A program made the position numbers and the translations under genes. Positions 1-64,000 of a stretch of 64,000 nt of DNA are shown in pieces. Under the pieces are notes generated by a model. That model was not told where the DNA came from. It did not search any database and was given only the letters and a program-made list of their open reading frames with translations. Each line of letters begins with the position of its first letter. The stretch's first letter is position 1. The stretch is from Roseovarius aestuarii (GTDB taxonomy: Bacteria > Pseudomonadota > Alphaproteobacteria > Rhodobacterales > Rhodobacteraceae): assembly GCA_027214255.1 (NCBI GenBank), contig JAPWHL010000008.1, positions 62,001 through 126,000 on the forward strand, read 5' to 3'.

Positions 1-765
1 GCTAAGGTGCATGGCGCAAATGCTGGCAGCACCCAAAAACTCCAATGCGAAATCCCGGTCGCTGACCGCATCCAGAGAATTGGCCGCAGGCCGGTCAAAA
101 CCCAGTGCCTGCGCCGTCATATCCCGATCAATCGGAAAGCTGGTTCCCGCAAGCGCGGCGGCCCCCAGCGGGCATTCGTTCATTCGCGCACGCGCGTCAC
201 GCATCCGGCCAAGGTCACGGGCGAACATCTCGACATAGGCCATCATGTGATGGCCCCATGTCACCGGTTGCGCCACTTGCAGATGCGTAAAGCCGGGCAT
301 GACCCAATCGGCCCCTGCTTCGGCCTGCGTCAAAAGCGCCCGGATCAGGGCCAGTAGCGCGCCTTCGGTTGCGTCCAGTTGATCACGCACCCACAGTTTG
401 AAATCGGTCGCAACCTGATCATTGCGAGAACGGCCCGTGTGCACACGCCCTGCCGGATCACCGATCAGCTCTTTCAGGCGCGCCTCAACGTTCATATGGA
501 TGTCTTCCAGCGCAGTGGAAAACTGAAACGTGCCGCCTTCAATTTCTGACAAGACCGTGAGCAGGCCTTCCCCTATCGCGTCAGCGTCCTTATCAGTCAG
601 AATACCTGTAGCCGCCAGCATGGCCGCATGGGCCCTTGATCCGGCGATATCCTGCGCCGCCAACCGTTGGTCAAATCCGATCGAAGCGTTTATCGCCTCC
701 ATGATCGCGTCTGGTCCAGCGGCAAAGCGGCCGCCCCACATCTGGTTCGAGGATTTATCTGCCAT
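1..765 (-). CDS. argH: Argininosuccinate lyase, N-terminal part (cut by window edge)
   Basis: The reading frame opens at an ATG at 765 and runs off the left edge, so only about 255 of an expected 460 or so residues are present. It starts [14 protein letters not shown], the usual ArgH opening, and contains [12 protein letters not shown] and a [11 protein letters not shown] segment, hallmarks of the fumarase/aspartase superfamily lyases. ArgH splits argininosuccinate into arginine and fumarate, the last step of arginine synthesis. It is transcribed divergently from the thioredoxin gene, with only 22 bases between the two chosen start codons, so promoter elements must lie partly inside the coding regions. 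Confidence 0.95.
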
Positions 766-787
766 GCCTAACCCGTCTGGAATAAAA

Positions 788-1423
788 ATGCGCCTGTCTC
801 GTTCCGCCTTCCTTTATATCGCCGTAGCTGGCTGTGCAATTGCAGCTGGGCTTGCCCTTGGGTTTCACACCACCGGCACCCCCGCCGGTATCAGCGCTAG
901 ATCCTCTGTCAGCGCAGATTACAGCGGCTATCAGCAGATGCTGGAAGGTGACATGCAAAAACTACGCTTTCACAGCGCGTCCAAGCCGGTCGCGACAGCG
1001 GCTTTCTTAACTGATTCGGGCGCGAACATGACACTGGCAGAGTATCAGGGCAAATTCTTGTTACTGAACTTCTGGGCCACATGGTGTGCACCTTGTCGCA
1101 AGGAAATGCCGATGCTGTCCGCATTACAAGACGAATTCGGTGGCGATAATTTTCAAGTCGTCACTCTGGCAACCGGCCGCAATCCTCCCCCGGCAATCAA
1201 GGCCTTCTTCGGCGACATCGGCGTCACCAACCTGCCATTACACCGCGACCCCAAGCAGGCAGTCGCGCGCGAGATGGGAGTTTTGGGCCTGCCCATCTCG
1301 GTCATCGTATCGCCGGACGGGCAGGAAATTGCACGGATGCAGGGCGATGCTGATTGGAGCAGCGACAGCGCACGCGCCATGATCAAGGCATTGATCACCA
1401 ACACGGCCTCGGGCGGAAGCTGA
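788..1423 (+). CDS. tlpA: TlpA-family membrane-anchored thiol:disulfide oxidoreductase
   Basis: A 211-aa thioredoxin-fold protein with a short basic N-terminus, one hydrophobic segment (about residues 7-25, containing AVAGC, which might be a lipobox) and the redox motif WCAPC at residues 99-103. A cis-proline-type segment (GLPISVIV) follows. Proteins of this type face the periplasm and reduce disulfides, for example during cytochrome c maturation. The start at 788 puts the basic residues directly before the hydrophobic segment; an in-frame ATG at 764 is an alternative and would overlap the argH start codon. The specific partner is not visible from the sequence. Confidence 0.85.
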
Positions 1424-1429
1424 CGCAAC

Positions 1430-1606
1430 CTACCGGCGCGATGGCCCATCCGATGCCGGCTCCGCGCCATGCGGCATGGTCAGGGGGGCGGGGCTTTGGT
1501 CGGTCGTGATGTGTGGCCAGAGCGTTGGCATCTGGGGAATTCCGGCAAACGCCTGCGCTGCGCTGGCCCCCATCATCATGGCAAAGACAAATGTAAAACG
1601 GGACAT
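1430..1606 (-). CDS. Small exported protein, 58 aa, unknown function
   Basis: A short frame preceded by a good ribosome site (AGGAG, six bases before the ATG). Residues 1-20 form a typical signal peptide (MSRFTFVFAMMMGASAAQA), leaving a mature chain of roughly 38 residues rich in proline, histidine and methionine (PQMPTLWPHI, LTMPHGAEP). It is convergent with tlpA, whose stop lies seven bases away. No family was recognised. Signal peptide plus strong ribosome site make it more than a chance frame; the Met/His content might hint at metal binding, but that is a guess. Confidence 0.5.
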   Translation of the reverse strand: MSRFTFVFAMMMGASAAQAFAGIPQMPTLWPHITTDQSPAPLTMPHGAEPASDGPSRR

Positions 1607-1702
1607 GTTTTTCTCCTGTGGTTTCGTTTGAACCACATCTGGCCAGACTGCCTTGCCTGATCACGCCGATCCCGAAATCCGGCGTGCATCTTTCAATTCT
1701 GA

Positions 1703-2743
1703 TCAGCCAGCGGCAGGAATCGGCGCGCCCACCTCCAACGCCATCCGACGGAAATCTGTTGGGCTCTGTCCGGTCTCACTGCGAAAAGCACGGTTGAATG
1801 GCCCCAACGAAGCAAACCCGCTGTCATAGGCAATTTCCAAGATCGTGCGCGCGGCGTTCTCCGGTGCGGCCAACGCCCGTTTTGCGGCCTCTATCCGAAA
1901 AGCGTTCACGAAGGCCGGAAAATTTCGATACCCCAAGCCTTGGTTGATCGCCCGACGCACACGGTGTTCTGGCAGGCCCAGCTCACTGGCCAATGCGCCA
2001 ATGGTTAACCCCTCGCGACGCCATATCTGGGCCTGCATCGCCGCATTGATCCGCTCGATGGCGATGCGATCCACCGGATCGGCAACCACAGCCAAAGGGG
2101 CGCGCCGCCGGGGTGCGGGGACGGCCAATGCCGGTTGTGTGCGCAAGGCCCATCCCGCAAACAGAACTGCAAAAATCAGAAAACTGGCGGTTTGCCCCAA
2201 CATGACCAAAGGCGAAAGCAGCGCCCCATCCCAAATGACATCAATGGCCGTCTTGATCGCCGCAAATGCGGCCATCACCGCAACAAACATCGGGCGGAAA
2301 CGTCGCCTTTGTTCAACCAGATCATCTCGCGCACTGACCATCGCCAGCCACATTAAACCCAGGTAAAGTACAATTGCCATTGCCCCGCAAATCAGCGGGT
2401 TCAGGCCAAATGTCACGGTCAGTATCCGTACGACCACCGTCAGACAGGCAAATCCGATCCAGCGGCGACGGCATTTGACCTCATCCAGAAAGAAATCCAA
2501 CATCCACCATGTCAAGGCAATCGGGGCCAAAATCGCGCCCGCCTCGAACACAGTGCGCACCGCCACGGGGAAAACATCCGCAGTTTGCCCAGACACCATC
2601 AGATAACTGCCCTCCAGTAACACAACAGCGAAACAAGGCATGGCGCGCCCTCGCGCATCGGCGCTGCGTAGAATGATCAGGCAGGTCAGCAGGCCAACAG
2701 AAATCGCTGCGCCACGCAGCATAGTGTCGATGACGAACAACAT
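1703..2743 (-). CDS. AraC-family regulator with N-terminal membrane domain
   Basis: A 346-aa protein in two halves. Residues 1 to about 215 hold a series of hydrophobic helices (about six or seven), a membrane sensor type found in a subset of AraC regulators. Residues about 235-340 are an AraC DNA-binding domain with two helix-turn-helix units (LTIGALASELGLPEHRVRR, and ILEIAYDSGFASLGPFNRAF followed by TGQSPTDFR). It is divergent from the lactate dehydrogenase gene, with about 207 bases between them, so local control of lldD is a reasonable inference. The ligand is unknown. Confidence 0.85.
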   Translation of the reverse strand: MLFVIDTMLRGAAISVGLLTCLIILRSADARGRAMPCFAVVLLEGSYLMVSGQTADVFPVAVRTVFEAGAILAPIALTWWMLDFFLDEVKCRRRWIGFACLTVVVRILTVTFGLNPLICGAMAIVLYLGLMWLAMVSARDDLVEQRRRFRPMFVAVMAAFAAIKTAIDVIWDGALLSPLVMLGQTASFLIFAVLFAGWALRTQPALAVPAPRRRAPLAVVADPVDRIAIERINAAMQAQIWRREGLTIGALASELGLPEHRVRRAINQGLGYRNFPAFVNAFRIEAAKRALAAPENAARTILEIAYDSGFASLGPFNRAFRSETGQSPTDFRRMALEVGAPIPAAG

Positions 2744-2950
2744 GATTTCGGTCCTTTGGTTTCGCCCGGTCGATATAGGGACCTATACCGCCCAATGCCC
2801 TCCGATTTCTAAAAATAATGGCCGATTTCAGGAATCGGCGCACATCAAACCACCAAATCCGCACGAAAAAATGGAGGTACACAGTGCCATTGCGTGCGTC
2901 CGATACGATTGGTAAAAAAACATACCCAATTGTGCGAAAGGGGCCAGATC

Positions 2951-4114
2951 ATGCCCGCCATCACCTCAATCGAAGACCTGCGTCGCATTTACCAGCGCCG
3001 GGTTCCGCGCATGTTCTATGATTACGCCGAATCCGGCAGTTGGACAGAACAGACCTTTCGCGCCAACACGACAGACTTTGCCGATATCCTGCTGCGCCAA
3101 CGGATCGCGGTGGACATGTCCAACCGCTCGACAGCCAGTCAAATGATCGGACAGGACGTGGCCATGCCGGTGGCACTGGCACCTGTCGGTCTGACCGGCA
3201 TGCAAAACGCCGATGGTGAAATCAAGGCTGCGCGCGCGGCTGAGAAATTCGGCGTGCCCTTTACCCTGTCGACCATGTCGATTTGCTCGATCGAGGATGT
3301 GGCCGAGAACACGACCAAACCCTTTTGGATGCAGGTCTACACGCTCAAGGACGACGACTTCATGCAGCGCCTGTTTGATCGCGCCAAGGCAGCCAAATGT
3401 TCGGCTGCAGTGATCACCGTGGATCTACAGGTGCTGGGGCAACGCCATAAAGACATCAAAAATGGCCTAAGCGCCCCGCCCAAACTGACACCACGTTCGG
3501 TGGCCAACATGATGACAAAGGTGCACTGGGGCCTTGGCATGCTGGGCACGAAACGGCGGTTCTTTGGCAACATCGTGGGCCATGCCCAAGGCGTTAGCGA
3601 CCCGTCCTCACTCAGTTCATGGACCGCCGAAGCATTTGACGAAGCATTGGATTGGGACCGCATCCGCCAGTTCCGCAAGATGTGGGACGGGCCGTTGATC
3701 ATCAAAGGCATAATCGACCCGCGCGACGCGCGCGAGGCGCTCAACGTAGGCGCGGATGCGATCATCGTCTCCAACCACGGCGGGCGACAACTGGACGGCG
3801 CATTGTCGGCCATTCGTGCCTTGCCCGCGATCATGGACGCGGTAGGTGACAGGATCGAGGTCCATCTCGACAGCGGTATCCGTTCGGGTCAGGACGTGCT
3901 CAAAGCGCTCGCGCTGGGGGCCAAGGGCACCTATGTCGGACGCGCCTTTGTCTATGGTCTGGGAGCGATGGGTGAAACAGGCGTGACAAAGGCGCTCGAA
4001 ATCATTCACAAAGAGCTGGACGTGTCGATGGCGTTTTGCGGGCATCGCGATATTCGCGAGGTAGATCACGACATCCTGATGGTACCCAAACACTTTACCG
4101 GCGATTGGGCCTGA
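2951..4114 (+). CDS. lldD: FMN-dependent alpha-hydroxy-acid (L-lactate) dehydrogenase
   Basis: A 387-aa protein of the LldD / glycolate oxidase family, which oxidises L-lactate or a related 2-hydroxy acid and passes electrons to the quinone pool. The N-terminal segment (DLRRIYQRRVPRMFYDY), the phosphate-binding barrel segments and the active-site motif SNHGGRQLDG at residues 274-283 (catalytic His276) are all present. The start at 2951 is preceded by AAAGGGG and matches the family N-terminus; the longer upstream frame has no homology. Substrate assignment rests on overall similarity, so another 2-hydroxy acid is possible. Confidence 0.88.
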   Translation: MPAITSIEDLRRIYQRRVPRMFYDYAESGSWTEQTFRANTTDFADILLRQRIAVDMSNRSTASQMIGQDVAMPVALAPVGLTGMQNADGEIKAARAAEKFGVPFTLSTMSICSIEDVAENTTKPFWMQVYTLKDDDFMQRLFDRAKAAKCSAAVITVDLQVLGQRHKDIKNGLSAPPKLTPRSVANMMTKVHWGLGMLGTKRRFFGNIVGHAQGVSDPSSLSSWTAEAFDEALDWDRIRQFRKMWDGPLIIKGIIDPRDAREALNVGADAIIVSNHGGRQLDGALSAIRALPAIMDAVGDRIEVHLDSGIRSGQDVLKALALGAKGTYVGRAFVYGLGAMGETGVTKALEIIHKELDVSMAFCGHRDIREVDHDILMVPKHFTGDWA

Positions 4115-4149
4115 ACGACGCTTTGGGTCATGTACCCTGCAAACGGGCA

Positions 4150-4185
4150 GCGCCCGCCTGACTGACAACCCTCCCCGGCGGGCGC
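4150..4185 (+). terminator. GC-rich hairpin downstream of lldD
   Basis: Perfect 9-base inverted repeat (GCGCCCGCC at 4150-4158 and GGCGGGCGC at 4177-4185) 35 bases after the lldD stop. There is no clear T-run behind it, so it could be a weak terminator or a transcript-end stabiliser. Confidence 0.45.
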
Positions 4186-4350
4186 CTCCAGATTTCATCT
4201 TTCTCCAAATACCTACGCCGTAGGCATTCCTTGATCCGCGTCGCGCGCAGGTGTTTGCTCTTTCCAAGCCGGCAAAAGCGGTCTATACGCGCGGCTTCAC
4301 GCGGGGCTACAGCCTTGGAGGAGTCCCGCCCTAATCTATGGAGAATTATC

Positions 4351-5007
4351 ATGGCTGGAGAAATTCCTGATCTTCACGCCCAGGAACGCACGGGGACGGG
4401 CAAGGGCGCCGCTCGTGCTGCACGCCGCGAAGGCATGGTTCCGGGTATCGTTTTTGGTGGCGATGTCGATCCGCTTCCTATCAACATTCCGTTCAACGTT
4501 CTGTTGAAGCGCCTCAAGCAAGGCCGCTTCCGCTCGACGCTGTTCAACCTGAAGGTTGAAGGCCAAGAGGACGTCCGCGTGATCTGCCGCGACGTACAGC
4601 GCGATGTTGTCAAAGACTTGCCAACACACGTTGATTTCATGCGTTTGCGCCGCACCACCAAGATCAACCTGTTCATTCCGGTCGACTTCGCAAACGAAGA
4701 TGAGTGCCCAGCGATCCGCAAGGGCGGTGTGCTGACCACAGTGCGCAACGAAGTTGAGTTGATCGTGACTGCGGGCGACATCCCCGAGACACTGGTTGTC
4801 GATCTGAGCAAGGTCGAGAACATCGGCGACACGGTGACGATTTCGGACATCGAACTGCCCAAAGGGTCCAAACTGGTTATCAACGATCGTGACTTCATGA
4901 TCTGCAACGTGTCCGCTCCGTCGGCTCTCAAATCCGATTCGGATGACGAGGACGAAGTGGACGCAGCAGACGTGCCCGTCGCTGGCGAAGAAGAAGCCGA
5001 ATCGTAA
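4351..5007 (+). CDS. rplY: 50S ribosomal protein L25 (general stress protein Ctc type)
   Basis: A 218-aa two-domain L25. Residues 1 to about 95 form the 5S rRNA-binding domain (starts [19 protein letters not shown]), residues about 100-190 the TL5-type beta domain, and the tail is strongly acidic ([15 protein letters not shown]), as usual in alphaproteobacteria. The start at 4351 has GGAG seven bases upstream and a normal family N-terminus. It precedes pth, its usual neighbour in many bacteria, but a strong terminator separates the two, so pth probably has its own promoter or relies on read-through. Confidence 0.95.
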
Positions 5008-5030
5008 TCACGCGATTGGTTTTGAGATGG

Positions 5031-5070
5031 AAACGCGGCTCTGCACGGCAGGGCCGCGTTTTTCGTTTTT
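5031..5070 (+). terminator. Rho-independent terminator after rplY
   Basis: Nine-base perfect stem (AAACGCGGC at 5031-5039 with GCCGCGTTT at 5053-5061), a 13-base loop, then two T-rich runs reaching 5070. It is a classic intrinsic terminator 23 bases after the rplY stop. Confidence 0.85.
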
Positions 5071-5151
5071 GCACAGTACACCGCCCCCGTTGCAACCACC
5101 TCCCTGCCCGCGTAGACCTTTGCAGGCATCAACCGCGCAGGAGGCAAGGCA

Positions 5152-5835
5152 GTGCTGATCTTTGCAGGGCTGGGAAATCCCGGCGCGAAATACGCCGGGC
5201 ATCGCCATAATATCGGATTCATGGCGCTGGACAGGATTGCGTCGGATCATGGATTCGCCCCTTGGAAAGCACGTTTTCAGGGTCAGGCCTGTGAAGGGCG
5301 CCTGGGCGGCACCAAAGTGTTGTTGCTAAAGCCCGAAACATTCATGAATCTCAGCGGCCAATCCGTCGGCGAAGCCATGCGATTTTACAAGCTGACGCCG
5401 GATGATATCGTCGTTTTTCATGACGAGATCGATCTGGCTCCGGCCAAACTGCGCGTCAAGACAGGCGGCGGCCATGCCGGGCACAACGGGTTGCGCTCGA
5501 TCCATCAGCACATCGGACCAGACTATGGCCGTGTGCGCATGGGCGTTGGTCATCCGGGGCGTAAAGAAGCTGTGCCGGGCTTTGTTTTGCACGATTTTGC
5601 CAAGGCTGATCAGGAATGGCTGGATGATATGCTGCGCGGCATATCTGATGGCGCACCGTTTCTGGCCGACGGCGACACGGGCCGCTTTCAGAATGCAGTC
5701 GCCCTGCGCACAGCCCCACCGCGCAGCAGTACATCACCCAAACCTCAGCCCGCGAAATCCCCCGATCCCCAGCCAAAGCCGGAGACGCCTGACACGCGCA
5801 CCGCATTGCAAAAACTGGCGGACAAATTTCGCTAA
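5152..5835 (+). CDS. pth: Peptidyl-tRNA hydrolase
   Basis: A 227-aa Pth that frees tRNA from prematurely released peptidyl-tRNA. It starts with GTG at 5152, eight bases after an AGGAGG ribosome site; the product opens LIFAGLGNPGAKYAGHRHN, matching the family. Residues equivalent to the E. coli active site are visible: Asn9, His19, Asp91 and Asn112. The C-terminal 35 or so residues are a proline-rich extension (KPQPAKSPDPQPKPETPDT) ending in TALQKLADKFR, a tail seen in some alphaproteobacterial versions. Confidence 0.95.
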   Translation: MLIFAGLGNPGAKYAGHRHNIGFMALDRIASDHGFAPWKARFQGQACEGRLGGTKVLLLKPETFMNLSGQSVGEAMRFYKLTPDDIVVFHDEIDLAPAKLRVKTGGGHAGHNGLRSIHQHIGPDYGRVRMGVGHPGRKEAVPGFVLHDFAKADQEWLDDMLRGISDGAPFLADGDTGRFQNAVALRTAPPRSSTSPKPQPAKSPDPQPKPETPDTRTALQKLADKFR

Positions 5836-5891
5836 CCTGCCGCTTGCCTGAAAACTGTTGTACGCTATGGTCCTGCCAAAGGGGCAAACAG

Positions 5892-6287
5892 ATGATGCGC
5901 AAAGACGATCCCGTAAATGTTCTAGGCGGCATGCTGTCCCCTTGCTCGGCCCAAGATCCTGTGACCGGTTTTTTCCGCGATGGCCATTGCAACACATGCC
6001 CCGAAGACACCGGCAGTCATACCGTATGCGCACTGATGACAGCCGAGTTTCTGGCGTTTTCCAAGTATCTTGGTAACGATCTTAGCACCCCGCGCCCCGA
6101 ATTTGGCTTTTCCGGATTAAAGCCCGGTGATCAATGGTGCCTGTGCGCTGCGCGGTTTTTGCAGGCCCATGAAGAGGATTGTGCGCCGCTGGTACGGCTA
6201 GAAGCCACCCATGCCCGCGCGTTGGAAATCGTGCCGCTAACGGTGCTAAAAGCCTACAGCGCGCCTGACGCGAACGATCAGGCCTGA
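5892..6287 (+). CDS. DUF2237 family protein
   Basis: A 131-aa protein matching the DUF2237 pattern: NVLGGMLSPCS near the start, a central GFFRDGHCNTCPEDTGSHTVCA cluster with several cysteines, and the closing GDQWCLCAARFLQA / LEATHARALEIVPL segments. The conserved cysteines suggest metal or redox chemistry, but no function is established. It follows pth by 56 bases on the same strand. The ATG at 5892 is chosen because the conserved region begins right after it; a second ATG at 5895 is equally possible. Confidence 0.8.
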   Translation: MMRKDDPVNVLGGMLSPCSAQDPVTGFFRDGHCNTCPEDTGSHTVCALMTAEFLAFSKYLGNDLSTPRPEFGFSGLKPGDQWCLCAARFLQAHEEDCAPLVRLEATHARALEIVPLTVLKAYSAPDANDQA

Positions 6288-6416
6288 CACCGTGCAACGC
6301 GCTCATTGAAAAAATTGCGTAGAATCGATGCGTCGGCTAGGCTTGCCCTGTGCCGTCAAGATTGACACGATTGCCGCATTCAGCGGCATCGTTCAGGCGC
6401 AGTATCAGGACGTCAA

Positions 6417-7367
6417 ATGCCCAGCTCCGCATCGACTATTGAACGCAGTGAAACTGTCCACCAACAGGCGCGACTGTTGGCGGGATGGCAGCAAACATAT
6501 TCGCAAATCGGTATGGGGCCGTTTTCCGGGTCTCTCAGCAGTACCGACCGCGGTACAGTCCGGTTCTTTGACGAACAAATGAACCGCGAGGTATTGCAAA
6601 CTGGCGGCGTGCCGGAAAACAAGATCGGCTTTGGCGTGCCCGTGAAAGTGGGAAGCAAAAGTTACCTATGTGGTGAATCCGTGGATGCCGGACAGTTGCT
6701 CGTGTTTTCGGGCTCGTCCGGCTTTGAATTCCTTTCTCCGCAGAACTTTCGCTTTTATGGCATCGAGATCGACGTTGACGGGATCAGCGATCCCAAACTG
6801 GCGCAAATGACATCCGAGCTACGTCAGATGTTTGCCCAAAGCAGACGCGCCATCACGCTCAACTCGGAAGAACGTTTCATCTTGACCGCGTCGCTGGACG
6901 CGGTCAATCGGCGTACTATGGGGCTTAAATCCGCTCTTGTCTCAGCGGATCAATCGCAAATCGACGCGCTGAACCGCCAGATGGTCGGCACAGTATTGGA
7001 TTGTCTCTCCAGAGATGTCACCAGTCCGGTGCACGGGGTAAAACACTGGGATATCGTGACCCAAATCCGTGATTTGGTGAAATCGAATCCACAATGCCCG
7101 CGCACCGTGGCCGAATTGACGGTTGAATTGGGCGTGTCCCGGCGGACCTTGCAAAACGCGTGCCGCGATATTCTGGACGTAAGCCCGGTACAGTATTTGC
7201 GGTCTCTGCGTCTAAGTGAAGTGCGCCAAACCATTGAAACCGCATCATCGGTGACAGACGTCGCGACGGAATATGGATTTTGGCATCTTAGTTACTTCGC
7301 CCGCGATTACCGCGTGATGTTTGGAGAATCCCCATCAAAAACGTTGGAACGATATCGACGGCAGTGA
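6417..7367 (+). CDS. AraC-family regulator, EutR-like
   Basis: A 316-aa regulator. The first 200 or so residues are a sensing domain resembling EutR-type AraC proteins (FFDEQMNREVLQTGG, GFGVPV, GQLLVFSG). The C-terminus holds the two helix-turn-helix units (TVAELTVELGVSRRTLQ and VTDVATEYGFWHLSYFARDY, ending in GESPSKTLERYRR). EutR itself responds to ethanolamine plus cobalamin. Here the gene is convergent with a B12-dependent dehydratase operon, ending six bases from it, so regulation of that operon is likely. The inducer cannot be read from the sequence. Confidence 0.8.
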   Translation: MPSSASTIERSETVHQQARLLAGWQQTYSQIGMGPFSGSLSSTDRGTVRFFDEQMNREVLQTGGVPENKIGFGVPVKVGSKSYLCGESVDAGQLLVFSGSSGFEFLSPQNFRFYGIEIDVDGISDPKLAQMTSELRQMFAQSRRAITLNSEERFILTASLDAVNRRTMGLKSALVSADQSQIDALNRQMVGTVLDCLSRDVTSPVHGVKHWDIVTQIRDLVKSNPQCPRTVAELTVELGVSRRTLQNACRDILDVSPVQYLRSLRLSEVRQTIETASSVTDVATEYGFWHLSYFARDYRVMFGESPSKTLERYRRQ

Positions 7368-7373
7368 TGCGGC

Positions 7374-7793
7374 TTAGTCCTTTGGGAACAACCCGCGCCG
7401 GTGATAGATTTCAGCCGCACGCGCCAAGAAATCCGCGATTTGTTCGGCGCCATAGTCGCGGCGCAGCATGTCGGCCTGATCCAGTAACGCCTGCTTGGAT
7501 TGCACACGGCCCGGGCGCAGCATTTCATATGTTTGCATTATGACGTCCTGCGGCACGTCAATCAGTTCTGCCCCACGCTCAAAATTTTGCGCCAAGGCCG
7601 CGCGTCCGGCGTCCCGCGCAATATCGGCCTGCGCGTGCAATGCAGCGCGCGTGATGCGCAAATCATCGATCCCGATCGAGCCATCCATGACCGCGTCCAG
7701 TGTGATCTGATCCAATGCAACGCCGCGCGGACCGCAAACGGCCTTGCCTTGCGTTTCAGCCATTGGATAGTCGGCGATGCCCGGCTTCTTCAT
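7374..7793 (-). CDS. pduE: Diol/glycerol dehydratase small subunit
   Basis: A 139-aa homologue of PduE, the small subunit of adenosylcobalamin-dependent diol dehydratase. Family features seen: a short N-terminal arm, the AETQG / PRGVALDQITLDAVMDG segment, LRITRAALHAQADIAR, the NFERGAELI and YEMLRPGR motifs, and a C-terminal helix AAEIYHRRGLF. Its ATG overlaps the stop of the large/medium fusion gene by four bases, which implies translational coupling and a fixed subunit ratio. It is the last gene of the operon. Confidence 0.9.
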   Translation of the reverse strand: MKKPGIADYPMAETQGKAVCGPRGVALDQITLDAVMDGSIGIDDLRITRAALHAQADIARDAGRAALAQNFERGAELIDVPQDVIMQTYEMLRPGRVQSKQALLDQADMLRRDYGAEQIADFLARAAEIYHRRGLFPKD

Positions 7794-10072
7794 TGCTGAT
7801 CCCCTGTCCCCAAAAATTGTAGCGTCACATCATCCGGTGTGCGCCCCGGCTCGACCAGGCCTGTCTCAATGGCGTGTATCAGCGCCACTTGCGCGTGATA
7901 GCGTGCACCCAATGCCTCACCTTGAGTGGGGACCAAAATCGGCTCGACCTCCTCCCCCCGGGTATAGGCCGCTGCGTTGCACCCCATAGCCTCGTAATGA
8001 TCCAGCGTTGTGATTGGTGCGTTAGAAAACAGTTCAAGATTGTTGTGCGGCAGGCGCGTTGCGGCGTGGATCACCGCCGTTCCTTTCGCTTGAATACCGA
8101 TGCCGATGCCCGACCCCGCCATCTGTGCTGCCGACAAACCCAGAAACGAGGTATCTGCGGTATGATGCATCCGCACGACCCGTGCCTTGGCTCCGCCCCT
8201 TTCAACCCCGTCGATCAGGCGGCGCAAAACGTCAGACAGGTTGTGCCCCGCCGTGGTCTGAAACAACTGCTGACCAAAGGCGGGGCTGATGCCGATGACC
8301 ACCTCGGTCGCGCTCTGGCCCTTGGCCGCCGGACCTGCCTCAAGATAGGTGATGCGCCGCGATTCCGCTTTCTTGTGGATGGCCTGCGCGCTGAGAACTT
8401 CGGGTTGACCAATCATGTCACGGATACCGTTGATTTGATCGCGCCGGTCCTCGTCCAGACGATAACCGGTGCCCGGACCAGCATACACGTTGGGATCGTT
8501 GATGGCGCTGATCACATGGCCGTCACGCACAATGGCCGAAGTTTGCAAGTAATCACCCGACACACGCAGCTTGACCAAATGCAACAGGTTCTGCGCCTCG
8601 GGCTGAAACCCGCGTTTGGCCAGCGCACGGATCACGTCGATCACGGTTAGCCCACGTTTTTCAATCGCCTCGCTGATCCGCGTTGTTGCACCGGTCGTAA
8701 AGCTGTCGGTTTCGCGCGACCCCGAGGCGACAACGACACTGGCCTTCATCGCCGCCGTCGGCTGGGCCAGATCAAGTTCCTCCAGCACGGCTGAAATCGC
8801 ATCGACTGCCCGCGCCCGCAAGCTGAGCGCGTCGGTTTCCGGCAAAGGCGTCAGCCCGCCATCCACCTCAAAATCACGTTGCAAGACCAGATAATCCTCC
8901 AACTCCTCGCCGTTAAACAGCGACGCATTGAACGAATTGTCATAAGACAGAATGGACCCAAACCCCGAACAGATGAAATCCGATCCCGCCATGAGAAACG
9001 GCATGATCTTGGCCCCAACGCGAATTTCGGATTCGGTTGCGCGGGCGTCATTGCCACTGGCGCATTCCAGATCAAGCCAGACAGCCAGAAGGTTTTCTGC
9101 CATCATTTCACGCATACCACCCGCCAATGTGGCGGTCAGCGGTGCACCATCAATGCCACCGTTCTGCGTGCCTTGCACCCCCATACCGCGTTGCAAGCAA
9201 AGGCAACGCGCCTCAAGATACAGCAGCGATTTTGCCTCGTGAAAGCCCATCAGAAGTTCAGCACCGCCCCCGGAGGTACAGCGCGCCTTGATCCCGCGAG
9301 ATGCATAGGCCGCGACCAGAAATGCCTTGGACCAAGGCGTATCGTCGCCATCGGTAAAGCTTTTCTCGGTACCATAGACCGAGACGGTTTCGGCATAAGA
9401 GGTAAAACCAGCCATCCCGATGCGCAGTTCCTCGGCCTCTTCGCTGGAACACTGGAACAAAGTGCCCCAGCGCCCGACACAAGACCCCACCACGCAGGCC
9501 AATGCGTTGGACCACGAATTACGCGACACGCGCATGGTGGTTTCCAATTCATCAAACCCCAGCCCCACAGCCACCGCTGCATCGGCGGCCAGTTGCAGTG
9601 GATCATCCTTGGCATTGGTCACATGCGCCTGATTGCCCGGAGTTTTGCGTGGGCGCATTCGGGCGTAAGCAAAGGTAATCTCCAACGTGTTCAGACGCGA
9701 CACCACATCGGCCAGCCGGGCAGGTGTCATGCCACGTGCCAGTCTGACCAGATCGGCGCGTGGCACGTGCATATCAACCAACATGCGCGCGATCACATCG
9801 GGATCCATATCCATCGCTTCGCGCGCGATATCCAAATCCAAATGATGATCCGCGATGAACGCATCGATCATATCAAAATCATGCGCCAGAACCCCATCCA
9901 TGCTGACAATCCGTCCCTGCGATATCTCAAGGCCAGGCTTGGGGTCATTGGGGCTGGAAAACGCAGCAAAACCGTTTGCGGCATCCTCGCGCGCGAATTT
10001 GTCCAGACGAAGCGGACGGTCGTCCCATTCGGAATAGCGACGCCAGCGGTTTGGAGGCGGTGTCTGGGTCAT
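7790..10072 (-). CDS. B12-dependent diol/glycerol dehydratase, large and medium subunits fused
   Basis: A 760-aa fusion. Residues 1 to about 550 match PduC (RRYSEWDDRPLRLD, NQAHVTN, FDELETT, SYAETVSVYGTE, VQGTQNGG, LDLECASGND, FICSGF); residues about 590-760 match PduD (TEVVIGISPAFG, ARVVRMHHTADTSF, GSGIGIGIQAKGT, NLELFSNAP). Residues equivalent to the Klebsiella active-site Gln141, His143, Glu170, Glu221, Gln296 and Asp335 appear kept, so the enzyme should be active. It removes water from a vicinal diol or similar compound by radical chemistry, giving an aldehyde. In enterics the two parts are separate genes. The ATG at 10072 follows GGGAG; a TTG at 10090 is in frame but has no support. No reactivase gene lies nearby. 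Confidence 0.93.
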   Translation of the reverse strand: MTQTPPPNRWRRYSEWDDRPLRLDKFAREDAANGFAAFSSPNDPKPGLEISQGRIVSMDGVLAHDFDMIDAFIADHHLDLDIAREAMDMDPDVIARMLVDMHVPRADLVRLARGMTPARLADVVSRLNTLEITFAYARMRPRKTPGNQAHVTNAKDDPLQLAADAAVAVGLGFDELETTMRVSRNSWSNALACVVGSCVGRWGTLFQCSSEEAEELRIGMAGFTSYAETVSVYGTEKSFTDGDDTPWSKAFLVAAYASRGIKARCTSGGGAELLMGFHEAKSLLYLEARCLCLQRGMGVQGTQNGGIDGAPLTATLAGGMREMMAENLLAVWLDLECASGNDARATESEIRVGAKIMPFLMAGSDFICSGFGSILSYDNSFNASLFNGEELEDYLVLQRDFEVDGGLTPLPETDALSLRARAVDAISAVLEELDLAQPTAAMKASVVVASGSRETDSFTTGATTRISEAIEKRGLTVIDVIRALAKRGFQPEAQNLLHLVKLRVSGDYLQTSAIVRDGHVISAINDPNVYAGPGTGYRLDEDRRDQINGIRDMIGQPEVLSAQAIHKKAESRRITYLEAGPAAKGQSATEVVIGISPAFGQQLFQTTAGHNLSDVLRRLIDGVERGGAKARVVRMHHTADTSFLGLSAAQMAGSGIGIGIQAKGTAVIHAATRLPHNNLELFSNAPITTLDHYEAMGCNAAAYTRGEEVEPILVPTQGEALGARYHAQVALIHAIETGLVEPGRTPDDVTLQFLGTGDQQ

Positions 10073-10181
10073 GGCTTCGATCTCCCTCAATTAACGTTGA
10101 GCACGTCAAGGCGCATCAAAACGATGCTGTGCGGCGGCCCTTCATTGATGTCAGCATGGTGGTCCCTGTCACATGATAAGT

Positions 10182-11354
10182 TCAGTTTACCGTCAAATCG
10201 CCGTTCACCGCCGCCAGATACACCTTGCGAAAACCTGCAATGTCCATCTTGCGCGGGTTTGACGCGGTTGATGGATCATCCATCGCCTTGGCAGCAATTT
10301 CATCCGCATCATGTCCGTCCAGCCCAAGATCCGCCAGCGTATGAGGGACATTCAGAGTTTTGCGAAACTCTAGCAGCCACGCCATGAAGCCGTCAAAGCC
10401 GCCATCTATGTGCAGGTGATGGGCGATAGCTTGGACATGAGTCTCGATTGACGGACGATTATAGGCCACCACGTAGGGCAGGATCACCGCATTCGCCAAA
10501 CCATGCTGAATATCATGGATCGCGCCCAGCGGATGAGCGATGGAATGCACCGCCCCCAGTCCTTTTTGGAATGCAACACCACCCATCATGGCGGCGGCGA
10601 ACATCTGCATTCTCGCCTCGATATTGGTCCCGTCCTTGCAGGCGAGCGGCAGGTTATCACGGATCAATCGCATGCTTTCCAAAGCGATGGCATCGGCCAT
10701 GGGATGAAAACGCGGCACGCAGTAGGTTTCAAAACTATGCGTAAAGGCATCCATCCCAGTCGCAGCCGTCAAGTTCGCGGGCAGGCCAACAGCCAGTTCC
10801 GGATCACCAATGACCACGGCGGGCAGCATCTTGGGATGGAAGATGATCTTTTTCGTCGCATCCGCTGAATTCGTCAAAACGGCAGCGCGCCCCACCTCCG
10901 AACCGGTTCCAGCGGTCGTGGGCACAGCAATAATCGGCGCGATTACGGATGCGTCGGCGCGGGTCCACCAATCACCGATATCCTCCAGATCCCAGACCGG
11001 GATCGTCTGACGCGCCATCAAGGCCACCAGTTTACCCACGTCCATCGCCGAACCTCCGCCGATGGTGATGATGCCATCATGCCCTCCATCCAGATAGGCG
11101 CGGATACCTTCAGCCAGATTGCGATCGGTGGGGTTACCTTGCACCTCTCCGAACACGGCCGCCTTGATACCTGCCGCCTGCAAGCCCGCCAGCGTACCGG
11201 TAATCATCTTGTGCGCCAGAAGGCCCTTGTCCGTTACCAACAAGGGTTGTTTCAAACCCAGTGCCGTGCAGTGCTCGACCAGCTCGGACAGTTTGCCCGC
11301 CCCTGCGCGGATTGTTGTGGGATAGGTCCAGTTCCCGCTTAGATCATAGTTCAT
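10182..11354 (-). CDS. Iron-containing alcohol dehydrogenase (group III)
   Basis: A 390-aa NAD(P)-dependent dehydrogenase of the iron-dependent family. Visible motifs are the nucleotide-binding GGGSAMDVGK, PTTAGTGSE, and metal-binding histidines in HSFETYC, HSIAHPLGA and HDIQHGLANA. In diol or glycerol pathways such enzymes reduce the aldehyde made by the dehydratase or oxidise an alcohol upstream of it. It sits between the dehydratase and the glutamine-synthetase-like gene, on the same strand, with about 110 bases to the dehydratase start. Confidence 0.9.
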   Translation of the reverse strand: MNYDLSGNWTYPTTIRAGAGKLSELVEHCTALGLKQPLLVTDKGLLAHKMITGTLAGLQAAGIKAAVFGEVQGNPTDRNLAEGIRAYLDGGHDGIITIGGGSAMDVGKLVALMARQTIPVWDLEDIGDWWTRADASVIAPIIAVPTTAGTGSEVGRAAVLTNSADATKKIIFHPKMLPAVVIGDPELAVGLPANLTAATGMDAFTHSFETYCVPRFHPMADAIALESMRLIRDNLPLACKDGTNIEARMQMFAAAMMGGVAFQKGLGAVHSIAHPLGAIHDIQHGLANAVILPYVVAYNRPSIETHVQAIAHHLHIDGGFDGFMAWLLEFRKTLNVPHTLADLGLDGHDADEIAAKAMDDPSTASNPRKMDIAGFRKVYLAAVNGDLTVN

Positions 11355-11378
11355 GTGGTGCCTTTCCTTTGGCCTGCG

Positions 11379-12710
11379 TCAGATCATCTCGAAGTATCGG
11401 TTCAATTCCCAATCCGACACGGCGGCCCGCGCTTGTGCCTGTTCAAACGCGCGACTGGCGGCGAAATGGTCAACGAATGTGTCTCCAAACCAATCTCGCG
11501 CCATGTCCGACTTGCGCAACCGTTCGGCCGCCTCGCCCAGTGAGTTGGGGAATTTCAGCGCGTCAGGAATGTCGGCCTCATAGGCGTTTGAAACAGTAGG
11601 AGCAGTCGGTTCGATACGCTCACGAATACCCGCCAACCCCGACGCGATGGCCGCGGCCTGCACCAGATAGGGGTTCGCATCCGCCGCTGGCGGGCGGAAT
11701 TCCACGCGCCGCGATTTAGCACTATCCCCTACAACACGCAGCGAGCAGGTCCGATTGTCAAAACCCCATGTTGCTCCGGTCGGAGCCCAGAAACCGGGGG
11801 CCAGTCGCGTAAAGGCGTTCACCGTAGGCGCGATCATCGCCAGCAGCTCGGGCATGTATTTCTGTTGGCCACCGATGAAATGACGCGCGGTTTCGGTCAG
11901 CTGGTCATCAGCGCCAGCGTCAAAGAATGCCGGTTTTCCGTCCTGTAACAACGACATATGCATGTGCCCACCACAGCCGGGCAAACCATCCATCGGTTTG
12001 GCCATATAGCACAGCATGCGATCATTCTCTTGGCCCCATGCTTTGCTGAAGGTTTTATAGATCACGGCACGGTCTGCCGCTTCCAACCCGACGGATGGGG
12101 AAAAGGCGAACTCCATCGCGCCTTCGCCCGCCTCGGGGTGGATCGCCTCAAGCGGCGTGTTCAACTGTTTGGACAGACCGATCATTCCGTCAAAGAAATC
12201 ATGATGTACCGCAGTGCGCAGCACCGAATACCCCCCCGTCGTCGGCGACAGCGCCTTGAGGTTGCGATAGCCTTTTTCATGCGCGCTTTCGGGTGTTTCA
12301 TCAAACACGTAGAACTCGTATTCAAACCCTGACAGAACCTCAAACCCGGCGTCGCGCGCGCGTTCGATCATACGTCCGGCCACGTTGCGCGGACAGATTG
12401 CCGCCCCCTCGCCGCTGAACTCCATCAGATAGAAATCGCGCCCGTCTCCGGGCAAGGTGCGGCGCGTTTCAGGCGCAACGCGCACGGTGTCATCGCGGAA
12501 CCCGTTGTGCCATCCGGTATAGGCATTCTCATACAGCTCGTCGCGGGAATCCCAGCCCAGAACGACCTGACAGAACACGCTGCCCTTTTCCAAGATCGAC
12601 GCAAATTTCGCCGCCGAAACGTATTTGCCACGTAGCAATCCATCCAGATCAACATACCCCAGCATGACGAAATCGTCCTGCGGTGCGGCCCCGTCTGTGT
12701 GCCCTGTCAT
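11379..12710 (-). CDS. Glutamine-synthetase-family ligase (possible gamma-glutamyl-amine ligase)
   Basis: A 443-aa glutamine synthetase homologue. The catalytic domain is recognisable by GFEYEFYVFDE, EAGEGAMEFAFSPS, GCGGHMHMSL, PTVNAFTRLAPGFWAP and RRVEFRPPAADANPYL, but it is shorter and more divergent than housekeeping GlnA and has no adenylylation loop that I can recognise. Relatives such as PuuA and GlnT attach glutamate to amines rather than to ammonia. Being inside a solute-uptake and alcohol-dehydration operon fits gamma-glutamylation of an amine substrate, though this is inference. GAGGGAG precedes the ATG at 12710. Confidence 0.82.
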   Translation of the reverse strand: MTGHTDGAAPQDDFVMLGYVDLDGLLRGKYVSAAKFASILEKGSVFCQVVLGWDSRDELYENAYTGWHNGFRDDTVRVAPETRRTLPGDGRDFYLMEFSGEGAAICPRNVAGRMIERARDAGFEVLSGFEYEFYVFDETPESAHEKGYRNLKALSPTTGGYSVLRTAVHHDFFDGMIGLSKQLNTPLEAIHPEAGEGAMEFAFSPSVGLEAADRAVIYKTFSKAWGQENDRMLCYMAKPMDGLPGCGGHMHMSLLQDGKPAFFDAGADDQLTETARHFIGGQQKYMPELLAMIAPTVNAFTRLAPGFWAPTGATWGFDNRTCSLRVVGDSAKSRRVEFRPPAADANPYLVQAAAIASGLAGIRERIEPTAPTVSNAYEADIPDALKFPNSLGEAAERLRKSDMARDWFGDTFVDHFAASRAFEQAQARAAVSDWELNRYFEMI

Positions 12711-12759
12711 GTGTTCGTCTCCCTCTCGTTAAACAAAGGGTTTTGGCATCAAATTCTGT

Positions 12760-13467
12760 TCACGCGCCCAGATAGGCGCGCGCCACTTCGGGGTCGTGCA
12801 GCAATTCCTGCGACGCACCTTCCAGCGCGATTGCACCGGTTTCCATGACATAGCCATGGTTGGACAGCGTCAGGGCAAGATTGGCGTTTTGTTCAACCAA
12901 AACAATCGACAAGCCTGAATCCCGAAGTGAAATGATCAGTTCCGAAATCTCGTCGATCAATTTAGGCGACAGGCCCAAAGACGGTTCATCCATCAACAGC
13001 ACCTTGGGGCGCGCCATCAATGCGCGACCCATCGCAACCATCTGCTGCTGCCCTCCACTTAACCGACCCGCAGCCTGGCCCTGTTTTTCACGCAGGATCG
13101 GGAAACGGTCGAACACGTCCTCGATCCCCCGCGTGATCTCGCCCCGGTCAGAATTCAGATAGGCCCCCATGCGCAGGTTTTCACGCACTGTCATCAGCTT
13201 GAAAATGCGCCGACCTTCGGGGACGTGAACGATGCCTTGCTCCACAATCGTGCTGGGCGCAGATCGGTCTATCCGGTTGCCATGATACAGGATTTCGCCC
13301 GACGAAGGCCGGATCAACCCCGATATTGCCTTCAGGATCGAGCTTTTCCCGGCCCCATTGGCACCGATCAACGTGATGATTTGGCCCTGTTCCAGTGACA
13401 GGGACACACCTTTGACCGCTTCGACCTTGTCATAGTGGATATGCAGGTTGCGCACCTCAAGTAACAT
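12760..13467 (-). CDS. livF: Branched-chain-type ABC transporter ATPase LivF
   Basis: A 235-aa ABC ATPase with Walker A GANGAGKSS, signature LSGGQQQ, Walker B VLLMDEPSLGLSP and a switch His-equivalent region (VEQNANLALTLSNHGYVMETG) typical of LivF. It works with LivG to power the LivHM permease. The start overlaps the livG end by 11 bases, showing tight coupling. The cargo here need not be an amino acid, since this transporter family also carries amides, urea and other small polar solutes. Confidence 0.92.
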   Translation of the reverse strand: MLLEVRNLHIHYDKVEAVKGVSLSLEQGQIITLIGANGAGKSSILKAISGLIRPSSGEILYHGNRIDRSAPSTIVEQGIVHVPEGRRIFKLMTVRENLRMGAYLNSDRGEITRGIEDVFDRFPILREKQGQAAGRLSGGQQQMVAMGRALMARPKVLLMDEPSLGLSPKLIDEISELIISLRDSGLSIVLVEQNANLALTLSNHGYVMETGAIALEGASQELLHDPEVARAYLGA

Positions 13468-14227
13468 TGGCTTGGCTCCCCAGATAGGCTTCGCGGACTT
13501 CGGGGTGCTCGCGCACCTCCGCGGGTGTGCCCTCGGCGATGATATTGCCGAAATTCAGCACCGTAATCTTGTCACACAGCCCCATAACCACCTTCATGTC
13601 ATGTTCAATCAGCATCACCGAAACGCCTGTGTCGCGAATACGGCGCACCAGATTGATCATCTGGCGCGATTCATCATTGTTCATTCCCGCGCAAGGCTCA
13701 TCCAGCAACAGCAACTGCGGCTCGGCGGCCAATGCGATAGCAATGCCCAGCGCCTTCTGATGGCCATGCGGCAAGCTGGAAGCGGTTTTGTCCGCAATAT
13801 CGCCAAGCCCCACAAAATCCAGAATCTCACGCGCGCGTTGTTCACTGTCGGCCTCGGCGCGCCGGGTTTTTCGGGTCCGCAAAAGGGAGCCAAAGTAGCT
13901 GTGTTGCGCGTGTAGATAGTTTCCGGCCATCACGTTCTTGACCACGGAAAACGACTTGAACAGTGTGACGTGCTGGAACGTGCGCACCAACCCCAGACGC
14001 GCAATTTCATGCGGCTTCAACCCGCTGATCTGATGTCCGCGAAACGTGATGTCGCCGCTCGTGACCGGATAACGCCCGCTGCACGCATTAAAAAACGTGG
14101 TCTTGCCAGCGCCGTTAGGACCAATCAGCCCGCGAATTTCGCCTTCTTCGACGGCCATGTCTATGCCGTCGATAGCGGTGATGCCGCCAAACGCCATGGT
14201 CAGGTTCTTGATCTCAAGTTGTTTCAT
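13457..14227 (-). CDS. livG: Branched-chain-type ABC transporter ATPase LivG
   Basis: A 256-aa ABC ATPase: Walker A GPNGAGKTT, Walker B LLLLDEPCAGMN and the LivG C-terminal tail. The signature segment reads LPHGHQKALGIA where LSGGQ is standard, a deviation common in LivG proteins, which often carry LPYG or similar. It lies between livM (14 bases upstream) and livF (overlapping), within the livKHMGF block. Confidence 0.92.
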   Translation of the reverse strand: MKQLEIKNLTMAFGGITAIDGIDMAVEEGEIRGLIGPNGAGKTTFFNACSGRYPVTSGDITFRGHQISGLKPHEIARLGLVRTFQHVTLFKSFSVVKNVMAGNYLHAQHSYFGSLLRTRKTRRAEADSEQRAREILDFVGLGDIADKTASSLPHGHQKALGIAIALAAEPQLLLLDEPCAGMNNDESRQMINLVRRIRDTGVSVMLIEHDMKVVMGLCDKITVLNFGNIIAEGTPAEVREHPEVREAYLGSQANVT

Positions 14228-14241
14228 CTGTGATGCCCCCT

Positions 14242-15210
14242 TTATTTGCCCGACCGCTGAAACAAGCGGCGCAGCCGTCCGGGGATGGTCTCTAACCCTC
14301 CGGGCAATAGGATAACTGTCGCGATCAAAACGACACCAAAGAACATCGTGCGGAAATAGCCCGTGGCGCGCAGCAATTCATCGACGATTGTCAGGCTAAT
14401 CGCGCCCGCAACGGGGCCGCCGACAGTGGTCAATCCCCCCACGATCACGTGGACCAACGCGAATTCCGACTTCCAGATGTCAAAGGATTTAGGGCTGATG
14501 TAGGTCTGGTAATGGGCGTATAGCGCACCGGTTAATCCAGCCAGCGTGCAAGCGACGGTAAAGGCAATAACCTTTTCACGGAAGACGTTGACGCCGGTGT
14601 GTTGGGCCAACAGTTCATTCTCGTGGATGCTCCAATACATCATCCCTGTGCGCGAACTGTTGGTGCGGTGGATAATCAGAACGATCAGCGCGACAAAGAA
14701 CAACGAAAGATAATAGTATGCCACCCGATCGGCAAAATCGATCTGCACAAAGCCCAGGTTGATCTTGGCCGGGTTGATGTCAAACACCCCGTCCCAACCG
14801 CCGAACAAATCTCGGAAATAGGCAAAATTGCGTTTGATCACCTCGCCCACGGCCCAGCTGGCCATAAAGAAATAGACGGCGCGCGTCCGCATCAGTGGGA
14901 CACTGATGATCAGGGCGATCAGGCCGGACATCAGCGCGCCCAACCACAGGCCATACCACATAGAAATGCCCAGCTTGGTCAGCAGCAACGCCGACGTGTA
15001 GGCCCCGATCCCCATGAAGCCTGCATGGGCAAAAGAGATAAACCCAAGCGACCAGATCATCCACATACTGGTCGCCAGCGCCACATTCAGCGTAATCGTA
15101 ATCGCTACATGGATCAGGTATGTGTCAAAGGCCACCAATGCGGGCAAAAGAAGCGCCACAATCAACAGACCGGTCCATGCGGCTTTGTGCGCGCGATCAA
15201 GATGTTGCAT
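14242..15210 (-). CDS. livM: Branched-chain-type ABC permease LivM
   Basis: A 322-aa polytopic permease with about eight to ten hydrophobic helices. The family motif region is present (GFISFAHAGFMGIGAYTSALL near the start; GGLTTVGGPVAGAI near the end). It pairs with LivH to form the membrane channel. Position between livH and livG is the standard order. Confidence 0.9.
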   Translation of the reverse strand: MQHLDRAHKAAWTGLLIVALLLPALVAFDTYLIHVAITITLNVALATSMWMIWSLGFISFAHAGFMGIGAYTSALLLTKLGISMWYGLWLGALMSGLIALIISVPLMRTRAVYFFMASWAVGEVIKRNFAYFRDLFGGWDGVFDINPAKINLGFVQIDFADRVAYYYLSLFFVALIVLIIHRTNSSRTGMMYWSIHENELLAQHTGVNVFREKVIAFTVACTLAGLTGALYAHYQTYISPKSFDIWKSEFALVHVIVGGLTTVGGPVAGAISLTIVDELLRATGYFRTMFFGVVLIATVILLPGGLETIPGRLRRLFQRSGK

Positions 15211-15245
15211 GTTTTAATTCCTGAAAGTTTGTCACCAACACGCGC

Positions 15246-16109
15246 CTAGTCCCAGTTCTGCCCGAACAGCCCCGAAGGCCGGAACACGAGCACCAGAAAA
15301 ATCACGACAAAGCTGAGGATCAAGGCGATATCGCCGCTGATGGTGGTGGTCACGACACTGTCGATCATGCCCAGAACCATCCCCCCGACCAGCGCCCCCA
15401 CAACACTGCCCAATCCGCCCATGATCACGATCATGAAGGCCTTGATTGTCGCCAGAAAGCCCATCGTCGGCACGATGGACAGCAAGGTGCCCATCATACA
15501 GCCCGCGATTGCGGCCATTGCGCTGCCCAACCCAAAGGCAATCCAATGAATCCGTTTGGTCTGCACACCCTGAAGCGCGCTGGTGTCGGGATCCTCGGCC
15601 ACAGCACGAATGGCCAAACCGGTGACGGTGAACCTCAGGAAAAACCACAACCCGGCGATCAACGCGGCAGAAACCGCTGAAATCACCATGCGCTCATAGG
15701 ACAGGTAGGTGCCCCCCATCAAAACCCCGCCGCTGACCGGGCCGGGGATACCTTTGACGGTGGTGCCGAACAATATCTGCCCTGTGCTGGAGATAATCAG
15801 AACCAACCCAAGTGACACAGCCAGCGAATAAAGGATGTTTTTGCCGTGCAAAGGCCGAAACAAGACAATTTGCAAAACCGCGCCGAAGCCAAAAATGATA
15901 ACCGCGCTGGCCACCACGCCCAGCCAATAAGGCAGGCCGAATTCCACATGCCAGTAGTACAGCGTGAACGCGCCCAACATGAACATTTCGCCATGGGCAT
16001 ATTGAATGATCCGCATCACGCCAAAAATCAGCGTCAAACCGATCGCAATCAGGGCATACATCAATCCCAGATTAAAACCTGTCAGTCCCATTTGTAGCAA
16101 TTCGGTCAT
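15246..16109 (-). CDS. livH: Branched-chain-type ABC permease LivH
   Basis: A 287-aa permease with multiple membrane helices, the IIQYAHGEMFMLGAF segment after the first helices and the GGLGSVVGALVGG motif typical of LivH. The ATG at 16109 has AGGAG about 11 bases upstream and puts the first hydrophobic helix where the family expects it; an earlier in-frame start near 16175 would add a non-conserved stretch and encroach on the hairpin behind livK. Confidence 0.9.
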   Translation of the reverse strand: MTELLQMGLTGFNLGLMYALIAIGLTLIFGVMRIIQYAHGEMFMLGAFTLYYWHVEFGLPYWLGVVASAVIIFGFGAVLQIVLFRPLHGKNILYSLAVSLGLVLIISSTGQILFGTTVKGIPGPVSGGVLMGGTYLSYERMVISAVSAALIAGLWFFLRFTVTGLAIRAVAEDPDTSALQGVQTKRIHWIAFGLGSAMAAIAGCMMGTLLSIVPTMGFLATIKAFMIVIMGGLGSVVGALVGGMVLGMIDSVVTTTISGDIALILSFVVIFLVLVFRPSGLFGQNWD

Positions 16110-16180
16110 GGCTGCGGGCACTCCTGAAGGGATGCAAAAACAACGCGCCACCAAGATGGCGGAACGACGGATCAAGACAA

Positions 16181-16209
16181 ATGCGGGGCCGGATCACCCT
16201 GCCCCGCAT
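16181..16209 (-). terminator. Intercistronic hairpin between livK and livH
   Basis: Perfect 9-base inverted repeat (ATGCGGGGC at 16181-16189, GCCCCGCAT at 16201-16209) starting 12 bases after the livK stop in the direction of transcription, with no T-run. Such stems behind binding-protein genes usually protect the upstream message and lower expression of downstream permease genes. Confidence 0.55.
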
Positions 16210-16220
16210 GAGATGTTGGA

Positions 16221-17465
16221 TTAATAATCGTCGGGCAGCGCCGGGAAACGAATGTCCGAAACCTCGGCCACGCCATCGTCAATGGTTGTCGTAAAGCAGT
16301 CGTAGATCCCTTGACGGTTCACCCCGAACGAGTTTTCGCCCGCCCATTTCACCTTGCCCACATAGGTGTCGTTCAACTCAACCTGGGCAAGTGCCTCGGC
16401 CACGGCCATCGTGTCGGTCGCGGTGCCCGCCATTTCCAGCGCGGCTTTTAGCGAATAGATCCACCACGAATAGTTGCCCGCCAAGGCATTGAAGCTGCCA
16501 AAGCGCTCGTTAAACCGGGCCTCAATTGCCTTTTGCGTATCTGTTGACGGCGACACGTTGGTGACTGGCAGGATGACGTCGGTTGCGTGCTCGCCCGCAA
16601 CCTCAAGAATGGTTTTGGTTTCAGACGCCGCCGGGGATGCGATTGGCCCTTTATAGCCCATTTCGCGCGCTGCCTTGATGATGCTGGCGGTGATGCCCGG
16701 AGGGGAAGGGCTGGTCACGATAAAGTCGGGCTTGTCGCGGATTGTTTTGGCGACGATCGGATAGAAATCCGTATCCTCCCAGTTGAAATATTCAACGCCT
16801 TTTTGTTCGATCCCATAATACTCCATCAGACGCTGGTACGAGAAGTGGCAATCAATGCCATCCTGATCGTCCGGCCCGATGAACGCGGCGGTTTTCAAGG
16901 CGTCCTTGCCATATTTGTCCTGCATATAGGGGATATAGGCAAAGCCCTGTTCATAGTCTGACATCTCGGCACGGAAATGCAGTGGATAGTCTTCGCCGAA
17001 CAGCTGCAAATAGCCCCAGCAGGCGACAATGGACAAAACATTCGCCGGTTCTGTAACTTGCAACATGCCAACGGTGCTGGCGGCTGCCTGCGAATAGACA
17101 AACTTGACCTCGTCCTGCTCAACCAGCCGCAAGGTCGCAGCACGGGAATCCGCGACTTCGCCTTTGGTGTCATAGTTGATCACTTCAAGCTGATGCGGTT
17201 CACCGTCGATCATCACGCCGCCCGCTTCGTTGATCACCGCTGCGCCGTCAACAAAGCCCTGCATCGTTGAATGGCCCCAATATGCGACTGGACCGGACAG
17301 GGGCACCGCGCCGCCGATCTTGATCGTTGGCATGGTCTGGGCCAAAGCACTTTTGGGAAGGATCGCGGGCGCGGCCAGCGCGCCGCCAATCGCCGCGGTT
17401 CCCGTCCGCAGCAACCTGCGGCGGGTGATCAGAGACGGTGGTGATTTCGATTTCCAAGTGTTCAT
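16221..17465 (-). CDS. livK: ABC transporter substrate-binding protein, LivK-like, Tat-exported
   Basis: A 414-aa periplasmic binding protein of the branched-chain amino acid/amide family (IKIGGAVPLSGP, QGFVDGAAVINEAGG, VYSQAAASTVGMLQV). The N-terminus carries a twin-arginine-type signal (TRRRLLRTG then a hydrophobic stretch and ALAQ). The ATG at 17465 is preceded by GGGAGGTG. It is the first gene of the operon that continues through the transporter, ligase, alcohol dehydrogenase and diol dehydratase, so its ligand should be the substrate of that pathway. The ligand itself cannot be deduced. Confidence 0.9.
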   Translation of the reverse strand: MNTWKSKSPPSLITRRRLLRTGTAAIGGALAAPAILPKSALAQTMPTIKIGGAVPLSGPVAYWGHSTMQGFVDGAAVINEAGGVMIDGEPHQLEVINYDTKGEVADSRAATLRLVEQDEVKFVYSQAAASTVGMLQVTEPANVLSIVACWGYLQLFGEDYPLHFRAEMSDYEQGFAYIPYMQDKYGKDALKTAAFIGPDDQDGIDCHFSYQRLMEYYGIEQKGVEYFNWEDTDFYPIVAKTIRDKPDFIVTSPSPPGITASIIKAAREMGYKGPIASPAASETKTILEVAGEHATDVILPVTNVSPSTDTQKAIEARFNERFGSFNALAGNYSWWIYSLKAALEMAGTATDTMAVAEALAQVELNDTYVGKVKWAGENSFGVNRQGIYDCFTTTIDDGVAEVSDIRFPALPDDY

Positions 17466-17677
17466 TTTGCACCTCCCAATGCGTTTGGCTGGCATGCAGC
17501 CCGCCAACTATCATCCGGATGAGCGCACCCCCGCTATCCCATTTTGGCACGTCTCAAATTAGGAGGTTGAGCGCACGGCCTGCGGCCCCACACGGCAAAA
17601 CACACCGGCAATGACGATGCCACGCCTTTCGTCACACGCGTTGGTTCGCCAATAGGCCCAGCCGAATATCCCGGCTA

Positions 17678-18604
17678 TCACCCCATAGCCTCGGCAACGA
17701 ATTGTTCCAGATCACTCTGCAACTGAGATGATATGTCATTGATGATACGAATGAATTCCCGGCTTTGCGGGCTCATCCGCGGCTCTTGATCGGCAATGGC
17801 CAGACGAAACGGCATTGCAGGCAGAAACGGGCGCGCCACAAGCCCCCGCATATCGGCATCCGACACCGTGAACCCGTCCAGCAGGCTGATGCCAACGTTG
17901 TGTTTGACCAGATCACGTAAAAATGCGCCTTGGCTGGCTTCGACCACGATTTCTGGCTCGGGATCGAGGGCTTCTACGACACGCCAAAGTCGGTCGGCAA
18001 AATCCAACGAGTTGTGATAGATCACCAATTTATGCCCATGCAGATCCTCAGCCGTGACAATGGCTTTTGTACTTAATGGATGCCCCACAGGCATAACACA
18101 CAGCGTCGGAGCCTCGGCGATGACCCGAAAACCGGCTGGTACGCTATGTGTCGTCGAATACAGCAATCCGACATCCACCCGCCCGGCATCCAGTTCAGAC
18201 AGGATAAGCTCGCGGCGCCATAATTCGATTTCCAACGTGGTTTCGGGGTACACTTTGCGGAATTCAATAACAGCGCGCGGCAAAATAGCGGCAGCAATTG
18301 CAGGAATCGCAGCGATCCGGACCCCCTGTGTCCGCCCGCGTTTGATTTCCAGAATTCGGTGCCGTGTATCCTCTAGCTCGCGTTCGACCCTTATAGCGGC
18401 CTCCAGCAAAAGCTGCGCCTTTGGCGTTGGATGGATACTACGCCCCAATGGCTCAAACAGGCTGAACTCAACCAGTTCTTCCAGACGTCTGATTGCCTTG
18501 CTGACAGTTGGTTGCGACGTGTTCAATTGCTCTGCGGCACGCGTGACCGACCCGCAATGCATCACAGCCACAAATATGCGCAAAAGGCGCGGATCAATAT
18601 CCAT
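17678..18604 (-). CDS. LysR-family transcriptional regulator
   Basis: A 308-aa LysR regulator: N-terminal helix-turn-helix (LRIFVAVMHCGSVTRAAEQLNTSQ... with PTVSKAIRRLEE), then the usual substrate-binding co-inducer domain. It is divergent from the peptide-type ABC operon that starts at 18803, with about 200 bases between starts. This is the classic LysR arrangement, so control of that operon and its gamma-glutamyltransferase is the simplest reading. It is followed by livK on the same strand, 212 bases on, which probably has its own promoter. Confidence 0.9.
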   Translation of the reverse strand: MDIDPRLLRIFVAVMHCGSVTRAAEQLNTSQPTVSKAIRRLEELVEFSLFEPLGRSIHPTPKAQLLLEAAIRVERELEDTRHRILEIKRGRTQGVRIAAIPAIAAAILPRAVIEFRKVYPETTLEIELWRRELILSELDAGRVDVGLLYSTTHSVPAGFRVIAEAPTLCVMPVGHPLSTKAIVTAEDLHGHKLVIYHNSLDFADRLWRVVEALDPEPEIVVEASQGAFLRDLVKHNVGISLLDGFTVSDADMRGLVARPFLPAMPFRLAIADQEPRMSPQSREFIRIINDISSQLQSDLEQFVAEAMG

Positions 18605-18802
18605 TCAACCCTCCCAAGGACTCTTTCCAATTGTGAATGATTTCATCCATTTGAGAAAGCGTAAGAATTTGTCCATTCCCCAGACCGGGCCTAGGGTGTG
18701 GTTTGACAAGAATCAACACAACCCGCCCGTTCAAGTGCCAGAGCCACGCAAAATCGCGTGAATCCGGAACGTGAATCAGAAGGGTATGACAGGGAGGACC
18801 GT

Positions 18803-20368
18803 ATGAACCTAAGATTTCTTGCAACCGCCACAGCGTTGTCGCTGAGTGCTTTGACAAACACTGCGAGCGCCGACACCGCAACGATCGGCATTTCCATCGC
18901 CCCATCCACATTGGATCCGCAGCTAAGCCTGCTGACCTCGGATGTGGGAATTTACCGCCACATCTATGGCTCGCTTGTGAAAGTCGACAGCAACAACCAA
19001 GTGGTGCTGGACCTTGCAACCTCTTACAAACCGCTGGACAACCATACTTGGGAATTCAAGCTGCGTGAGGGCGTCAAGTTCCACGACGGCAGCGACTTTG
19101 ATGCCAAGGACGTTGTTTTCACGCTGGAACGTCTGGGCACTGTGCCGGGCCATGATGGGTTGGCCGCGCAATATGTTGCACCGATCACCGATATCGAAGT
19201 GGTCGATCCCTACACCATCCTTTTGAAAACCGAAAAGGTCACGCCCGACGTGCCCAAGCGTCTGGCTCAGATTTCGATCATCTCGAACGAACTGTCCAAA
19301 GACGTCGCATCCGCCGACTTCAACTCGGGCGTAGCCGCGATCGGCACCGGACCTTTTACATACGTTGAATGGAAACGCGGTGATCAACTGGTTCTGGACC
19401 GCAACGATGGGTATTGGGGCGATCCATCCGATTTTGAACGTGTTGTTCTGCGCACGATGACAAATCCCGCGACGCGCGTTGCTGCACTGGAAGCGGGCGA
19501 CATCGACATGGTCGACAACATCCCGCCACTGGACGCCCAGCGTCTGATGGAGCGCGAAGACATCACCGTTGCCTTGGGCAATTCAGGGCGCGTGCATTTC
19601 ATCCAGTTCGACACAACCTCCGACGTGCCGCCTTTGACCACGGCCAAAGACGGCTCGCCGTTGACAACAAACCCCTTCGCAGATTTGCGCGTCCGTCAGG
19701 CCCTCAGCATGGCAATCAGCCGTGACTTGATCGTCGAACGGATCATGGACGGTTTTGCTCAGGCCGTCAGCCAAGGCGTCCCCGAAGGGTTCTCGGGCTA
19801 TGCGCCCGACATCCCGATGCCAGTCTATGACACCGATGGCGCCAAGGCCCTGTTGACCGAAGCAGGCTATCCCGAAGGATTTTCCGTAACCTTGGGTTGC
19901 CCGAACGACCGCTACGTCAACGATGCGGCCCTGTGTCAGGCCATTGGCCAAATGTGGAGCCGGATCGGCATGGATGTCACTGTCGATGCGACACCGAAAT
20001 CTGTCTACTTCAAAAAACTACTAGCAGGCGATTACCCGGCGCATTTTCTGGCATGGGGCAACACCTCGGGTGACTCCATCTCGTTCCTGAAATCCATTGC
20101 TGGCACGCCAGACAAGGAAAACGGGCGCGGCAGCTATAACCGGTCCTACACCAACCCCGATCTGGACAACCTGATCGACAAGGCCGCCTCGATCGTCGAC
20201 GAAGCCGAGCGTGTCGCGCTGTTGCGCGAGGCAATGACGGATGCGATCAATGATCAAGTGTTTATGCCGTTGCACATCAACAACGTGATCGCGGCAACCC
20301 GCAAAGGGCTGACCTATACGCCCCAAGTGGATGAAAACACCAACGCTATGAACCTGCGCAAAGAGTAG
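18803..20368 (+). CDS. Peptide-type ABC transporter substrate-binding protein (SBP family 5)
   Basis: A 521-aa extracytoplasmic binding protein of the DppA/OppA family, with a Sec signal peptide (MNLRFLATATALSLSALTNTASA) and family motifs (STLDPQLSLL, LREGVKFHDGSDFDAKDVVF, FADLRVRQALSMAISRD). AGGGAGG sits six bases before the ATG at 18803. It heads an operon with two permeases, a double ATPase and a gamma-glutamyltransferase, so glutathione or another gamma-glutamyl compound is a plausible ligand, by context only. Confidence 0.9.
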   Translation: MNLRFLATATALSLSALTNTASADTATIGISIAPSTLDPQLSLLTSDVGIYRHIYGSLVKVDSNNQVVLDLATSYKPLDNHTWEFKLREGVKFHDGSDFDAKDVVFTLERLGTVPGHDGLAAQYVAPITDIEVVDPYTILLKTEKVTPDVPKRLAQISIISNELSKDVASADFNSGVAAIGTGPFTYVEWKRGDQLVLDRNDGYWGDPSDFERVVLRTMTNPATRVAALEAGDIDMVDNIPPLDAQRLMEREDITVALGNSGRVHFIQFDTTSDVPPLTTAKDGSPLTTNPFADLRVRQALSMAISRDLIVERIMDGFAQAVSQGVPEGFSGYAPDIPMPVYDTDGAKALLTEAGYPEGFSVTLGCPNDRYVNDAALCQAIGQMWSRIGMDVTVDATPKSVYFKKLLAGDYPAHFLAWGNTSGDSISFLKSIAGTPDKENGRGSYNRSYTNPDLDNLIDKAASIVDEAERVALLREAMTDAINDQVFMPLHINNVIAATRKGLTYTPQVDENTNAMNLRKE

Positions 20369-20378
20369 GCCATCCAGA

Positions 20379-20408
20379 GGCCCGGCGAAGATACGTTTTC
20401 GCCGGGCC
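20379..20408 (+). terminator. Intercistronic hairpin behind the binding-protein gene
   Basis: Perfect 11-base stem (GGCCCGGCGAA at 20379-20389, TTCGCCGGGCC at 20398-20408) with an 8-base loop, ten bases after the stop codon and 37 bases before the permease start. No T-run follows. Likely role: message stabilisation and stepped-down permease expression. Confidence 0.65.
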
Positions 20409-20445
20409 TGCCCCGACCCAATCATCTCATGGAAGGACCATCCGC

Positions 20446-21411
20446 ATGGCCCTGTTTCTGTTTCGGCGTCTGTTGCAGGGCGTGCTTATGATCTTGGTTG
20501 CATCGGTGCTGATCTTTGTCGGCGTCTATGCAATCGGCGACCCGATGGCCCTTTTGGTTCCGCCGGATGCCACAACCGAAACAATGGAAGCCGCGCGGCA
20601 GTCACTTGGGTTGGACCGTCCGCTTTATGTTCAGTATTTCTCGTTCTTGACCAACGCCCTTCAGGGCGATCTGGGCATTTCGTTTGTGTTCCGTGAAAGT
20701 GCGCTGACCGTCATCATGGAACGTCTGCCCGCCACGCTGGAATTGGCATCGACATCCATGTTTCTGGCAATTGTGATTGGCATCCCCTTTGGAGTGATCG
20801 CGGGCATGAAGCCTGGAGGTCTGGCGGATCGGGCGTTGTTGATCGGGTCTGTACTGGGGCTAAGTCTGCCGACCTTCTGGATCGGCATCCTGTTGATTCT
20901 GTTTTTTGCTGTCAATCTGGGTATACTGCCTGCTTCGGGGCGCGGTGATACTGTCGAGGTGTTTGGCGTCGCACTATCCTTTCTGACGCTGGACGGATTG
21001 CGCCACCTGATCCTGCCCGCATTCAGCCTGTCATTACTGCCAATGGCCATTCTGGGGCGTTTGACACGGTCCGGCGTGATCGAGGCCATGAGTCTGGATT
21101 TTGCCCGGTTTGCCCGTGCACAGGGCAACACCCGCGCGCAGATCGTAACACGCTATGTGCTGCGCTACATTTCAATGCCGTTGGTAACTGTTGTCGGTAT
21201 CTACTTTGGGACACTGATCGCCTTTGCCGTGGTCACGGAATCTGTGTTCTCATGGCCCGGTATGGGCAAGTTGATTATCGAATCCATCAACCAGTTGGAC
21301 CGCCCGATGGTGGTGGCCTACATGATGCTGTCAATCGTGCTGTTCATGTTCATCAACCTGATGGTCGATATCCTTTATTCCCTTCTTGACCCACGTGTGA
21401 GGCTGAAATGA
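20446..21411 (+). CDS. Peptide-type ABC permease, DppB-like
   Basis: A 321-aa permease with about six membrane helices. The N-terminus (LFRRLLQGVLMILVASVLIF) and the inner-membrane coupling motif region (EAMSLDFARFARAQGNTRAQI) match DppB/GsiC proteins. AAGGA precedes the ATG at 20446. The stop overlaps the next permease start in an ATGA, so the two partner permeases are translationally coupled. Confidence 0.92.
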   Translation: MALFLFRRLLQGVLMILVASVLIFVGVYAIGDPMALLVPPDATTETMEAARQSLGLDRPLYVQYFSFLTNALQGDLGISFVFRESALTVIMERLPATLELASTSMFLAIVIGIPFGVIAGMKPGGLADRALLIGSVLGLSLPTFWIGILLILFFAVNLGILPASGRGDTVEVFGVALSFLTLDGLRHLILPAFSLSLLPMAILGRLTRSGVIEAMSLDFARFARAQGNTRAQIVTRYVLRYISMPLVTVVGIYFGTLIAFAVVTESVFSWPGMGKLIIESINQLDRPMVVAYMMLSIVLFMFINLMVDILYSLLDPRVRLK

Positions 21412-22295
21412 GCACTGCCACAGCCCCCACTTCGACACGTCGCTTTGTCTCTCTTTTCACGGCCAGCCCATTGGCTTTGGTCGGTCTTGCACTGTTTATC
21501 CTGACAGCGGGAATCGCCTTGATCGGGCCCATGATCGCACCTCAGAATCCCTATGATCTGGCCGCCATAAACCTATTGGACAGCCGTCTGTCGCCCGGCT
21601 CCGAAGGGATTGACGGCAACATCTATTGGCTGGGCACAGATGGGCACGGGCGCGACATGACCAGCGCCATTATTTATGGGTTGCGCACCAGTATCATGAT
21701 CGGCCTGATCGCCAGCACTATCGCGCTTGTGCTGGGCACGACCCTCGGGCTGATCGCGGGTTATGCACGCGGTTGGGTTGACGCCGTGATCATGCGCATT
21801 GTGGATTTGCAACTGTCCGTTCCATCCATCCTGATCGCTATCGTTTTGCTGGCCGTGTTGGGGCGCGGTGTGGGCAATATCATTCTTGCACTGGTGACGG
21901 TGCAATGGGTCTATTTTGCGCGCACGGTGCGCAGTTCCTGTCTGATCGAGAGGGAAAAGGAATATGTACAGGCGGGTGTTCTAATGGGGTTTTCCCACGC
22001 CCGCATCCTTTTGCGTCATATCCTGCCCAACTGCCTGTCGCCAGTCACTGTCATTGTCACTGTCGAATTTGCCCACGCAATCGCACTGGAAGCGACACTG
22101 TCCTTTCTTGGCGTCGGTTTGCCCATCACCGAGCCATCACTGGGCTATCTGATTTCCGCCGGCTTCAGCTATTTGCTGAACGGTGAATACTGGATCTCGA
22201 TCTTTCCGGGCTTGGCCCTGTTGGTGACGGTGCTAAGCCTTAACTTGATCGCAGATCACCTGCGCGACATCACCGACCCGAGGTTGCAACGATGA
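21408..22295 (+). CDS. Peptide-type ABC permease, DppC-like
   Basis: A 295-aa permease with an N-terminal cytoplasmic tail, about six helices, and the DppC-type motifs (LGTDGHGRDMTSAIIYGLRTS and FSHARILLRHILPNCLSP). It overlaps both neighbours by four bases (ATGA at each junction), so the permeases and the ATPase are made in fixed proportion. Confidence 0.92.
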   Translation: MSTATAPTSTRRFVSLFTASPLALVGLALFILTAGIALIGPMIAPQNPYDLAAINLLDSRLSPGSEGIDGNIYWLGTDGHGRDMTSAIIYGLRTSIMIGLIASTIALVLGTTLGLIAGYARGWVDAVIMRIVDLQLSVPSILIAIVLLAVLGRGVGNIILALVTVQWVYFARTVRSSCLIEREKEYVQAGVLMGFSHARILLRHILPNCLSPVTVIVTVEFAHAIALEATLSFLGVGLPITEPSLGYLISAGFSYLLNGEYWISIFPGLALLVTVLSLNLIADHLRDITDPRLQR

Positions 22296-23989
22296 CTGCA
22301 CAAGAGCCTATAGTTTCGATTGAAAACCTCACGGTCGAATATGCGCTGACCAGCGGCAGTTTCACCGCCGTCGACAACGTGACACTTGACGTAAAGCCGG
22401 GCGAGATTCTGGGCCTTGTCGGGGAATCAGGCGCCGGAAAATCCACAGTTGGCAGCGCCGTGGCGCGGTTGATCGACTTTCCCGGCGCCATCACAGGCGG
22501 GCGCATTCTGCTGCGCAATTCGGGCGATCTGGCGTCATTGAACGAGACGCAGATGTGCGGCATACGCGGCAGCGACATTGGCATGATCTTTCAGGATTCT
22601 CTGAGCGCGCTGTTCCCGGTGAAAACGATTGGCGCGCAATTGATGCGGGCCATCAAGCTGAGCACAGGATTGACGGGCAGCGCTGCACGTGCACGCGCCC
22701 TGAAACTTCTGGAAGAGGTCGGTATCCCACAGCCAAAGGCCCGCCTGCGCCAATACCCCCACCAGTTTTCAGGAGGGATGCGTCAACGGATCGTCATCGC
22801 CATCGCGCTAGCAGGGGATCCCCAGCTGCTGATCGCGGACGAGCCGACAACCGCGCTGGATGTGTCTATCCAATCCGAAATTCTGGGCCTGTTGAAACGG
22901 CTGGCGGTGGATCATGGGGCGGGTGTTATTCTTATCACACACGACATGGCCGTGATCGAAGAAATCACCGACCGTGTCGCCGTGATGCGTCACGGTAAAC
23001 TGATCGAACACGGTGCCACGCGTGATGTTCTGGCCCGCCCAATACAGGATTATACCAAGGCCCTGATCCGCGCGGTGCCCCGCATCGACACCCGGATGGA
23101 ACGGTTCGTGGTCATGGACGATGCACCGGCCGTCTCACCTGTTACTCGGCCTCAGACCAGCCACATACAGGCCGATGGCCCGGCGATAGACGCCACCGAC
23201 GTTACAATCAGCTTTATGGTGAAAAACGCGATCCTGCCACGCAATCGCAGCTATATCCGTGCGGCCGATAACGTGTCTTTAAAGGTACCAGCGGGCAGCT
23301 CTGTTGGTATCGTTGGCGAAAGCGGCAGTGGTAAGTCCACCTTGGCGCGCGCAGTCTGTGGTCTGCAATCCATCGATTCAGGCAAAATCACCTTGATGGG
23401 CCATGACGTTGGCGCATTGGCAAGTGATCCAGCGCTGAAACGTGAACGCGTCAAGGCGCAGATGATCTTTCAGGATCCATTCGCGTCACTGGACCCGCGC
23501 CAACGGATTGGCTCGGCCCTGATTGAACCGCTGATTGTAAACAAAATGGCCGAGCGCGACGAGGCCCAAGACATCACCCTTGCCACGCTCAAGCGCGTCG
23601 GCCTGTCCGAGGACGATGCCAACAAACTGCCCCACCAGTTTTCCGGTGGCCAACGGCAACGCATTTGCATTGCCCGTGCGCTGGTTATGGACCCAGCGGT
23701 CCTGATCTGTGACGAGCCGACCTCGGCGCTGGATGTGTCTGTTCAGGCTACGATCCTGAACCTACTGAAAGATTTGCGCGACGAACGTAACCTGACCCTA
23801 ATGTTCATCAGCCACGATCTGGCTGTAATCCGGCAGGTCAGCGACCGTGTCGTAGTGATGCAACACGGAAAAGTGTGTGAAGAGGCCGAAACCGACAGCC
23901 TGTTTGACGACCCACAGCATGAATACACCCGCCATCTGATGAAAATGATGCCGAAATTCACGTCAGGTGCACGGTTGCAGACGCCTTAA
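22292..23989 (+). CDS. Fused double ATPase of peptide-type ABC transporter (DppD-DppF type)
   Basis: A 565-aa protein holding two ABC ATPase domains. Domain 1 (about residues 5-265): Walker A GESGAGKST, signature FSGGMRQR, Walker B LLIADEPTTALD. Domain 2 (about 300-560): GESGSGKST, FSGGQRQR, VLICDEPTSALD. Each domain ends with the oligopeptide-transporter C-terminal tail (QDYTKALIRAVPR; HEYTRHLMKMMPK). The same DppD-DppF fusion occurs in the second peptide-type operon of this window. Confidence 0.93.
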   Translation: MTAQEPIVSIENLTVEYALTSGSFTAVDNVTLDVKPGEILGLVGESGAGKSTVGSAVARLIDFPGAITGGRILLRNSGDLASLNETQMCGIRGSDIGMIFQDSLSALFPVKTIGAQLMRAIKLSTGLTGSAARARALKLLEEVGIPQPKARLRQYPHQFSGGMRQRIVIAIALAGDPQLLIADEPTTALDVSIQSEILGLLKRLAVDHGAGVILITHDMAVIEEITDRVAVMRHGKLIEHGATRDVLARPIQDYTKALIRAVPRIDTRMERFVVMDDAPAVSPVTRPQTSHIQADGPAIDATDVTISFMVKNAILPRNRSYIRAADNVSLKVPAGSSVGIVGESGSGKSTLARAVCGLQSIDSGKITLMGHDVGALASDPALKRERVKAQMIFQDPFASLDPRQRIGSALIEPLIVNKMAERDEAQDITLATLKRVGLSEDDANKLPHQFSGGQRQRICIARALVMDPAVLICDEPTSALDVSVQATILNLLKDLRDERNLTLMFISHDLAVIRQVSDRVVVMQHGKVCEEAETDSLFDDPQHEYTRHLMKMMPKFTSGARLQTP

Positions 23990-24035
23990 TTGGCCCGGCA
24001 ACCATTCAGCCCCTTAGCCCAGAAAAGGAAACCAG

Positions 24036-25673
24036 ATGCCCAGACCCGAACGCCGCCTGCCCCGCTCAAAAGCGATGATTGTGGCCCCCCAACCCGAAGC
24101 AGCCCACGCTGGTGCCGAAGTATTGGCAAACGGCGGAAATGCGATGGACGCGGCGCTGGCCTGCGCATTCGTGCAAGGTGTCGTTGACCCATTGATGTGC
24201 GGAATCGGCGGGTTCGGCCTGATGAACGTTTATGACCCGACCACCGGGCGTCAGACAATCTGGAGCGGCTTGGGCAGCTGCCCCAAGGCGGCAACAGATA
24301 CGATGTGGGAGGATATCTATCTGGGGGAAACCTCGGACGGGTTCGGCTTTATCACCAAGGATTTCGTCAATGAGGCTGGCGCGACCGCCGTCACGACTCC
24401 TCCAATCTTGGATTTGTTCCGTAAAGCGCATGACAAATACGGTAGCCAGAAATGGGCCGATCTGATTACCCCGGCGATTGGCGTCGCAAACAACGGTTGG
24501 ATCGTGCGGCCGCACAATTGTATGGTTTTCACCCAGAACGAGCGGAAATATGGCCGCATGAACTTTGGTGAAAAGCTGTTGATGACCGAAGATGGCCGCC
24601 GCATCTATATGGATACAGACGGCACGCCCAAAAAACTGGGCGCAATCATCAAGAACCCTGATCTGGCGCAAACTCTGGACTTGATTGCGCGCGAAGGCGT
24701 GGACGTATTTTTCAAAGGGTCTCTGGCCGACCATCTGGTCGCTGATCTGGCCAAAAGCGGCGGCATTCTAAGCAAAGAAGATCTGTCTGAATGCGTCGCT
24801 GATGAGATGGAGCCGCTTGATGTAAGCTATCGCGGTCGTCGCGTCTCGACCGTGCCCGCGCCGGGGGGGGGACCCTATCTGGCTCAGGCGCTGAAACTGT
24901 TGGAACAGTTTGATCTTAGCGATATGGATTACAACAGCCCGGACTATCTACGCCTGTTGGCCGAGGTCATGAAAACCGCCGTTAGGGACCGTGACACTTT
25001 GGTTGGTGATCCTCGGTTCATGGATGTGCCGATGGACAAGCTTCTGTCGGATGAATATCTGGCCGAATGCGCAGCCGTTATTCGCAGTGGTCAAAAGGTG
25101 GACACCGGCAGATCCGGCCATCTGGAGTCCAAGCATACGACACATGTTTCCTGTGTCGATGCAAACGGTATGGTCGTTTCGATGACGCATACATTGGGCA
25201 ACCCGTCGGGCTATATCGCGTCCGGCACCGGCTTTGTGATGAACGGCGCGATGAGCACATTTGACCCCCGCCCCGGACAGGTGCAATCCATCGTTCCCGG
25301 CAAGCGACGCACATCTGCGATGTGCCCGTCGATTATCTTTGAAGGCGACACGCCCGTGATGACGCTAGGCGCGCCCGGTGCATCATGGATCGGCCCCGCC
25401 GTGTTCCAGGTGATCGTGAACACGCTGGATTGGGGTATGGGCATCCAAGAAGCCGTGATGGCCCCCCGCATGGTGGCCACATCCAACGTTCTGGACATCT
25501 CGAACCGCATTTCATCAGCTACGGAAACCGCGCTTGTTTCCAACGGATATGAGGTGCGCCGCTCGGCCCTGTCTTATGCGTTTGCCGGGGTTCACGGGCT
25601 GACCATGTGGCCCGAAGGCGTCGAGGGCGGCGCGGACCCACAACGTGACGGGCTGGCAATCGGGGTAAGTTAA
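24036..25673 (+). CDS. ggt: Gamma-glutamyltransferase family protein, no signal peptide
   Basis: A 545-aa proenzyme of the gamma-glutamyltranspeptidase family, which cleaves gamma-glutamyl bonds. The N-terminal half has AAHAGAEVLANGGNAMDAALA and the GGFGLMNVY region; the self-cleavage site is HTTHVSCVD, with the nucleophile Thr368 opening the small subunit. Typical GGTs are exported; this one starts MPRPERRLPRSKAMI with no hydrophobic segment, so it should act in the cytoplasm on imported compounds. It lies 46 bases after the ATPase and probably closes the operon. A run of nine G bases (24863-24871) lies inside the gene. Confidence 0.88.
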   Translation: MPRPERRLPRSKAMIVAPQPEAAHAGAEVLANGGNAMDAALACAFVQGVVDPLMCGIGGFGLMNVYDPTTGRQTIWSGLGSCPKAATDTMWEDIYLGETSDGFGFITKDFVNEAGATAVTTPPILDLFRKAHDKYGSQKWADLITPAIGVANNGWIVRPHNCMVFTQNERKYGRMNFGEKLLMTEDGRRIYMDTDGTPKKLGAIIKNPDLAQTLDLIAREGVDVFFKGSLADHLVADLAKSGGILSKEDLSECVADEMEPLDVSYRGRRVSTVPAPGGGPYLAQALKLLEQFDLSDMDYNSPDYLRLLAEVMKTAVRDRDTLVGDPRFMDVPMDKLLSDEYLAECAAVIRSGQKVDTGRSGHLESKHTTHVSCVDANGMVVSMTHTLGNPSGYIASGTGFVMNGAMSTFDPRPGQVQSIVPGKRRTSAMCPSIIFEGDTPVMTLGAPGASWIGPAVFQVIVNTLDWGMGIQEAVMAPRMVATSNVLDISNRISSATETALVSNGYEVRRSALSYAFAGVHGLTMWPEGVEGGADPQRDGLAIGVS

Positions 25674-25701
25674 CCACCCGCTCAAAGCCATCACTGCAAA
25701 A

Positions 25702-25747
25702 GGCGTTCCGCCAAGGGCCTGCATGTCAGGACGACCGGCGGAACGCC
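25702..25747. terminator. Bidirectional hairpin between ggt and the RES toxin gene
   Basis: Perfect 11-base stem (GGCGTTCCGCC at 25702-25712, GGCGGAACGCC at 25737-25747) with a smaller CCTG/CAGG hairpin in its loop, placed between two converging genes. On the minus strand the stem is followed by TTTT, so it can end the toxin-antitoxin transcript as well as the ggt operon. Confidence 0.7.
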
Positions 25748-26458
25748 CTAGGTCACGCGGTATACTTGACCGCTGCCCGCGTCTCGAATCAGATCAACAC
25801 CCGTGCCGTTCCAATGATAGTCCAGATGCCGCCCCTGCCGCGGTGCCCCGGCAAGATCAGGAAAGAACAGGCCTACGCAATCCCCTTCACCCCGAACGCT
25901 GGGATAGGCAATGCCCTGCCCGCCAATGGCGCGCACCTGCGCTCCAAACGCCTGCGGTGCCGCATAACTGTCAGGGTCCAGCAACACGTCAGCCTCAGCA
26001 CCAAGGCCACGAACATCATGCAGGCGTGCATCCACCGAAACGATCAATTCGCGAAACTGCGATGTCCATCCGGCAGGCTGAGCCGTGTGTGCCATGAACC
26101 GCGCGTGGTGATGAACGGTTTCCTGCACCGCCGTCTCAAAATCGCTGGCGATATATAACACCCCCAAGGCACCATCCGTAAATCTGCTGGGGCGATCCAT
26201 ACTGGTATGAGTGAACGGAGCCATAAGGAAGCTGGCCCCCGGCCCGCCAACACGGCGTTCAGGCGGAATCAGGTCCAGTGCGCCAATGGTGTCCATCAAG
26301 CGCGGATTGGTCTTTTGTTCGGCGGATATCAATAGAGGCCAATCCTCGGGCGCTGCGATATCTTCGAACAGGTCAATGGGCGGATGGACGCTGCGTATGA
26401 TGCGATTCCCAGCAGCCCAGTTTACATCACTGACCGGTGTGTCAGCCGCACTTACCAA
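25748..26458 (-). CDS. RES-domain toxin (NAD+ phosphorylase/hydrolase type)
   Basis: A 236-aa protein with the RES fold pattern: an early conserved Arg in RIIRSVHPP, the central FETAVQET with its Glu, and the YPSVRGEGDCVGLF segment with its Ser and Arg. RES toxins destroy NAD+ and arrest growth until bound by the cognate antitoxin. The frame opens with TTG at 26458, which lies inside the second-last codon of the upstream antitoxin gene; no nearby ATG or GTG start exists. The seven-base overlap means the toxin is made only after the antitoxin is translated. Confidence 0.85.
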   Translation of the reverse strand: MVSAADTPVSDVNWAAGNRIIRSVHPPIDLFEDIAAPEDWPLLISAEQKTNPRLMDTIGALDLIPPERRVGGPGASFLMAPFTHTSMDRPSRFTDGALGVLYIASDFETAVQETVHHHARFMAHTAQPAGWTSQFRELIVSVDARLHDVRGLGAEADVLLDPDSYAAPQAFGAQVRAIGGQGIAYPSVRGEGDCVGLFFPDLAGAPRQGRHLDYHWNGTGVDLIRDAGSGQVYRVT

Positions 26459-26862
26459 GCGCCGCGCTCGGCATCCAGATAACGCCGCACGCGCATCAGG
26501 TCAGTCAGTTCACCATTCAGCATGATCGTCAATGCTGACTGGCCGCCAAAGGCCCCGTTTGGGGCCTTGATCCAGCCATAGATACGCGACGGTTCGGTAA
26601 ACAGGATACGCAACGCCTTGTGAACGCCCAAAATATTAGACAAGCGTGCCTTGGTATCGCGATCCAGCCGCCCCGGCTGCCCTGCTTTCCAGCGCCGATA
26701 TGTGCGCAATGGCAGATCCAAAAGCAACGCCGCCTCTTCGTCGGTGATTTGCCACTTGGCAAACAAGTTAAGCGTAGCACGCAACATCGCCCCGCCCTCA
26801 TCGTCTGTGATGGGTGCTGGGGCAAATTCGGCTGCGCTGGTTTCTAGCGGTTGCAAGGACAT
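26452..26862 (-). CDS. Antitoxin of RES toxin, MbcA/ParS/Xre family (DUF2384)
   Basis: A 136-aa protein with an Xre-like helical N-terminal half (ITDEEAALLLDLPLRTYRRWKAG) and the C-terminal DUF2384 toxin-binding half (LSNILGVHKALRILF, GWIKAPNGAFGGQSALTIM). It binds and silences the RES toxin encoded directly behind it and probably represses the shared promoter. The ATG at 26862 is preceded by AAGGTAGG; upstream residues in the longer frame show no homology. Confidence 0.87.
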   Translation of the reverse strand: MSLQPLETSAAEFAPAPITDDEGGAMLRATLNLFAKWQITDEEAALLLDLPLRTYRRWKAGQPGRLDRDTKARLSNILGVHKALRILFTEPSRIYGWIKAPNGAFGGQSALTIMLNGELTDLMRVRRYLDAERGAW

Positions 26863-26963
26863 CTGACACCTACCTTTATGGCACAATATAGTCCTTACAA
26901 TGCCATTTGGCAACCACGGCCGCACCCATTGGCTACCCTCGCGCGCGCATGGAAAACGGGCAA

Positions 26964-27806
26964 TTAATCCAAATAGGCATCCGCGCGCCGCCCTGACCGC
27001 TCCCAATGGATAGGCAGGGTTTTGCCATACAGTTGCTCTGTGCGTTCTGGGCTACCCACCATGTCCGGTTCCGCCACGTAAGAAAAGATCGCCACATACC
27101 GAGGTCTGCTGCCCTTGAGGGGTGCAACCCGGTGCAGGGAATACCGCCCCCGAAACAGTTGCAGATCGCCCGGCTCCAGTTCAAGCACCGTGACTTTGTC
27201 TGACGTACCATCCAAAACACGTTTCACTTCGTCAAAATTCTCGCTTCCTTCGCGAATGCCCGGCGCATATTCAAACGCCCCGCCTGCTTCGGCGTTTTGG
27301 ATTGCAAGCGTCACGGTGAAATTATTGGTATCGAAATGCCAGGGAAATCCATTGCCTTCACCCGCCATGTTTACGATCACATCTGCCAAAGGGTCGGCAT
27401 AACGAAAGAAATTTTCTTCTTGCAGGCATGCTTGAATGAACGCATCGAACCCTTCGAAATCATGCACTGACCGCAATGCACCGGCCTTTGCAAAGTTGTC
27501 TGCAGCGATAAAGGCGTTTGAGCGCGCAAAGAACTGGCGGCGCGGATCGTCAACAGGAAGGTTGGGATCGTCTTTTGAGAAGTAGGCGTTTGTGCGGCTA
27601 AAGGATTTATGCCCCATATCTGCAACGCCGTCAGCCTCTTGGGTAAGTGCCTTGACGCCTTCATCCGTGAGAAAGCCCTTCAACACCGCACACCCATCGC
27701 GATCGAGATCGTCGCGAACGCGTGCGAGAATGGCATCCCGTTCAGGGCCGTCGGTGTGAATTGGATAGCGCGTCAGGTTGATATAGCATTTGTCGTGCTC
27801 ATTCAT
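26964..27806 (-). CDS. Phytanoyl-CoA dioxygenase (PhyH) family Fe(II)/2-oxoglutarate oxygenase
   Basis: A 280-aa oxygenase. The iron ligands are visible as His157 and Asp159 in PWHFDTNN and His225 in YSLHRVAP; Arg234 or Arg236 (KGSRPR) should bind 2-oxoglutarate. The N-terminal half is the helical PhyH cap. The substrate is unknown; bacterial relatives act on many small molecules and secondary metabolites. The start at 27806 follows AGGTG. The gene stands alone, divergent from the Crp/Fnr gene across a 525-base AT-rich spacer. Confidence 0.83.
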   Translation of the reverse strand: MNEHDKCYINLTRYPIHTDGPERDAILARVRDDLDRDGCAVLKGFLTDEGVKALTQEADGVADMGHKSFSRTNAYFSKDDPNLPVDDPRRQFFARSNAFIAADNFAKAGALRSVHDFEGFDAFIQACLQEENFFRYADPLADVIVNMAGEGNGFPWHFDTNNFTVTLAIQNAEAGGAFEYAPGIREGSENFDEVKRVLDGTSDKVTVLELEPGDLQLFRGRYSLHRVAPLKGSRPRYVAIFSYVAEPDMVGSPERTEQLYGKTLPIHWERSGRRADAYLD

Positions 27807-28331
27807 GGGGACACCTCGCTGTTTTGCCCCTGTATGAAAGGACATTCACGACGACCGTTCTGACCCATTAGCGACACGTCCTATATTTGAAACCGCGAAA
27901 AGCGACCCTTGATCACGGTCATTCAACTCCCTTAAGCCTCGGATCCACAGCTTGAAACTGCACCAAACTGTTTGCCAACGATCCAACCACAGGCTCTGGG
28001 TGCCGGCCCGCAAAGCGAAACAACTCAAGCCAACCATACGCCGCCGAATTGCTTTGCGCGAATTGATCGCAGAAAGAAATCCCATCACAATTTTATCCTT
28101 GTAATTTCATTCTGACAGTCTTGGCACACCTGCGCTGAGAAAAGAATTGCGCTCACTTTTTTACTTTAGGATTAACATCGGTTGGTAAATTACCAGCCGA
28201 ATTGATTATTTTTTAAACGCCACAAAATTTTGTTTCCTTTTGGGTGTTTTGAGCTAATTACGTTAATATAGGATCGCAAAGTTCATAAATGACGAGCGTA
28301 AATTGAAATTTAGCCAGCAAGAAGTATCAAT
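27807..28331. other. AT-rich intergenic region between PhyH and Crp/Fnr genes
   Basis: A 525-base divergent spacer, visibly richer in A and T than its surroundings, especially 28100-28331. It must hold the promoters for both flanking genes. Apart from the 19-base palindrome at 28181-28199 no feature is supported; an 80-codon minus-strand frame (27846-28088) shows no coding signs. Confidence 0.6.
28181..28199. promoter_or_regulatory. 19-base palindrome, candidate operator
   Basis: GGTTGGTAAATTACCAGCC: two 9-base arms around a central A with a single mismatch. It lies 133 bases before the Crp/Fnr start. The spacing resembles TGGTA/TACCA operators bound by dimeric regulators such as the GntR family, but the binding protein is unknown. 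Confidence 0.45.
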
Positions 28332-29072
28332 ATGCCAGCTGAAAATTTGAGTTTCGAAACAGCGAAACGGGGCCAGCTGGCAGAACCACATGTAGTTGAA
28401 ATGCGCGGCTTTGAGTTGTTCTCGGGTATGCCAGAGGACAGCTTCGAGACGCTGATGCGCACGACCCATGTGCAAGCCTTTCCACCCCGTACCATGCTGA
28501 TTACAGAAGCAGGTCCGCCGGATTTCTTGCATGTCGTCTTGTCCGGGTCCGTCGAATTGTTTTCCAACTGGAATGGGCGTGAGACCAGCGTGGCGACAGT
28601 GCGGCCCGTTGGTACATTCATTCTGGCTGCGAGTATCCGAAACGCTCCCTATCTGATGTCCGCCCGAACGCTGGAGGAAAGCCGGGTCGCGATGATCCCT
28701 TCCGAAGAAGTGCGCGCCATGTTCGATTCCGATGCGGCATTCGCCCACGCTATAGTGAACGAATTGGCGCAGTGTTTCCGCACCGTGGTAAAGCACAACA
28801 AAGATTTGAAATTGCGAACATCTTTGGAACGTCTGGCAAACTATCTACTCCGCGAGATGCAGCGCAACGACGCAACTGAGTTCGATCTGAACACTGAAAA
28901 ACGGCGTCTGGCATCGTTTTTGGGCATGACCCCGGAAAACCTGAGCCGCGCGTTCAAAGGTTTGGAGAAACATGGTTTACGGGTCAAAGGCAGCCGCATC
29001 ACAATCGCGAATCTTCAGGATTTGACCGCCTTTGCAAAACCATCGCCCTTGATAGACGATTTCACCACCTGA
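28332..29072 (+). CDS. Crp/Fnr-family transcriptional regulator without Fe-S cysteines
   Basis: A 246-aa regulator: N-terminal effector beta-barrel (about residues 25-140; GFELFSGMPEDSFE, FLHVVLSGSVELF), dimer helix, and C-terminal winged helix (KRRLASFLGMTPENLSRAFKGLEKHG). It lacks the N-terminal cysteine cluster of Fnr, having a single cysteine in the dimer helix region, so it is not an Fe-S oxygen sensor. The effector may be a nucleotide, heme or NO, as in the Crp, CooA, DNR and NnrR branches. An eroded nnrS fragment 5 kb away makes an NnrR-like role worth considering. Confidence 0.85.
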   Translation: MPAENLSFETAKRGQLAEPHVVEMRGFELFSGMPEDSFETLMRTTHVQAFPPRTMLITEAGPPDFLHVVLSGSVELFSNWNGRETSVATVRPVGTFILAASIRNAPYLMSARTLEESRVAMIPSEEVRAMFDSDAAFAHAIVNELAQCFRTVVKHNKDLKLRTSLERLANYLLREMQRNDATEFDLNTEKRRLASFLGMTPENLSRAFKGLEKHGLRVKGSRITIANLQDLTAFAKPSPLIDDFTT

Positions 29073-29173
29073 TCGCCCTTGCCAAAAGTTTGTCATGCGG
29101 CATACGGCCTTTGCATTGTCGCAGGTCGGTGGCGTGACACATTCCCCACCGGAAAAAGGGCGCTCCGGTAATT

Positions 29174-29190
29174 CCCCCAAAATTTGGGGG
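29174..29190. repeat. Perfect 17-base inverted repeat
   Basis: CCCCCAAAATTTGGGGG: 8-base arms around one A. It is too tight for a good terminator loop unless it opens to three bases, and no T-run follows on either strand, so it could be a protein site or a weak transcript end for the Crp/Fnr gene. Confidence 0.4.
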
Positions 29191-29316
29191 CTTCACAAGT
29201 AGATACACCAAGGCGAAGAAGAAGTGCCTGTGGCCGAGCTTTGCCGTGAGAATTGCATGAACAATACGTCGCTCCACAAATGGCGGAGGAGCGGGACGAA
29301 GCTATCGTTGAGTAAA

Positions 29317-29439
29317 TCAGAGGCCACTCAAAGCCGCAAAGACAAACCAAGCCCATACCAATGACGCCAAAACCATAAAGCGCAGCCAAGCGAAAACCGG
29401 CTTGCCCCGACGCTTCTGGGAAACATGGATCGCGACCAT
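29317..29439 (-). CDS. Candidate 40-aa single-pass membrane peptide behind ktrB
   Basis: Minus-strand frame of 41 codons, 54 bases after the ktrB stop and on the same strand. The N-terminal half is basic (HVSQKRRGKP) and the C-terminal half is one hydrophobic helix (VFAWLRFMVLASLVWAWF, then VFAALSGL). The charge pattern fits a peptide with its N-terminus in the cytoplasm. No clear ribosome site is seen, so the call rests on composition and position alone. Small subunits of this kind accompany some potassium transporters (for example KdpF), but no homology is claimed. Confidence 0.3.
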   Translation of the reverse strand: MVAIHVSQKRRGKPVFAWLRFMVLASLVWAWFVFAALSGL

Positions 29440-29493
29440 GCGATTGCACAACTTTAGGTCGGCGAAAAAAGAAGCCCTAGGTGTTCAGTCCCG

Positions 29494-30837
29494 TCATCCC
29501 AGATAGATCTGTCCGGCCGGATACTTCACCTTTGGGACGCTGCGGGTCGCGAGGAAAAAACCGATCGCCAGTGGCCCGACTCGTCCGATGAACATTATCG
29601 CCATGATGATGCCACGACCGATGCCATCAAGTTCACCCGTGATCCCACGTGACAGCCCCACTGTTCCAAAGGCGGACGTGACTTCGAATGCGAGATCGAT
29701 GAATTGGCCATCGTGGCTGATGGATGCCAGAAAAATCCCGCTCAGGACGAGCAACATTGAAATGGTCGTGAGCGCGAGGACCTTCATGACTTCGTCCACC
29801 CCCAGCGACCGGCCAAACGCATGCAAGGTGGTCTGGCGTCGAAAAAACGCGACCGTCGCCAATACCAACACAAGCAGCGTCGTAACCTTGATCCCGCCAG
29901 CGGTCGAGGTGCTGCCGCCACCAACCAGCATCAGCGTCATCGTGAGCATGGACGTGCTGTCATGCATCCCGCCGGTGTCGATCGTATTGAACCCGGCGGT
30001 GCGCGGAGTGACGCCCTGAAACCAACTGGCCCAGAGCTTTTCAGCCACACTCAATGCCCCGAGGGTATCGGGATTACGCCATTCCAGCAGCCCGAACATG
30101 ACGCTGCCCCAAACGATCAGGAAGGCAGTGCCGACAAGCATCAGCTTTGAATGCAGGGTCAGCTTGCGCCAGTTTCGCGTTTTGTAAACATCGCCTACAA
30201 CGATGAAGCCAAGTCCGCCCAGTATGAAAAGCGCAGGGATTACCAGATTGATGGTTGGGTTTCCGACCCATTGCGAAAGACTGTCGGGATGCAATGCAAA
30301 ACCGGCATTATTGAAAGCCGAGATAGAATGAAAGATCGCCTGCCAGAGGCCGTTCCATCCGAATTGCGGCACGAACACAATGGCAAGCAAGATGGCGCCC
30401 ACCGCCTCGCAGGCAAGCGCAATGATCAGGATCATGCGCGCGATATAGGTAAGGTTCGACAAAGAGGTCTGATTCAGGTCTTCGCGCAATATCAGGCGTT
30501 GTGGCATGCCGATAGGAATACCAAGCCCCCCCAGCAACAAGACCGCAAAGGTCATAAGGCCAAGCCCACCAAGCTGTATGAGCACCGCGATGACCGCCTG
30601 ACCGAAGCCGGTAAAGGCCGCCCCGGTATCTGCAAGAACTAGCCCCGTAACGGTCACCGCCGAGGTCGATGTGAAAAGCGCCTCGCCCAGACCTATGTCA
30701 CCGTGATGCGAGATAGGCAGCCAGAGCAGGATAGCGCCCACAATGATCAACGCCATGTAGAAAAACGACAACAGCGCAGGCGGCGGCATCCGCAGGGTCT
30801 TTTTACGCCTGAGGAAACTCCGCAAAAGCGCAGCCAT
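29494..30837 (-). CDS. ktrB: Potassium uptake channel subunit, KtrB/TrkH family
   Basis: A 447-aa SKT-family transporter with four repeated M1-P-M2 units. The four pore loops can be read as TSTSAVTVTGL, HSISAFNNAGFAL, QGVTPRTAGFNT and EVTSAFGTVGLSRG, each with the conserved filter glycine. The length matches KtrB rather than the longer TrkH. Together with the RCK subunit encoded two bases upstream it forms a Na+-dependent K+ uptake system used in osmotic adaptation. Confidence 0.92.
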   Translation of the reverse strand: MAALLRSFLRRKKTLRMPPPALLSFFYMALIIVGAILLWLPISHHGDIGLGEALFTSTSAVTVTGLVLADTGAAFTGFGQAVIAVLIQLGGLGLMTFAVLLLGGLGIPIGMPQRLILREDLNQTSLSNLTYIARMILIIALACEAVGAILLAIVFVPQFGWNGLWQAIFHSISAFNNAGFALHPDSLSQWVGNPTINLVIPALFILGGLGFIVVGDVYKTRNWRKLTLHSKLMLVGTAFLIVWGSVMFGLLEWRNPDTLGALSVAEKLWASWFQGVTPRTAGFNTIDTGGMHDSTSMLTMTLMLVGGGSTSTAGGIKVTTLLVLVLATVAFFRRQTTLHAFGRSLGVDEVMKVLALTTISMLLVLSGIFLASISHDGQFIDLAFEVTSAFGTVGLSRGITGELDGIGRGIIMAIMFIGRVGPLAIGFFLATRSVPKVKYPAGQIYLG

Positions 30838-30839
30838 GC

Positions 30840-31517
30840 TCAGAGACTGGCCGCAAAGCTGTGCAGGTCGTTTCGTTGCCCCAGCAACAAAAGCAAGTCA
30901 TCGCATTGTAACGTGCATTCCGCCCCGTCCTGTCCGATGAATTCGCTGCCCCGCATGACCCCGATGCAGCGAAGATTGTAAGCCTTGCCATGCGGCAGCT
31001 CGTTTAGGCTACGCCCTTCCAGGCTTTCAGGGATACGAAAGTTCACAACATGATAGCCATTTCCGAGGCTGACATAATCCCTTAACAGCGGATTATGCAG
31101 GATTTGCGCGATATGCTGGCCGATCTCGACCTCCGGATGGACGATCCTGTCCACGCCAAGCTTTTTCAGAATCCGGTGATGGGTCTTAGTCGTGGCCTTG
31201 GCCCAGACGACGGGAACGCCGACAAGCTTGAGGTTCATCGCCGACAGGATGCTGGCCTCCAGATCAGATCCCATGGCCACAACCGCCGTGTCGCAATCTC
31301 CAAACCCGGCATCACGCAACGCGGCATCATCACGCGCGTCTACGATCATGGCCTGTGACAAGGTCTCGGCCAATCCTGCAACGCGAGCCTCGGAAATGTC
31401 GATGCCGATGACGTGGTTGCCGAAACGCTGCAACTCTTTGGCGACGGAGCTGCCGAAATTGCCCAAACCAACAACACCAAAGGTGCGTTTTTTGTTCTTT
31501 GCCAAGTTTGTGCCCAT
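30840..31517 (-). CDS. ktrA: Potassium uptake regulatory subunit, KtrA/TrkA (RCK) family
   Basis: A 225-aa cytoplasmic protein: RCK_N domain with the nucleotide-binding GLGNFG at residues 17-22 and the acidic end of beta-2 (GIDISE), then an RCK_C domain from about residue 140. It forms the octameric ring that gates KtrB in response to ATP/ADP or cyclic-di-AMP in relatives. The start at 31517 gives the usual KtrA N-terminus (KKRTFGVVGLGNFG); an upstream ATG at 31577 would add 20 residues unlike the family. It is separated from ktrB by two bases. Confidence 0.9.
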   Translation of the reverse strand: MGTNLAKNKKRTFGVVGLGNFGSSVAKELQRFGNHVIGIDISEARVAGLAETLSQAMIVDARDDAALRDAGFGDCDTAVVAMGSDLEASILSAMNLKLVGVPVVWAKATTKTHHRILKKLGVDRIVHPEVEIGQHIAQILHNPLLRDYVSLGNGYHVVNFRIPESLEGRSLNELPHGKAYNLRCIGVMRGSEFIGQDGAECTLQCDDLLLLLGQRNDLHSFAASL

Positions 31518-31948
31518 CCTGTCTGGCCGATCTCGCGGAACATTGCCGCGACGCAGAACGATGTCAACAATGCTCATATAGCGCAATCAGGAATGTGAAG
31601 CGTGCCGCAAAGCGTGTTTCCAGGCCACGCACTGCAGTCCTTTTCGGTTAGGTTTCGAAATGTCCGCTTTGCATACCGCTTCTTTCACGTATCAGGAAAA
31701 TCGCGAAACTGAACGGCAAACATATCAGAAACAGTATGCTGTCGCCGGTCATTATCCAGAACAGACACCGCAACGCGAACCGCATAAGAGATCTGGAAAA
31801 CTAGGGGCTATTCACAGACCAAGTGCCTGCTGAGCAGCTAAAAGCATAAAGTTCAGCAAGGAAAGTATTGTCTTCATGCCCAGAACAAATTTTAGACACA
31901 ACTGTGTGGTGTCAACCGCAAGCAATAACAGCCGTGGGTGAGGTCGCA
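31518..31948. other. Divergent spacer between ktrA and the histidine kinase gene
   Basis: A 431-base divergent region. It holds the candidate 34-codon peptide frame (31648-31752 minus). The remainder, AT-rich towards the kinase, should contain both promoters, but no clean -35/-10 pair could be assigned. Confidence 0.4.
31648..31752 (-). CDS. Candidate 34-aa single-pass membrane peptide upstream of ktrA
   Basis: Minus-strand frame of 35 codons ending 130 bases before ktrA on the same strand. It reads as a short start (MTGDS), a hydrophobic helix (ILFLICLPFSFAIFLI) and a charged stop (RERSG). Helix length and flanking charges suit a membrane peptide. No good ribosome site is visible; support is composition and position next to the Ktr operon. 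Confidence 0.3.
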   Translation of the reverse strand: MTGDSILFLICLPFSFAIFLIRERSGMQSGHFET

Positions 31949-33754
31949 ATGGCGTGCTTTGATGGAGTTTTGGCGGATCCAGTTTTCTGGGGTGTTACAG
32001 GGCTTAGTCTCATTGCGGCCTGTGTAGTGCTTTGGATCGTCAATTTTCAGAGATTTCACGGCAAACTTTTTTATGCACTCACTTTCGCAGCTATGATCTG
32101 GACTTTGATGATGGTCGGATCCGAAGCCGCGGCAAACTCTTCCTCTTGTAAGTTCCAGTGGGCAATTTTGGCATGGTTGGGAAATGCGCTGGTTCCTGTC
32201 GCGTGGTGCTTTTTCATTTTTGCTTACGTTGATAATGCATCTTGGCTGAATAGACGCTGGACCTATGCGGCACTAGTCGTCGTTCCGGTGGCGGTCTTCG
32301 CGTTTGCCGCCACGAACCATTGGCACCATCTAGTTTATACTGAAGCAACGATTATTCCTCGTGATAGCGGCTCAATCGTATACGTGCACGGTCCAGGTTT
32401 CTTTGCAATCATTGCAACTCTTTACATTTTTGTGCTTGCCACTCTGACCTGCCTTGTGAGGGCTTTCGCGCGTGCAAAGAGGTCCTCCTGGGCGCTATTG
32501 AGCATGCTGGTTGCCATTACGATAACCCCTTTGGCTGCCAATGCTGCTTACGTGGGCTTCGGTTTCACCGTCTTTGGCCTAGATCCTACGGCCTTCATGT
32601 TCACATTAGGTATTCTTGCTTTCACGTGGCTTCTTGTGACGAACAAAACGATGGATATGGCCTCTGTCGGTAGGTCGATCCTTTTTGACACAATGAGCGA
32701 GCCAGTGATTCTTGTGGATACTCACAAGAATGTCGCCTTGAAGAACGCGGCGGCACAGCGCAGCAAACTTTTGGATCAACCTGATCTCATTGCAAATGTC
32801 ATACTTACAACTATCGAAGGTTCGAACACCAAAGAAGACCCTGAGCAACTGTGCGTCGGGCAACGGGTCTACGAGCCCCGAGTTCAAGAAATAGACAATC
32901 CACTTGATCCAGCAGGCGCCGCTCTTGGCTGGAGTTTAACATTTGTTGACATCACGGACAGGATCGCAACGTCTTCAGCTCTGAGAGAGGCACTGGAGCG
33001 GGCCGACGAAGCCAATCGCGCGAAGGATGTGTTCATCTCGACTGTCAGCCATGAGCTGCGCACACCACTTACCTCCCTCCGCGGAGGGCTTGTACTCGCA
33101 CTGAGCGGTCGCGTCGGAGACATACCGGACAATGTGCGTCAGCTACTGTCGATTGCAGAGAGAAACAGCAGCCGCTTGTCTCGCCTCGTCGACAACATTC
33201 TATTGGCACAAAAAATCGACATCAATGCGCTGACTCTAGAACGCACTCAGGTCGACCTTGCCAGACTCCTCGAAGAAAGCTTCGACGAGAATAGAGTTTT
33301 TGCCTCCGAGCGAGATGTTCAACTGGTCACAAAACAAACTGCTCAATCGGCTCAAGTATTGGGCGACGCTTTCGCCATTCGTCAGATCGTTGACAACCTG
33401 ATCTCGAATGCGATCAAATTCTCCAAGAAAAATGATGTCATCGAGGGGTCAATTGCTGTTTCTGAGGGTCGGGTCAGACTGTCGATAAAGGACACGGGCC
33501 AAGGTATTCCTGAGGGCTTGGAAGCCCAAGTTTTCGGCCGCTTTGAACAGATTAAAAACAGTGGGCAATCTGCAACTCAAGGTTCTGGTCTTGGATTGCA
33601 TATTTCCAAGCTATTGGCCGATCAGATGTCGGGAGATCTGTTCTATGAAAGCAAAGTGAATGTTGGAACAACATTCCATATCGAATTCGATTTGACACAC
33701 CAACAAGCAAATGAACCCGAGCAAATAGACGCCAAGACTACACTGGCCTTGTAG
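31949..33754 (+). CDS. Sensor histidine kinase with N-terminal 7TM region, orphan
   Basis: A 601-aa kinase. Residues about 1-230 contain seven hydrophobic helices of the 'histidine kinase N-terminal 7TM' kind; about 235-350 a degenerate PAS-like section; then the dimerisation domain with the phospho-acceptor His368 (STVSHELRTPLTSLR) and an ATPase domain (DNLISNAIKFS, DTGQGIPEG, GSGLGLHISK). No response regulator gene is adjacent. The gene is much more AT-rich than the window (23 G/C in the 60 bases 32041-32100) and has different codon use, suggesting transfer. The ATG at 31949 follows GGTGAGG; a TTG at 31868 would add 27 residues. Confidence 0.85.
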   Translation: MACFDGVLADPVFWGVTGLSLIAACVVLWIVNFQRFHGKLFYALTFAAMIWTLMMVGSEAAANSSSCKFQWAILAWLGNALVPVAWCFFIFAYVDNASWLNRRWTYAALVVVPVAVFAFAATNHWHHLVYTEATIIPRDSGSIVYVHGPGFFAIIATLYIFVLATLTCLVRAFARAKRSSWALLSMLVAITITPLAANAAYVGFGFTVFGLDPTAFMFTLGILAFTWLLVTNKTMDMASVGRSILFDTMSEPVILVDTHKNVALKNAAAQRSKLLDQPDLIANVILTTIEGSNTKEDPEQLCVGQRVYEPRVQEIDNPLDPAGAALGWSLTFVDITDRIATSSALREALERADEANRAKDVFISTVSHELRTPLTSLRGGLVLALSGRVGDIPDNVRQLLSIAERNSSRLSRLVDNILLAQKIDINALTLERTQVDLARLLEESFDENRVFASERDVQLVTKQTAQSAQVLGDAFAIRQIVDNLISNAIKFSKKNDVIEGSIAVSEGRVRLSIKDTGQGIPEGLEAQVFGRFEQIKNSGQSATQGSGLGLHISKLLADQMSGDLFYESKVNVGTTFHIEFDLTHQQANEPEQIDAKTTLAL

Positions 33755-34407
33755 CCAAATCGGTACAGTCGTTCGGGCTATCTAATTACTTTATAACAAT
33801 TAATTATCCACTCACCCGGACATGGGCAATACCGTGAATTCCGCGCTTGCTTTGGCGTTAGAGGGGCTTTCCAGGGTAGCAGGGCAAGAATGACTACCAC
33901 ATCACTTAGCTCGTTAACCGCGAATGCCGCTGCCCACAGTGCAGCGCCGAAAAAGAATGGGCGAAAGCCATAGGGCAGGACTGCGGGCCCACGCCATGCG
34001 CGTATCTGCGCGACTCATCTGACTGTATCCTTGCGAACAGTGTCGTTGCTTTGGGCACATTGATTTGGCCAGGTCTTTCAAATACGTATTCCAGCCCAAG
34101 CGGCGCAAAGCGCGTCGTTGCCCTTGTATCCACCTCACGAAAGATGCCCTTCGCGCTCAACTCTTCGTCATCACGGCCAAAACGCGCAGGTATCGCTTGC
34201 GCTTGCGCAGGCAAGGTTCCAGATATGAAACACGCCCCAAGCTGCGCTTGCGGGCCAAGGATGGCCAGACGTCAGCCACCCTGTCCAAAACTCCCGAACC
34301 ACGCCGAGCCGGACACTGATATGACATGGACGGCAGGCGTTTTGTGACGACACTATACCGCGGGCCACATAGTAAGGACCGCAAGATACGAGCAGAAAGG
34401 AACAGGC
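33755..34407. other. Degraded region between histidine kinase and YkuD genes
   Basis: A 653-base stretch without an intact gene. Its left third is AT-rich like the kinase; its right two thirds return to the host composition. It holds the nnrS fragment (33870-34018). A minus-strand frame just upstream (34214 down to about 34020) has a charged, protein-like composition (RDDEELSAKGIFREVDT) but no recognised family, and may be another eroded gene. Confidence 0.5.
33870..34018 (-). pseudogene. nnrS: Truncated, frameshifted 5' end of nnrS
   Basis: An ATG at 34018 with AAGGA upstream starts MSRADTRMAW; after a frame change the next frame continues RGPAVLPYGFRPFFFGAALW then AAAFAV, the signature N-terminus and first helix of NnrS (GFRPFF motif), a heme/copper membrane protein tied to nitric oxide stress. 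Similarity stops around 33900, and the kinase gene ends at 33754. The frame change falls where loss of five bases from a CGTGG repeat would explain it. What is left is a gene start with the rest deleted. Confidence 0.55.
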
Positions 34408-34965
34408 ATGAGCACACCAATAAACCGGCGCGGCGCTTTGATCTCGGGCCTTGCTATGGCCGGAAGTCTGGCAATGCCCACTGTCCTGCGCGCGCAGGAT
34501 GCAACGCGGCGCAACACCTCTAGCTTTGTTGCGCAGGACTGGCGGGATCACTTTGACACATTGGGGGTCGCGACAATCGTGGCGGATACCAGTTCCCGCG
34601 CTCTTAGCTATTGGAACGCCGATGGCACCGATTACCGGGTCTATCCCACCTCTGTCCCCATGAGCGAAGAGCTGACCAAACGCGGCTATACCAAGATCGT
34701 CCGAAAAAAGGTCGGCCCGGACTGGACCCCGACAGCGTCGATGGTCAAACGGTTTCCGCATTACAAATACATGCCGCCCGGCCCCGACAATCCACTTGGC
34801 ACCCATGCCATGTATCTCAGCTGGCCCGCCTATCTGATCCACGGCACGCATGACACACGCAAGATCGGCCGCCAATCGTCTGACGGCTGTATCGGCCTTT
34901 ACAACGCCAAGATCGAAGAACTGTTTGCCCTCTGCCCTATAGGCACACAGGTGCGTATCATCTGA
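34408..34965 (+). CDS. L,D-transpeptidase (YkuD) family protein
   Basis: A 185-aa exported protein. A Tat-like signal (NRRGALISGLAMAGSLAMP) precedes a YkuD domain with the active-site block HGTHDTRKIGRQSSDGCIG (residues 145-163, nucleophile Cys161). Such enzymes form 3-3 peptidoglycan cross-links or attach proteins to the wall in the periplasm. AAGGA precedes the ATG. It stands 108 bases upstream of soxG; a hairpin separates them, so common transcription is uncertain. Confidence 0.88.
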   Translation: MSTPINRRGALISGLAMAGSLAMPTVLRAQDATRRNTSSFVAQDWRDHFDTLGVATIVADTSSRALSYWNADGTDYRVYPTSVPMSEELTKRGYTKIVRKKVGPDWTPTASMVKRFPHYKYMPPGPDNPLGTHAMYLSWPAYLIHGTHDTRKIGRQSSDGCIGLYNAKIEELFALCPIGTQVRII

Positions 34966-34972
34966 TATCATA

Positions 34973-34996
34973 GGCCCGGTGACGTATTGCCGGGCC
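34973..34996 (+). terminator. Hairpin after the YkuD gene
   Basis: GGCCCGG at 34973-34979 pairs with CCGGGCC at 34990-34996 around a 10-base loop, eight bases after the stop. There is no T-run, so termination would be weak. Confidence 0.45.
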
Positions 34997-35073
34997 ACAT
35001 GACGACGCGCTTGCGTTTCAAACGCCAATGTTGTGATATTCACGGAATGGAATTTGTTCCATGGGGGGATCAC

Positions 35074-35991
35074 ATGCAGATGGACAGACGCCGGATGCTG
35101 GCAGGTTTGGGTGGAACCGCCCTATGCGCCGCACCAACAACCAGCATTGCACGTACCATGATGGAATTCGGCCACAGCCGGATCATTGGCATCAGCGACG
35201 GCAATCTGGTCCTGCCGGGGTCGTTCTACTTTGATGCCTTGCCGCAAGATGCGCTGCCCCCTCTGCTTAGCAAATACAATCTATCGCGGGATCAATTAAC
35301 CCCGCCTTGCAACCTGACCCTCCTGCGCCAGCCTGACAGAACAGTCCTGTTTGATGCTGGGGCCGGATCGGCCTTTATGCCCAGCGCAGGCGAGATGCTA
35401 AATAGCCTTGACGCCGAAGGGCTGACACCGGACGACATTACCCATGTTGTGTTCACCCACGCCCATCCGGATCACCTATGGGGCATTCTGGATGATTTCG
35501 ATGACCCGGTTTTCCCGCAGGCTCAACTGATGATGGGTCAGGCCGAATGGACCTATTGGACCGATCCCGACACGGTAGACACTATTGACGAGGCGCGCGC
35601 CTCATTTGCCGTCGGGGCGGCGCGCCGTCTCGCGGCTGTCAGAAAACAGATCACGCTATTTGACGGCGGCGAGGAAATCCTGCCCGGTATCATGGCCCAT
35701 TCCACGCCCGGCCATACCCCCGGGCACATGTCATTCGAAATTCGCGAGGGCACCGACGCAGTGATGGTGGGCGGCGATGCGATTGCCAATCACCATATCG
35801 CATTCGAGCACCCGGATTGGCCCAACGCAGCGGATCAAGACCCGAATTTGGGCGCGCAAACCCGCCTGCGCCTGCTGGACCAACTGGTTGATGACGAACT
35901 GCCGCTTCTGGGCTTTCACCTGCCGCACGGCGGGTTGGGCCGCGTTGAGCGATCAGATGACACCTATCGCTTTGTTCCGGAGGACGCATAA
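35074..35991 (+). CDS. soxG: SoxG-like metallo-beta-lactamase-fold protein, Tat-exported
   Basis: A 305-aa periplasmic MBL-fold hydrolase. The N-terminus has a twin-arginine-type signal (MDRRRMLAGLGGTALCAA), and the zinc motif HAHPDH is intact at residues 129-134, with further ligands in HSTPGHTPGH and GGDAI. Length and position next to soxH agree with SoxG of Paracoccus pantotrophus, which is not required for thiosulfate oxidation in vitro. The ATG at 35074 follows GGGGGG. Its TAA shares a base with the soxH ATG (TAATG). Confidence 0.75.
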   Translation: MQMDRRRMLAGLGGTALCAAPTTSIARTMMEFGHSRIIGISDGNLVLPGSFYFDALPQDALPPLLSKYNLSRDQLTPPCNLTLLRQPDRTVLFDAGAGSAFMPSAGEMLNSLDAEGLTPDDITHVVFTHAHPDHLWGILDDFDDPVFPQAQLMMGQAEWTYWTDPDTVDTIDEARASFAVGAARRLAAVRKQITLFDGGEEILPGIMAHSTPGHTPGHMSFEIREGTDAVMVGGDAIANHHIAFEHPDWPNAADQDPNLGAQTRLRLLDQLVDDELPLLGFHLPHGGLGRVERSDDTYRFVPEDA

Positions 35992-36941
35992 TGCGCTGGA
36001 TGATACCGTTTGCCCTGAGTGTAGCCGTGGCCGCCACGGCCCACGCCAGCGAGGATATCGCCGATAAATACCCTACCTCGTTGCTCTATGATAAACCCTA
36101 CGAGGTGATCCCTGGCGTTTTCTCGGCCATCGGAGCGACAGCCCCGCCGACCTATGAAAACGCGGGTCACAACAACAATCTGTCCTTTATCGTCACCGGT
36201 GAAGGCGTGGTCGTGGTAAATGGCGGCGCGTCTTATGGTTTGGCCAAGGCATTGCATACCGAGATCGAGGCCGTCACCGATCAGCCCGTCAAACTGGTCT
36301 TTAACGAAAACGGTCAGGGCCATGCCGTTCTGGGCAACAACTATTGGGCCGAACAGGGCGTGCCCATTGTGGCCCATGTCGATGCCGCTGCCGAGGTCGA
36401 GGCGCACGGCGGCACGATTCTGGAAACCATGCAACGCTATAACAAGGACCGCGCCGAGGGCACCGAAGTGCAGCTTCCTACCGAGACCTTTGAGGATGAG
36501 TACATCGTCGAAATGGGTGATTTTCGCATCGAAGCGCGGTATCTAGGCCCTGCCCACTCACCCGGCGACATTGTGATCTGGCTACCCAAACAAGGGTTGG
36601 TCATTTCGGGGGATATGGCCTTTCATGAACGCATGCTGCCGATTTTTGCTGACACGTATACGGCTGACTGGCTGGAAACATGGGATACAGAATTCGAGCC
36701 GCTCAAGGCCACCTATGTCATACCCGGGCACGGCCACCCCACAAATATGGATCAGGTGCGCCGCTATACCAAAGACTACCTTGTCTATCTGCGGGAAAAG
36801 ATTGGGGAACATCTGGACGCGGGCGGTGGTCTGGCCGACGCGTATTATGTCGATCAAACCCCCTACAAGACCCTCGACACCTTTGAGGAACTGGCAACCA
36901 AAAACGCCGGACGGGTGTTTGAACAGATGGAGTTTGAATAA
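35991..36941 (+). CDS. soxH: SoxH-like metallo-beta-lactamase-fold protein with altered metal motif
   Basis: A 316-aa exported protein (signal peptide MRWMIPFALSVAVAATAHAS) with an MBL fold. The first metal motif, HxHxDH in active hydrolases, reads NENGQGH at residues 105-111, while later ligands remain (GPAHSPGD, ISGDMAF, IPGHGHP). The length equals that of Paracoccus SoxH. Coupled to soxG by a one-base overlap. The changed motif suggests mononuclear metal binding or a different chemistry from that of SoxG. Its role in sulfur oxidation is undefined. Confidence 0.75.
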   Translation: MRWMIPFALSVAVAATAHASEDIADKYPTSLLYDKPYEVIPGVFSAIGATAPPTYENAGHNNNLSFIVTGEGVVVVNGGASYGLAKALHTEIEAVTDQPVKLVFNENGQGHAVLGNNYWAEQGVPIVAHVDAAAEVEAHGGTILETMQRYNKDRAEGTEVQLPTETFEDEYIVEMGDFRIEARYLGPAHSPGDIVIWLPKQGLVISGDMAFHERMLPIFADTYTADWLETWDTEFEPLKATYVIPGHGHPTNMDQVRRYTKDYLVYLREKIGEHLDAGGGLADAYYVDQTPYKTLDTFEELATKNAGRVFEQMEFE

Positions 36942-37179
36942 GCGGAAACGCGGCGCATATTGCCGGCCAACGAATATGCTCGAGGCCGGAAAATAGGGCC
37001 AGAATCGTCAAGGCCAAACCGCTAGGCGCGCAGCATTCCCCTCACGCGGCCCTGATGGAATTTTATTCTCTCTTTGCGCCATTGCGCAGAACAAAGTGCC
37101 ACGCCACACCCCTTGACCTTTGGCCAAGAATCTCGACCTAAGGCGCGACGTTTCTGTTTTCCCAAAGGGAGAGTCCGCC

Positions 37180-38223
37180 ATGCTGTTCGAGCTTTATGAT
37201 CTGCCATTTGACGCGCAATCTGCGCATCTGCTTCTGGGTCTGGCCTTGGGGCTGGTGTTTGGCATTGCCGCACAGATCAGCCGGTTTTGCTTGCGTCGCG
37301 GGCTGGTCGCCGGACCCGATCGTGCGCCCGCTTTGGGTACTTGGGCCGCAGCCCTTGCGACAGCAATCGTTGCCACCACATTCGCGACGTGGGCCGGGTG
37401 GGTCGACCTGTCGGATCACCGCCTTATGGCCAGTGAATTACCTCTTTTGGCCGTCGTTATTGGCGGGCTGGCTTTTGGCATCGGCATGGTTCTGACACGC
37501 GGCTGCATCAGCCGCCTGACCGTTCTAGGCGGCACAGGCAACCTGCGCGCGCTTAGCGTGATTGTGATCTTTGCTCTGGTCGCCCACGCCACGCTGAAGG
37601 GTGTGTTTGCCCCACTGCGCGTCGCGCTGGGATCCGTGACGGTGGATACTGGCATCGCATCGCTGGCGGAACTGCCCGGCGGTCTTTTGACGTGGGCCGC
37701 ATTGCTGGTTGCCGGGTTGGTTGCCGCCGTTGCGGCGTTGAAACCACGCCCTTTGCATGTCGCGCTGGCCATGGTGGTTGGTCTGACCGTCGCCTTTGGC
37801 TGGATCGCAACCGGGATGTTGCTGATGGACGAATTTGACCCGCTGCCCGTTCAATCGATGGCCTTCACCTCACCTTGGGCTGACACATTGTTCTGGACCA
37901 TTGCCTCCAGCGCGATCCCGGCCGGGTTCGGTGTGGGAATGGTCAGCGGCGTTTTGGGCGGAGCGTTTCTCTCGGCGCTGGTTCGAGGCGAGCTCGCCTT
38001 TGCCAGCTTTACGGATGCCCCCCAAACGTTGCGGTATTCTGCGGGCGGGGCGCTGATGGGGTTCGGCGGTGTTCTGGCCGGGGGGTGCACCGTAGGCGCA
38101 GGCCTGTCGGGTGTGTCGATGCTAAGCATTGCGGCTATTGTCGCACTCGCATCCATCGCCACCGGGGCGCTGATCACAGACCGGGCCTTGGGGCGCGCGC
38201 CTGCTATGCAACCCGCCGAGTAA
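37180..38223 (+). CDS. soxT: YeeE/YedE-family sulfur transporter (SoxT-like), copy 1
   Basis: A 347-aa membrane protein with about nine or ten hydrophobic helices and the family's paired cysteine motifs: SRFCLRRG near residue 37 and GGVLAGGCTVGAGLSG near the end, plus TRGCISR in the middle. YeeE imports thiosulfate through such cysteines, and SoxT proteins accompany sox loci. GGGAGAG precedes the ATG at 37180. A 238-base spacer separates it from soxH. A second, distinct copy lies beyond soxR (49682-50746), so the sox region is bracketed by the two. Confidence 0.85.
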   Translation: MLFELYDLPFDAQSAHLLLGLALGLVFGIAAQISRFCLRRGLVAGPDRAPALGTWAAALATAIVATTFATWAGWVDLSDHRLMASELPLLAVVIGGLAFGIGMVLTRGCISRLTVLGGTGNLRALSVIVIFALVAHATLKGVFAPLRVALGSVTVDTGIASLAELPGGLLTWAALLVAGLVAAVAALKPRPLHVALAMVVGLTVAFGWIATGMLLMDEFDPLPVQSMAFTSPWADTLFWTIASSAIPAGFGVGMVSGVLGGAFLSALVRGELAFASFTDAPQTLRYSAGGALMGFGGVLAGGCTVGAGLSGVSMLSIAAIVALASIATGALITDRALGRAPAMQPAE

Positions 38224-38279
38224 ACGCACGCGCAACTTGCAAGAACGCCGACCCAAGGTCAGAGATTAATCAGAGGCCC

Positions 38280-38711
38280 TTATTCAAGGGCCTCTTGCAC
38301 GATGTCTTCCAGCATGGATTGCACCTCTTGCATCGCCCCTTCGGGATAGGTGCGATAGCCGATCATCACATCGCCCCCCTGATCCGCCACAAAGATACCG
38401 TAGGGGCAATGTGCGATATTCATCGGATCGGCCTCCATCACCTTGCGCGACAGTTGAGCCGAGCAAAACAAGAAAACATCCGCCTCGTTAAACAGTTGTT
38501 TGGTGCTGCCCACATCAGCCCCGGTGCGATTCAACATCTCGCCAGTGTGGCTAACGTAATCGATCACCAAACCGCGCCCGATGATGGCGTTTTCCACAGC
38601 AAAAGCCGCATCATCAAAGCTGCCATCATAAGGATGCGTGACCGCCTGATCGCCTGCCATGCATGCCCCGGCCACCGTTGTGAACAGGCCGGCGATTATA
38701 AGATGTTTCAT
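38280..38711 (-). CDS. DUF302 family exported protein
   Basis: A 143-aa protein with a signal peptide (MKHLIIAGLFTTVAGACMAG) and a DUF302 domain (FDDAAFAVENAIIGRGL, IAHCPYGIFVAD). DUF302 proteins have a ferredoxin-like alpha/beta fold, and several occur beside sulfur or redox genes; the function is unknown. It is downstream of soxF on the same strand, 96 bases away, and convergent with soxT copy 1, so it may be read as the last gene of the sox operon. Confidence 0.8.
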   Translation of the reverse strand: MKHLIIAGLFTTVAGACMAGDQAVTHPYDGSFDDAAFAVENAIIGRGLVIDYVSHTGEMLNRTGADVGSTKQLFNEADVFLFCSAQLSRKVMEADPMNIAHCPYGIFVADQGGDVMIGYRTYPEGAMQEVQSMLEDIVQEALE

Positions 38712-38807
38712 CTGGTGTCCCTTCTTTTTCCAACTCTATTCAATCACGGTCTCGCCCGCCGGACATTGACGCAGGTCACATCCGGCCGGTTTTTCTGGCA
38801 GGCTGAT

Positions 38808-40070
38808 CTAGCCGAATGTATCAGCGACGATACCCGCATACCAACCCTCAGATTCTTCATAGGTGGCTTTGCGCAGTTCCGCGCTTTCGCCGGTGGATGA
38901 CACGAACCCGTCTACCTTTGCGATCTTTACCTGCGTCGCCTCGTACGTTGCGCCGACTTTCACGCCATTGTCCGTATCAATCAACGACCAGCAGGTATTG
39001 GTGTACTTCGCCGGGAACACCTTGGAACCAGTCAGCGCACCGCGCACCGCGTTGGCACAAACCTTTGCCTGAGAATTGGCTGCAAATCCCGATTTTGGCA
39101 TATCGCCCTGATTGGCGGCATCACCCAATACATAGATGTCGGGATCGGCCTTGCTGCTCATATCGGCAGGGTTGATCGGTGCCCAGTTGCCATCCGTGAC
39201 CCCCGCCATTTCTGCAATATGGCCCGCTTTCATGGCAGGAATGACGTTACACACATCCACCTTGGTTTCTTCGCCATCGATTGTGATCGTCATCGCCTCG
39301 GCATCTACCGACACGTTACTTCCGCCAAACTCCTGACCGATCCAATCAATCATACCCGGATAGCTGTCTGCCCAGCCTTCCTGAAATAACCCCATCTTCG
39401 AAAACGTCGATTTAGGGTCGGCAACGATAATCTTGGCTGTAGGGTTCGTGGCCTTTAAGACGTGGGCCACCATCGAGATACGCTCGTAGGGGCCGGGAGG
39501 GCATCTATACGGGTTTGGTGGGGCAACCATGGCAAACCTGCCGCCTTCGGGTATCGCCGCGATCTGGGCCTTTAGCAGCTCGGTCTGCGAGCCACCTTTA
39601 TAGGCGTGGGGCATAGCATTTTGTGTCGCCAGCGACCATCCTTCGACAGCCCCCTCTATAAAATCAATACCGGGACTGAGGATCAGCTTGTCATAGGGCA
39701 AGGATGCGCCGCTGGCCAAACGGACGGACTTGATGTCGCGGTCCACACCTACAGCCCAATCATGTACCACGTTGACCCCGTATTTGGCGGCCAACGTGCC
39801 ATAGCTGTGGCCCAGATCATCCATCTTCTTAAATCCCCCCAGATAGAGGTTTGAAAAAAAGCAGGTGAAATAGGTCCGGGATGGTTCGATCAAAGTAACG
39901 GCGACCGCGCCTTTGCTGTCCTTGGCGATGTAACGTGCAGCCGTGGCCCCACCGGGACCGCCACCAATGACAAGGACGCGCGGCTTGCCATGCCCGTCGG
40001 CCAGAACGGCGGGGGCGGCAAGGGCCGCGGCGGTGGCGGTATGCAAAAACAGGCGTCTGTTCAATGTCAT
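38808..40070 (-). CDS. soxF: SoxF, flavoprotein of flavocytochrome c sulfide dehydrogenase type
   Basis: A 420-aa periplasmic FAD protein with an export signal (LNRRLFLHTATAAALAAPAVLADG), the dinucleotide motif VLVIGGGPGGATAARYI and conserved cysteines (YFTCFFSN, NPYRCPPGPYER) that in FccB form the redox-active disulfide. It pairs with the diheme cytochrome SoxE just upstream to make a sulfide:cytochrome c oxidoreductase-like complex that also raises Sox activity in Paracoccus. GGGAGG precedes the ATG at 40070. Confidence 0.92.
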   Translation of the reverse strand: MTLNRRLFLHTATAAALAAPAVLADGHGKPRVLVIGGGPGGATAARYIAKDSKGAVAVTLIEPSRTYFTCFFSNLYLGGFKKMDDLGHSYGTLAAKYGVNVVHDWAVGVDRDIKSVRLASGASLPYDKLILSPGIDFIEGAVEGWSLATQNAMPHAYKGGSQTELLKAQIAAIPEGGRFAMVAPPNPYRCPPGPYERISMVAHVLKATNPTAKIIVADPKSTFSKMGLFQEGWADSYPGMIDWIGQEFGGSNVSVDAEAMTITIDGEETKVDVCNVIPAMKAGHIAEMAGVTDGNWAPINPADMSSKADPDIYVLGDAANQGDMPKSGFAANSQAKVCANAVRGALTGSKVFPAKYTNTCWSLIDTDNGVKVGATYEATQVKIAKVDGFVSSTGESAELRKATYEESEGWYAGIVADTFG

Positions 40071-40101
40071 TGGTCTGTACCTCCCAAAGAACGGACCCCG
40101 T

Positions 40102-40830
40102 TTAGTCGAGATCCTTGAAATATGCGGCCAGCCCGGCGATTTCTTCGTCACTCAAACGGCGTGCCATCATTTGCATAACGGGGTGCAGGCGCAGGCCGGA
40201 TTTGTAGGCATGCATGGCCACGACGAAATCCTCGGTTGGCCAGCGCGTGATTGACGGGACACCCTGTACGCTACCATCGATCTGATGGCAGGTCACACAT
40301 GCGCTGGAAAGATATTCACCGAGTTCCGCATCCCCGACCAATGCCCGTGTATCAGGGGAAATGTCATGATCCGCGCCCTGCACAGTTGGCGCGGCTTCGG
40401 GGATGTTGGCCGGGTCGTCCGAGAACATGCGCAAAAACGCCAGCAGGTCGGCCCTGTCCTGCGGGTTGGGCATGCCACCATAGCTCATCCGCGTTTTAGA
40501 GATCAGCGCGCGCGGGTTTTCGACATATGCGTCCAGTGTCTTGGCCGTCCAGATCAGCCCGTCATGCCCCGCGCGGGTCATAGATTGGGAATACCAAAAC
40601 CCATCATGCGCGGCGACCTTGCGCCCGAAAATGCCGTTCAGATGTGGCCCGATGCGATCCTGTGCACCCTGCCCCACCTCATGACACCCTTTGCATTGTG
40701 TAAAGATGCGTGCGCCTGCATCTGCGTCGCCCCGTTTCCCGGCCCGCGCCTCAGCGTGGGCGACACAGCTCCATGCGACGCTGGCCATCACTATAACAGC
40801 CAGCGTTGCTATGGAGGGGCGCACATGCAT
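40102..40830 (-). CDS. soxE: SoxE, diheme c-type cytochrome
   Basis: A 242-aa periplasmic cytochrome: signal peptide to about residue 26, heme sites CKGCH (46-50) and CVTCH (178-182), and Met-rich regions that supply axial ligands. It is the electron-accepting partner of SoxF. It starts two bases after the soxD stop, so the two are translated together. Confidence 0.9.
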   Translation of the reverse strand: MHVRPSIATLAVIVMASVAWSCVAHAEARAGKRGDADAGARIFTQCKGCHEVGQGAQDRIGPHLNGIFGRKVAAHDGFWYSQSMTRAGHDGLIWTAKTLDAYVENPRALISKTRMSYGGMPNPQDRADLLAFLRMFSDDPANIPEAAPTVQGADHDISPDTRALVGDAELGEYLSSACVTCHQIDGSVQGVPSITRWPTEDFVVAMHAYKSGLRLHPVMQMMARRLSDEEIAGLAAYFKDLD

Positions 40831-40832
40831 CG

Positions 40833-41888
40833 TCAGTTTGGAAAGCTGGCCAGATACGCGATTATTGCGGCCAGATCTTCGTCCTTTTTCAGGCCATTAA
40901 AGCCCATTTTGGTGCCCTTCATGAAGCCTTTGGGTTTTGCAAGAAAAGCCCTCAGATTGTCCTCATCCCAGACCAGCCCATCATCGGCCATGCGCATCAA
41001 AGGCTTTGAGTATTTGAACCCGTCCACCTGTCCAGCCGCATGACCAACAATACCTGTGAGGATCGGGCCGACACGGTTTTTCGCCCCCTCTCCAACTTGG
41101 TGGCAGGCCTTGCACTTGCGGAATACTTTTTCGCCTGCCTCGATCAATACAGGATCAAGGGCGGCCACCTCTTCTTTTTGGGGTTCAGATTCGGCTGCTG
41201 TCTCTTGCGCAGAGGCGTCTGCAAGCAGCTGGGCACCCACTTGTGCGGGCTCGACATTGGACTCGTCGCTTTGGGGCGTAACGTCCAATACCATCGCGCG
41301 CATGGTCACTTTGACCTCATCCTTGCACTCCGTCATGCACGGGTCGCCAGAAAACTGGTCGTATTCAGTTTCCGCGCGATCATCGACGATAAACCCGTCC
41401 GCATTGGGCATCTCGAACCGGGCCAAAGTCTGATCGGACAATTCGAAATCGTCCTCCACCAGATCATTGGAGTAAAGGATGTAAGCGACAATCGCGTAAA
41501 CCTCATCCGGCTTCAGAGATTGCGCGTCGCCAAATGGCATCGAACGATTAATGTAATCCCACGTGGTCGTCAGGTAAGGCCAATAACTGCCCACGGTTTT
41601 TACCGGGTCTTCGCGATCCAAAGTGTCCCAACCACCCGCCAACTTGGGCCAATTGCCCAAACCCTCGGCAAAGTCACCGTGACACGAGGCGCATTTTTCG
41701 GCAAATATTTCCTCTCCGTCATACGCGTTTCCGGACCCCGGAGGCAGGCCCCGACCATCGGGGCGCACCGCAACATCCCATGCGGCGATTTCTTCGGGCA
41801 GAGCGTCACGTCCAAGGCCCAGTTTATCGGCATGCCCCGCGCTGCCCACAACAGCCAACACTGCGGCGAGTTTAAGAAACTTCGACAT
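40833..41888 (-). CDS. soxD: SoxD, diheme cytochrome subunit of sulfane dehydrogenase
   Basis: A 351-aa diheme cytochrome c with signal peptide (to about Ala20) and heme sites CASCH (66-70) and CKACH (259-263); the C-terminal domain resembles cytochrome c2 (VGPILTGIVGH, GTKMGFNG). With SoxC it removes six electrons from the sulfane sulfur on SoxY, allowing full oxidation to sulfate. Its start overlaps the soxC end by 17 bases. Confidence 0.95.
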   Translation of the reverse strand: MSKFLKLAAVLAVVGSAGHADKLGLGRDALPEEIAAWDVAVRPDGRGLPPGSGNAYDGEEIFAEKCASCHGDFAEGLGNWPKLAGGWDTLDREDPVKTVGSYWPYLTTTWDYINRSMPFGDAQSLKPDEVYAIVAYILYSNDLVEDDFELSDQTLARFEMPNADGFIVDDRAETEYDQFSGDPCMTECKDEVKVTMRAMVLDVTPQSDESNVEPAQVGAQLLADASAQETAAESEPQKEEVAALDPVLIEAGEKVFRKCKACHQVGEGAKNRVGPILTGIVGHAAGQVDGFKYSKPLMRMADDGLVWDEDNLRAFLAKPKGFMKGTKMGFNGLKKDEDLAAIIAYLASFPN

Positions 41889-43137
41889 TTTCCGCCTCCC
41901 CTGTTGGGCGCACCCACCATGTCTGGATACCGTTGTTGTGATAGATCGAGTTCAGGCCGCGCACCTCGCGCAACTGGGTTTTGGTTGGCTGCACATAGCC
42001 CGTGTCGTCCATCGCCCGACTTTGCAACAGCATTTCCTCGCCCTCCCAGTTCGTATCCAGATAGAAGCGTGTCAGGGCCATTTTTTCACCCGGTTTTGCC
42101 AGCCGGGCAGTTTCCCATGTCTTGCCCCCGTCCTTGGAGACATCAACGCGGGTGATCGCACCACGCCCGGACCATGCCAGTCCAGTGATGACCAATGGCC
42201 CCTTGCCATGGGTGATCGGCGATTGAGGGCTGGGCGAAGTAACAACTGACTTTGCGTCCATCGCCCATGTCCATTTGCGCGACGTGCCATCGGCCAGAGT
42301 GTCGGTATATTTGCTGGTTTCTTCACGGCTCTCCACCGGACCATCCATAACTTCGATCCGGCGAATCCATTTGATCCACATGTTGCCTTCCCAACCGGGC
42401 ACGACGAGGCGCACTGGATACCCGTGCTCTTTACGCAATGCCTCGCCGTTGGCTTTGAATGCAACGAGCACATCATCCAAAGCTTTTTCCATAGGAATCG
42501 AACGCCCGTTACTGGACGCATCCGCGCCTTCGACATAGACCCATTTGTCGGTCAGATCGCCCGCCGCATCCAACCCGGCCTCTTCCAGAAGGGCACGCAG
42601 CGAGACACCGGTATATTCCATGTTGTGGATCATACCGTGGGTGAACTGCGCACCATTCAGCTGAGCCCCGGCCCATTCCATGCCGCTGTTGGCGGCGCAT
42701 TCGCAGAAATACACGTGATTTTCGCGCGGAAAGCGTTCCAGATCAGCGTAAGTGAACACCAAGGGGCGATCGACCAATCCGTTGATCATCAGCCGATAGT
42801 CCGCTTTGCTCAGCTCAATCGCGCCCGAATGGTGTCGCTCAAACGCGGCGCCTTGTGGCGTGATAGTGCCGTCCAGCGCATGGATAGGCGTGAAGTTGAT
42901 CGAGCTGATCGTATCCGCCGTCAACCATTCAACGTTGCGGCGGATCACATCATCCTCGAACCGGATGGGCAGGCCATAGGGCGTGGCATCGACACCATCT
43001 CCAAGCCCGCTGGCCCATGGCTGAACCTCGGTGATAAGTGGATCGGGGGTTTGGGCGCGCGCGGTTGTACCTGCCATCAAGGCAGTCCCGGCGGCCGCAC
43101 CGCGTAAAAAGGCCCGGCGTGAGGGTCCGTTAGACAT
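41872..43137 (-). CDS. soxC: SoxC, molybdenum subunit of sulfane dehydrogenase
   Basis: A 421-aa Tat-exported protein (SRRAFLRGAAAGTA) of the sulfite oxidase family: molybdopterin domain with the Mo-ligand cysteine region YFCECAANSGMEW and a C-terminal dimerisation domain (ITGLAWSGRGAITRVDVS). The presence of SoxCD implies oxidation without sulfur globule storage. GGAGG precedes the ATG at 43137; the frame extends 12 codons upstream, into the soxB end, without family support. Confidence 0.95.
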   Translation of the reverse strand: MSNGPSRRAFLRGAAAGTALMAGTTARAQTPDPLITEVQPWASGLGDGVDATPYGLPIRFEDDVIRRNVEWLTADTISSINFTPIHALDGTITPQGAAFERHHSGAIELSKADYRLMINGLVDRPLVFTYADLERFPRENHVYFCECAANSGMEWAGAQLNGAQFTHGMIHNMEYTGVSLRALLEEAGLDAAGDLTDKWVYVEGADASSNGRSIPMEKALDDVLVAFKANGEALRKEHGYPVRLVVPGWEGNMWIKWIRRIEVMDGPVESREETSKYTDTLADGTSRKWTWAMDAKSVVTSPSPQSPITHGKGPLVITGLAWSGRGAITRVDVSKDGGKTWETARLAKPGEKMALTRFYLDTNWEGEEMLLQSRAMDDTGYVQPTKTQLREVRGLNSIYHNNGIQTWWVRPTGEAENVEVS

Positions 43138-43169
43138 GGTTGCCTCCGTGTCTGATCGTGTCTGTTTCG

Positions 43170-44867
43170 TCATATGCCGACAACTTCGACGCTGTCGTTT
43201 CCAGTCGCTGTAACGGTCCCCTGTTTGCGAATATGCGCCTCGACCACATCCCAGATCATTGGGCCTTCGGTGCCTTCGTTAACCGAGGCCCATCCGGCAA
43301 CCTGATAGGTTTTGGACGCGTCAATTTTTTCGCCCGTTTTCAACAGGGTCATATCCGTGATGCGTTCGCCTTGCGGCTTGGATATGTCGATCCGATAGCC
43401 AAGGCCGCCTGTGCGCACCATATCCCCGCCCTGTTGGTAATAGGGGTCAGGATTAAAGATATTGTCAGCGACATCCTCTAGCACGACATGCAGGAATTCT
43501 CCCGTCATTTCATTACGATACGCCTCGCCGTACGACATAGAGGTTACGTTCCACAAATCTTCGCGCGTGATGTCCTGCCCCGGCAGAATCGACGGCCCCC
43601 AGCGCACGCCGGGACTAAGCGCGATATCCGCCTCGCGTTCAGACAGCAAAGCGTCGCAGATCAGATCGTCCCATGTGCCGTTGAAATTGCCACGCCGATA
43701 CAGCAGGCTGTCGGAATGGCCAATCACCTCGGCCAACGTGTCTTCGTAAGGCGCGCGTACCTGATCGATCACGGCCGCGACATCGGCATCCGGCGTGATC
43801 ACGTCCGACAGGATCGGGATCAACTTGTGGCGAAAACCCATCATACGCCCGTCACGCACATCCAGATCAACGCGGCTGACAAATTTACCATTTGATCCCG
43901 AGGCGACAATGATCGTTTCGCCCACCAGAACCGGCTCGGGCAGGGCATCATGCGTGTGGCCTGACAGGATCACGTCAATACCTTTGACAATACTCGCCAT
44001 CTTCTTATCCACGTCAAAGCCATTGTGGCTAAGGCACACAACAAGTTCGGCACCCTCGGCGCGAACCTGATCTACCATTTCCTGCATATTTTCGTCACGG
44101 ATACCGAACGAGTACTCCGGGAACATCCAACCGGGATTCGCAATCGGCATATAGGGGAAGGCTTGCCCGATCACGGCGATCTTGACGCCGCCACGTTCAA
44201 AGAACTTATATGGCGGAAACAGCTCGGCGGGTTCGTCCCATTCGGCATCAAAGATATTTTGCCCAAGCGCGGCAAAGGGCAATCCCTCGACAATCTCCTG
44301 AACCCGTTCAGAGCCCAGCGTAAACTCCCAATGGAAGGTCATCGCATCCGGCTTCAACGCATTCATCACGTCGACCATATCCTGACCTTCAGTGTGGTAG
44401 CACGTATAACTGCCATGCCAAGTGTCGCCACCGTCCAGCAATAGTGCGTCGGGTCGGTCCGAGCGGATTTGATTGATCACAGTTGCGACACGATCCAACC
44501 CGCCAACGCGGCCAAATCCCTGCGCCAAAGCTGCAAAATCGCCTGAGGACAATGCGTAATGCGCGTAAGACCCGTCATTAATCCCATACATCTTGCGGAA
44601 ATCGGCGCCCGTAATATGGGGCACTTTGCCCTTATTCATGCCAACGCCAAGGTTCAGCGACGGCTCACGGAAATAGATCGGCTTTAGTTGGGCGTGAATG
44701 TCGGTGATGTGGATCAGCGACACATTGCCAAAGGTGTCAAACTCCAACAGTTGATCCTGCGTCAGAGCCTGCTGCGCGGCAAGGCGCCCCCATTGTCCAA
44801 AACCGGACGCACCCAGTATTGCGCTGGCCGCCATGCTGGTTTGTAGAAAATCGCGACGGGAAATCAT
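43170..44867 (-). CDS. soxB: SoxB, thiosulfohydrolase
   Basis: A 565-aa Tat-exported (ISRRDFLQTSMAASA) dimanganese hydrolase that releases sulfate from SoxY-bound S-sulfocysteine. The metallophosphoesterase domain shows DIHAQ (Asp56, His58), DGGDTWHGS and LSGHTHDA; the C-terminal half is the 5'-nucleotidase-like domain. It comes 67 bases after soxA, but a strong terminator sits in that gap. Confidence 0.96.
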   Translation of the reverse strand: MISRRDFLQTSMAASAILGASGFGQWGRLAAQQALTQDQLLEFDTFGNVSLIHITDIHAQLKPIYFREPSLNLGVGMNKGKVPHITGADFRKMYGINDGSYAHYALSSGDFAALAQGFGRVGGLDRVATVINQIRSDRPDALLLDGGDTWHGSYTCYHTEGQDMVDVMNALKPDAMTFHWEFTLGSERVQEIVEGLPFAALGQNIFDAEWDEPAELFPPYKFFERGGVKIAVIGQAFPYMPIANPGWMFPEYSFGIRDENMQEMVDQVRAEGAELVVCLSHNGFDVDKKMASIVKGIDVILSGHTHDALPEPVLVGETIIVASGSNGKFVSRVDLDVRDGRMMGFRHKLIPILSDVITPDADVAAVIDQVRAPYEDTLAEVIGHSDSLLYRRGNFNGTWDDLICDALLSEREADIALSPGVRWGPSILPGQDITREDLWNVTSMSYGEAYRNEMTGEFLHVVLEDVADNIFNPDPYYQQGGDMVRTGGLGYRIDISKPQGERITDMTLLKTGEKIDASKTYQVAGWASVNEGTEGPMIWDVVEAHIRKQGTVTATGNDSVEVVGI

Positions 44868-44894
44868 ATGCGCATTCCTGAATGTTTGAGAATA

Positions 44895-44926
44895 GAAAAA
44901 AGCCCTGCACGGATACCGCGCAGGGC
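44895..44926 (-). terminator. Rho-independent terminator between soxA and soxB
   Basis: On the minus strand an 11-pair stem (44902-44912 with 44916-44926, core GCCCTGC/GCAGGGC, one G-T pair) and three-base loop is followed at once by six Ts. It lies eight bases after the soxA stop and should stop a share of transcripts before soxB. Confidence 0.8.
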
Positions 44927-44934
44927 CTTGTTGA

Positions 44935-45780
44935 TCAGTTACGGACGGACGGGCCCTCGACGCTCAGGCCGTTTCCGCGCGACGCGACATACAGTTCCAA
45001 CGCGATGAACTCGGGGCTGCCGGGCGCGAATGTTTCGGCGCGGGTATCACGCACGCAGCCCTTAAAACGCGCATGAACCGCATTCAGTTTGGTGTTCTTC
45101 AAACGATAAACCGGGAAACCGTTGGTCTGACCCTGGCTAAGATGGTCTGCGCGGATCATGTTGCCATAGTTATCTTCGTGGCAATTCGCACAGGCCAACT
45201 CCAATTGACCGAACCGCGTATAATACAGCTCTTCGCCCGCTTCCCACGTGGACTGAGCCGGGCCATCAATGGCAACGTTCATCGGCATGCCACGGGAAAC
45301 AGACGCCAACAGCGCGGTCATATTGACCATATCACCGCCAGTATATTTCCACTTGTCCGCACCCATGCGGTTTTCGCGGCAATCGTTGATTTGCATTTCC
45401 AGCGTGCGGACTTCGCCCGCATCTTCGTTCCACTTGGGATAGACGGGACGCACACCGGCCATTTCTTCGGAAGCACCGTGACAATCAGCACAGGATTTAC
45501 CCTCGCTGCCATCGGCAGTGTTCCAGACATCTTCAGCCTGTTCGACGAAAATCATGCCGGGATTGTCGAAATCATCAGCCTGCATCGCGCGCGTCTCGAC
45601 GCCGCGAAAGTGCCAGCCCGAAATTACTTCGTCCATAACATCCGCAACGGCGGCGGGGGCTTCGGTACGCGTGACGATTTCCAGATCACCGTTAACCACC
45701 AGAGTGTCGTCCACCGGGTCTGCCGACGCCAGCGTCGAGGCCATGAGGCTGGCCGCGAAAACCGCTGTAAATTTCTTCAT
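44935..45780 (-). CDS. soxA: SoxA, diheme cytochrome of the SoxXA thiosulfate-conjugating complex
   Basis: A 281-aa periplasmic protein with signal peptide (to Ala20), two heme sites CADCH (97-101) and CANCH (197-201), and the active-site cysteine Cys242 in FKGCVRDTRAE that carries a persulfide and ligates heme. SoxXA oxidatively joins thiosulfate to SoxY. GGGAGGG precedes the ATG at 45780. It is the diheme type, as in Paracoccus and Rhodovulum. Confidence 0.96.
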   Translation of the reverse strand: MKKFTAVFAASLMASTLASADPVDDTLVVNGDLEIVTRTEAPAAVADVMDEVISGWHFRGVETRAMQADDFDNPGMIFVEQAEDVWNTADGSEGKSCADCHGASEEMAGVRPVYPKWNEDAGEVRTLEMQINDCRENRMGADKWKYTGGDMVNMTALLASVSRGMPMNVAIDGPAQSTWEAGEELYYTRFGQLELACANCHEDNYGNMIRADHLSQGQTNGFPVYRLKNTKLNAVHARFKGCVRDTRAETFAPGSPEFIALELYVASRGNGLSVEGPSVRN

Positions 45781-45805
45781 CCCTGTCCCTCCCAAGACCA
45801 TAGGT

Positions 45806-46135
45806 TCACTCGATGGCAATCTTTTTGCTGTCTTCGTAGACCGAACCGTCGTCATCATACCATGTGAATTTGAACTCACCTGCTTCGGGAACGATCGCCT
45901 CGAACTCCAAATACGGGTTGGTCGAAATCGCGGGCTCCAACGTAATGTCGACAACATTCTGCCCGTTAAAATCGCAGGTAAAGCGGTTGATGATCGACCG
46001 TGGGATCGCGTTGCCGTCGCTGTCTTTGCGTTGACCGGATTCCATTTTGTGACTGATCAACGTCTTGATCGTGATCTTGTCACCGGCAGCCGCCTTCTTT
46101 GGGACTTTGACGCGGGGTTTTACGCCTTTTGCCAT
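45806..46135 (-). CDS. soxZ: SoxZ, sulfur carrier partner subunit
   Basis: A 109-aa protein that pairs with SoxY (KGVKPRVKVPKKAAAGDKITIKT start; MESGQRKD; FKFTWYDDDGS). It has no signal peptide, as expected, because it is exported piggyback on SoxY. CCAGGAG precedes the ATG. A 126-base gap separates it from soxY, larger than usual in this operon. Confidence 0.95.
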   Translation of the reverse strand: MAKGVKPRVKVPKKAAAGDKITIKTLISHKMESGQRKDSDGNAIPRSIINRFTCDFNGQNVVDITLEPAISTNPYLEFEAIVPEAGEFKFTWYDDDGSVYEDSKKIAIE

Positions 46136-46261
46136 TTTGTAAACTCCTGGGTTTTGCGCTTGGCCTCATGGGCATTTTTCGCCCTGACCCCCGCGCCCGT
46201 ATATCATTTCCAGCGCCTGTCAGACCGGACATGTTCCAGCCTGACACGCGTTTATCAGACC

Positions 46262-46681
46262 TTATCCGCCGCAGCCGCCAATCGTGACTTTCACTGTCGA
46301 TGCGGATTTGACGAACGAGCCATCTTCCAGCTTGGCGATAGCGACAACATCCTGTGTGCCTGCCAAACGAATGCGCGTCGACGCCGAGCGCGACGCAGCC
46401 AAGGGCCCGAATTTGAACGTGGCAACGGCGGGCGTCGGATTGCCCATGGCCAGCACCATAATTTCGACAGCACTGCCCGAAGACACCTCGATTGGCACGG
46501 TGTTGCCGTTTTCGGCGATTTCGGGCGCGGTTAGCTTGATGTCGCCCTCGCCCACTTCGGCACCGCCGGTAAATGCGGCAATCGCTTCGTCGCCCTTGGC
46601 CGCGAAGGCGCGCAAGGGCAAGGCAACCGTCAGGGCTGCACCGGCCCCCATCAAGATTGCATCGCGTCGTGTCAGTTGCAT
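46262..46681 (-). CDS. soxY: SoxY, sulfur carrier protein
   Basis: A 139-aa protein with a Tat-type signal (TRRDAILMGAGAALTVALP) and the C-terminal swinging arm GGCGG, whose Cys137 carries the sulfur intermediates. It is the central substrate carrier of the Sox cycle. CCGGAGG precedes the ATG at 46681. Confidence 0.96.
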   Translation of the reverse strand: MQLTRRDAILMGAGAALTVALPLRAFAAKGDEAIAAFTGGAEVGEGDIKLTAPEIAENGNTVPIEVSSGSAVEIMVLAMGNPTPAVATFKFGPLAASRSASTRIRLAGTQDVVAIAKLEDGSFVKSASTVKVTIGGCGG

Positions 46682-46712
46682 GTGTGAACCTCCGGTTGAC
46701 CCTTTGGGGTCG

Positions 46713-47186
46713 TTAGTCTTTCAAGGTGGTCAGATAGGCCACCACATCTTCGATCTGCTGTGCTTCCAGAAGCGGGCCAAGCGTGTCATCCGCCGCCTTG
46801 CCCGTATAGGCATTACCTGCGCGGATGTAGCCTTCTGTCTTGTAGAAAGAGGGCATCATGCTTCCGTCGAACATCATTTTGGCGTTTGCAACGATCCCGC
46901 GCAGTTCCGCCTCGCTCCAACGGTCACCGGCACCGTCCAACATAGGACCAATATTGCCCTGAAATGGCACGTCAGCCAGATCGGTAACCTCATGGCAGGC
47001 GATGCAGTTACCCAAACCCTTACTGCTGACAACCTTGCGACCGTTTTCCGGATCGCCTGGAACACCAGTCAAAGACGTTTCGACGGCACCGTCGACATAG
47101 ACGACTGACGAGGGCGCGATCTCAGCGGCGCTCACAGCACTGGTCGATGCGGCGAATGCCAATATCATGAGAAATTTGCGTTCCAT
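46713..47186 (-). CDS. soxX: SoxX, monoheme cytochrome c
   Basis: A 157-aa periplasmic cytochrome with signal peptide (to about Ala21), heme site CIACH (61-65) and a Met ligand region (GSMMPSFY). It forms the SoxXA complex with SoxA. The ATG at 47186 follows GGGAGG; upstream lies the spacer with the shared sox motif, so this is probably the first gene of a SoxR-controlled transcript. Confidence 0.95.
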   Translation of the reverse strand: MERKFLMILAFAASTSAVSAAEIAPSSVVYVDGAVETSLTGVPGDPENGRKVVSSKGLGNCIACHEVTDLADVPFQGNIGPMLDGAGDRWSEAELRGIVANAKMMFDGSMMPSFYKTEGYIRAGNAYTGKAADDTLGPLLEAQQIEDVVAYLTTLKD

Positions 47187-47198
47187 GCGTCCTCCCAA

Positions 47199-47209
47199 AC
47201 ACATTCAAG
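47199..47209. promoter_or_regulatory. Candidate SoxR operator half-site in the soxW-soxX spacer
   Basis: The 11-mer ACACATTCAAG, followed by ATTTA, lies 13 bases before the soxX start. The identical 11-mer recurs in the soxS-soxV spacer. In Paracoccus and Pseudaminobacter SoxR binds exactly these two spacers, so the repeat is a good operator candidate. Confidence 0.6.
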
Positions 47210-47281
47210 ATTTAGCATACTATAGGACACCGCCCCATCGTCAATCAAGCGAAAGTTCAAAATGCCAAGGCCCATTTGACC

Positions 47282-47860
47282 TTAATCTGTCGAACCGTTG
47301 TTGCGTTCCTTAATGCGGCGTGCGTGATATCTTTGAAAATCCTCACCTGAATCAAGTTTATAGCGCTTTTCATTGACCCATGTGAACATATCGATCGTGG
47401 TTCCGGCCGCAAACGCCCCGGGCATCACTGCGACGCTGGCGGTCTGTGCGGTCGCGCCATCCTCGACCTGCTCGGGCAAAAACAGAATCGAAGGGGTAAA
47501 CAACAACCCCCACTTGCGCGTGGCCTGCTTTTCGCTGAGTGTCTCGCCGTCGAAATCCGTGATCTCGGTATCACCATGCAGGTTGATCTGGACGACAAAG
47601 AAATTGTCACTGATGTAATTGGATATTTCGGGTATCGAGAACACTTCGGTGTGCATCTTTTCACAATAGATACACCCGCGCTGCTCAACGATAATAGCCA
47701 GCCGCTTACCTTCGGCATTCGCCTCGGCCAGATCTTCCTTTAGATCCTTGAAAGTATCCCTCATCCACGGCGCTTTATGCAGCCCGTCGTCGCCCTTTTC
47801 GGCAGCGACGCCGAACACAGGCAAAAGACACATAATCATAACGGCAAACAAACGTGTCAT
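47282..47860 (-). CDS. soxW: SoxW, periplasmic thioredoxin
   Basis: A 192-aa exported thioredoxin-like protein (signal MTRLFAVMIMCLLPVFGVAA) with the redox motif CIYC at residues 63-66 and a TPSILFL cis-proline region. It receives electrons from SoxV and keeps Sox thiols, such as the SoxY cysteine, reduced. GGGAG precedes the ATG at 47860. Confidence 0.92.
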   Translation of the reverse strand: MTRLFAVMIMCLLPVFGVAAEKGDDGLHKAPWMRDTFKDLKEDLAEANAEGKRLAIIVEQRGCIYCEKMHTEVFSIPEISNYISDNFFVVQINLHGDTEITDFDGETLSEKQATRKWGLLFTPSILFLPEQVEDGATAQTASVAVMPGAFAAGTTIDMFTWVNEKRYKLDSGEDFQRYHARRIKERNNGSTD

Positions 47861-47901
47861 TTGGCAATCTCCCAAAATCAGGTTTCAATTTGTAGACTTG
47901 G

Positions 47902-48639
47902 CTAGATGTTCTGAAACGCCGGGAACGTCTCTAACATCCATTGCGCAATGTAGTTCACGCTATCCGTTGCGATCAGTGCGGCAAAGACGATCATCAACAC
48001 GCCCATAGCTTTCTCGACCTTGGGCAGGTGACGGCGGAATTTTGATGCGAATTTCAGGAAGGCCCCGATGAACAACGACGCCACCACAAACGGAGCGGTC
48101 ATCGCCACGCCAAAAACCAGCAGCAAAATCAATCCTTCAAGCGCTGTCGATTCGGTGCTGGCGGTAAACACCACCGCGGTCAGCACCCCCCCCACGCATG
48201 GCGTCCACCCCGCCGCAAAGGCAAAGCCGACTACATAAGCCCCCAAGACGGACATGTTTTTTGTATCCCCCGCGTCCATTTGGAAGGCTCGGTTCAAGAA
48301 CCCGATGCGAAACACACCCAGAAAATGCAGCCCCATAACCAGAACAACCAACGCCGCGAACAGGCGGAATTCGGTCTGCAGGCTGCGAAAGGTCTGACTT
48401 AGGCCATAAGCGGCCGCGCCAAGCAGAACAAAAACGGTGATAATCCCCAACGAAAACATGACCGATGCCAGAAACGCACGCCGGCGTACGCCCGGGGCCA
48501 ATTGGCCTTCGGCGCTGATTTCGGACATGGAGGCGCCAGCCATGTAACTCAGGTAGAAAGGAACGATGGGCAGAACGCAGGGCGAAAAGAAAACAATTAA
48601 ACCGCCCAGAAACGCGCCCATCAAGGACACATCAAACAT
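47902..48639 (-). CDS. soxV: SoxV, CcdA-type thiol-electron transporter
   Basis: A 245-aa membrane protein with six hydrophobic helices and the two CcdA/DsbD cysteine motifs FFSPCVLPIVP and GWTPCVGG. It moves reducing power from cytoplasmic thioredoxin across the membrane to SoxW. It is divergent from soxS across a 77-base spacer with a candidate SoxR site. Confidence 0.94.
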   Translation of the reverse strand: MFDVSLMGAFLGGLIVFFSPCVLPIVPFYLSYMAGASMSEISAEGQLAPGVRRRAFLASVMFSLGIITVFVLLGAAAYGLSQTFRSLQTEFRLFAALVVLVMGLHFLGVFRIGFLNRAFQMDAGDTKNMSVLGAYVVGFAFAAGWTPCVGGVLTAVVFTASTESTALEGLILLLVFGVAMTAPFVVASLFIGAFLKFASKFRRHLPKVEKAMGVLMIVFAALIATDSVNYIAQWMLETFPAFQNI

Positions 48640-48667
48640 GGCCTACCGCCCCCCGCTTGTGCCAATT

Positions 48668-48687
48668 ACACATTCAAGTTATTGTAT
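48668..48687. promoter_or_regulatory. Candidate SoxR operator in the soxS-soxV spacer
   Basis: ACACATTCAAG (48668-48678), shared with the soxW-X spacer, forms with the following bases an imperfect palindrome ATTCAA-GTTA-TTGTAT (48672-48687, one mismatch). Its placement between the divergent soxV and soxS starts suits repression of both by the ArsR-type SoxR. Confidence 0.6.
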
Positions 48688-48716
48688 ATCTGACCTCAAC
48701 GTCAATCGGAACCGCG

Positions 48717-49112
48717 ATGAAACGCTTGGCCTTTGCCCTTGCCGTAGTATTTATCCCATTGCCCGCCATCGCCGCCGACCTTGTGATGGTCGAGCAAGAG
48801 GGCTGTTATTGGTGCGCACAATGGGACAAAGAGATTGCCCACATCTACCCCAACACGGATGAAGGGCAGCGCGCGCCGCTGCGCCGTGTTGATCTGCGCG
48901 ATCTTCCCGACGACATCACATTTACATCTCCGCCAGTTTTCACCCCCACGTTTGTTTTGGTCGACAACGGTCATGAACTGGCCCGGATGGAAGGCTACGC
49001 CGGGGACCAGTTTTTCTGGTTTCTCTTGGGCAGAATGCTGGATGAAAACGGGATTCCGCCGCCCCCTGAACCCGCACGGTTGCCCAAGCCCCAAGCAAGG
49101 GATGAACTTTAG
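48717..49112 (+). CDS. soxS: SoxS, periplasmic thioredoxin-like protein
   Basis: A 131-aa exported protein (signal MKRLAFALAVVFIPLPAIAA) with the redox pair Cys30-Tyr-Trp-Cys33. In Paracoccus SoxS is needed for full expression of Sox activity and acts with SoxV/W in thiol homeostasis. The start at 48717 places the basic residues directly before the signal helix. It is followed by soxR, 107 bases on, as in Paracoccus. Confidence 0.92.
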   Translation: MKRLAFALAVVFIPLPAIAADLVMVEQEGCYWCAQWDKEIAHIYPNTDEGQRAPLRRVDLRDLPDDITFTSPPVFTPTFVLVDNGHELARMEGYAGDQFFWFLLGRMLDENGIPPPPEPARLPKPQARDEL

Positions 49113-49219
49113 GCAACCATGTGCATCAACTGTTGAAATTGTCTTAACACGCCAAGTTTTCTTTGCCATGGTTTGGCCCGGATAATACCGAAACATCAGA
49201 AAATGGACCACTCGCCGCG

Positions 49220-49555
49220 ATGTCACTGCCCGTCATAACCAACGAAATGTCCGACTCGGAAATCGAGCAGATGATGGACAACGCACGCAATGCATCGAAT
49301 TTTCTAAAGGCGATCAGCCACGAAGGCCGCCTGATGATCCTGTGCCATCTGGCCACGGGCGAGAAATCCGTGACCGAGTTGGAAAAACTGTTGTCCAGCC
49401 GTCAGGCCGCTGTATCTCAGCAGCTTTCGCGCCTGCGCACCGAAGGGTTGGTGGCGCCGCGTCGCGACGGCAAAGCGATCTATTACAGTTTGACGGACCC
49501 GCGCGCGATCCAGATACTGGATCTGGTCTATGACCTGTTTTGCGCCAACAAATAG
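49220..49555 (+). CDS. soxR: SoxR, ArsR-family repressor of sox genes
   Basis: A 111-aa winged-helix repressor (ASNFLKAISHEGRLMILCHL; VTELEKLLSSRQAAVSQQLSRL). Two cysteines, Cys42 and Cys108, match the conserved pair that senses sulfur species in SoxR/BigR/SqrR-type repressors: persulfide or disulfide formation releases DNA. ATG at 49220 is chosen; an ATG at 49247 would remove nine residues. A strong ribosome site is not obvious for either. Confidence 0.93.
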   Translation: MSLPVITNEMSDSEIEQMMDNARNASNFLKAISHEGRLMILCHLATGEKSVTELEKLLSSRQAAVSQQLSRLRTEGLVAPRRDGKAIYYSLTDPRAIQILDLVYDLFCANK

Positions 49556-49681
49556 ACTGTTGTCCGCGTGATCACGCCGACAGCGCCTGAACCAGCATAA
49601 AGGTCACTTTATAATGCGGCCTAAGACCGCCCCACGCGATTTTGCCCAACTGTTTACCCTAGCCATCCGTGAGAGAGCCTG

Positions 49682-50746
49682 ATGATGACCACATTATCCG
49701 ACGCGGCAGCCTTGGCGCTGATAGGCTTAGGAGGTGGCGTCATTTTGGGGCTTGCCGCCCGGCTGGGTCGGTTTTGCACATTGGGCGCTGTCGAAGACTA
49801 TCTATATCAGGGCAATTCCACGCGGTTGCGGATGTGGGGGCTGGCCATCGGAGTTGCCGGGCTAGGGTCCTTCACGTTGATCGGGCTGGGCGGTTTGAAC
49901 CCGGCAGAGTCCATATATCACATGGCGCCTTGGTCGCCCGCTTATGGCATTCTTGGCGGTCTGTTGTTCGGGTATGGGATGGCGCTGGCGGGCAATTGCG
50001 GGTTCGGCGCACTCGCGCGGTTCGGCGGTGGCGACTTGCGCGCGTTTGTGATCGTCTTGGTGATGGGAATCAGTACTTACTTCGCATTGTCCGGCCCGTT
50101 GGCCCATTTGCGCATTGCCGGCCTATCAGCAACAGAAATGCCGACGCAAATCCGCAGCTATCCCGATGCGCTGAGCCTTGCGACGGGTTTGTCGGCCACG
50201 TTCTGGGGTCTTGCGATCAGCGCAGGGATGACGGCATGGGCATTATGGTCGCGTGACTTTGTCCGCAACCTGCGCGCGGCACTTTGGGGCGCGCTTGTCG
50301 GTCTGGCCATCGTAAGCGGTTGGGTCGGGACGCAATGGATCGCGCACACCGGCTTTGGGGTTTCCCCGGTCAACAGCCACACCTTCACGTCCCCACTGGG
50401 AGAAACTTTACTGTTCCTGATGACATCCAGCGGAGGCGGGCTGACTTTTGGCGTCGGGTCGGTAGGGGGCGTGTTGATCGGCGCGTTCCTTGGCAGCTTG
50501 ATAAAGGGCCATTTCAGGTGGGAAGCCTGCGAAGACCCACGTGAATTGACCCGTCAAGTCGTGGGCGCCGTCCTGATGGGGTTCGGCGCAGCGCTGGCCA
50601 TGGGCTGCACCATCGGTCAGGGGATCTCGGCGTTTTCATTGCTCACACTGAATGCACCCATTGTCTTCGCGTCAATTTTTGCCGGCGCGGCACTGGGCCT
50701 GCGTCAGTTAATCACCGGACTGTCCATGGGCCGTGATCAAACTTAG
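49682..50746 (+). CDS. soxT: YeeE/YedE-family sulfur transporter (SoxT-like), copy 2
   Basis: A 354-aa membrane protein, about nine or ten helices, with the family cysteines in LGRFCTLGAVED (near residue 31) and AALAMGCTIGQGIS (near the end), and AGNCGFGAL in between. It follows soxR on the same strand by 126 bases. It differs clearly from copy 1, so the two may carry different sulfur species or directions (for example thiosulfate and sulfite), which is inference. Confidence 0.85.
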   Translation: MMTTLSDAAALALIGLGGGVILGLAARLGRFCTLGAVEDYLYQGNSTRLRMWGLAIGVAGLGSFTLIGLGGLNPAESIYHMAPWSPAYGILGGLLFGYGMALAGNCGFGALARFGGGDLRAFVIVLVMGISTYFALSGPLAHLRIAGLSATEMPTQIRSYPDALSLATGLSATFWGLAISAGMTAWALWSRDFVRNLRAALWGALVGLAIVSGWVGTQWIAHTGFGVSPVNSHTFTSPLGETLLFLMTSSGGGLTFGVGSVGGVLIGAFLGSLIKGHFRWEACEDPRELTRQVVGAVLMGFGAALAMGCTIGQGISAFSLLTLNAPIVFASIFAGAALGLRQLITGLSMGRDQT

Positions 50747-51171
50747 GGCGCAAGACAACCAAGGCACAGCGCCCCCAGGAACACGAATCTGCGACCCGAG
50801 GCGCGCCCCCTAATCCGCGACACAAGAATAGGCATGCCTCAGCCAAGGCACGTGCAACGGCGCAATTCTGCGCGCACCGAGGGAACCTGCACCTTCTGGT
50901 GTTTCCATGCAGCTTTCACCCAACAAATTCCAGATTTCAAGCGAGCCCAACGCTGGAACGTACGGCGGTACGATTCAGCCAATTTCCCCAATCGCCGCTG
51001 GTTTCGGCATGGTTTCATGGGTTTTTATATTTCTTGACATCTTTCTATATAACGCGTTTATATTTCAACAGTTGGAATTATAGGGGCCGGTGCAAACGCA
51101 ACTGCCTGAACATCAGACAGCCTTAGAACGTTGCCCATGCGGTCATGAACTCAACAGGGAGTAGAAGCCAA
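50747..51171. other. Intergenic region between soxT copy 2 and the second ABC operon
   Basis: A 425-base spacer. The first 280 bases show nothing coding or structured that can be supported; from about 51010 the sequence becomes AT-rich and holds the promoter at 51034-51062, followed by a leader of about 100 bases with GGGAG before the ATG. Confidence 0.6.
51034..51062 (+). promoter_or_regulatory. Sigma-70-type promoter of the second ABC operon
   Basis: A consensus -35 TTGACA (51034-51039), 17-base spacer and -10-like TTTATA (51057-51062), or TTATAT with 18 bases. The predicted start is about 51069, giving a leader of around 100 bases to the binding-protein gene at 51172. Confidence 0.65.
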
Positions 51172-52752
51172 ATGAAACCAACAGTGATCAAAGACAAAAA
51201 AAACGGCCTCAACCGTCGCGAACTTATGAAAACCGCAGGCGGCGCTGCATTCGGTCTGGCCGCATCCGGCCTCATTCTGCCCCGCGCAGCACATGCAGCG
51301 GTCAAAGGCGGTCATCTGCGCGTTGGCCTGTCCCAAGGGACAACGTCGGACAGCGTTGTGCCCGGCTCGTACGATCAGGGCTTCCTTATTCTTATGTCCT
51401 ATACAATGCACGGCAAAATGACCGTCGTCGGATCTGACAATCAGCTGCACGGCGACCTTGCCGAAAGCTGGGAAGGATCCGATGGCGCCAAAGTTTGGAC
51501 ATTCAAACTGCGTGATGCAGAGTTCCACAATGGCAAAAAAGTGCAGGCCAAGGACGTCATCGCCTCATTGAATTTCCACCGCGGCGAAGACTCCACTTCG
51601 GCGGCGAAACCGATCGTTGCGAACATCAAAGACATCAAGGCTGATGGCACCGACACCGTGATCTTTACGCTGAACACTGGTGACGCGGATTTCCCCTATA
51701 TCCTGAATGATTACCAACTGTGCATCGGCATGGCCGGTGACGATGGCAAGATAGACTGGACCGATGACGGTAGCCGCGCGGGCCCATACAAGCTGGCCAA
51801 GTTTCAGCCCGGTATCAAGGCAACCTACGAGCGCGCCGAGAACCATTGGAACAGCGAAACCGGCCATCTGGATTCCTGTGATGTCTTTGTCATCAGTGAC
51901 ACCAATGCCCGTCAGAACGCAATCCTGACCGGCGAAGTGGACGTGATTGATAACCCGGACGTGCGCACCATGGACATGTTGGCGATGAAGCCAAACATCA
52001 CGGTCGAAGAAGCCCCCGGTTTCCGGTTTTATGGCTTTACCATGTTTGTCGACACGGCCCCTTACGACAACAACGACCTGCGTTTGGCACTGAAGTATGG
52101 CGTGGACCGCGAAGCGATGCTGGATGTTGCGCTGTTGGGCCATGGCGTTGTCGGCAATGACAACCCGATCACCCCATCCTATCGCTATCACAACAAAGAG
52201 CTAGAGCAACGCACCTACGACCCAGACCGTGCCAAGCACCACCTGAAAAAAGCCGGCTTTGACTCTATTGATCTGGACCTGTCGACATCAACTGCGGCCT
52301 TTGGCACAGCAGTGGACGCCGCGATCATGTACAAATCCAACCTCGAAGCCGCCAACATCAATCTGAACGTCATCAACGAGGCGGCAGATAGCTATTGGTC
52401 CAACGTCTGGTTGAAAAAGCCGTTCATCACGACCGACTGGAGCGGACGTGCAACCGAGGATCTGATGTTCTCGGTCATGTTCAAGGATGACGCTCCGTGG
52501 AACGACACGCATTGGGGGCATGACCGCTTCCAGAAACTGCTGTTGGATGCGCGTGCCGAGTTGAACGAAGAATTGCGCGCGGAAATGTACGGTGAAATGC
52601 AGACAATCCTGACCAACGAAGGTGGTCTGGTTGCGCCGGTCATTCCAAACAACATCTGGGCCTTTGACAACAAAGTCGCCCACGCCCCTGAAATGTCCAC
52701 CACAGCGCAGCTTGATGGGTATCACTTCATCTCGCGCTGGTGGATCGCCTAA
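51172..52752 (+). CDS. Peptide-type ABC substrate-binding protein, Tat-exported
   Basis: A 526-aa SBP family 5 protein. The N-terminus has a Tat motif (LNRRELMKTAGG, then ASGLILPRAAHA), followed by LRVGLSQGTTSDSV, LRDAEFHNGKKVQAKDVIAS and LRLALKYGVDREAML typical of the family. It shares the operon with permeases, a double ATPase and a GMC oxidoreductase. The ligand is unknown and may be an amine or sugar derivative rather than a peptide. The ATG at 51172 is preceded by GGGAG; an ATG at 51145 is in frame but precedes the ribosome site. Confidence 0.88.
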   Translation: MKPTVIKDKKNGLNRRELMKTAGGAAFGLAASGLILPRAAHAAVKGGHLRVGLSQGTTSDSVVPGSYDQGFLILMSYTMHGKMTVVGSDNQLHGDLAESWEGSDGAKVWTFKLRDAEFHNGKKVQAKDVIASLNFHRGEDSTSAAKPIVANIKDIKADGTDTVIFTLNTGDADFPYILNDYQLCIGMAGDDGKIDWTDDGSRAGPYKLAKFQPGIKATYERAENHWNSETGHLDSCDVFVISDTNARQNAILTGEVDVIDNPDVRTMDMLAMKPNITVEEAPGFRFYGFTMFVDTAPYDNNDLRLALKYGVDREAMLDVALLGHGVVGNDNPITPSYRYHNKELEQRTYDPDRAKHHLKKAGFDSIDLDLSTSTAAFGTAVDAAIMYKSNLEAANINLNVINEAADSYWSNVWLKKPFITTDWSGRATEDLMFSVMFKDDAPWNDTHWGHDRFQKLLLDARAELNEELRAEMYGEMQTILTNEGGLVAPVIPNNIWAFDNKVAHAPEMSTTAQLDGYHFISRWWIA

Positions 52753-52788
52753 GCCAACGGTGTCCGCTTCCATGAGGACGTATAGCAC

Positions 52789-53847
52789 GTGAGAAACTCA
52801 CTTATATTCTCGGTCGCACGGCTTATTGCCGTGCGACTGATCTTTGGCTGTTTGGCATTGTTCCTCGTTTCAATGCTGATCTTTATGGCCATTGAACTTT
52901 TGCCCGGTGACTTTGCCGAGGCCGTTCTTGGCCGGTCTGCGACCCCCGAAACAGTCGATGCGTTGCGTCGGCAGATGGGTTTGGATCAACCTGCAATCGT
53001 TCGATACTTCTCATGGATCGGCGGGGCCATTCAGGGTGATTTTGGCGTGTCCATGTCAGGGTTTGGCAGTGACACGCGACAAGTTGCCGACATGATCGGC
53101 CCCAGACTGTTCAACACCGTATTTCTGGCAATCATGGCCGCAATCTGTGCGGTTCCCGTGGCGTTATCGATGGGCGTCTTGACGGCGCTTTGGCGCAATT
53201 CGGTGTTTGATCGGGTGGCCAGTGTCGCGACACTGATCGCGATCTCTTTGCCTGAGTTCTTTGTCGCCTATCTGCTAAGCTATTTCATCATATCCAAAGA
53301 TATGTTCGCCCAGTCCCAAATGGGATTGCTATTGCCAGACTTCGTGTCCCAAGGGTTCGGGTGGTTGCTGCAGTTGGTGCCAAGTTTCCCCACACTGGCC
53401 ATCATTGACGATGCGCCTTTTTGGGAACAGGTCTGGCGGCTCTCATTGCCTGCCATCACGCTGACGTTGGTGAGTGTCGCGCATATGATGCGTATGACAC
53501 GCGCCGTTCTGATATCATTGCTGTCCAGCCCCTATATCGAAATGGCCCGCCTCAAGGGATTGTCACCGATGCGCGTCATCCTTCATCACGCGCTGCGCAA
53601 CGCTTGGGCCCCGATTGCAACGGTCGTGGCCTTTAACCTGGCCTATCTGATCGCGGGCGTGGTTGTGGTCGAAGTTGTCTTTGTCTACCCCGGCATCGGG
53701 CAATTGATGGTGGATGCGGTCAAGACACGCGACATCCCGGTCGTACAGGCCTGCGCGCTGATTTTTGCCGCGGCCTATATCGTTCTCAATCTCATCGCCG
53801 ATCTGGTTGCCATCATCAGCAACCCGCGGCTGTTGTATCCCCGTTAA
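52789..53847 (+). CDS. Peptide-type ABC permease, DppB-like (second system)
   Basis: A 352-aa permease with about six helices, DppB features (RLIAVRLIFGCLALFLVSMLI; ELLPGDFAEAVLG; EMARLKGLSPMRVI coupling loop). The start codon is GTG at 52789 with GAGGA about ten bases upstream. It is slightly longer than copy 1 because of a larger periplasmic loop after residue 160 (FISKDMF... to LVPSFPTL region). Confidence 0.9.
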   Translation: MRNSLIFSVARLIAVRLIFGCLALFLVSMLIFMAIELLPGDFAEAVLGRSATPETVDALRRQMGLDQPAIVRYFSWIGGAIQGDFGVSMSGFGSDTRQVADMIGPRLFNTVFLAIMAAICAVPVALSMGVLTALWRNSVFDRVASVATLIAISLPEFFVAYLLSYFIISKDMFAQSQMGLLLPDFVSQGFGWLLQLVPSFPTLAIIDDAPFWEQVWRLSLPAITLTLVSVAHMMRMTRAVLISLLSSPYIEMARLKGLSPMRVILHHALRNAWAPIATVVAFNLAYLIAGVVVVEVVFVYPGIGQLMVDAVKTRDIPVVQACALIFAAAYIVLNLIADLVAIISNPRLLYPR

Positions 53848-53862
53848 GGCAGTCCAGATAGC

Positions 53863-54732
53863 ATGACAGACACTCAGGCCCCTCAAAGACAAACCCGGAT
53901 GCAACGACGCTTGCGCACGGCGGCCAGCGTTCCAGTCACGGCATGGATCGGCTTTGTCGTAATTGCCATTTATTTGTTCGCGGCCATTTTTGCCCCCCTG
54001 CTTGCCCCTTATGGCGAGGCCGAGCTGGTCGGACGCCCTTTTCAGCCATGGGGCGATGAATTCCGGCTGGGTACGGATCAATTGGGGCGCGATCTTCTCA
54101 GTCGCCTGATATACGGTGCCCGCAACACCATCGGGATCGCCGCCCTGACAACGATGTTATCGTTCTTTATCGGTGTGTCGCTGGGGCTGCTGGCGGTGGT
54201 GCGCGGTGGCCTGTTCGATCACATCCTGTCGCGCGCCAGCGATGTTTTGATGTCCATCCCGCAACTTATCTTTGCTTTGCTTTTGTTGTCGGCCTTTGGC
54301 GCGACAGCCGTGAACCTTATCCTTATCCTTGCCATCATCGATTCAACGCGGGTCTTTCGCCTTGCGCGCGCCACGGCCATCAGCGTGGTTGCGATGGATT
54401 ACTACGAAGCCGCCCGCATTCGCGGCGAAGGCGTTGTGTGGATGATGCGCCGCGAAATCCTGCCCAACATCTTGCCGCCGCTGATCGCCGAAGTAGGCCT
54501 GCGGTTCTGCTTTGTGTTTCTTGCTATATCCGGGCTGTCTTTTCTGGGTGTCGGCATTCAACCGCCAACCGCCGACTGGGGTTCTATGGTGCGTGAAAGC
54601 GCAACATTGATTTCTTACGGTAACATCATGCCACTGCTGCCTGCCGCGGCGATTGCCATCCTGACAATCGCGGTCAACTTTGTCGCAGACTGGTTTCTGA
54701 ACCAAACAAGTGGACTGCGCGATGCCAAGTAA
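53863..54732 (+). CDS. Peptide-type ABC permease, DppC-like (second system)
   Basis: A 289-aa permease with a basic N-terminal tail, DppC motifs LGTDQLGRDLLSRLIYGARNT and EGVVWMMRREILPNILPP, and about six helices. It starts 15 bases after the DppB gene; its end overlaps the ATPase start by 11 bases. Confidence 0.92.
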   Translation: MTDTQAPQRQTRMQRRLRTAASVPVTAWIGFVVIAIYLFAAIFAPLLAPYGEAELVGRPFQPWGDEFRLGTDQLGRDLLSRLIYGARNTIGIAALTTMLSFFIGVSLGLLAVVRGGLFDHILSRASDVLMSIPQLIFALLLLSAFGATAVNLILILAIIDSTRVFRLARATAISVVAMDYYEAARIRGEGVVWMMRREILPNILPPLIAEVGLRFCFVFLAISGLSFLGVGIQPPTADWGSMVRESATLISYGNIMPLLPAAAIAILTIAVNFVADWFLNQTSGLRDAK

Positions 54733-56356
54733 CGCCCCCTCTCCCCATCACACCGGTGACGACCGGTTGCTCGAAATTCGTGACCTCAAAATCGAAGGCC
54801 AAACCGATGGCATTTGGCAACCGATCATCCACGGCATTGATCTGGACCTGAACCGGGGCGAAATCCTTGGCCTGATCGGCGAATCCGGCGCCGGAAAATC
54901 AACCGTTGGCTTGGCTGCAATGGGGTATGTCAAACCCGGGATGCGCTTTACCGGCGGAAGCGTCAATTTCGACGGACGTGATTTGCTGTCGATGCCCGAC
55001 AAGGACCAACGCCGCTACCGGGGTAAGCGGATCGCCTATGTCGCACAAAGCGGCCAAGCTTCGTTCAACCCCGGGTATCGGCTCATTGAACAAACCGTCG
55101 AGGCAGCATTGGTGCATTCGGTCCTGCCGCGCGATCAGGCCATTGCACGCGCTATCGACCTTTACGGCAAGCTGAGCCTGCCCGAACCGGAAATCATCGG
55201 CTTTCGCTATCCCCATCAGGTGTCGGGAGGTCAACTCCAGCGCGCGATGACAGCGATGGCGATGGAATGTCAGCCCGACTTGATCGTGTTCGACGAACCC
55301 ACGACCGCGTTGGATGTGACCACGCAGGTCAATGTTCTGGCCTCGATCCGGGACATCGTACAGGAATTCAACACCGCCGCGATCTACATCACCCATGACC
55401 TTGCCGTGGTCGCCCAGTTGGCCGACCGTATCAAGGTGCTGCGCTATGGCCGCGAAGTTGAAGATGCCGAAACTCAACGCATGCTGAGCGATCCGCAAGA
55501 GGACTATACCAAGTCTCTATGGGCGGTACGCAACATTACCAGAACTGAGCGCAGCAGCGATGACATCCAGCTATCGGTCAAGAATGTCAGCGCCAGCTAT
55601 GGAAAAACGGTCAAAGTCCTCAAAGACATCGACATCGACATCCCTAAGGGCCGCACCGTTGCCGTTGTCGGCGAATCCGGGTCCGGTAAATCCACGCTGG
55701 CCCGCTCGATCATAGGGCTGCTGCCGCCTGACAACGGCGAGGTATTATTTCAGGGTGACGCCCTGCCACCCAGCATCGGTGCGCGCTCAAAGGATCTCTT
55801 GCGCCGTATTCAGTTGATCTATCAATCCCCCGACACGGCATTGAACCCGCGCCAATCGGTGGGCGAGGCCATTGGCCGCCCGTTGGAATTCTATCTGGGC
55901 CTCAAGGGGCGCGCCCGCGAGGCACGTGTGGCCGAGTTATTGAACCTGATCGAACTCGACGAGAGTTTTGCCTATCGTCTACCCGGCGAGCTGTCAGGTG
56001 GGCAGAAACAACGTATCTGCATCGCACGCGCGCTGGCTGCGAACCCCGACCTGATCATATGCGACGAGGTCACATCTGCGCTGGACCAGATCGTGCAGGA
56101 GGAAATCCTGAACCTTCTGATCCGATTGCAGGAAGAGTTGGGAATAACCTATGTTTTCATCACGCACGACATTGCCGTGGTTCGCGCGATTGCGGACGAG
56201 GTGATCGTGATGCAAATGGGCAAAGTCGTGGAAAAGGGCAGCCGTAGTGCCGTTTTGGACAATCCCCAATCGCCCTACACGCAATTGCTGTTGTCCGCCG
56301 TGCCCAAAATGGACCCCGGTTGGCTGGATCAGGTTCTGGCAGAACGTAGCAAATAG
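54722..56356 (+). CDS. Fused double ATPase of peptide-type ABC transporter (second system)
   Basis: A 544-aa fusion of two ABC ATPases. Domain 1: GESGAGKST, VSGGQLQR, LIVFDEPTTALD. Domain 2: GESGSGKST, LSGGQKQR, LIICDEVTSALD, where Val replaces the usual Pro after Glu. C-terminal oligopeptide tail SPYTQLLLSAVPK. The ATG at 54722 is used; a GTG at 54710 lies further inside the previous gene. Confidence 0.92.
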   Translation: MPSNAPSPHHTGDDRLLEIRDLKIEGQTDGIWQPIIHGIDLDLNRGEILGLIGESGAGKSTVGLAAMGYVKPGMRFTGGSVNFDGRDLLSMPDKDQRRYRGKRIAYVAQSGQASFNPGYRLIEQTVEAALVHSVLPRDQAIARAIDLYGKLSLPEPEIIGFRYPHQVSGGQLQRAMTAMAMECQPDLIVFDEPTTALDVTTQVNVLASIRDIVQEFNTAAIYITHDLAVVAQLADRIKVLRYGREVEDAETQRMLSDPQEDYTKSLWAVRNITRTERSSDDIQLSVKNVSASYGKTVKVLKDIDIDIPKGRTVAVVGESGSGKSTLARSIIGLLPPDNGEVLFQGDALPPSIGARSKDLLRRIQLIYQSPDTALNPRQSVGEAIGRPLEFYLGLKGRAREARVAELLNLIELDESFAYRLPGELSGGQKQRICIARALAANPDLIICDEVTSALDQIVQEEILNLLIRLQEELGITYVFITHDIAVVRAIADEVIVMQMGKVVEKGSRSAVLDNPQSPYTQLLLSAVPKMDPGWLDQVLAERSK

Positions 56357-56386
56357 CGCGGATCATTTCATAAGTGATGCACAGGC

Positions 56387-57988
56387 ATGACCACCGAGTT
56401 TGACTATATCATCGCCGGAGGAGGGTCCGCCGGCTGTGTCTTGGCCGCGCGCCTGTGTGAAAACCCTGACCTTCGGGTGTTACTGGTCGAGGCTGGCGGC
56501 AAAGGCGGCGGGTTGCGTTCGCGCATGCCTGCGGCCATCGGGATGCTCCCCGGAACAAAACGCTATGACTGGCAGTATCTGTCCCAACCGCAACCGGGCC
56601 TGAACGGCCGCCAGATCAAATATCCGCGCGGCAAGGGGTTGGGCGGGTCATCCTTGATCAATGGCATGATTTACATGCGCGGCAGCCCGCGCGATTTTGA
56701 TCGCTGGGCCGAGAACGGGCTGCACGGATGGTCCTATGACGATGTGCTGCCCTATTTCCGGCGCGCCGCCGCTGCCCCGCATCGCTCAAATCAGAAATAC
56801 CATTCTGACCTGGGCGCAATCCGCCTTTCACCCGCGCAATCCCCCGATCCGTTAAGCCGGCTGTTCGTGGACGCCTGTCGCGCGTCCAGTGTCGGGCACG
56901 CTGTCGATTTTAACGGTGCGCGACCAGCGGGCGGTGGTTTCATGGATTTCACGATCAGCAACGGCACACGGCAAGATGCCTACGCCAGCTACCTGCCCAA
57001 ACGCCCGGCGGGCCTGACCATCCTAACGGGCACCCGCGTTCTAAAGGTACTGTTGGAAAAACGCCGCGCAACCGGTCTGCTTACAACGCGCGGCGCGTTT
57101 CATGCCCGCCGCGAAGTCATCCTGTCTCTGGGCGCGTTTGAAACGCCAAAAATGCTGATGCTTTCAGGCATTGGCCCTGCCACACATCTGAATGCGCAGG
57201 GCATTGAGGTGGTTCGGAATTTGCCCGGAGTCGGCCAATCCCTGCTGGATCACCCGAATGTCCCGATGCAATTTTCCCTGCTTGACCCCAACCTGAGCAC
57301 TGCGCGTTACCAACGCTTGGACCGTGCAATGTGGGCCGGGCTGCGTTGGTTGCTGACGCGTCAAGGGCCCGGGGCATCAGCGCCATGGTCAGCCGTGATG
57401 TTTCATGCCCAAGCTGATCGCGACCTGCCCGAGCTTGAAGTATTCTTTAGCGCTGCCGCCTATGCGCCTGCAACGGGCGCTGGCAGCTCAATCATCACGA
57501 ACGGCCACAGCGTCACACCCGGATTTCAATTCGATATCAATCTGATGCGCCCCCGCAGCCATGGGAGCGTATCCTTGCAATCCAATGATCCGTTTGCTCC
57601 GCCGGTGATTGATCCCGCGTATTTTTCAAACGTCGACGATTGTGACGCCCTGATTTCGGGCATTCGGTTTCTACGCGGTTTTGTGGCCGAGCAAACAATG
57701 CGCACTGTTGCAGGCCCCGAACAGTTTCCCGGCGCGCATATCACCTCAAACTCAGATCTGCGCGAGGCAATCCGGACCCGCGCCACGACAGGGCATCACC
57801 CCGCCTGCACCGCACGCATGGGCGCACCCGAAGATCCGATGGCGGTGTTGGATGGGCAATTCCGCGTGCGCGGCATCGACGCCTTACGTGTGGTCGATGC
57901 CTCGGCCATGCCGGATATGATCACCGGCAACATCCACGCGACAGTAACCATGATGGCCGAACGCGCCGCCGATGCCCTCCGATCCTAG
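56387..57988 (+). CDS. GMC-family FAD oxidoreductase (choline/alcohol dehydrogenase-like)
   Basis: A 533-aa flavoenzyme: FAD motif IIAGGGSAGCVLAARL near the N-terminus, GMC signature 1 (RGKGLGGSSLINGMIYMRG), signature 2 (GAFETPKMLMLSGIGP), and the C-terminal active-site region with His in TTGHHPACTARMG and NIHATVTMMAE. It oxidises an alcohol to an aldehyde, with choline or polyols as typical substrates. It follows the ABC operon by 30 bases and is probably cotranscribed, so the imported compound may be its substrate. Its stop overlaps the converging oxidase gene by four bases. Confidence 0.88.
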   Translation: MTTEFDYIIAGGGSAGCVLAARLCENPDLRVLLVEAGGKGGGLRSRMPAAIGMLPGTKRYDWQYLSQPQPGLNGRQIKYPRGKGLGGSSLINGMIYMRGSPRDFDRWAENGLHGWSYDDVLPYFRRAAAAPHRSNQKYHSDLGAIRLSPAQSPDPLSRLFVDACRASSVGHAVDFNGARPAGGGFMDFTISNGTRQDAYASYLPKRPAGLTILTGTRVLKVLLEKRRATGLLTTRGAFHARREVILSLGAFETPKMLMLSGIGPATHLNAQGIEVVRNLPGVGQSLLDHPNVPMQFSLLDPNLSTARYQRLDRAMWAGLRWLLTRQGPGASAPWSAVMFHAQADRDLPELEVFFSAAAYAPATGAGSSIITNGHSVTPGFQFDINLMRPRSHGSVSLQSNDPFAPPVIDPAYFSNVDDCDALISGIRFLRGFVAEQTMRTVAGPEQFPGAHITSNSDLREAIRTRATTGHHPACTARMGAPEDPMAVLDGQFRVRGIDALRVVDASAMPDMITGNIHATVTMMAERAADALRS

Positions 57989-59187
57989 TGCGCAGCGCAC
58001 TGTTGCTCGGCGAACCCGTCGATCTCGAACCGCGTTTTTTCGCCAGCCTTTAGGCGATCACGGTCAAATCGAAATGCCGCGATATCATGCGGTGTCGCCC
58101 CCAGTTGCAGCATGTCCGCCATCGTCTGGCCAATGACCGACGCGAATTTGAACGCATGCGTCGCCCCCACGGTAGCAACGCAATTGGGATGGCCCGGCAC
58201 CCGATCCAGAATAAAATCCGTGTCCGGCGTGTGGGTCAGAAGACAGGTTTTCGTATAAAGAAGTGGCCCAACTGCCTCGGGCAAATGTCGGCTCAGGAAC
58301 TGGCGCAATTCGTCTTGGTTTGTGAGGTCAGGATCAAAGCTGCGCGTATCTGGGTCCGTCGGGGCAAAGCGATCCTTGGCAATCTTGACCCCTTCCGCGC
58401 CATAAGCCGGGAAACCATAGTAGTTATCGAGGATCATCCAAATCCAGACAGGAAACCGGTCTGGCCGGAATTTTTCCAGATGGGGCGAGGCAAAATAGCT
58501 GACCTGCTCATGCGTGACTTTCAGCGGGACGGATTGCCCAAGATATCCCAGCACGCGATTGGTCCAAGGGCCAGCGGCGATGATCAGCTTCTCGGCCTCA
58601 AACGTCTGCCCGCCTGCCGATATCTCATAGCCGCCATTGATTTGGCGAAGACCGGACACTGGCATGTTATCCCGCAACGTCGCACCGTTTCGGCAGGCAA
58701 GCCTGCGGTGCGCGGCATTCGCCTTGATTGCGCCAACCAGCCCACCATCGGGTTGATAAATGGCATGAATGTCGCCATCGAAGCGGAACTGTGGGAACCG
58801 CTTGGTCACGTCAGCAGCACTCAGTCTTTCAAACGGCACATCGCAGACCTGCATACTTCGGTTGAAGGCATCCTCATTCAGCGTGGTGCGATCGGGCCAA
58901 AAATTCAGCTCGCCGCATTTCACGACCAGCTGTTCTTCGGCATCATCCTCTAATGCCGCCCAGGCACGATAGGCGGCTTGTGCAAATTTGACGTACTCTG
59001 GCGTATGGTACGTGAGGCGAATGATGCGCGAATGATCTTGGGATTCGCCGCGTTCGTGCCCCAACTCAAACTGCTCTAGCCCCAAAACTTCACCCGGCGC
59101 GCGTTTCGATAACCAATAAGCGGCGGCACTGCCCAGACCGCCCAACCCGATGACAGCATAGCCAAAACTTGTTTTCCCCGGCGCCAT
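57985..59187 (-). CDS. Sarcosine oxidase/N-methyltryptophan oxidase (MSOX/SolA) family protein
   Basis: A 400-aa monomeric amine oxidase of the DAO superfamily: FAD motif YAVIGLGGLGSAAAYWL, the histidine region SQDHSRIIRLTYH, and Cys315 in TKTCLLTHTPD, matching the cysteine that binds FAD covalently in monomeric sarcosine oxidase. It oxidises secondary N-methyl amino acids or related amines to imines with H2O2 release. It lies 42 bases behind the Lrp regulator on the same strand and probably forms an operon with it. Confidence 0.87.
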   Translation of the reverse strand: MAPGKTSFGYAVIGLGGLGSAAAYWLSKRAPGEVLGLEQFELGHERGESQDHSRIIRLTYHTPEYVKFAQAAYRAWAALEDDAEEQLVVKCGELNFWPDRTTLNEDAFNRSMQVCDVPFERLSAADVTKRFPQFRFDGDIHAIYQPDGGLVGAIKANAAHRRLACRNGATLRDNMPVSGLRQINGGYEISAGGQTFEAEKLIIAAGPWTNRVLGYLGQSVPLKVTHEQVSYFASPHLEKFRPDRFPVWIWMILDNYYGFPAYGAEGVKIAKDRFAPTDPDTRSFDPDLTNQDELRQFLSRHLPEAVGPLLYTKTCLLTHTPDTDFILDRVPGHPNCVATVGATHAFKFASVIGQTMADMLQLGATPHDIAAFRFDRDRLKAGEKTRFEIDGFAEQQCAAH

Positions 59188-59229
59188 GTGACCCCCACCT
59201 TTTCCAGTTTCGTTAACGAGGCATTGACC

Positions 59230-59685
59230 CTACACCGTGCGCGCAAGTCCAGATTTCACGCGGCGTAATGGGATAGAGGATTCGATTGAGGCAACACCAG
59301 GAATCTTTGTCAACTTGCCCACCAGAAATCGCTCGAATTCAGCCAGACTACTGGTGGCGATGCGCATAAGATAATCACGGTTTCCGGTCATCAGCCAACA
59401 ATCGACAATCTCGGGAAACCCCGCAATTGCCGTCTCGAAAATATCCAGCGCTTCGTCCACTTGCTTGTCCAGTTTCACGGACACAAACACGGAAACGTCA
59501 TAGCCTAATTTGGCCTCATCAATCATCGCGGCATATCCACTGATGATACCAGATTCCTCTAGATTTCGAAGGCGACGCGCCACGGGCGTCTGACTAAGAC
59601 CGACGGCCTCGCTCAGCTTACCCAAGGTCGCGCGACCATCAGATTGCACGATGCGCAAAATGGCTGTGTCGAACGAGTCAATCAT
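59230..59685 (-). CDS. Lrp/AsnC-family transcriptional regulator
   Basis: A 151-aa regulator: N-terminal helix-turn-helix (ATLGKLSEAVGLSQTPVARRLRNLEESG) and C-terminal RAM ligand domain (VDCWLMTGNRDYLMRI). It is divergent from the AceE-like E1 gene (starts 138 bases apart) and upstream of the sarcosine-oxidase-like gene, so it probably controls both. An Lrp regulator next to an AceE-type E1 recalls MdeR-MdeB of Pseudomonas putida. Confidence 0.9.
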   Translation of the reverse strand: MIDSFDTAILRIVQSDGRATLGKLSEAVGLSQTPVARRLRNLEESGIISGYAAMIDEAKLGYDVSVFVSVKLDKQVDEALDIFETAIAGFPEIVDCWLMTGNRDYLMRIATSSLAEFERFLVGKLTKIPGVASIESSIPLRRVKSGLARTV

Positions 59686-59823
59686 AGCTGATAATCACCA
59701 ATATTTTCACACTTCCTTACAACTATCACCATAGCGAGCCACTTTCTCAGACAAAATAGCTAAAACTACCATTTCTTTATAGTTTATCACGAAGAAAACC
59801 TGCTTGAAAAACATCGAGGCACC
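59686..59823. promoter_or_regulatory. AT-rich divergent promoter region, Lrp gene / E1 gene
   Basis: The 138 bases between the two starts are distinctly AT-rich (for example ATTTCTTTATAGTTTATCA around 59771-59789), typical of Lrp-type binding regions. No exact operator is assigned. Confidence 0.4.
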
Positions 59824-62184
59824 ATGACCCACCTGAAAACCATCGAACAGCGTCTGTTGTGGCTGTCCCACTGGATGATTCATAACGCGAACCATATCCG
59901 CCCCAACCCCGGCGGGATCAAGATCGGCGGGCATCAGGCATCGTCGGCCTCGATGGTCTCGATCATGACGGCCTTGTATTTTTCCGCCCTGCGTCCGCAA
60001 GACAGGGTTGCGGTCAAACCCCATGCATCGCCGGTTTTCCACGCCATGCAATATTTGATGGGCAATCAGACCCGCGACAAGATGGAACAATTCCGCGCTT
60101 TGGGCGGGGCGCAATCCTATCCCTCGCGCACCAAGGATGTCGATGACGTCGATTTCTCGACCGGCTCTGTTGGCTTGGGAGTCGCAATCACCTCGTTCGC
60201 GTCGCTGATGCAGGATTACATTCAAGCGAAATCATGGGGCAAAGACATTGAAATGGGTCGTATGGTGGCCCTGGTCGGGGACGCCGAGCTGGACGAAGGC
60301 AACGTTTATGAGTGCCTTCAGGAAGGGTGGAAGAACGACCTGCGCAACACTTGGTGGATCATTGATTATAACCGTCAATCGCTGGACGGGATTGTCCGCG
60401 AGGGTCTGTTTCAGAGGATCGAAAACATCTTTACCGCCTTCGGCTGGGATGTGGTGCGGGTAAAATATGGCGTTTTGCAACAGGCAGCCTTCAAGGAACC
60501 CGGCGGCGATGCGTTGCGTAACTGGATCGACGCATGCTCTAACCAAGTCTACTCAGCCCTGACCTTCATGGGCGGAGCTGTCTGGCGCAAACGGCTACTG
60601 GATGATCTGGGCGATCAGGGCGACGTTTCGGCGCTGATTGAGCGCCGTTCTGACGCCGAGCTGGCCGCGTTGATGGAAAATCTGGGCGGCAACTGCGTTC
60701 AGACGATGGCGGACACGTTCAACGCCATCGATCATGACCGCCCGGTGTGTTTTCTGGCCTATACGATCAAGGGCTGGGGCACGCCGATCGCCGGGCACAA
60801 AGACAACCATGGCGGCCTGATGAACAAAACCCAAATGGCCGCATGGCAACGTCACATGGGGGTACCGGAAGGGCAGGAATGGGACAAATTCGCAACCGTC
60901 AAAGACCCGGACGACCTGAAGGCGTTTCTGGATCAGGTGCCGTTTTTTGCAGACCGGTCGCGTCGCCACCATGACCATCATCTAGCCGTTCCCGCAATCA
61001 AAGCCGATAGCGAGAAAGAGATTTCGACCCAAACCGGGTTTGGTAAAATCCTTGACGATCTGGCCAAAGGCGACACCGATCTGGCGCAACGGATCATGAC
61101 CACGTCACCGGACGTGACAGGCACAACCAACCTTGGTCCTTGGGTCAACCGGCGCAAACTGTTCGCGCGCAAGGCCCAGACGGACGTGTTCATGGATGAG
61201 AGCATCCCCTCGACAGCAAAATGGGAGTTCGTCCCCGAAGGACAGCATCTGGAACTGGGCATCGCCGAGATGAACCTGTTCTTGTTGCTGGGGGCTGCCG
61301 GCCTGTCGCACAGTCTGTTCGGCAAACGCGTTATCCCCGTCGGGACAATCTATGACCCTTTCGTCGCACGTGGTCTGGATGCATTGAACTATGCCTGTTA
61401 TCAGGACGCCCGTTTCATCATCGCAGGCACGCCTTCGGGGGTGACATTGGCCCCCGAAGGCGGTGCACACCAATCCATCGGTTCGCCGCTGATCGGAATG
61501 AGCCAAGACGGGCTGGCCGCGTTTGAACCTGCCTTTGTCGATGAACTGGCCGTCATCATGGGATGGGCCTTTGAATACCTACAACGCGATGGCGACGCCG
61601 AACCGGATGCGCGCACCTGGCTGCGCGACCAAACCGGCGGATCGGTCTATCTACGTCTCAGCACCAACCCTATCGAGCAACCGGGCAAACGCCGCGATGA
61701 CGCATATCTGCAAGGCACCGTGGACGGGGCGTACTGGCTGCGCGACCCCGGTCCCAATTGCGAGGTCGTGATTGCCTATCAGGGCGTCGTCGCCCCCGAG
61801 GCCATCCGCGCGGCAGGTATGCTGACCGAAGCGCGCCGTGACGTGGGGGTTTTGGCCATCACATCCGCCGACCGCCTGCACGCAGGCTGGAATGCGGCCC
61901 AAACCGCCCGCGCCAATGGCGATCCTAACGCCACATCGCATGTAGAGCGCCTGATGAACGAGCTGCCGCCCAACTGTACTCTGGTGACCGTCATAGACGG
62001 GCATCCTGCCACGCTGAGCTGGTTGGGGTCAGTCGGAGGACATAAAACGGTCCCTCTGGGCGTCGAGCATTTTGGCCAGACCGGGACGATTTCCGACCTC
62101 TATCGCCACTTTGCCATTGACGCCGAAAGCATCGTCGCGCGTATCGGCGGACTGACAGCAGGCAAACGCCCCTTGGTCTATTGA
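59824..62184 (+). CDS. AceE-type (homodimeric) 2-oxoacid dehydrogenase E1-like, TPP-dependent
   Basis: A 786-aa transketolase-superfamily enzyme resembling AceE. The TPP site is visible in VALVGDAELDEGNVYE followed by WWIIDYNRQSLDG; the middle domain has HLELGIAEMNLFLLL and the C-terminal domain GHPATLSWLGSVGG and GVEHFGQTGTISDLY. It is shorter than the usual 880 or so residues of AceE. No E2/E3 genes are adjacent. By context (divergent Lrp regulator) a specialised 2-oxoacid such as 2-oxobutyrate, as for MdeB, is more likely than housekeeping pyruvate. GAGG precedes the ATG. Confidence 0.82.
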   Translation: MTHLKTIEQRLLWLSHWMIHNANHIRPNPGGIKIGGHQASSASMVSIMTALYFSALRPQDRVAVKPHASPVFHAMQYLMGNQTRDKMEQFRALGGAQSYPSRTKDVDDVDFSTGSVGLGVAITSFASLMQDYIQAKSWGKDIEMGRMVALVGDAELDEGNVYECLQEGWKNDLRNTWWIIDYNRQSLDGIVREGLFQRIENIFTAFGWDVVRVKYGVLQQAAFKEPGGDALRNWIDACSNQVYSALTFMGGAVWRKRLLDDLGDQGDVSALIERRSDAELAALMENLGGNCVQTMADTFNAIDHDRPVCFLAYTIKGWGTPIAGHKDNHGGLMNKTQMAAWQRHMGVPEGQEWDKFATVKDPDDLKAFLDQVPFFADRSRRHHDHHLAVPAIKADSEKEISTQTGFGKILDDLAKGDTDLAQRIMTTSPDVTGTTNLGPWVNRRKLFARKAQTDVFMDESIPSTAKWEFVPEGQHLELGIAEMNLFLLLGAAGLSHSLFGKRVIPVGTIYDPFVARGLDALNYACYQDARFIIAGTPSGVTLAPEGGAHQSIGSPLIGMSQDGLAAFEPAFVDELAVIMGWAFEYLQRDGDAEPDARTWLRDQTGGSVYLRLSTNPIEQPGKRRDDAYLQGTVDGAYWLRDPGPNCEVVIAYQGVVAPEAIRAAGMLTEARRDVGVLAITSADRLHAGWNAAQTARANGDPNATSHVERLMNELPPNCTLVTVIDGHPATLSWLGSVGGHKTVPLGVEHFGQTGTISDLYRHFAIDAESIVARIGGLTAGKRPLVY

Positions 62185-62300
62185 ACAATGTGGCGGTCGA
62201 TTTCATCAGGTTGGGTTTGCCCCTACAAAGAACTGGTGTTTCTATGCACACACACGCGACCGGGCCAAAACCGGTCGCAACGACTCACGAAGGCCAATTG

Positions 62301-63443
62301 ATGCACTCGACCGAAACCATCGCATTGCCGACGACCAGCCCGGGAACCAACCGGCACCTGACCGTGCACCGCTGGGGCGCGCCCGGCACACGCCCCAAGG
62401 TGTATATACAGGCCGGGTTGCATGCGGATGAATTTCCCGGTGTTCTGGCGGCCTGCCATTTGATCCCCCTGCTGGACGCGGCCCAACGTGCGGGCCAGAT
62501 TTTGGGCGAAGTGGTGTTACTGCCCGCCGTCAACCCGATTGGCCTGTCACAGTCCTTGCATATGCAGCACCTTGGCAGGTTTGCCTTTGGTGATGGGGGC
62601 GAAAACTTCAACCGGGGCTGGCCTGACCTATCAAATGCGGTCCTGATGGATTTGGCCGACGCGCTGGGGTCCGACCCGGTCGAAAACACATCACTTCTGC
62701 GCGCGGCCCTGTCCAAAGCCGTCGCCGCCCTGCCCGACCTGTCCGAGCGCCAAGCCCATATCAAAGCACTGTTGTCGCTGTCGATTGACGCAGATTTCGT
62801 GTTTGACTTGCATTGTGACGCGCAAGCCTTGCTGCATCTTTATGCTCATGAAGAGCACCGCGATCTTGCAGCTCAGTTGGGGCAAGTTATGGGCGCCCAT
62901 GCTGTCCTTCTGGGCAAAGGCGTTGACACCGGCCTGTTTGATGAATGCAACGCCGGGGTGTGGATCAAGGTCCGCCGCGCCTTGGGCCTGACCTCCGAAA
63001 CCCTTCCTGCAGCCTGCTTTGCCCCAATTGTTGAACTGCGCGGGCAGCGCGACGTATCGCATGACGCTGGAGCACAGGACGCGGCCAATCTTTTTGCCTT
63101 CCTACAGCGTCACGGCGTGATCTCGGGTCCCTCGCCCACCCCACCCCGGGCATTATGCGATGCGACCTCGGTGGATGGGTGCGAATTGTTACGCGCGCCC
63201 GTCTCTGGTGTCGTGATCTGGCATGTACCCTTGGGTGCACTTGTGGCCCCTGGCGACCATCTTGCCGATATTCTGAATGTGACTGACGAAGATCCATTGA
63301 CCTCGGGCATGAAAGTGCTGGCATCGCAGGCTGGAGTTCTTTTTTCGCAACGCATGAGCCATCTGACGCGACCCGGCGAGATACTGGGCCAGATTGCGGG
63401 CAAAGCACCACATTCGCTGAAAACCGGAGGCGAATTTTACTAA
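62301..63443 (+). CDS. Succinylglutamate desuccinylase/aspartoacylase family deacylase
   Basis: A 380-aa zinc carboxypeptidase-like enzyme: ligands His41 and Glu44 in QAGLHADEFPG, a later His in VFDLHCDAQ, the substrate-Arg region NFNRGWPDLS and Glu in VELRGQRDV. A C-terminal barrel-like extension (APVSGVVIWHVPLGALVAPGD) resembles lipoyl-like domains seen in some members. It hydrolyses an N-acyl or amide bond. The ATG at 62301 has AAGG seven bases upstream; ATGs at 62244 and an in-frame TTG at 62181 are alternatives, the last overlapping the E1 stop, so coupling is possible. Confidence 0.8.
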   Translation: MHSTETIALPTTSPGTNRHLTVHRWGAPGTRPKVYIQAGLHADEFPGVLAACHLIPLLDAAQRAGQILGEVVLLPAVNPIGLSQSLHMQHLGRFAFGDGGENFNRGWPDLSNAVLMDLADALGSDPVENTSLLRAALSKAVAALPDLSERQAHIKALLSLSIDADFVFDLHCDAQALLHLYAHEEHRDLAAQLGQVMGAHAVLLGKGVDTGLFDECNAGVWIKVRRALGLTSETLPAACFAPIVELRGQRDVSHDAGAQDAANLFAFLQRHGVISGPSPTPPRALCDATSVDGCELLRAPVSGVVIWHVPLGALVAPGDHLADILNVTDEDPLTSGMKVLASQAGVLFSQRMSHLTRPGEILGQIAGKAPHSLKTGGEFY

Positions 63444-63594
63444 AATGTTGCGCGAAACGCTTTAGGTATTTTGAGAAAGATGAAAGTCGGCGAGGCGGCC
63501 TGATTGGTAATCCGCGCGCATTTCCCCGGTGTCGGGTTGCACAGCCCACAACGGATTTGCCAAGGTGGGATGGAATTTGCCCAAGGATTGCACT

Positions 63595-64000
63595 ATGAAT
63601 GATTATAGCCTGTCAGACGAGACCAAGGCGAAACTGAGGCGTGTTTCGACCGCATCGATTGCAACTCAGCTGTTCAAACGCGGCCTGCGCAATCAGTTCA
63701 TTCAAGGGGTTTCACCCGTCTCATCCAAACCATACCGTATGGTAGGTCAGGCCTTTACCTTGCGTTATATTCCGGCGCGCGAAGACCGAAACGGGCTCGA
63801 GGTTTTTCGTAATGAGGATCATCCCCAACGGGTCGCGGTGGAAACCTGCCCCGCTGGTCACGTTCTGGTCATGGATGCGCGTCAGGACGCCAGCGCCGCA
63901 ACGGCGGGGTCGATCCTGATCACGCGCATGGCTGTACGCGGATGTGGCGGAGTGGTCTCAGACGGCGGGTTTCGGGATGCGCAAGTGATCGGTGAACTGG
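63595..64000 (+). CDS. RraA-like/HMG aldolase family protein, N-terminal part (cut by window edge)
   Basis: The frame opens at ATG 63595, preceded by AAGGA, and runs off the right edge after about 135 residues. The opening (LRRVSTASIATQLFKRGLRNQFIQG), the PAGHVLVMDARQDASAATAGSIL segment and the metal-site motif GGVVSDGGFRDAQ match the RraA / 4-hydroxy-4-methyl-2-oxoglutarate aldolase family. Members cleave 4-hydroxy-2-oxoacids or decarboxylate oxaloacetate; a few inhibit RNase E. Neighbouring catabolic genes favour an enzyme. Confidence 0.85.
   Translation, partial: MNDYSLSDETKAKLRRVSTASIATQLFKRGLRNQFIQGVSPVSSKPYRMVGQAFTLRYIPAREDRNGLEVFRNEDHPQRVAVETCPAGHVLVMDARQDASAATAGSILITRMAVRGCGGVVSDGGFRDAQVIGEL

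What the first reader, a model, noticed from the sequence alone, without database searches (positions are those of the whole stretch)
6417..17465. B12 diol-dehydratase operon without reactivase or microcompartment, tied to a liv transporter and a glutamine-synthetase-like ligase
Nine minus-strand genes run livK-H-M-G-F, GS-like ligase, iron alcohol dehydrogenase, fused PduC-PduD, PduE, with an EutR-like regulator converging on them. Known diol/glycerol dehydratase loci carry a reactivating ATPase (DdrA/PduG type), usually a CoA-acylating aldehyde dehydrogenase, and often shell proteins; none is seen here. A solute-type ABC system with a PuuA/GlnT-like ligase suggests an amino alcohol or amino diol, perhaps gamma-glutamylated before or after dehydration. 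I do not know of a described pathway with this gene set. The pathway is inference; the gene content is seen.
Basis: partly seen in the sequence, partly recalled or inferred. Interest (0 to 1): 0.72.

Follow-up and report, generated by a model that had tools for sequence, protein, structure and literature searches.

The report
Repair-free B12 enzyme for amino diols
A bacterium carries a gene set for a vitamin-B12 enzyme that likely breaks down a small amino alcohol or amino diol, and its genome has no recognisable gene for the main subunit of the repair protein that well-studied relatives of this enzyme rely on, so it could show how such fragile enzymes do without repair.

Summary
The gene content is real: livKHMGF, GS-like ligase, iron ADH, fused PduC-PduD, PduE, convergent EutR-like gene. 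The reactivase profile has no match in this genome and none over cut-off in 34 other genomes with a fused dehydratase; it rings beside unfused ones. "No microcompartment" holds for the locus only: the genome has an aminopropanol-type (RMM/Aut) microcompartment locus on another contig. The dehydratase belongs to an alphaproteobacterial clade with Asp for Ser301 (37 of 37 loci; 239 of 239 listed proteins); Ser301 and Gln336 affect suicide inactivation by glycerol (PMC7674605, passages). Of 36 relatives' loci 21 carry aminopropanol-type kinase and/or class III PLP genes; shell proteins occur in 21 of 30 such genomes against 1 of 36 relatives without the dehydratase. Best reading: a reactivase-free dehydratase for an amine-bearing diol, here with its own importer and GS-like/ADH route. 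Substrate and chemistry are inferred. New variant of a known kind.

The parts
16221..17465 (-). LivK-type periplasmic binding protein; LIVBP ligand residues Ser79/Thr102/Tyr202/Glu226 (roles recalled) read A/G/S/A
   Evidence: PF13458 146 bits; alignment to 1z15 E 1.7e-10; these stretches near-invariant in 6 of 6 LivK compared
15246..16115 (-). LivH-type permease
   Evidence: PF02653
14242..15210 (-). LivM-type permease
   Evidence: PF02653
13457..14227 (-). LivG-type ATPase
   Evidence: PF00005, PF12399; NCBIfam LivG 273 bits, cut-off 362
12760..13467 (-). LivF-type ATPase
   Evidence: NCBIfam LivF 240 bits, cut-off 441
11379..12710 (-). glutamine-synthetase-like ligase, predicted gamma-glutamyl-amide ligase; Trp at the Glu327 position
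   Evidence: PF00120 323 bits, the 4 NCBIfam GS-family models matched are all under cut-off; PGFWAP in window and 4 of 4 relatives, PGFEAP only in L060 of the 7 GS-family proteins of the genome
10182..11354 (-). iron alcohol dehydrogenase, related to methanol and 1,3-propanediol dehydrogenases
   Evidence: PF00465/PF25137; best solved matches 8zrl methanol dehydrogenase E 3.1e-71 and 3bfj 1,3-propanediol oxidoreductase E 1.3e-65
7790..10072 (-). fused PduC-PduD B12 dehydratase subunits (ATG start at 10072; open from 10090)
   Evidence: PF02286 687 bits, PF02288 79 bits in one frame; 9vi2 E 5e-197
9149..9151 (-). codon of Asp308, the Ser301 position of Klebsiella diol dehydratase
9044..9046 (-). 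codon of Ala343, the Gln336 position of Klebsiella diol dehydratase
7374..7793 (-). PduE, dehydratase small subunit, overlaps PduCD by 4 bp
   Evidence: PF02287 137 bits; overlap
6417..7367 (+). AraC-family regulator, EutR-like, convergent
   Evidence: EutR model 120 bits, cut-off 319; 45-55% homologues in 5 of 6 liv- or Fe-ADH-linked relatives

Best explanation
The locus encodes an alpha-beta-fused relative of B12-dependent diol dehydratase with its own Liv-type importer, glutamine-synthetase-like ligase and iron alcohol dehydrogenase, and it likely dehydrates an imported amine-bearing 1,2-diol (simplest candidate 3-amino-1,2-propanediol) to an amino aldehyde, probably without help from a reactivase. 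Shown: gene content, fusion, conserved core residues, Asp at position 301, no DdrA-type reactivase gene in the genome. Inferred: Asp301 would hold the substrate's ammonium group near C3; the Fe-ADH would change the redox state of the aldehyde; the GS-like enzyme would gamma-glutamylate the free amine or amino alcohol downstream; the EutR-like protein would sense the substrate and/or B12. The fusion and the loss of Gln336, each linked in print to slower inactivation with glycerol, would make the reactivase dispensable. The clade is predicted to serve the same family of amines as the aminopropanol (RMM/Aut) microcompartment, beside which close relatives sit and which this genome keeps on another contig.
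For: Asp at 301 in 37 of 37 distinct loci (window included; L017 and L023 are near-copies) and 239 of 239 listed homologues (two capped lists of the best 120, window included), Ser in 3 of 3 canonical and 3 of 3 S-type fused loci. Gln141, His143, Glu170, Glu221, Gln296, Asp335, Ser362, Phe374 kept in 37 of 37. PF08841 over cut-off in 0 of 35 distinct genomes with a fused dehydratase; positive controls ring. Ser301/Gln336 hydrogen-bond glycerol's 3-OH; S301A and Q336A lower kinact with glycerol; an alpha-beta fusion slowed inactivation in lysate (PMC7674605, passages). Homologues of aminopropanol kinase (6ef6 E 8e-82, title) and aminopropanol dehydrogenase (6ci8/6ci9 E 1e-88 / 4e-88, titles) beside relatives. 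Shell proteins in 21 of 30 Asp-type genomes against 1 of 36. LivK and GS-like lack residues recalled as binding alpha-amino acids and ammonia.
Against: No substrate was tested. Nine of 36 loci have none of kinase, PLP, acylating ALDH, shell or liv genes in the stretch seen. The S-type fused group keeps Ser301 and also lacks a reactivase, so Asp301 cannot be the reason for doing without one. The published mutants are Ala, not Asp, at 301; with 1,2-propanediol S301A and Q336A raised kinact (0.025 to 0.052 and 0.058 per min), and the double mutant stayed at 0.66 against 1.15 with glycerol; the fusion result came from lysate only (PMC7674605, passages). Ordinary chemistry on 3-amino-1,2-propanediol gives 3-aminopropanal, which a vicinal kinase/phospho-lyase pair could not use (my inference). 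The PLP enzyme could be a plain aminotransferase, as PMC6620236 proposes (passages). The five full liv-type relatives have no shell proteins at all. DdrB and other repair proteins were not searched.
Confidence: 0.42

Rival explanations
1. It is a glycerol or 1,2-propanediol dehydratase after all; Asp301 only changes how the 3-OH is held, and the fused, inactivation-resistant enzyme feeds aldehyde to the Fe-ADH or to the same acyl-CoA step as the aminopropanol pathway.
For: Best solved match is glycerol dehydratase and all eight core residues are kept. 1,2-propanediol and 1-amino-2-propanol could converge on propanal (inference). The authors of PMC4207490 allow a bifunctional compartment (passages). 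The Fe-ADH matches 1,3-propanediol oxidoreductase.
Against: Asp301 is invariant in the clade and absent from the three canonical enzymes compared. None of the ten window proteins scanned is a further dha or pdu product.
Confidence: 0.25
2. It is a lyase for vicinal amino alcohols (1-amino-2-propanol or 2-amino-1-propanol), making the aldehyde and ammonia directly and so replacing the kinase and PLP steps.
For: In 5 of 5 liv-type relatives' loci the aminopropanol dehydrogenase homologue is present while kinase, PLP enzyme, ALDH and shell genes are absent from the stretch, and their genomes have no shell proteins.
Against: Ser301 faces the C3 side in the literature (PMC7674605, passages), not where a C1 or C2 amine would sit. 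This genome keeps kinase and PLP genes as well, and 21 of 36 relatives' loci hold one or both.
Confidence: 0.15
3. The substrate is a larger polyol or glycosyl-glycerol; Asp301 hydrogen-bonds extra hydroxyls.
For: Sugar-type ABC transporter genes sit beside or near the dehydratase in L018, L038, L039, L073 and L074, which fall in one clade with L021.
Against: Polyamine-type carriers in 21 of 36 loci and aminopropanol-type kinase/PLP genes in 21 of 36, two of them sugar-type as well (L038, L039).
Confidence: 0.12
4. The operon is a decaying remnant without a function of its own.
For: The SDR gene between Fe-ADH and PduCD in 5 of 5 liv relatives is missing here.
Against: All nine frames are open and the core residues kept; a homologue of that SDR (63% to L003's, 81% to L005's) is on C55.
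Confidence: 0.03

Closest known systems
Klebsiella diol/glycerol dehydratase (PduCDE, DhaB)
   Same: Same three subunit families and the same eight core residues
   Different: Alpha and beta fused; Ser301 to Asp, Gln336 to Ala; no DdrA-type reactivase in the genome
RMM2 locus (Rhodococcus/Mycobacterium microcompartment with diol dehydratase homologs, PMC4207490, passages)
   Same: Relatives of this dehydratase stand beside homologues of aminopropanol kinase and SDR, class III PLP enzyme, acylating ALDH and shell genes
   Different: In the window it is in a separate liv/GS/Fe-ADH operon. In the Roseovarius loci the dehydratase is co-directional with the shell genes; [quoted passage not shown] The mycobacterial sequence was not compared here
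Fused dehydratases of Mesorhizobium loti and Mycobacterium smegmatis (Liu 2010, as told in PMC7674605, passages)
   Same: Natural alpha-beta fusion
   Different: Asp301, absence of reactivase and amine context are not told in the passages seen
Gamma-glutamyl-amide routes (PuuA, GlnT/GMAS, IpuC; recalled)
   Same: A GS-family ligase beside an importer and a dehydrogenase
   Different: The gamma-glutamylputrescine synthetase model gives 204 of 650 bits; no gamma-glutamyl hydrolase among the ten proteins scanned
Ethanolamine utilisation (EutR)
   Same: AraC regulator resembles EutR
   Different: 120 bits against a cut-off of 319; no ethanolamine ammonia-lyase among the ten proteins scanned

Membership tests
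B12-dependent diol/glycerol dehydratase | Large, medium and small subunits | tested here: met
   PF02286, PF02288, PF02287 all over Pfam cut-off; in NCBIfam only the large subunit is over its cut-off
B12-dependent diol/glycerol dehydratase | Core residues Gln141, His143, Glu170, Glu221, Gln296, Asp335, Ser362, Phe374 | tested here: met
   37 of 37 distinct loci
B12-dependent diol/glycerol dehydratase | Ser301/Gln336 substrate-side pair | tested here: not met
   Asp and Ala here; Asp in 37 of 37, position 336 Ala 32, Thr 4, Cys 1; 3 of 119 listed more distant homologues keep Gln336
B12-dependent diol/glycerol dehydratase | Reactivase large subunit DdrA/PduG in the genome | tested here: not met
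   PF08841 none; controls positive
B12-dependent diol/glycerol dehydratase | Activity on 1,2-propanediol or glycerol | not testable with these tools
   needs enzyme assay
RMM/Aut aminopropanol microcompartment (as a feature of this locus) | Shell proteins and acylating ALDH in the locus | tested here: not met
   none among the ten proteins scanned; present on C55
RMM/Aut aminopropanol microcompartment (C55 of the same genome) | Shell hexamer, pentamer, trimer, acylating ALDH, class III PLP, kinase, SDR | tested here: met
   PF00936 twice, PF03319, PF00171, PF00202, SDR 81% and kinase 73% to L005 genes
Glutamine synthetase | Curated GlnA score and Glu327 equivalent | tested here: not met
   GlnA 219 bits, cut-off 429; Trp in place of Glu (role recalled)
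Gamma-glutamyl-amide ligase | Ligation of an amine to glutamate | not testable with these tools
   needs assay
Branched-chain amino acid Liv transporter | Curated Liv scores and alpha-amino-acid pocket | tested here: not met
   all five subunits under the Liv cut-offs; pocket residues changed in a weak alignment (E 1.7e-10; roles recalled)
EutR | Curated equivalog score 319 | tested here: not met
   120.5 bits

The most novel reading that the evidence does not exclude
An unrecognised class of B12 enzymes, amino-diol dehydratases: an Asp at the Ser301 position grips the ammonium of 3-amino-1,2-propanediol-like substrates, and subunit fusion with loss of Gln336 makes the enzyme self-sufficient without the reactivase on which known diol dehydratases depend; alphaproteobacteria run it either beside aminopropanol microcompartments or, as here, in a free cytosolic route with a dedicated importer and GS-like ligase.
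Probability: 0.3. Interest if true: 0.8.

Novelty: new variant of a known kind. Interest (0 to 1): 0.6.

Why it matters
Suicide inactivation and reactivase dependence limit B12 dehydratases in biotechnology, and others have altered the very positions (Ser301, Gln336) and made the fusion that this clade has by nature (PMC7674605, passages). A natural clade without a reactivase makes the question of how to survive without one directly testable. It also gives a sequence handle, Asp301, on the open question of what diol dehydratase homologs do beside amino-alcohol microcompartments.

Tried and rejected
Rejected: that Asp301 explains the missing reactivase; the S-type fused enzymes (L044, L045, L075) keep Ser301 and their genomes lack it too. 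Rejected: a reactivase elsewhere in the genome. Rejected: 'no microcompartment' for the organism. Rejected: glutamylation before dehydration as a rule of the clade. Looked for an N-terminal encapsulation extension on dehydratases of shell loci: none seen against liv-linked ones, while the acylating ALDH has a tail that looks amphipathic by eye. No Rfam match at the gathering threshold in the window, so no cobalamin riboswitch seen. AlphaFold models of the kinase (mean pLDDT 53) and SDR (69) were poor and were used only to read titles of PDB entries that sequence searches had already found; by fold alone the SDR ties with FabG enzymes. The mycobacterial RMM2 sequence was not reached. The PLP enzyme's nearest solved relatives are putrescine and ornithine aminotransferases, with ethanolamine-phosphate phospho-lyase further down, so 'phospho-lyase' is not shown. 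PMC8217296 (passages) has no mention of diol dehydratase or Alphaproteobacteria in its main text. L017 and L023 are near-copies kept as two. My ORF caller loses some genes to shadow frames (PduE in several loci, the C55 hexamer), so neighbour counts are lower bounds; some contigs are only 4-5 kb. In the tree L004 was put in the liv group although its contig ends before any liv gene, and the tool warns of long branches near L040.
Full report
Observation. The nine minus-strand genes and the convergent AraC gene are there at the stated coordinates. PduC and PduD are one 760-aa frame. Gaps between neighbouring genes run from -11 to 109 bp and PduE overlaps PduCD by 4 bp, so one transcript is plausible (inference). 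The genome has one PF02286 gene.

Reactivase. PF08841 (DDR) has no match in the window's genome. In one search it was sought in 28 genomes that hold a relative: none over the cut-off, one below it (G408, 19.3 bits against 24.6). In one search it was sought in 11 more: one match, G1113 (547 bits), the only one of the 11 with an unfused dehydratase. In one search it rang in the two plasmid records with unfused dehydratases (Klebsiella, Halomarina) and not in two alphaproteobacterial plasmids with fused ones (their chromosomes were not searched). After dropping duplicates (G114, G714), a fragmented gene (G322), a partial gene (G575) and the unfused G1113, that is 0 of 35 genomes with a fused dehydratase, the window's included; 32 are of the Asp type and 3 (G109, G152, G561) of the Ser type. 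Several are metagenome assemblies and may be incomplete. The small subunit DdrB was not searched.

Active site. Aligned to Klebsiella-type enzymes, the window has Gln141, His143, Glu170, Glu221, Gln296, Asp335, Ser362 and Phe374 unchanged, but Ser301 is Asp and Gln336 is Ala (residue numbers from PMC7674605, passages, and for Phe374 recalled). Asp301 is in 37 of 37 distinct loci where the site is covered; position 336 is Ala 32, Thr 4, Cys 1. Among proteins listed by two database searches (best 120 of 7989 and of 7900 matches, one protein in both lists), 120 of 120 and 119 of the 119 new ones have the Asp, and 3 of the 119 keep Gln336; in the best 120 around a Ser-type fused query, 0 have it. 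PMC7674605 (passages) says that Ser301 faces the 3-OH of glycerol in the inactivating orientation, that S301A and Q336A lower the inactivation constant with glycerol (1.15 to 0.22 and 0.081 per min; double mutant 0.66), that with 1,2-propanediol the same changes raise it, that a fused alpha-beta enzyme was inactivated more slowly in lysate, and that natural fusions occur in Mesorhizobium loti and Mycobacterium smegmatis. That an Asp there would bind an ammonium group is my inference.

Neighbourhoods. Of 36 other Asp-type loci (fetched), 21 carry a kinase and/or class III PLP gene of the kind described below, 21 a polyamine-type transporter gene, 19 the SDR, 17 an isochorismatase-family hydrolase, 10 shell genes, 9 the acylating ALDH, 6 a sugar-type transporter gene (one, in L006, a lone ATPase gene away from the dehydratase), 6 the Fe-ADH, 5 the liv set, 4 the GS-like gene and 0 a reactivase; 9 have none of kinase, PLP, ALDH, shell or liv genes. 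The five liv loci (L003, L006, L013, L014, L024; Roseobacteraceae, Paracoccaceae and Rhizobiaceae) have no kinase, PLP, ALDH or shell genes in the stretch, but all five have the SDR, which the window's operon lacks. L026 has kinase and PLP domains fused in one protein.

What those genes are. The kinase matches 6ef6 at E 8e-82, titled 'Structure of the microcompartment-associated aminopropanol kinase'. The SDR matches 6ci8 and 6ci9 (E 1e-88 and 4e-88), titled microcompartment-associated aminoacetone dehydrogenase and RMM aminopropanol dehydrogenase. So the shell loci look like the RMM/Aut aminopropanol kind (named in PMC4207490, PMC6620236 and PMC8007038, passages). How that pathway runs is unsettled: PMC6620236 proposes an aminotransferase leading to lactaldehyde; I favour kinase then PLP lyase (inference from the kinase title). 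PMC4207490 reports diol dehydratase homologs in RMM2 and interprets that compartment as not using them, or as possibly bifunctional.

The same genome. Shell proteins are on contig C55: PLP, acylating ALDH, trimers, pentamer (PF03319), hexamer, PotDABC, SDR (81% to L005) and kinase (73%) in a row, with no dehydratase among the ORFs called there. At genome level shell proteins occur in 21 of 30 Asp-type genomes and in 1 of 36 same-family genomes without PF02286 (Fisher p 3e-9, not corrected for kinship). Of three Ser-type fused genomes one has them. The five full liv-type relatives lack them; L004's genome has them. In the tree the window pairs with liv-type L003 (98/85), next to four shell-linked Roseovarius rows (six rows 100/98), inside an 11-row clade whose other rows are four liv-linked ones and L004 (Fe-ADH seen, contig ends before liv). 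Enzymes 84-88% identical to the window's thus sit in both settings, which argues for one substrate class in both (inference).

Other parts. LivK aligned to LIVBP (E 1.7e-10) has Ala, Gly, Ser, Ala where LIVBP has Ser79, Thr102, Tyr202, Glu226 (ligand roles recalled); these stretches are near-invariant in 6 of 6 LivK. The GS-like protein is under every NCBIfam cut-off it matches and has Trp where the genome's GlnA-like protein L060 has Glu (Glu327, role recalled); 1 of 7 GS-family proteins of the genome has that Glu. The Fe-ADH's best solved matches are methanol dehydrogenase and 1,3-propanediol oxidoreductase, its best NCBIfam model 4-hydroxybutyrate dehydrogenase, under cut-off. The regulator resembles EutR but is far below its cut-off.

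Mechanism offered. Liv imports an amine-bearing diol; the regulator senses it; the fused dehydratase turns it into an amino aldehyde by the usual radical OH shift; Fe-ADH changes the redox state; the GS-like enzyme caps the amine. Only gene content, residues and co-occurrence are shown. The weakest step is the exact substrate: ordinary chemistry on 3-amino-1,2-propanediol would not feed the kinase/PLP pair, so the two routes would be parallel branches for related amines. The rivals are a plain glycerol/propanediol dehydratase, a direct amino-alcohol lyase and a polyol dehydratase.

Novelty. Natural fusions and RMM2 dehydratase homologs are in print. I therefore call it a new variant of a known kind.

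Noticed in passing
Own genome C55:60385-72296 (L085, L086): Aminopropanol-type (RMM/Aut) microcompartment locus with hexamer, pentamer, trimers, PotDABC, SDR and kinase but no dehydratase.
   Followed up: yes
Own genome C55:72531-81667 (L086): Directly beside it: GS homologue, a regulator that looks RpiR-like by eye, N-formylglutamate-amidohydrolase-family protein (PF05013), two isochorismatase-family hydrolases (the second 62% to the hydrolase that flanks dehydratases elsewhere) and a second liv-type transporter; looks like another amide or amine route.
   Followed up: partly
L044, L045, L075: A second group of fused dehydratases with Ser301 but Ala336, about 42-47% identical to the window's, also without reactivase in their genomes; the tree puts it with the canonical enzymes (midpoint root), so fusion without reactivase may have arisen twice.
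   Followed up: partly
L067:12297-13025, L071:12160-12888: Class-I glutamine amidotransferase / peptidase C26 family gene between the cysteine hydrolase and PotD beside Asp-type dehydratases; possibly a gamma-glutamyl hydrolase.
   Followed up: partly
L026:4265-6619: Kinase (PF01636) and class III PLP enzyme (PF00202) fused in one 784-aa protein next to the dehydratase.
   Followed up: partly
L038, L039 (Shinella and Agrobacterium plasmids): Asp-type dehydratase inside a sugar-type ABC transporter operon with SDR, kinase and class III PLP genes.
   Followed up: partly
window 17678-18604: LysR gene upstream of livK on the same strand; it has no match upstream of livK in the five liv relatives, so it may belong to the divergent transporter genes next to it.
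   Followed up: partly
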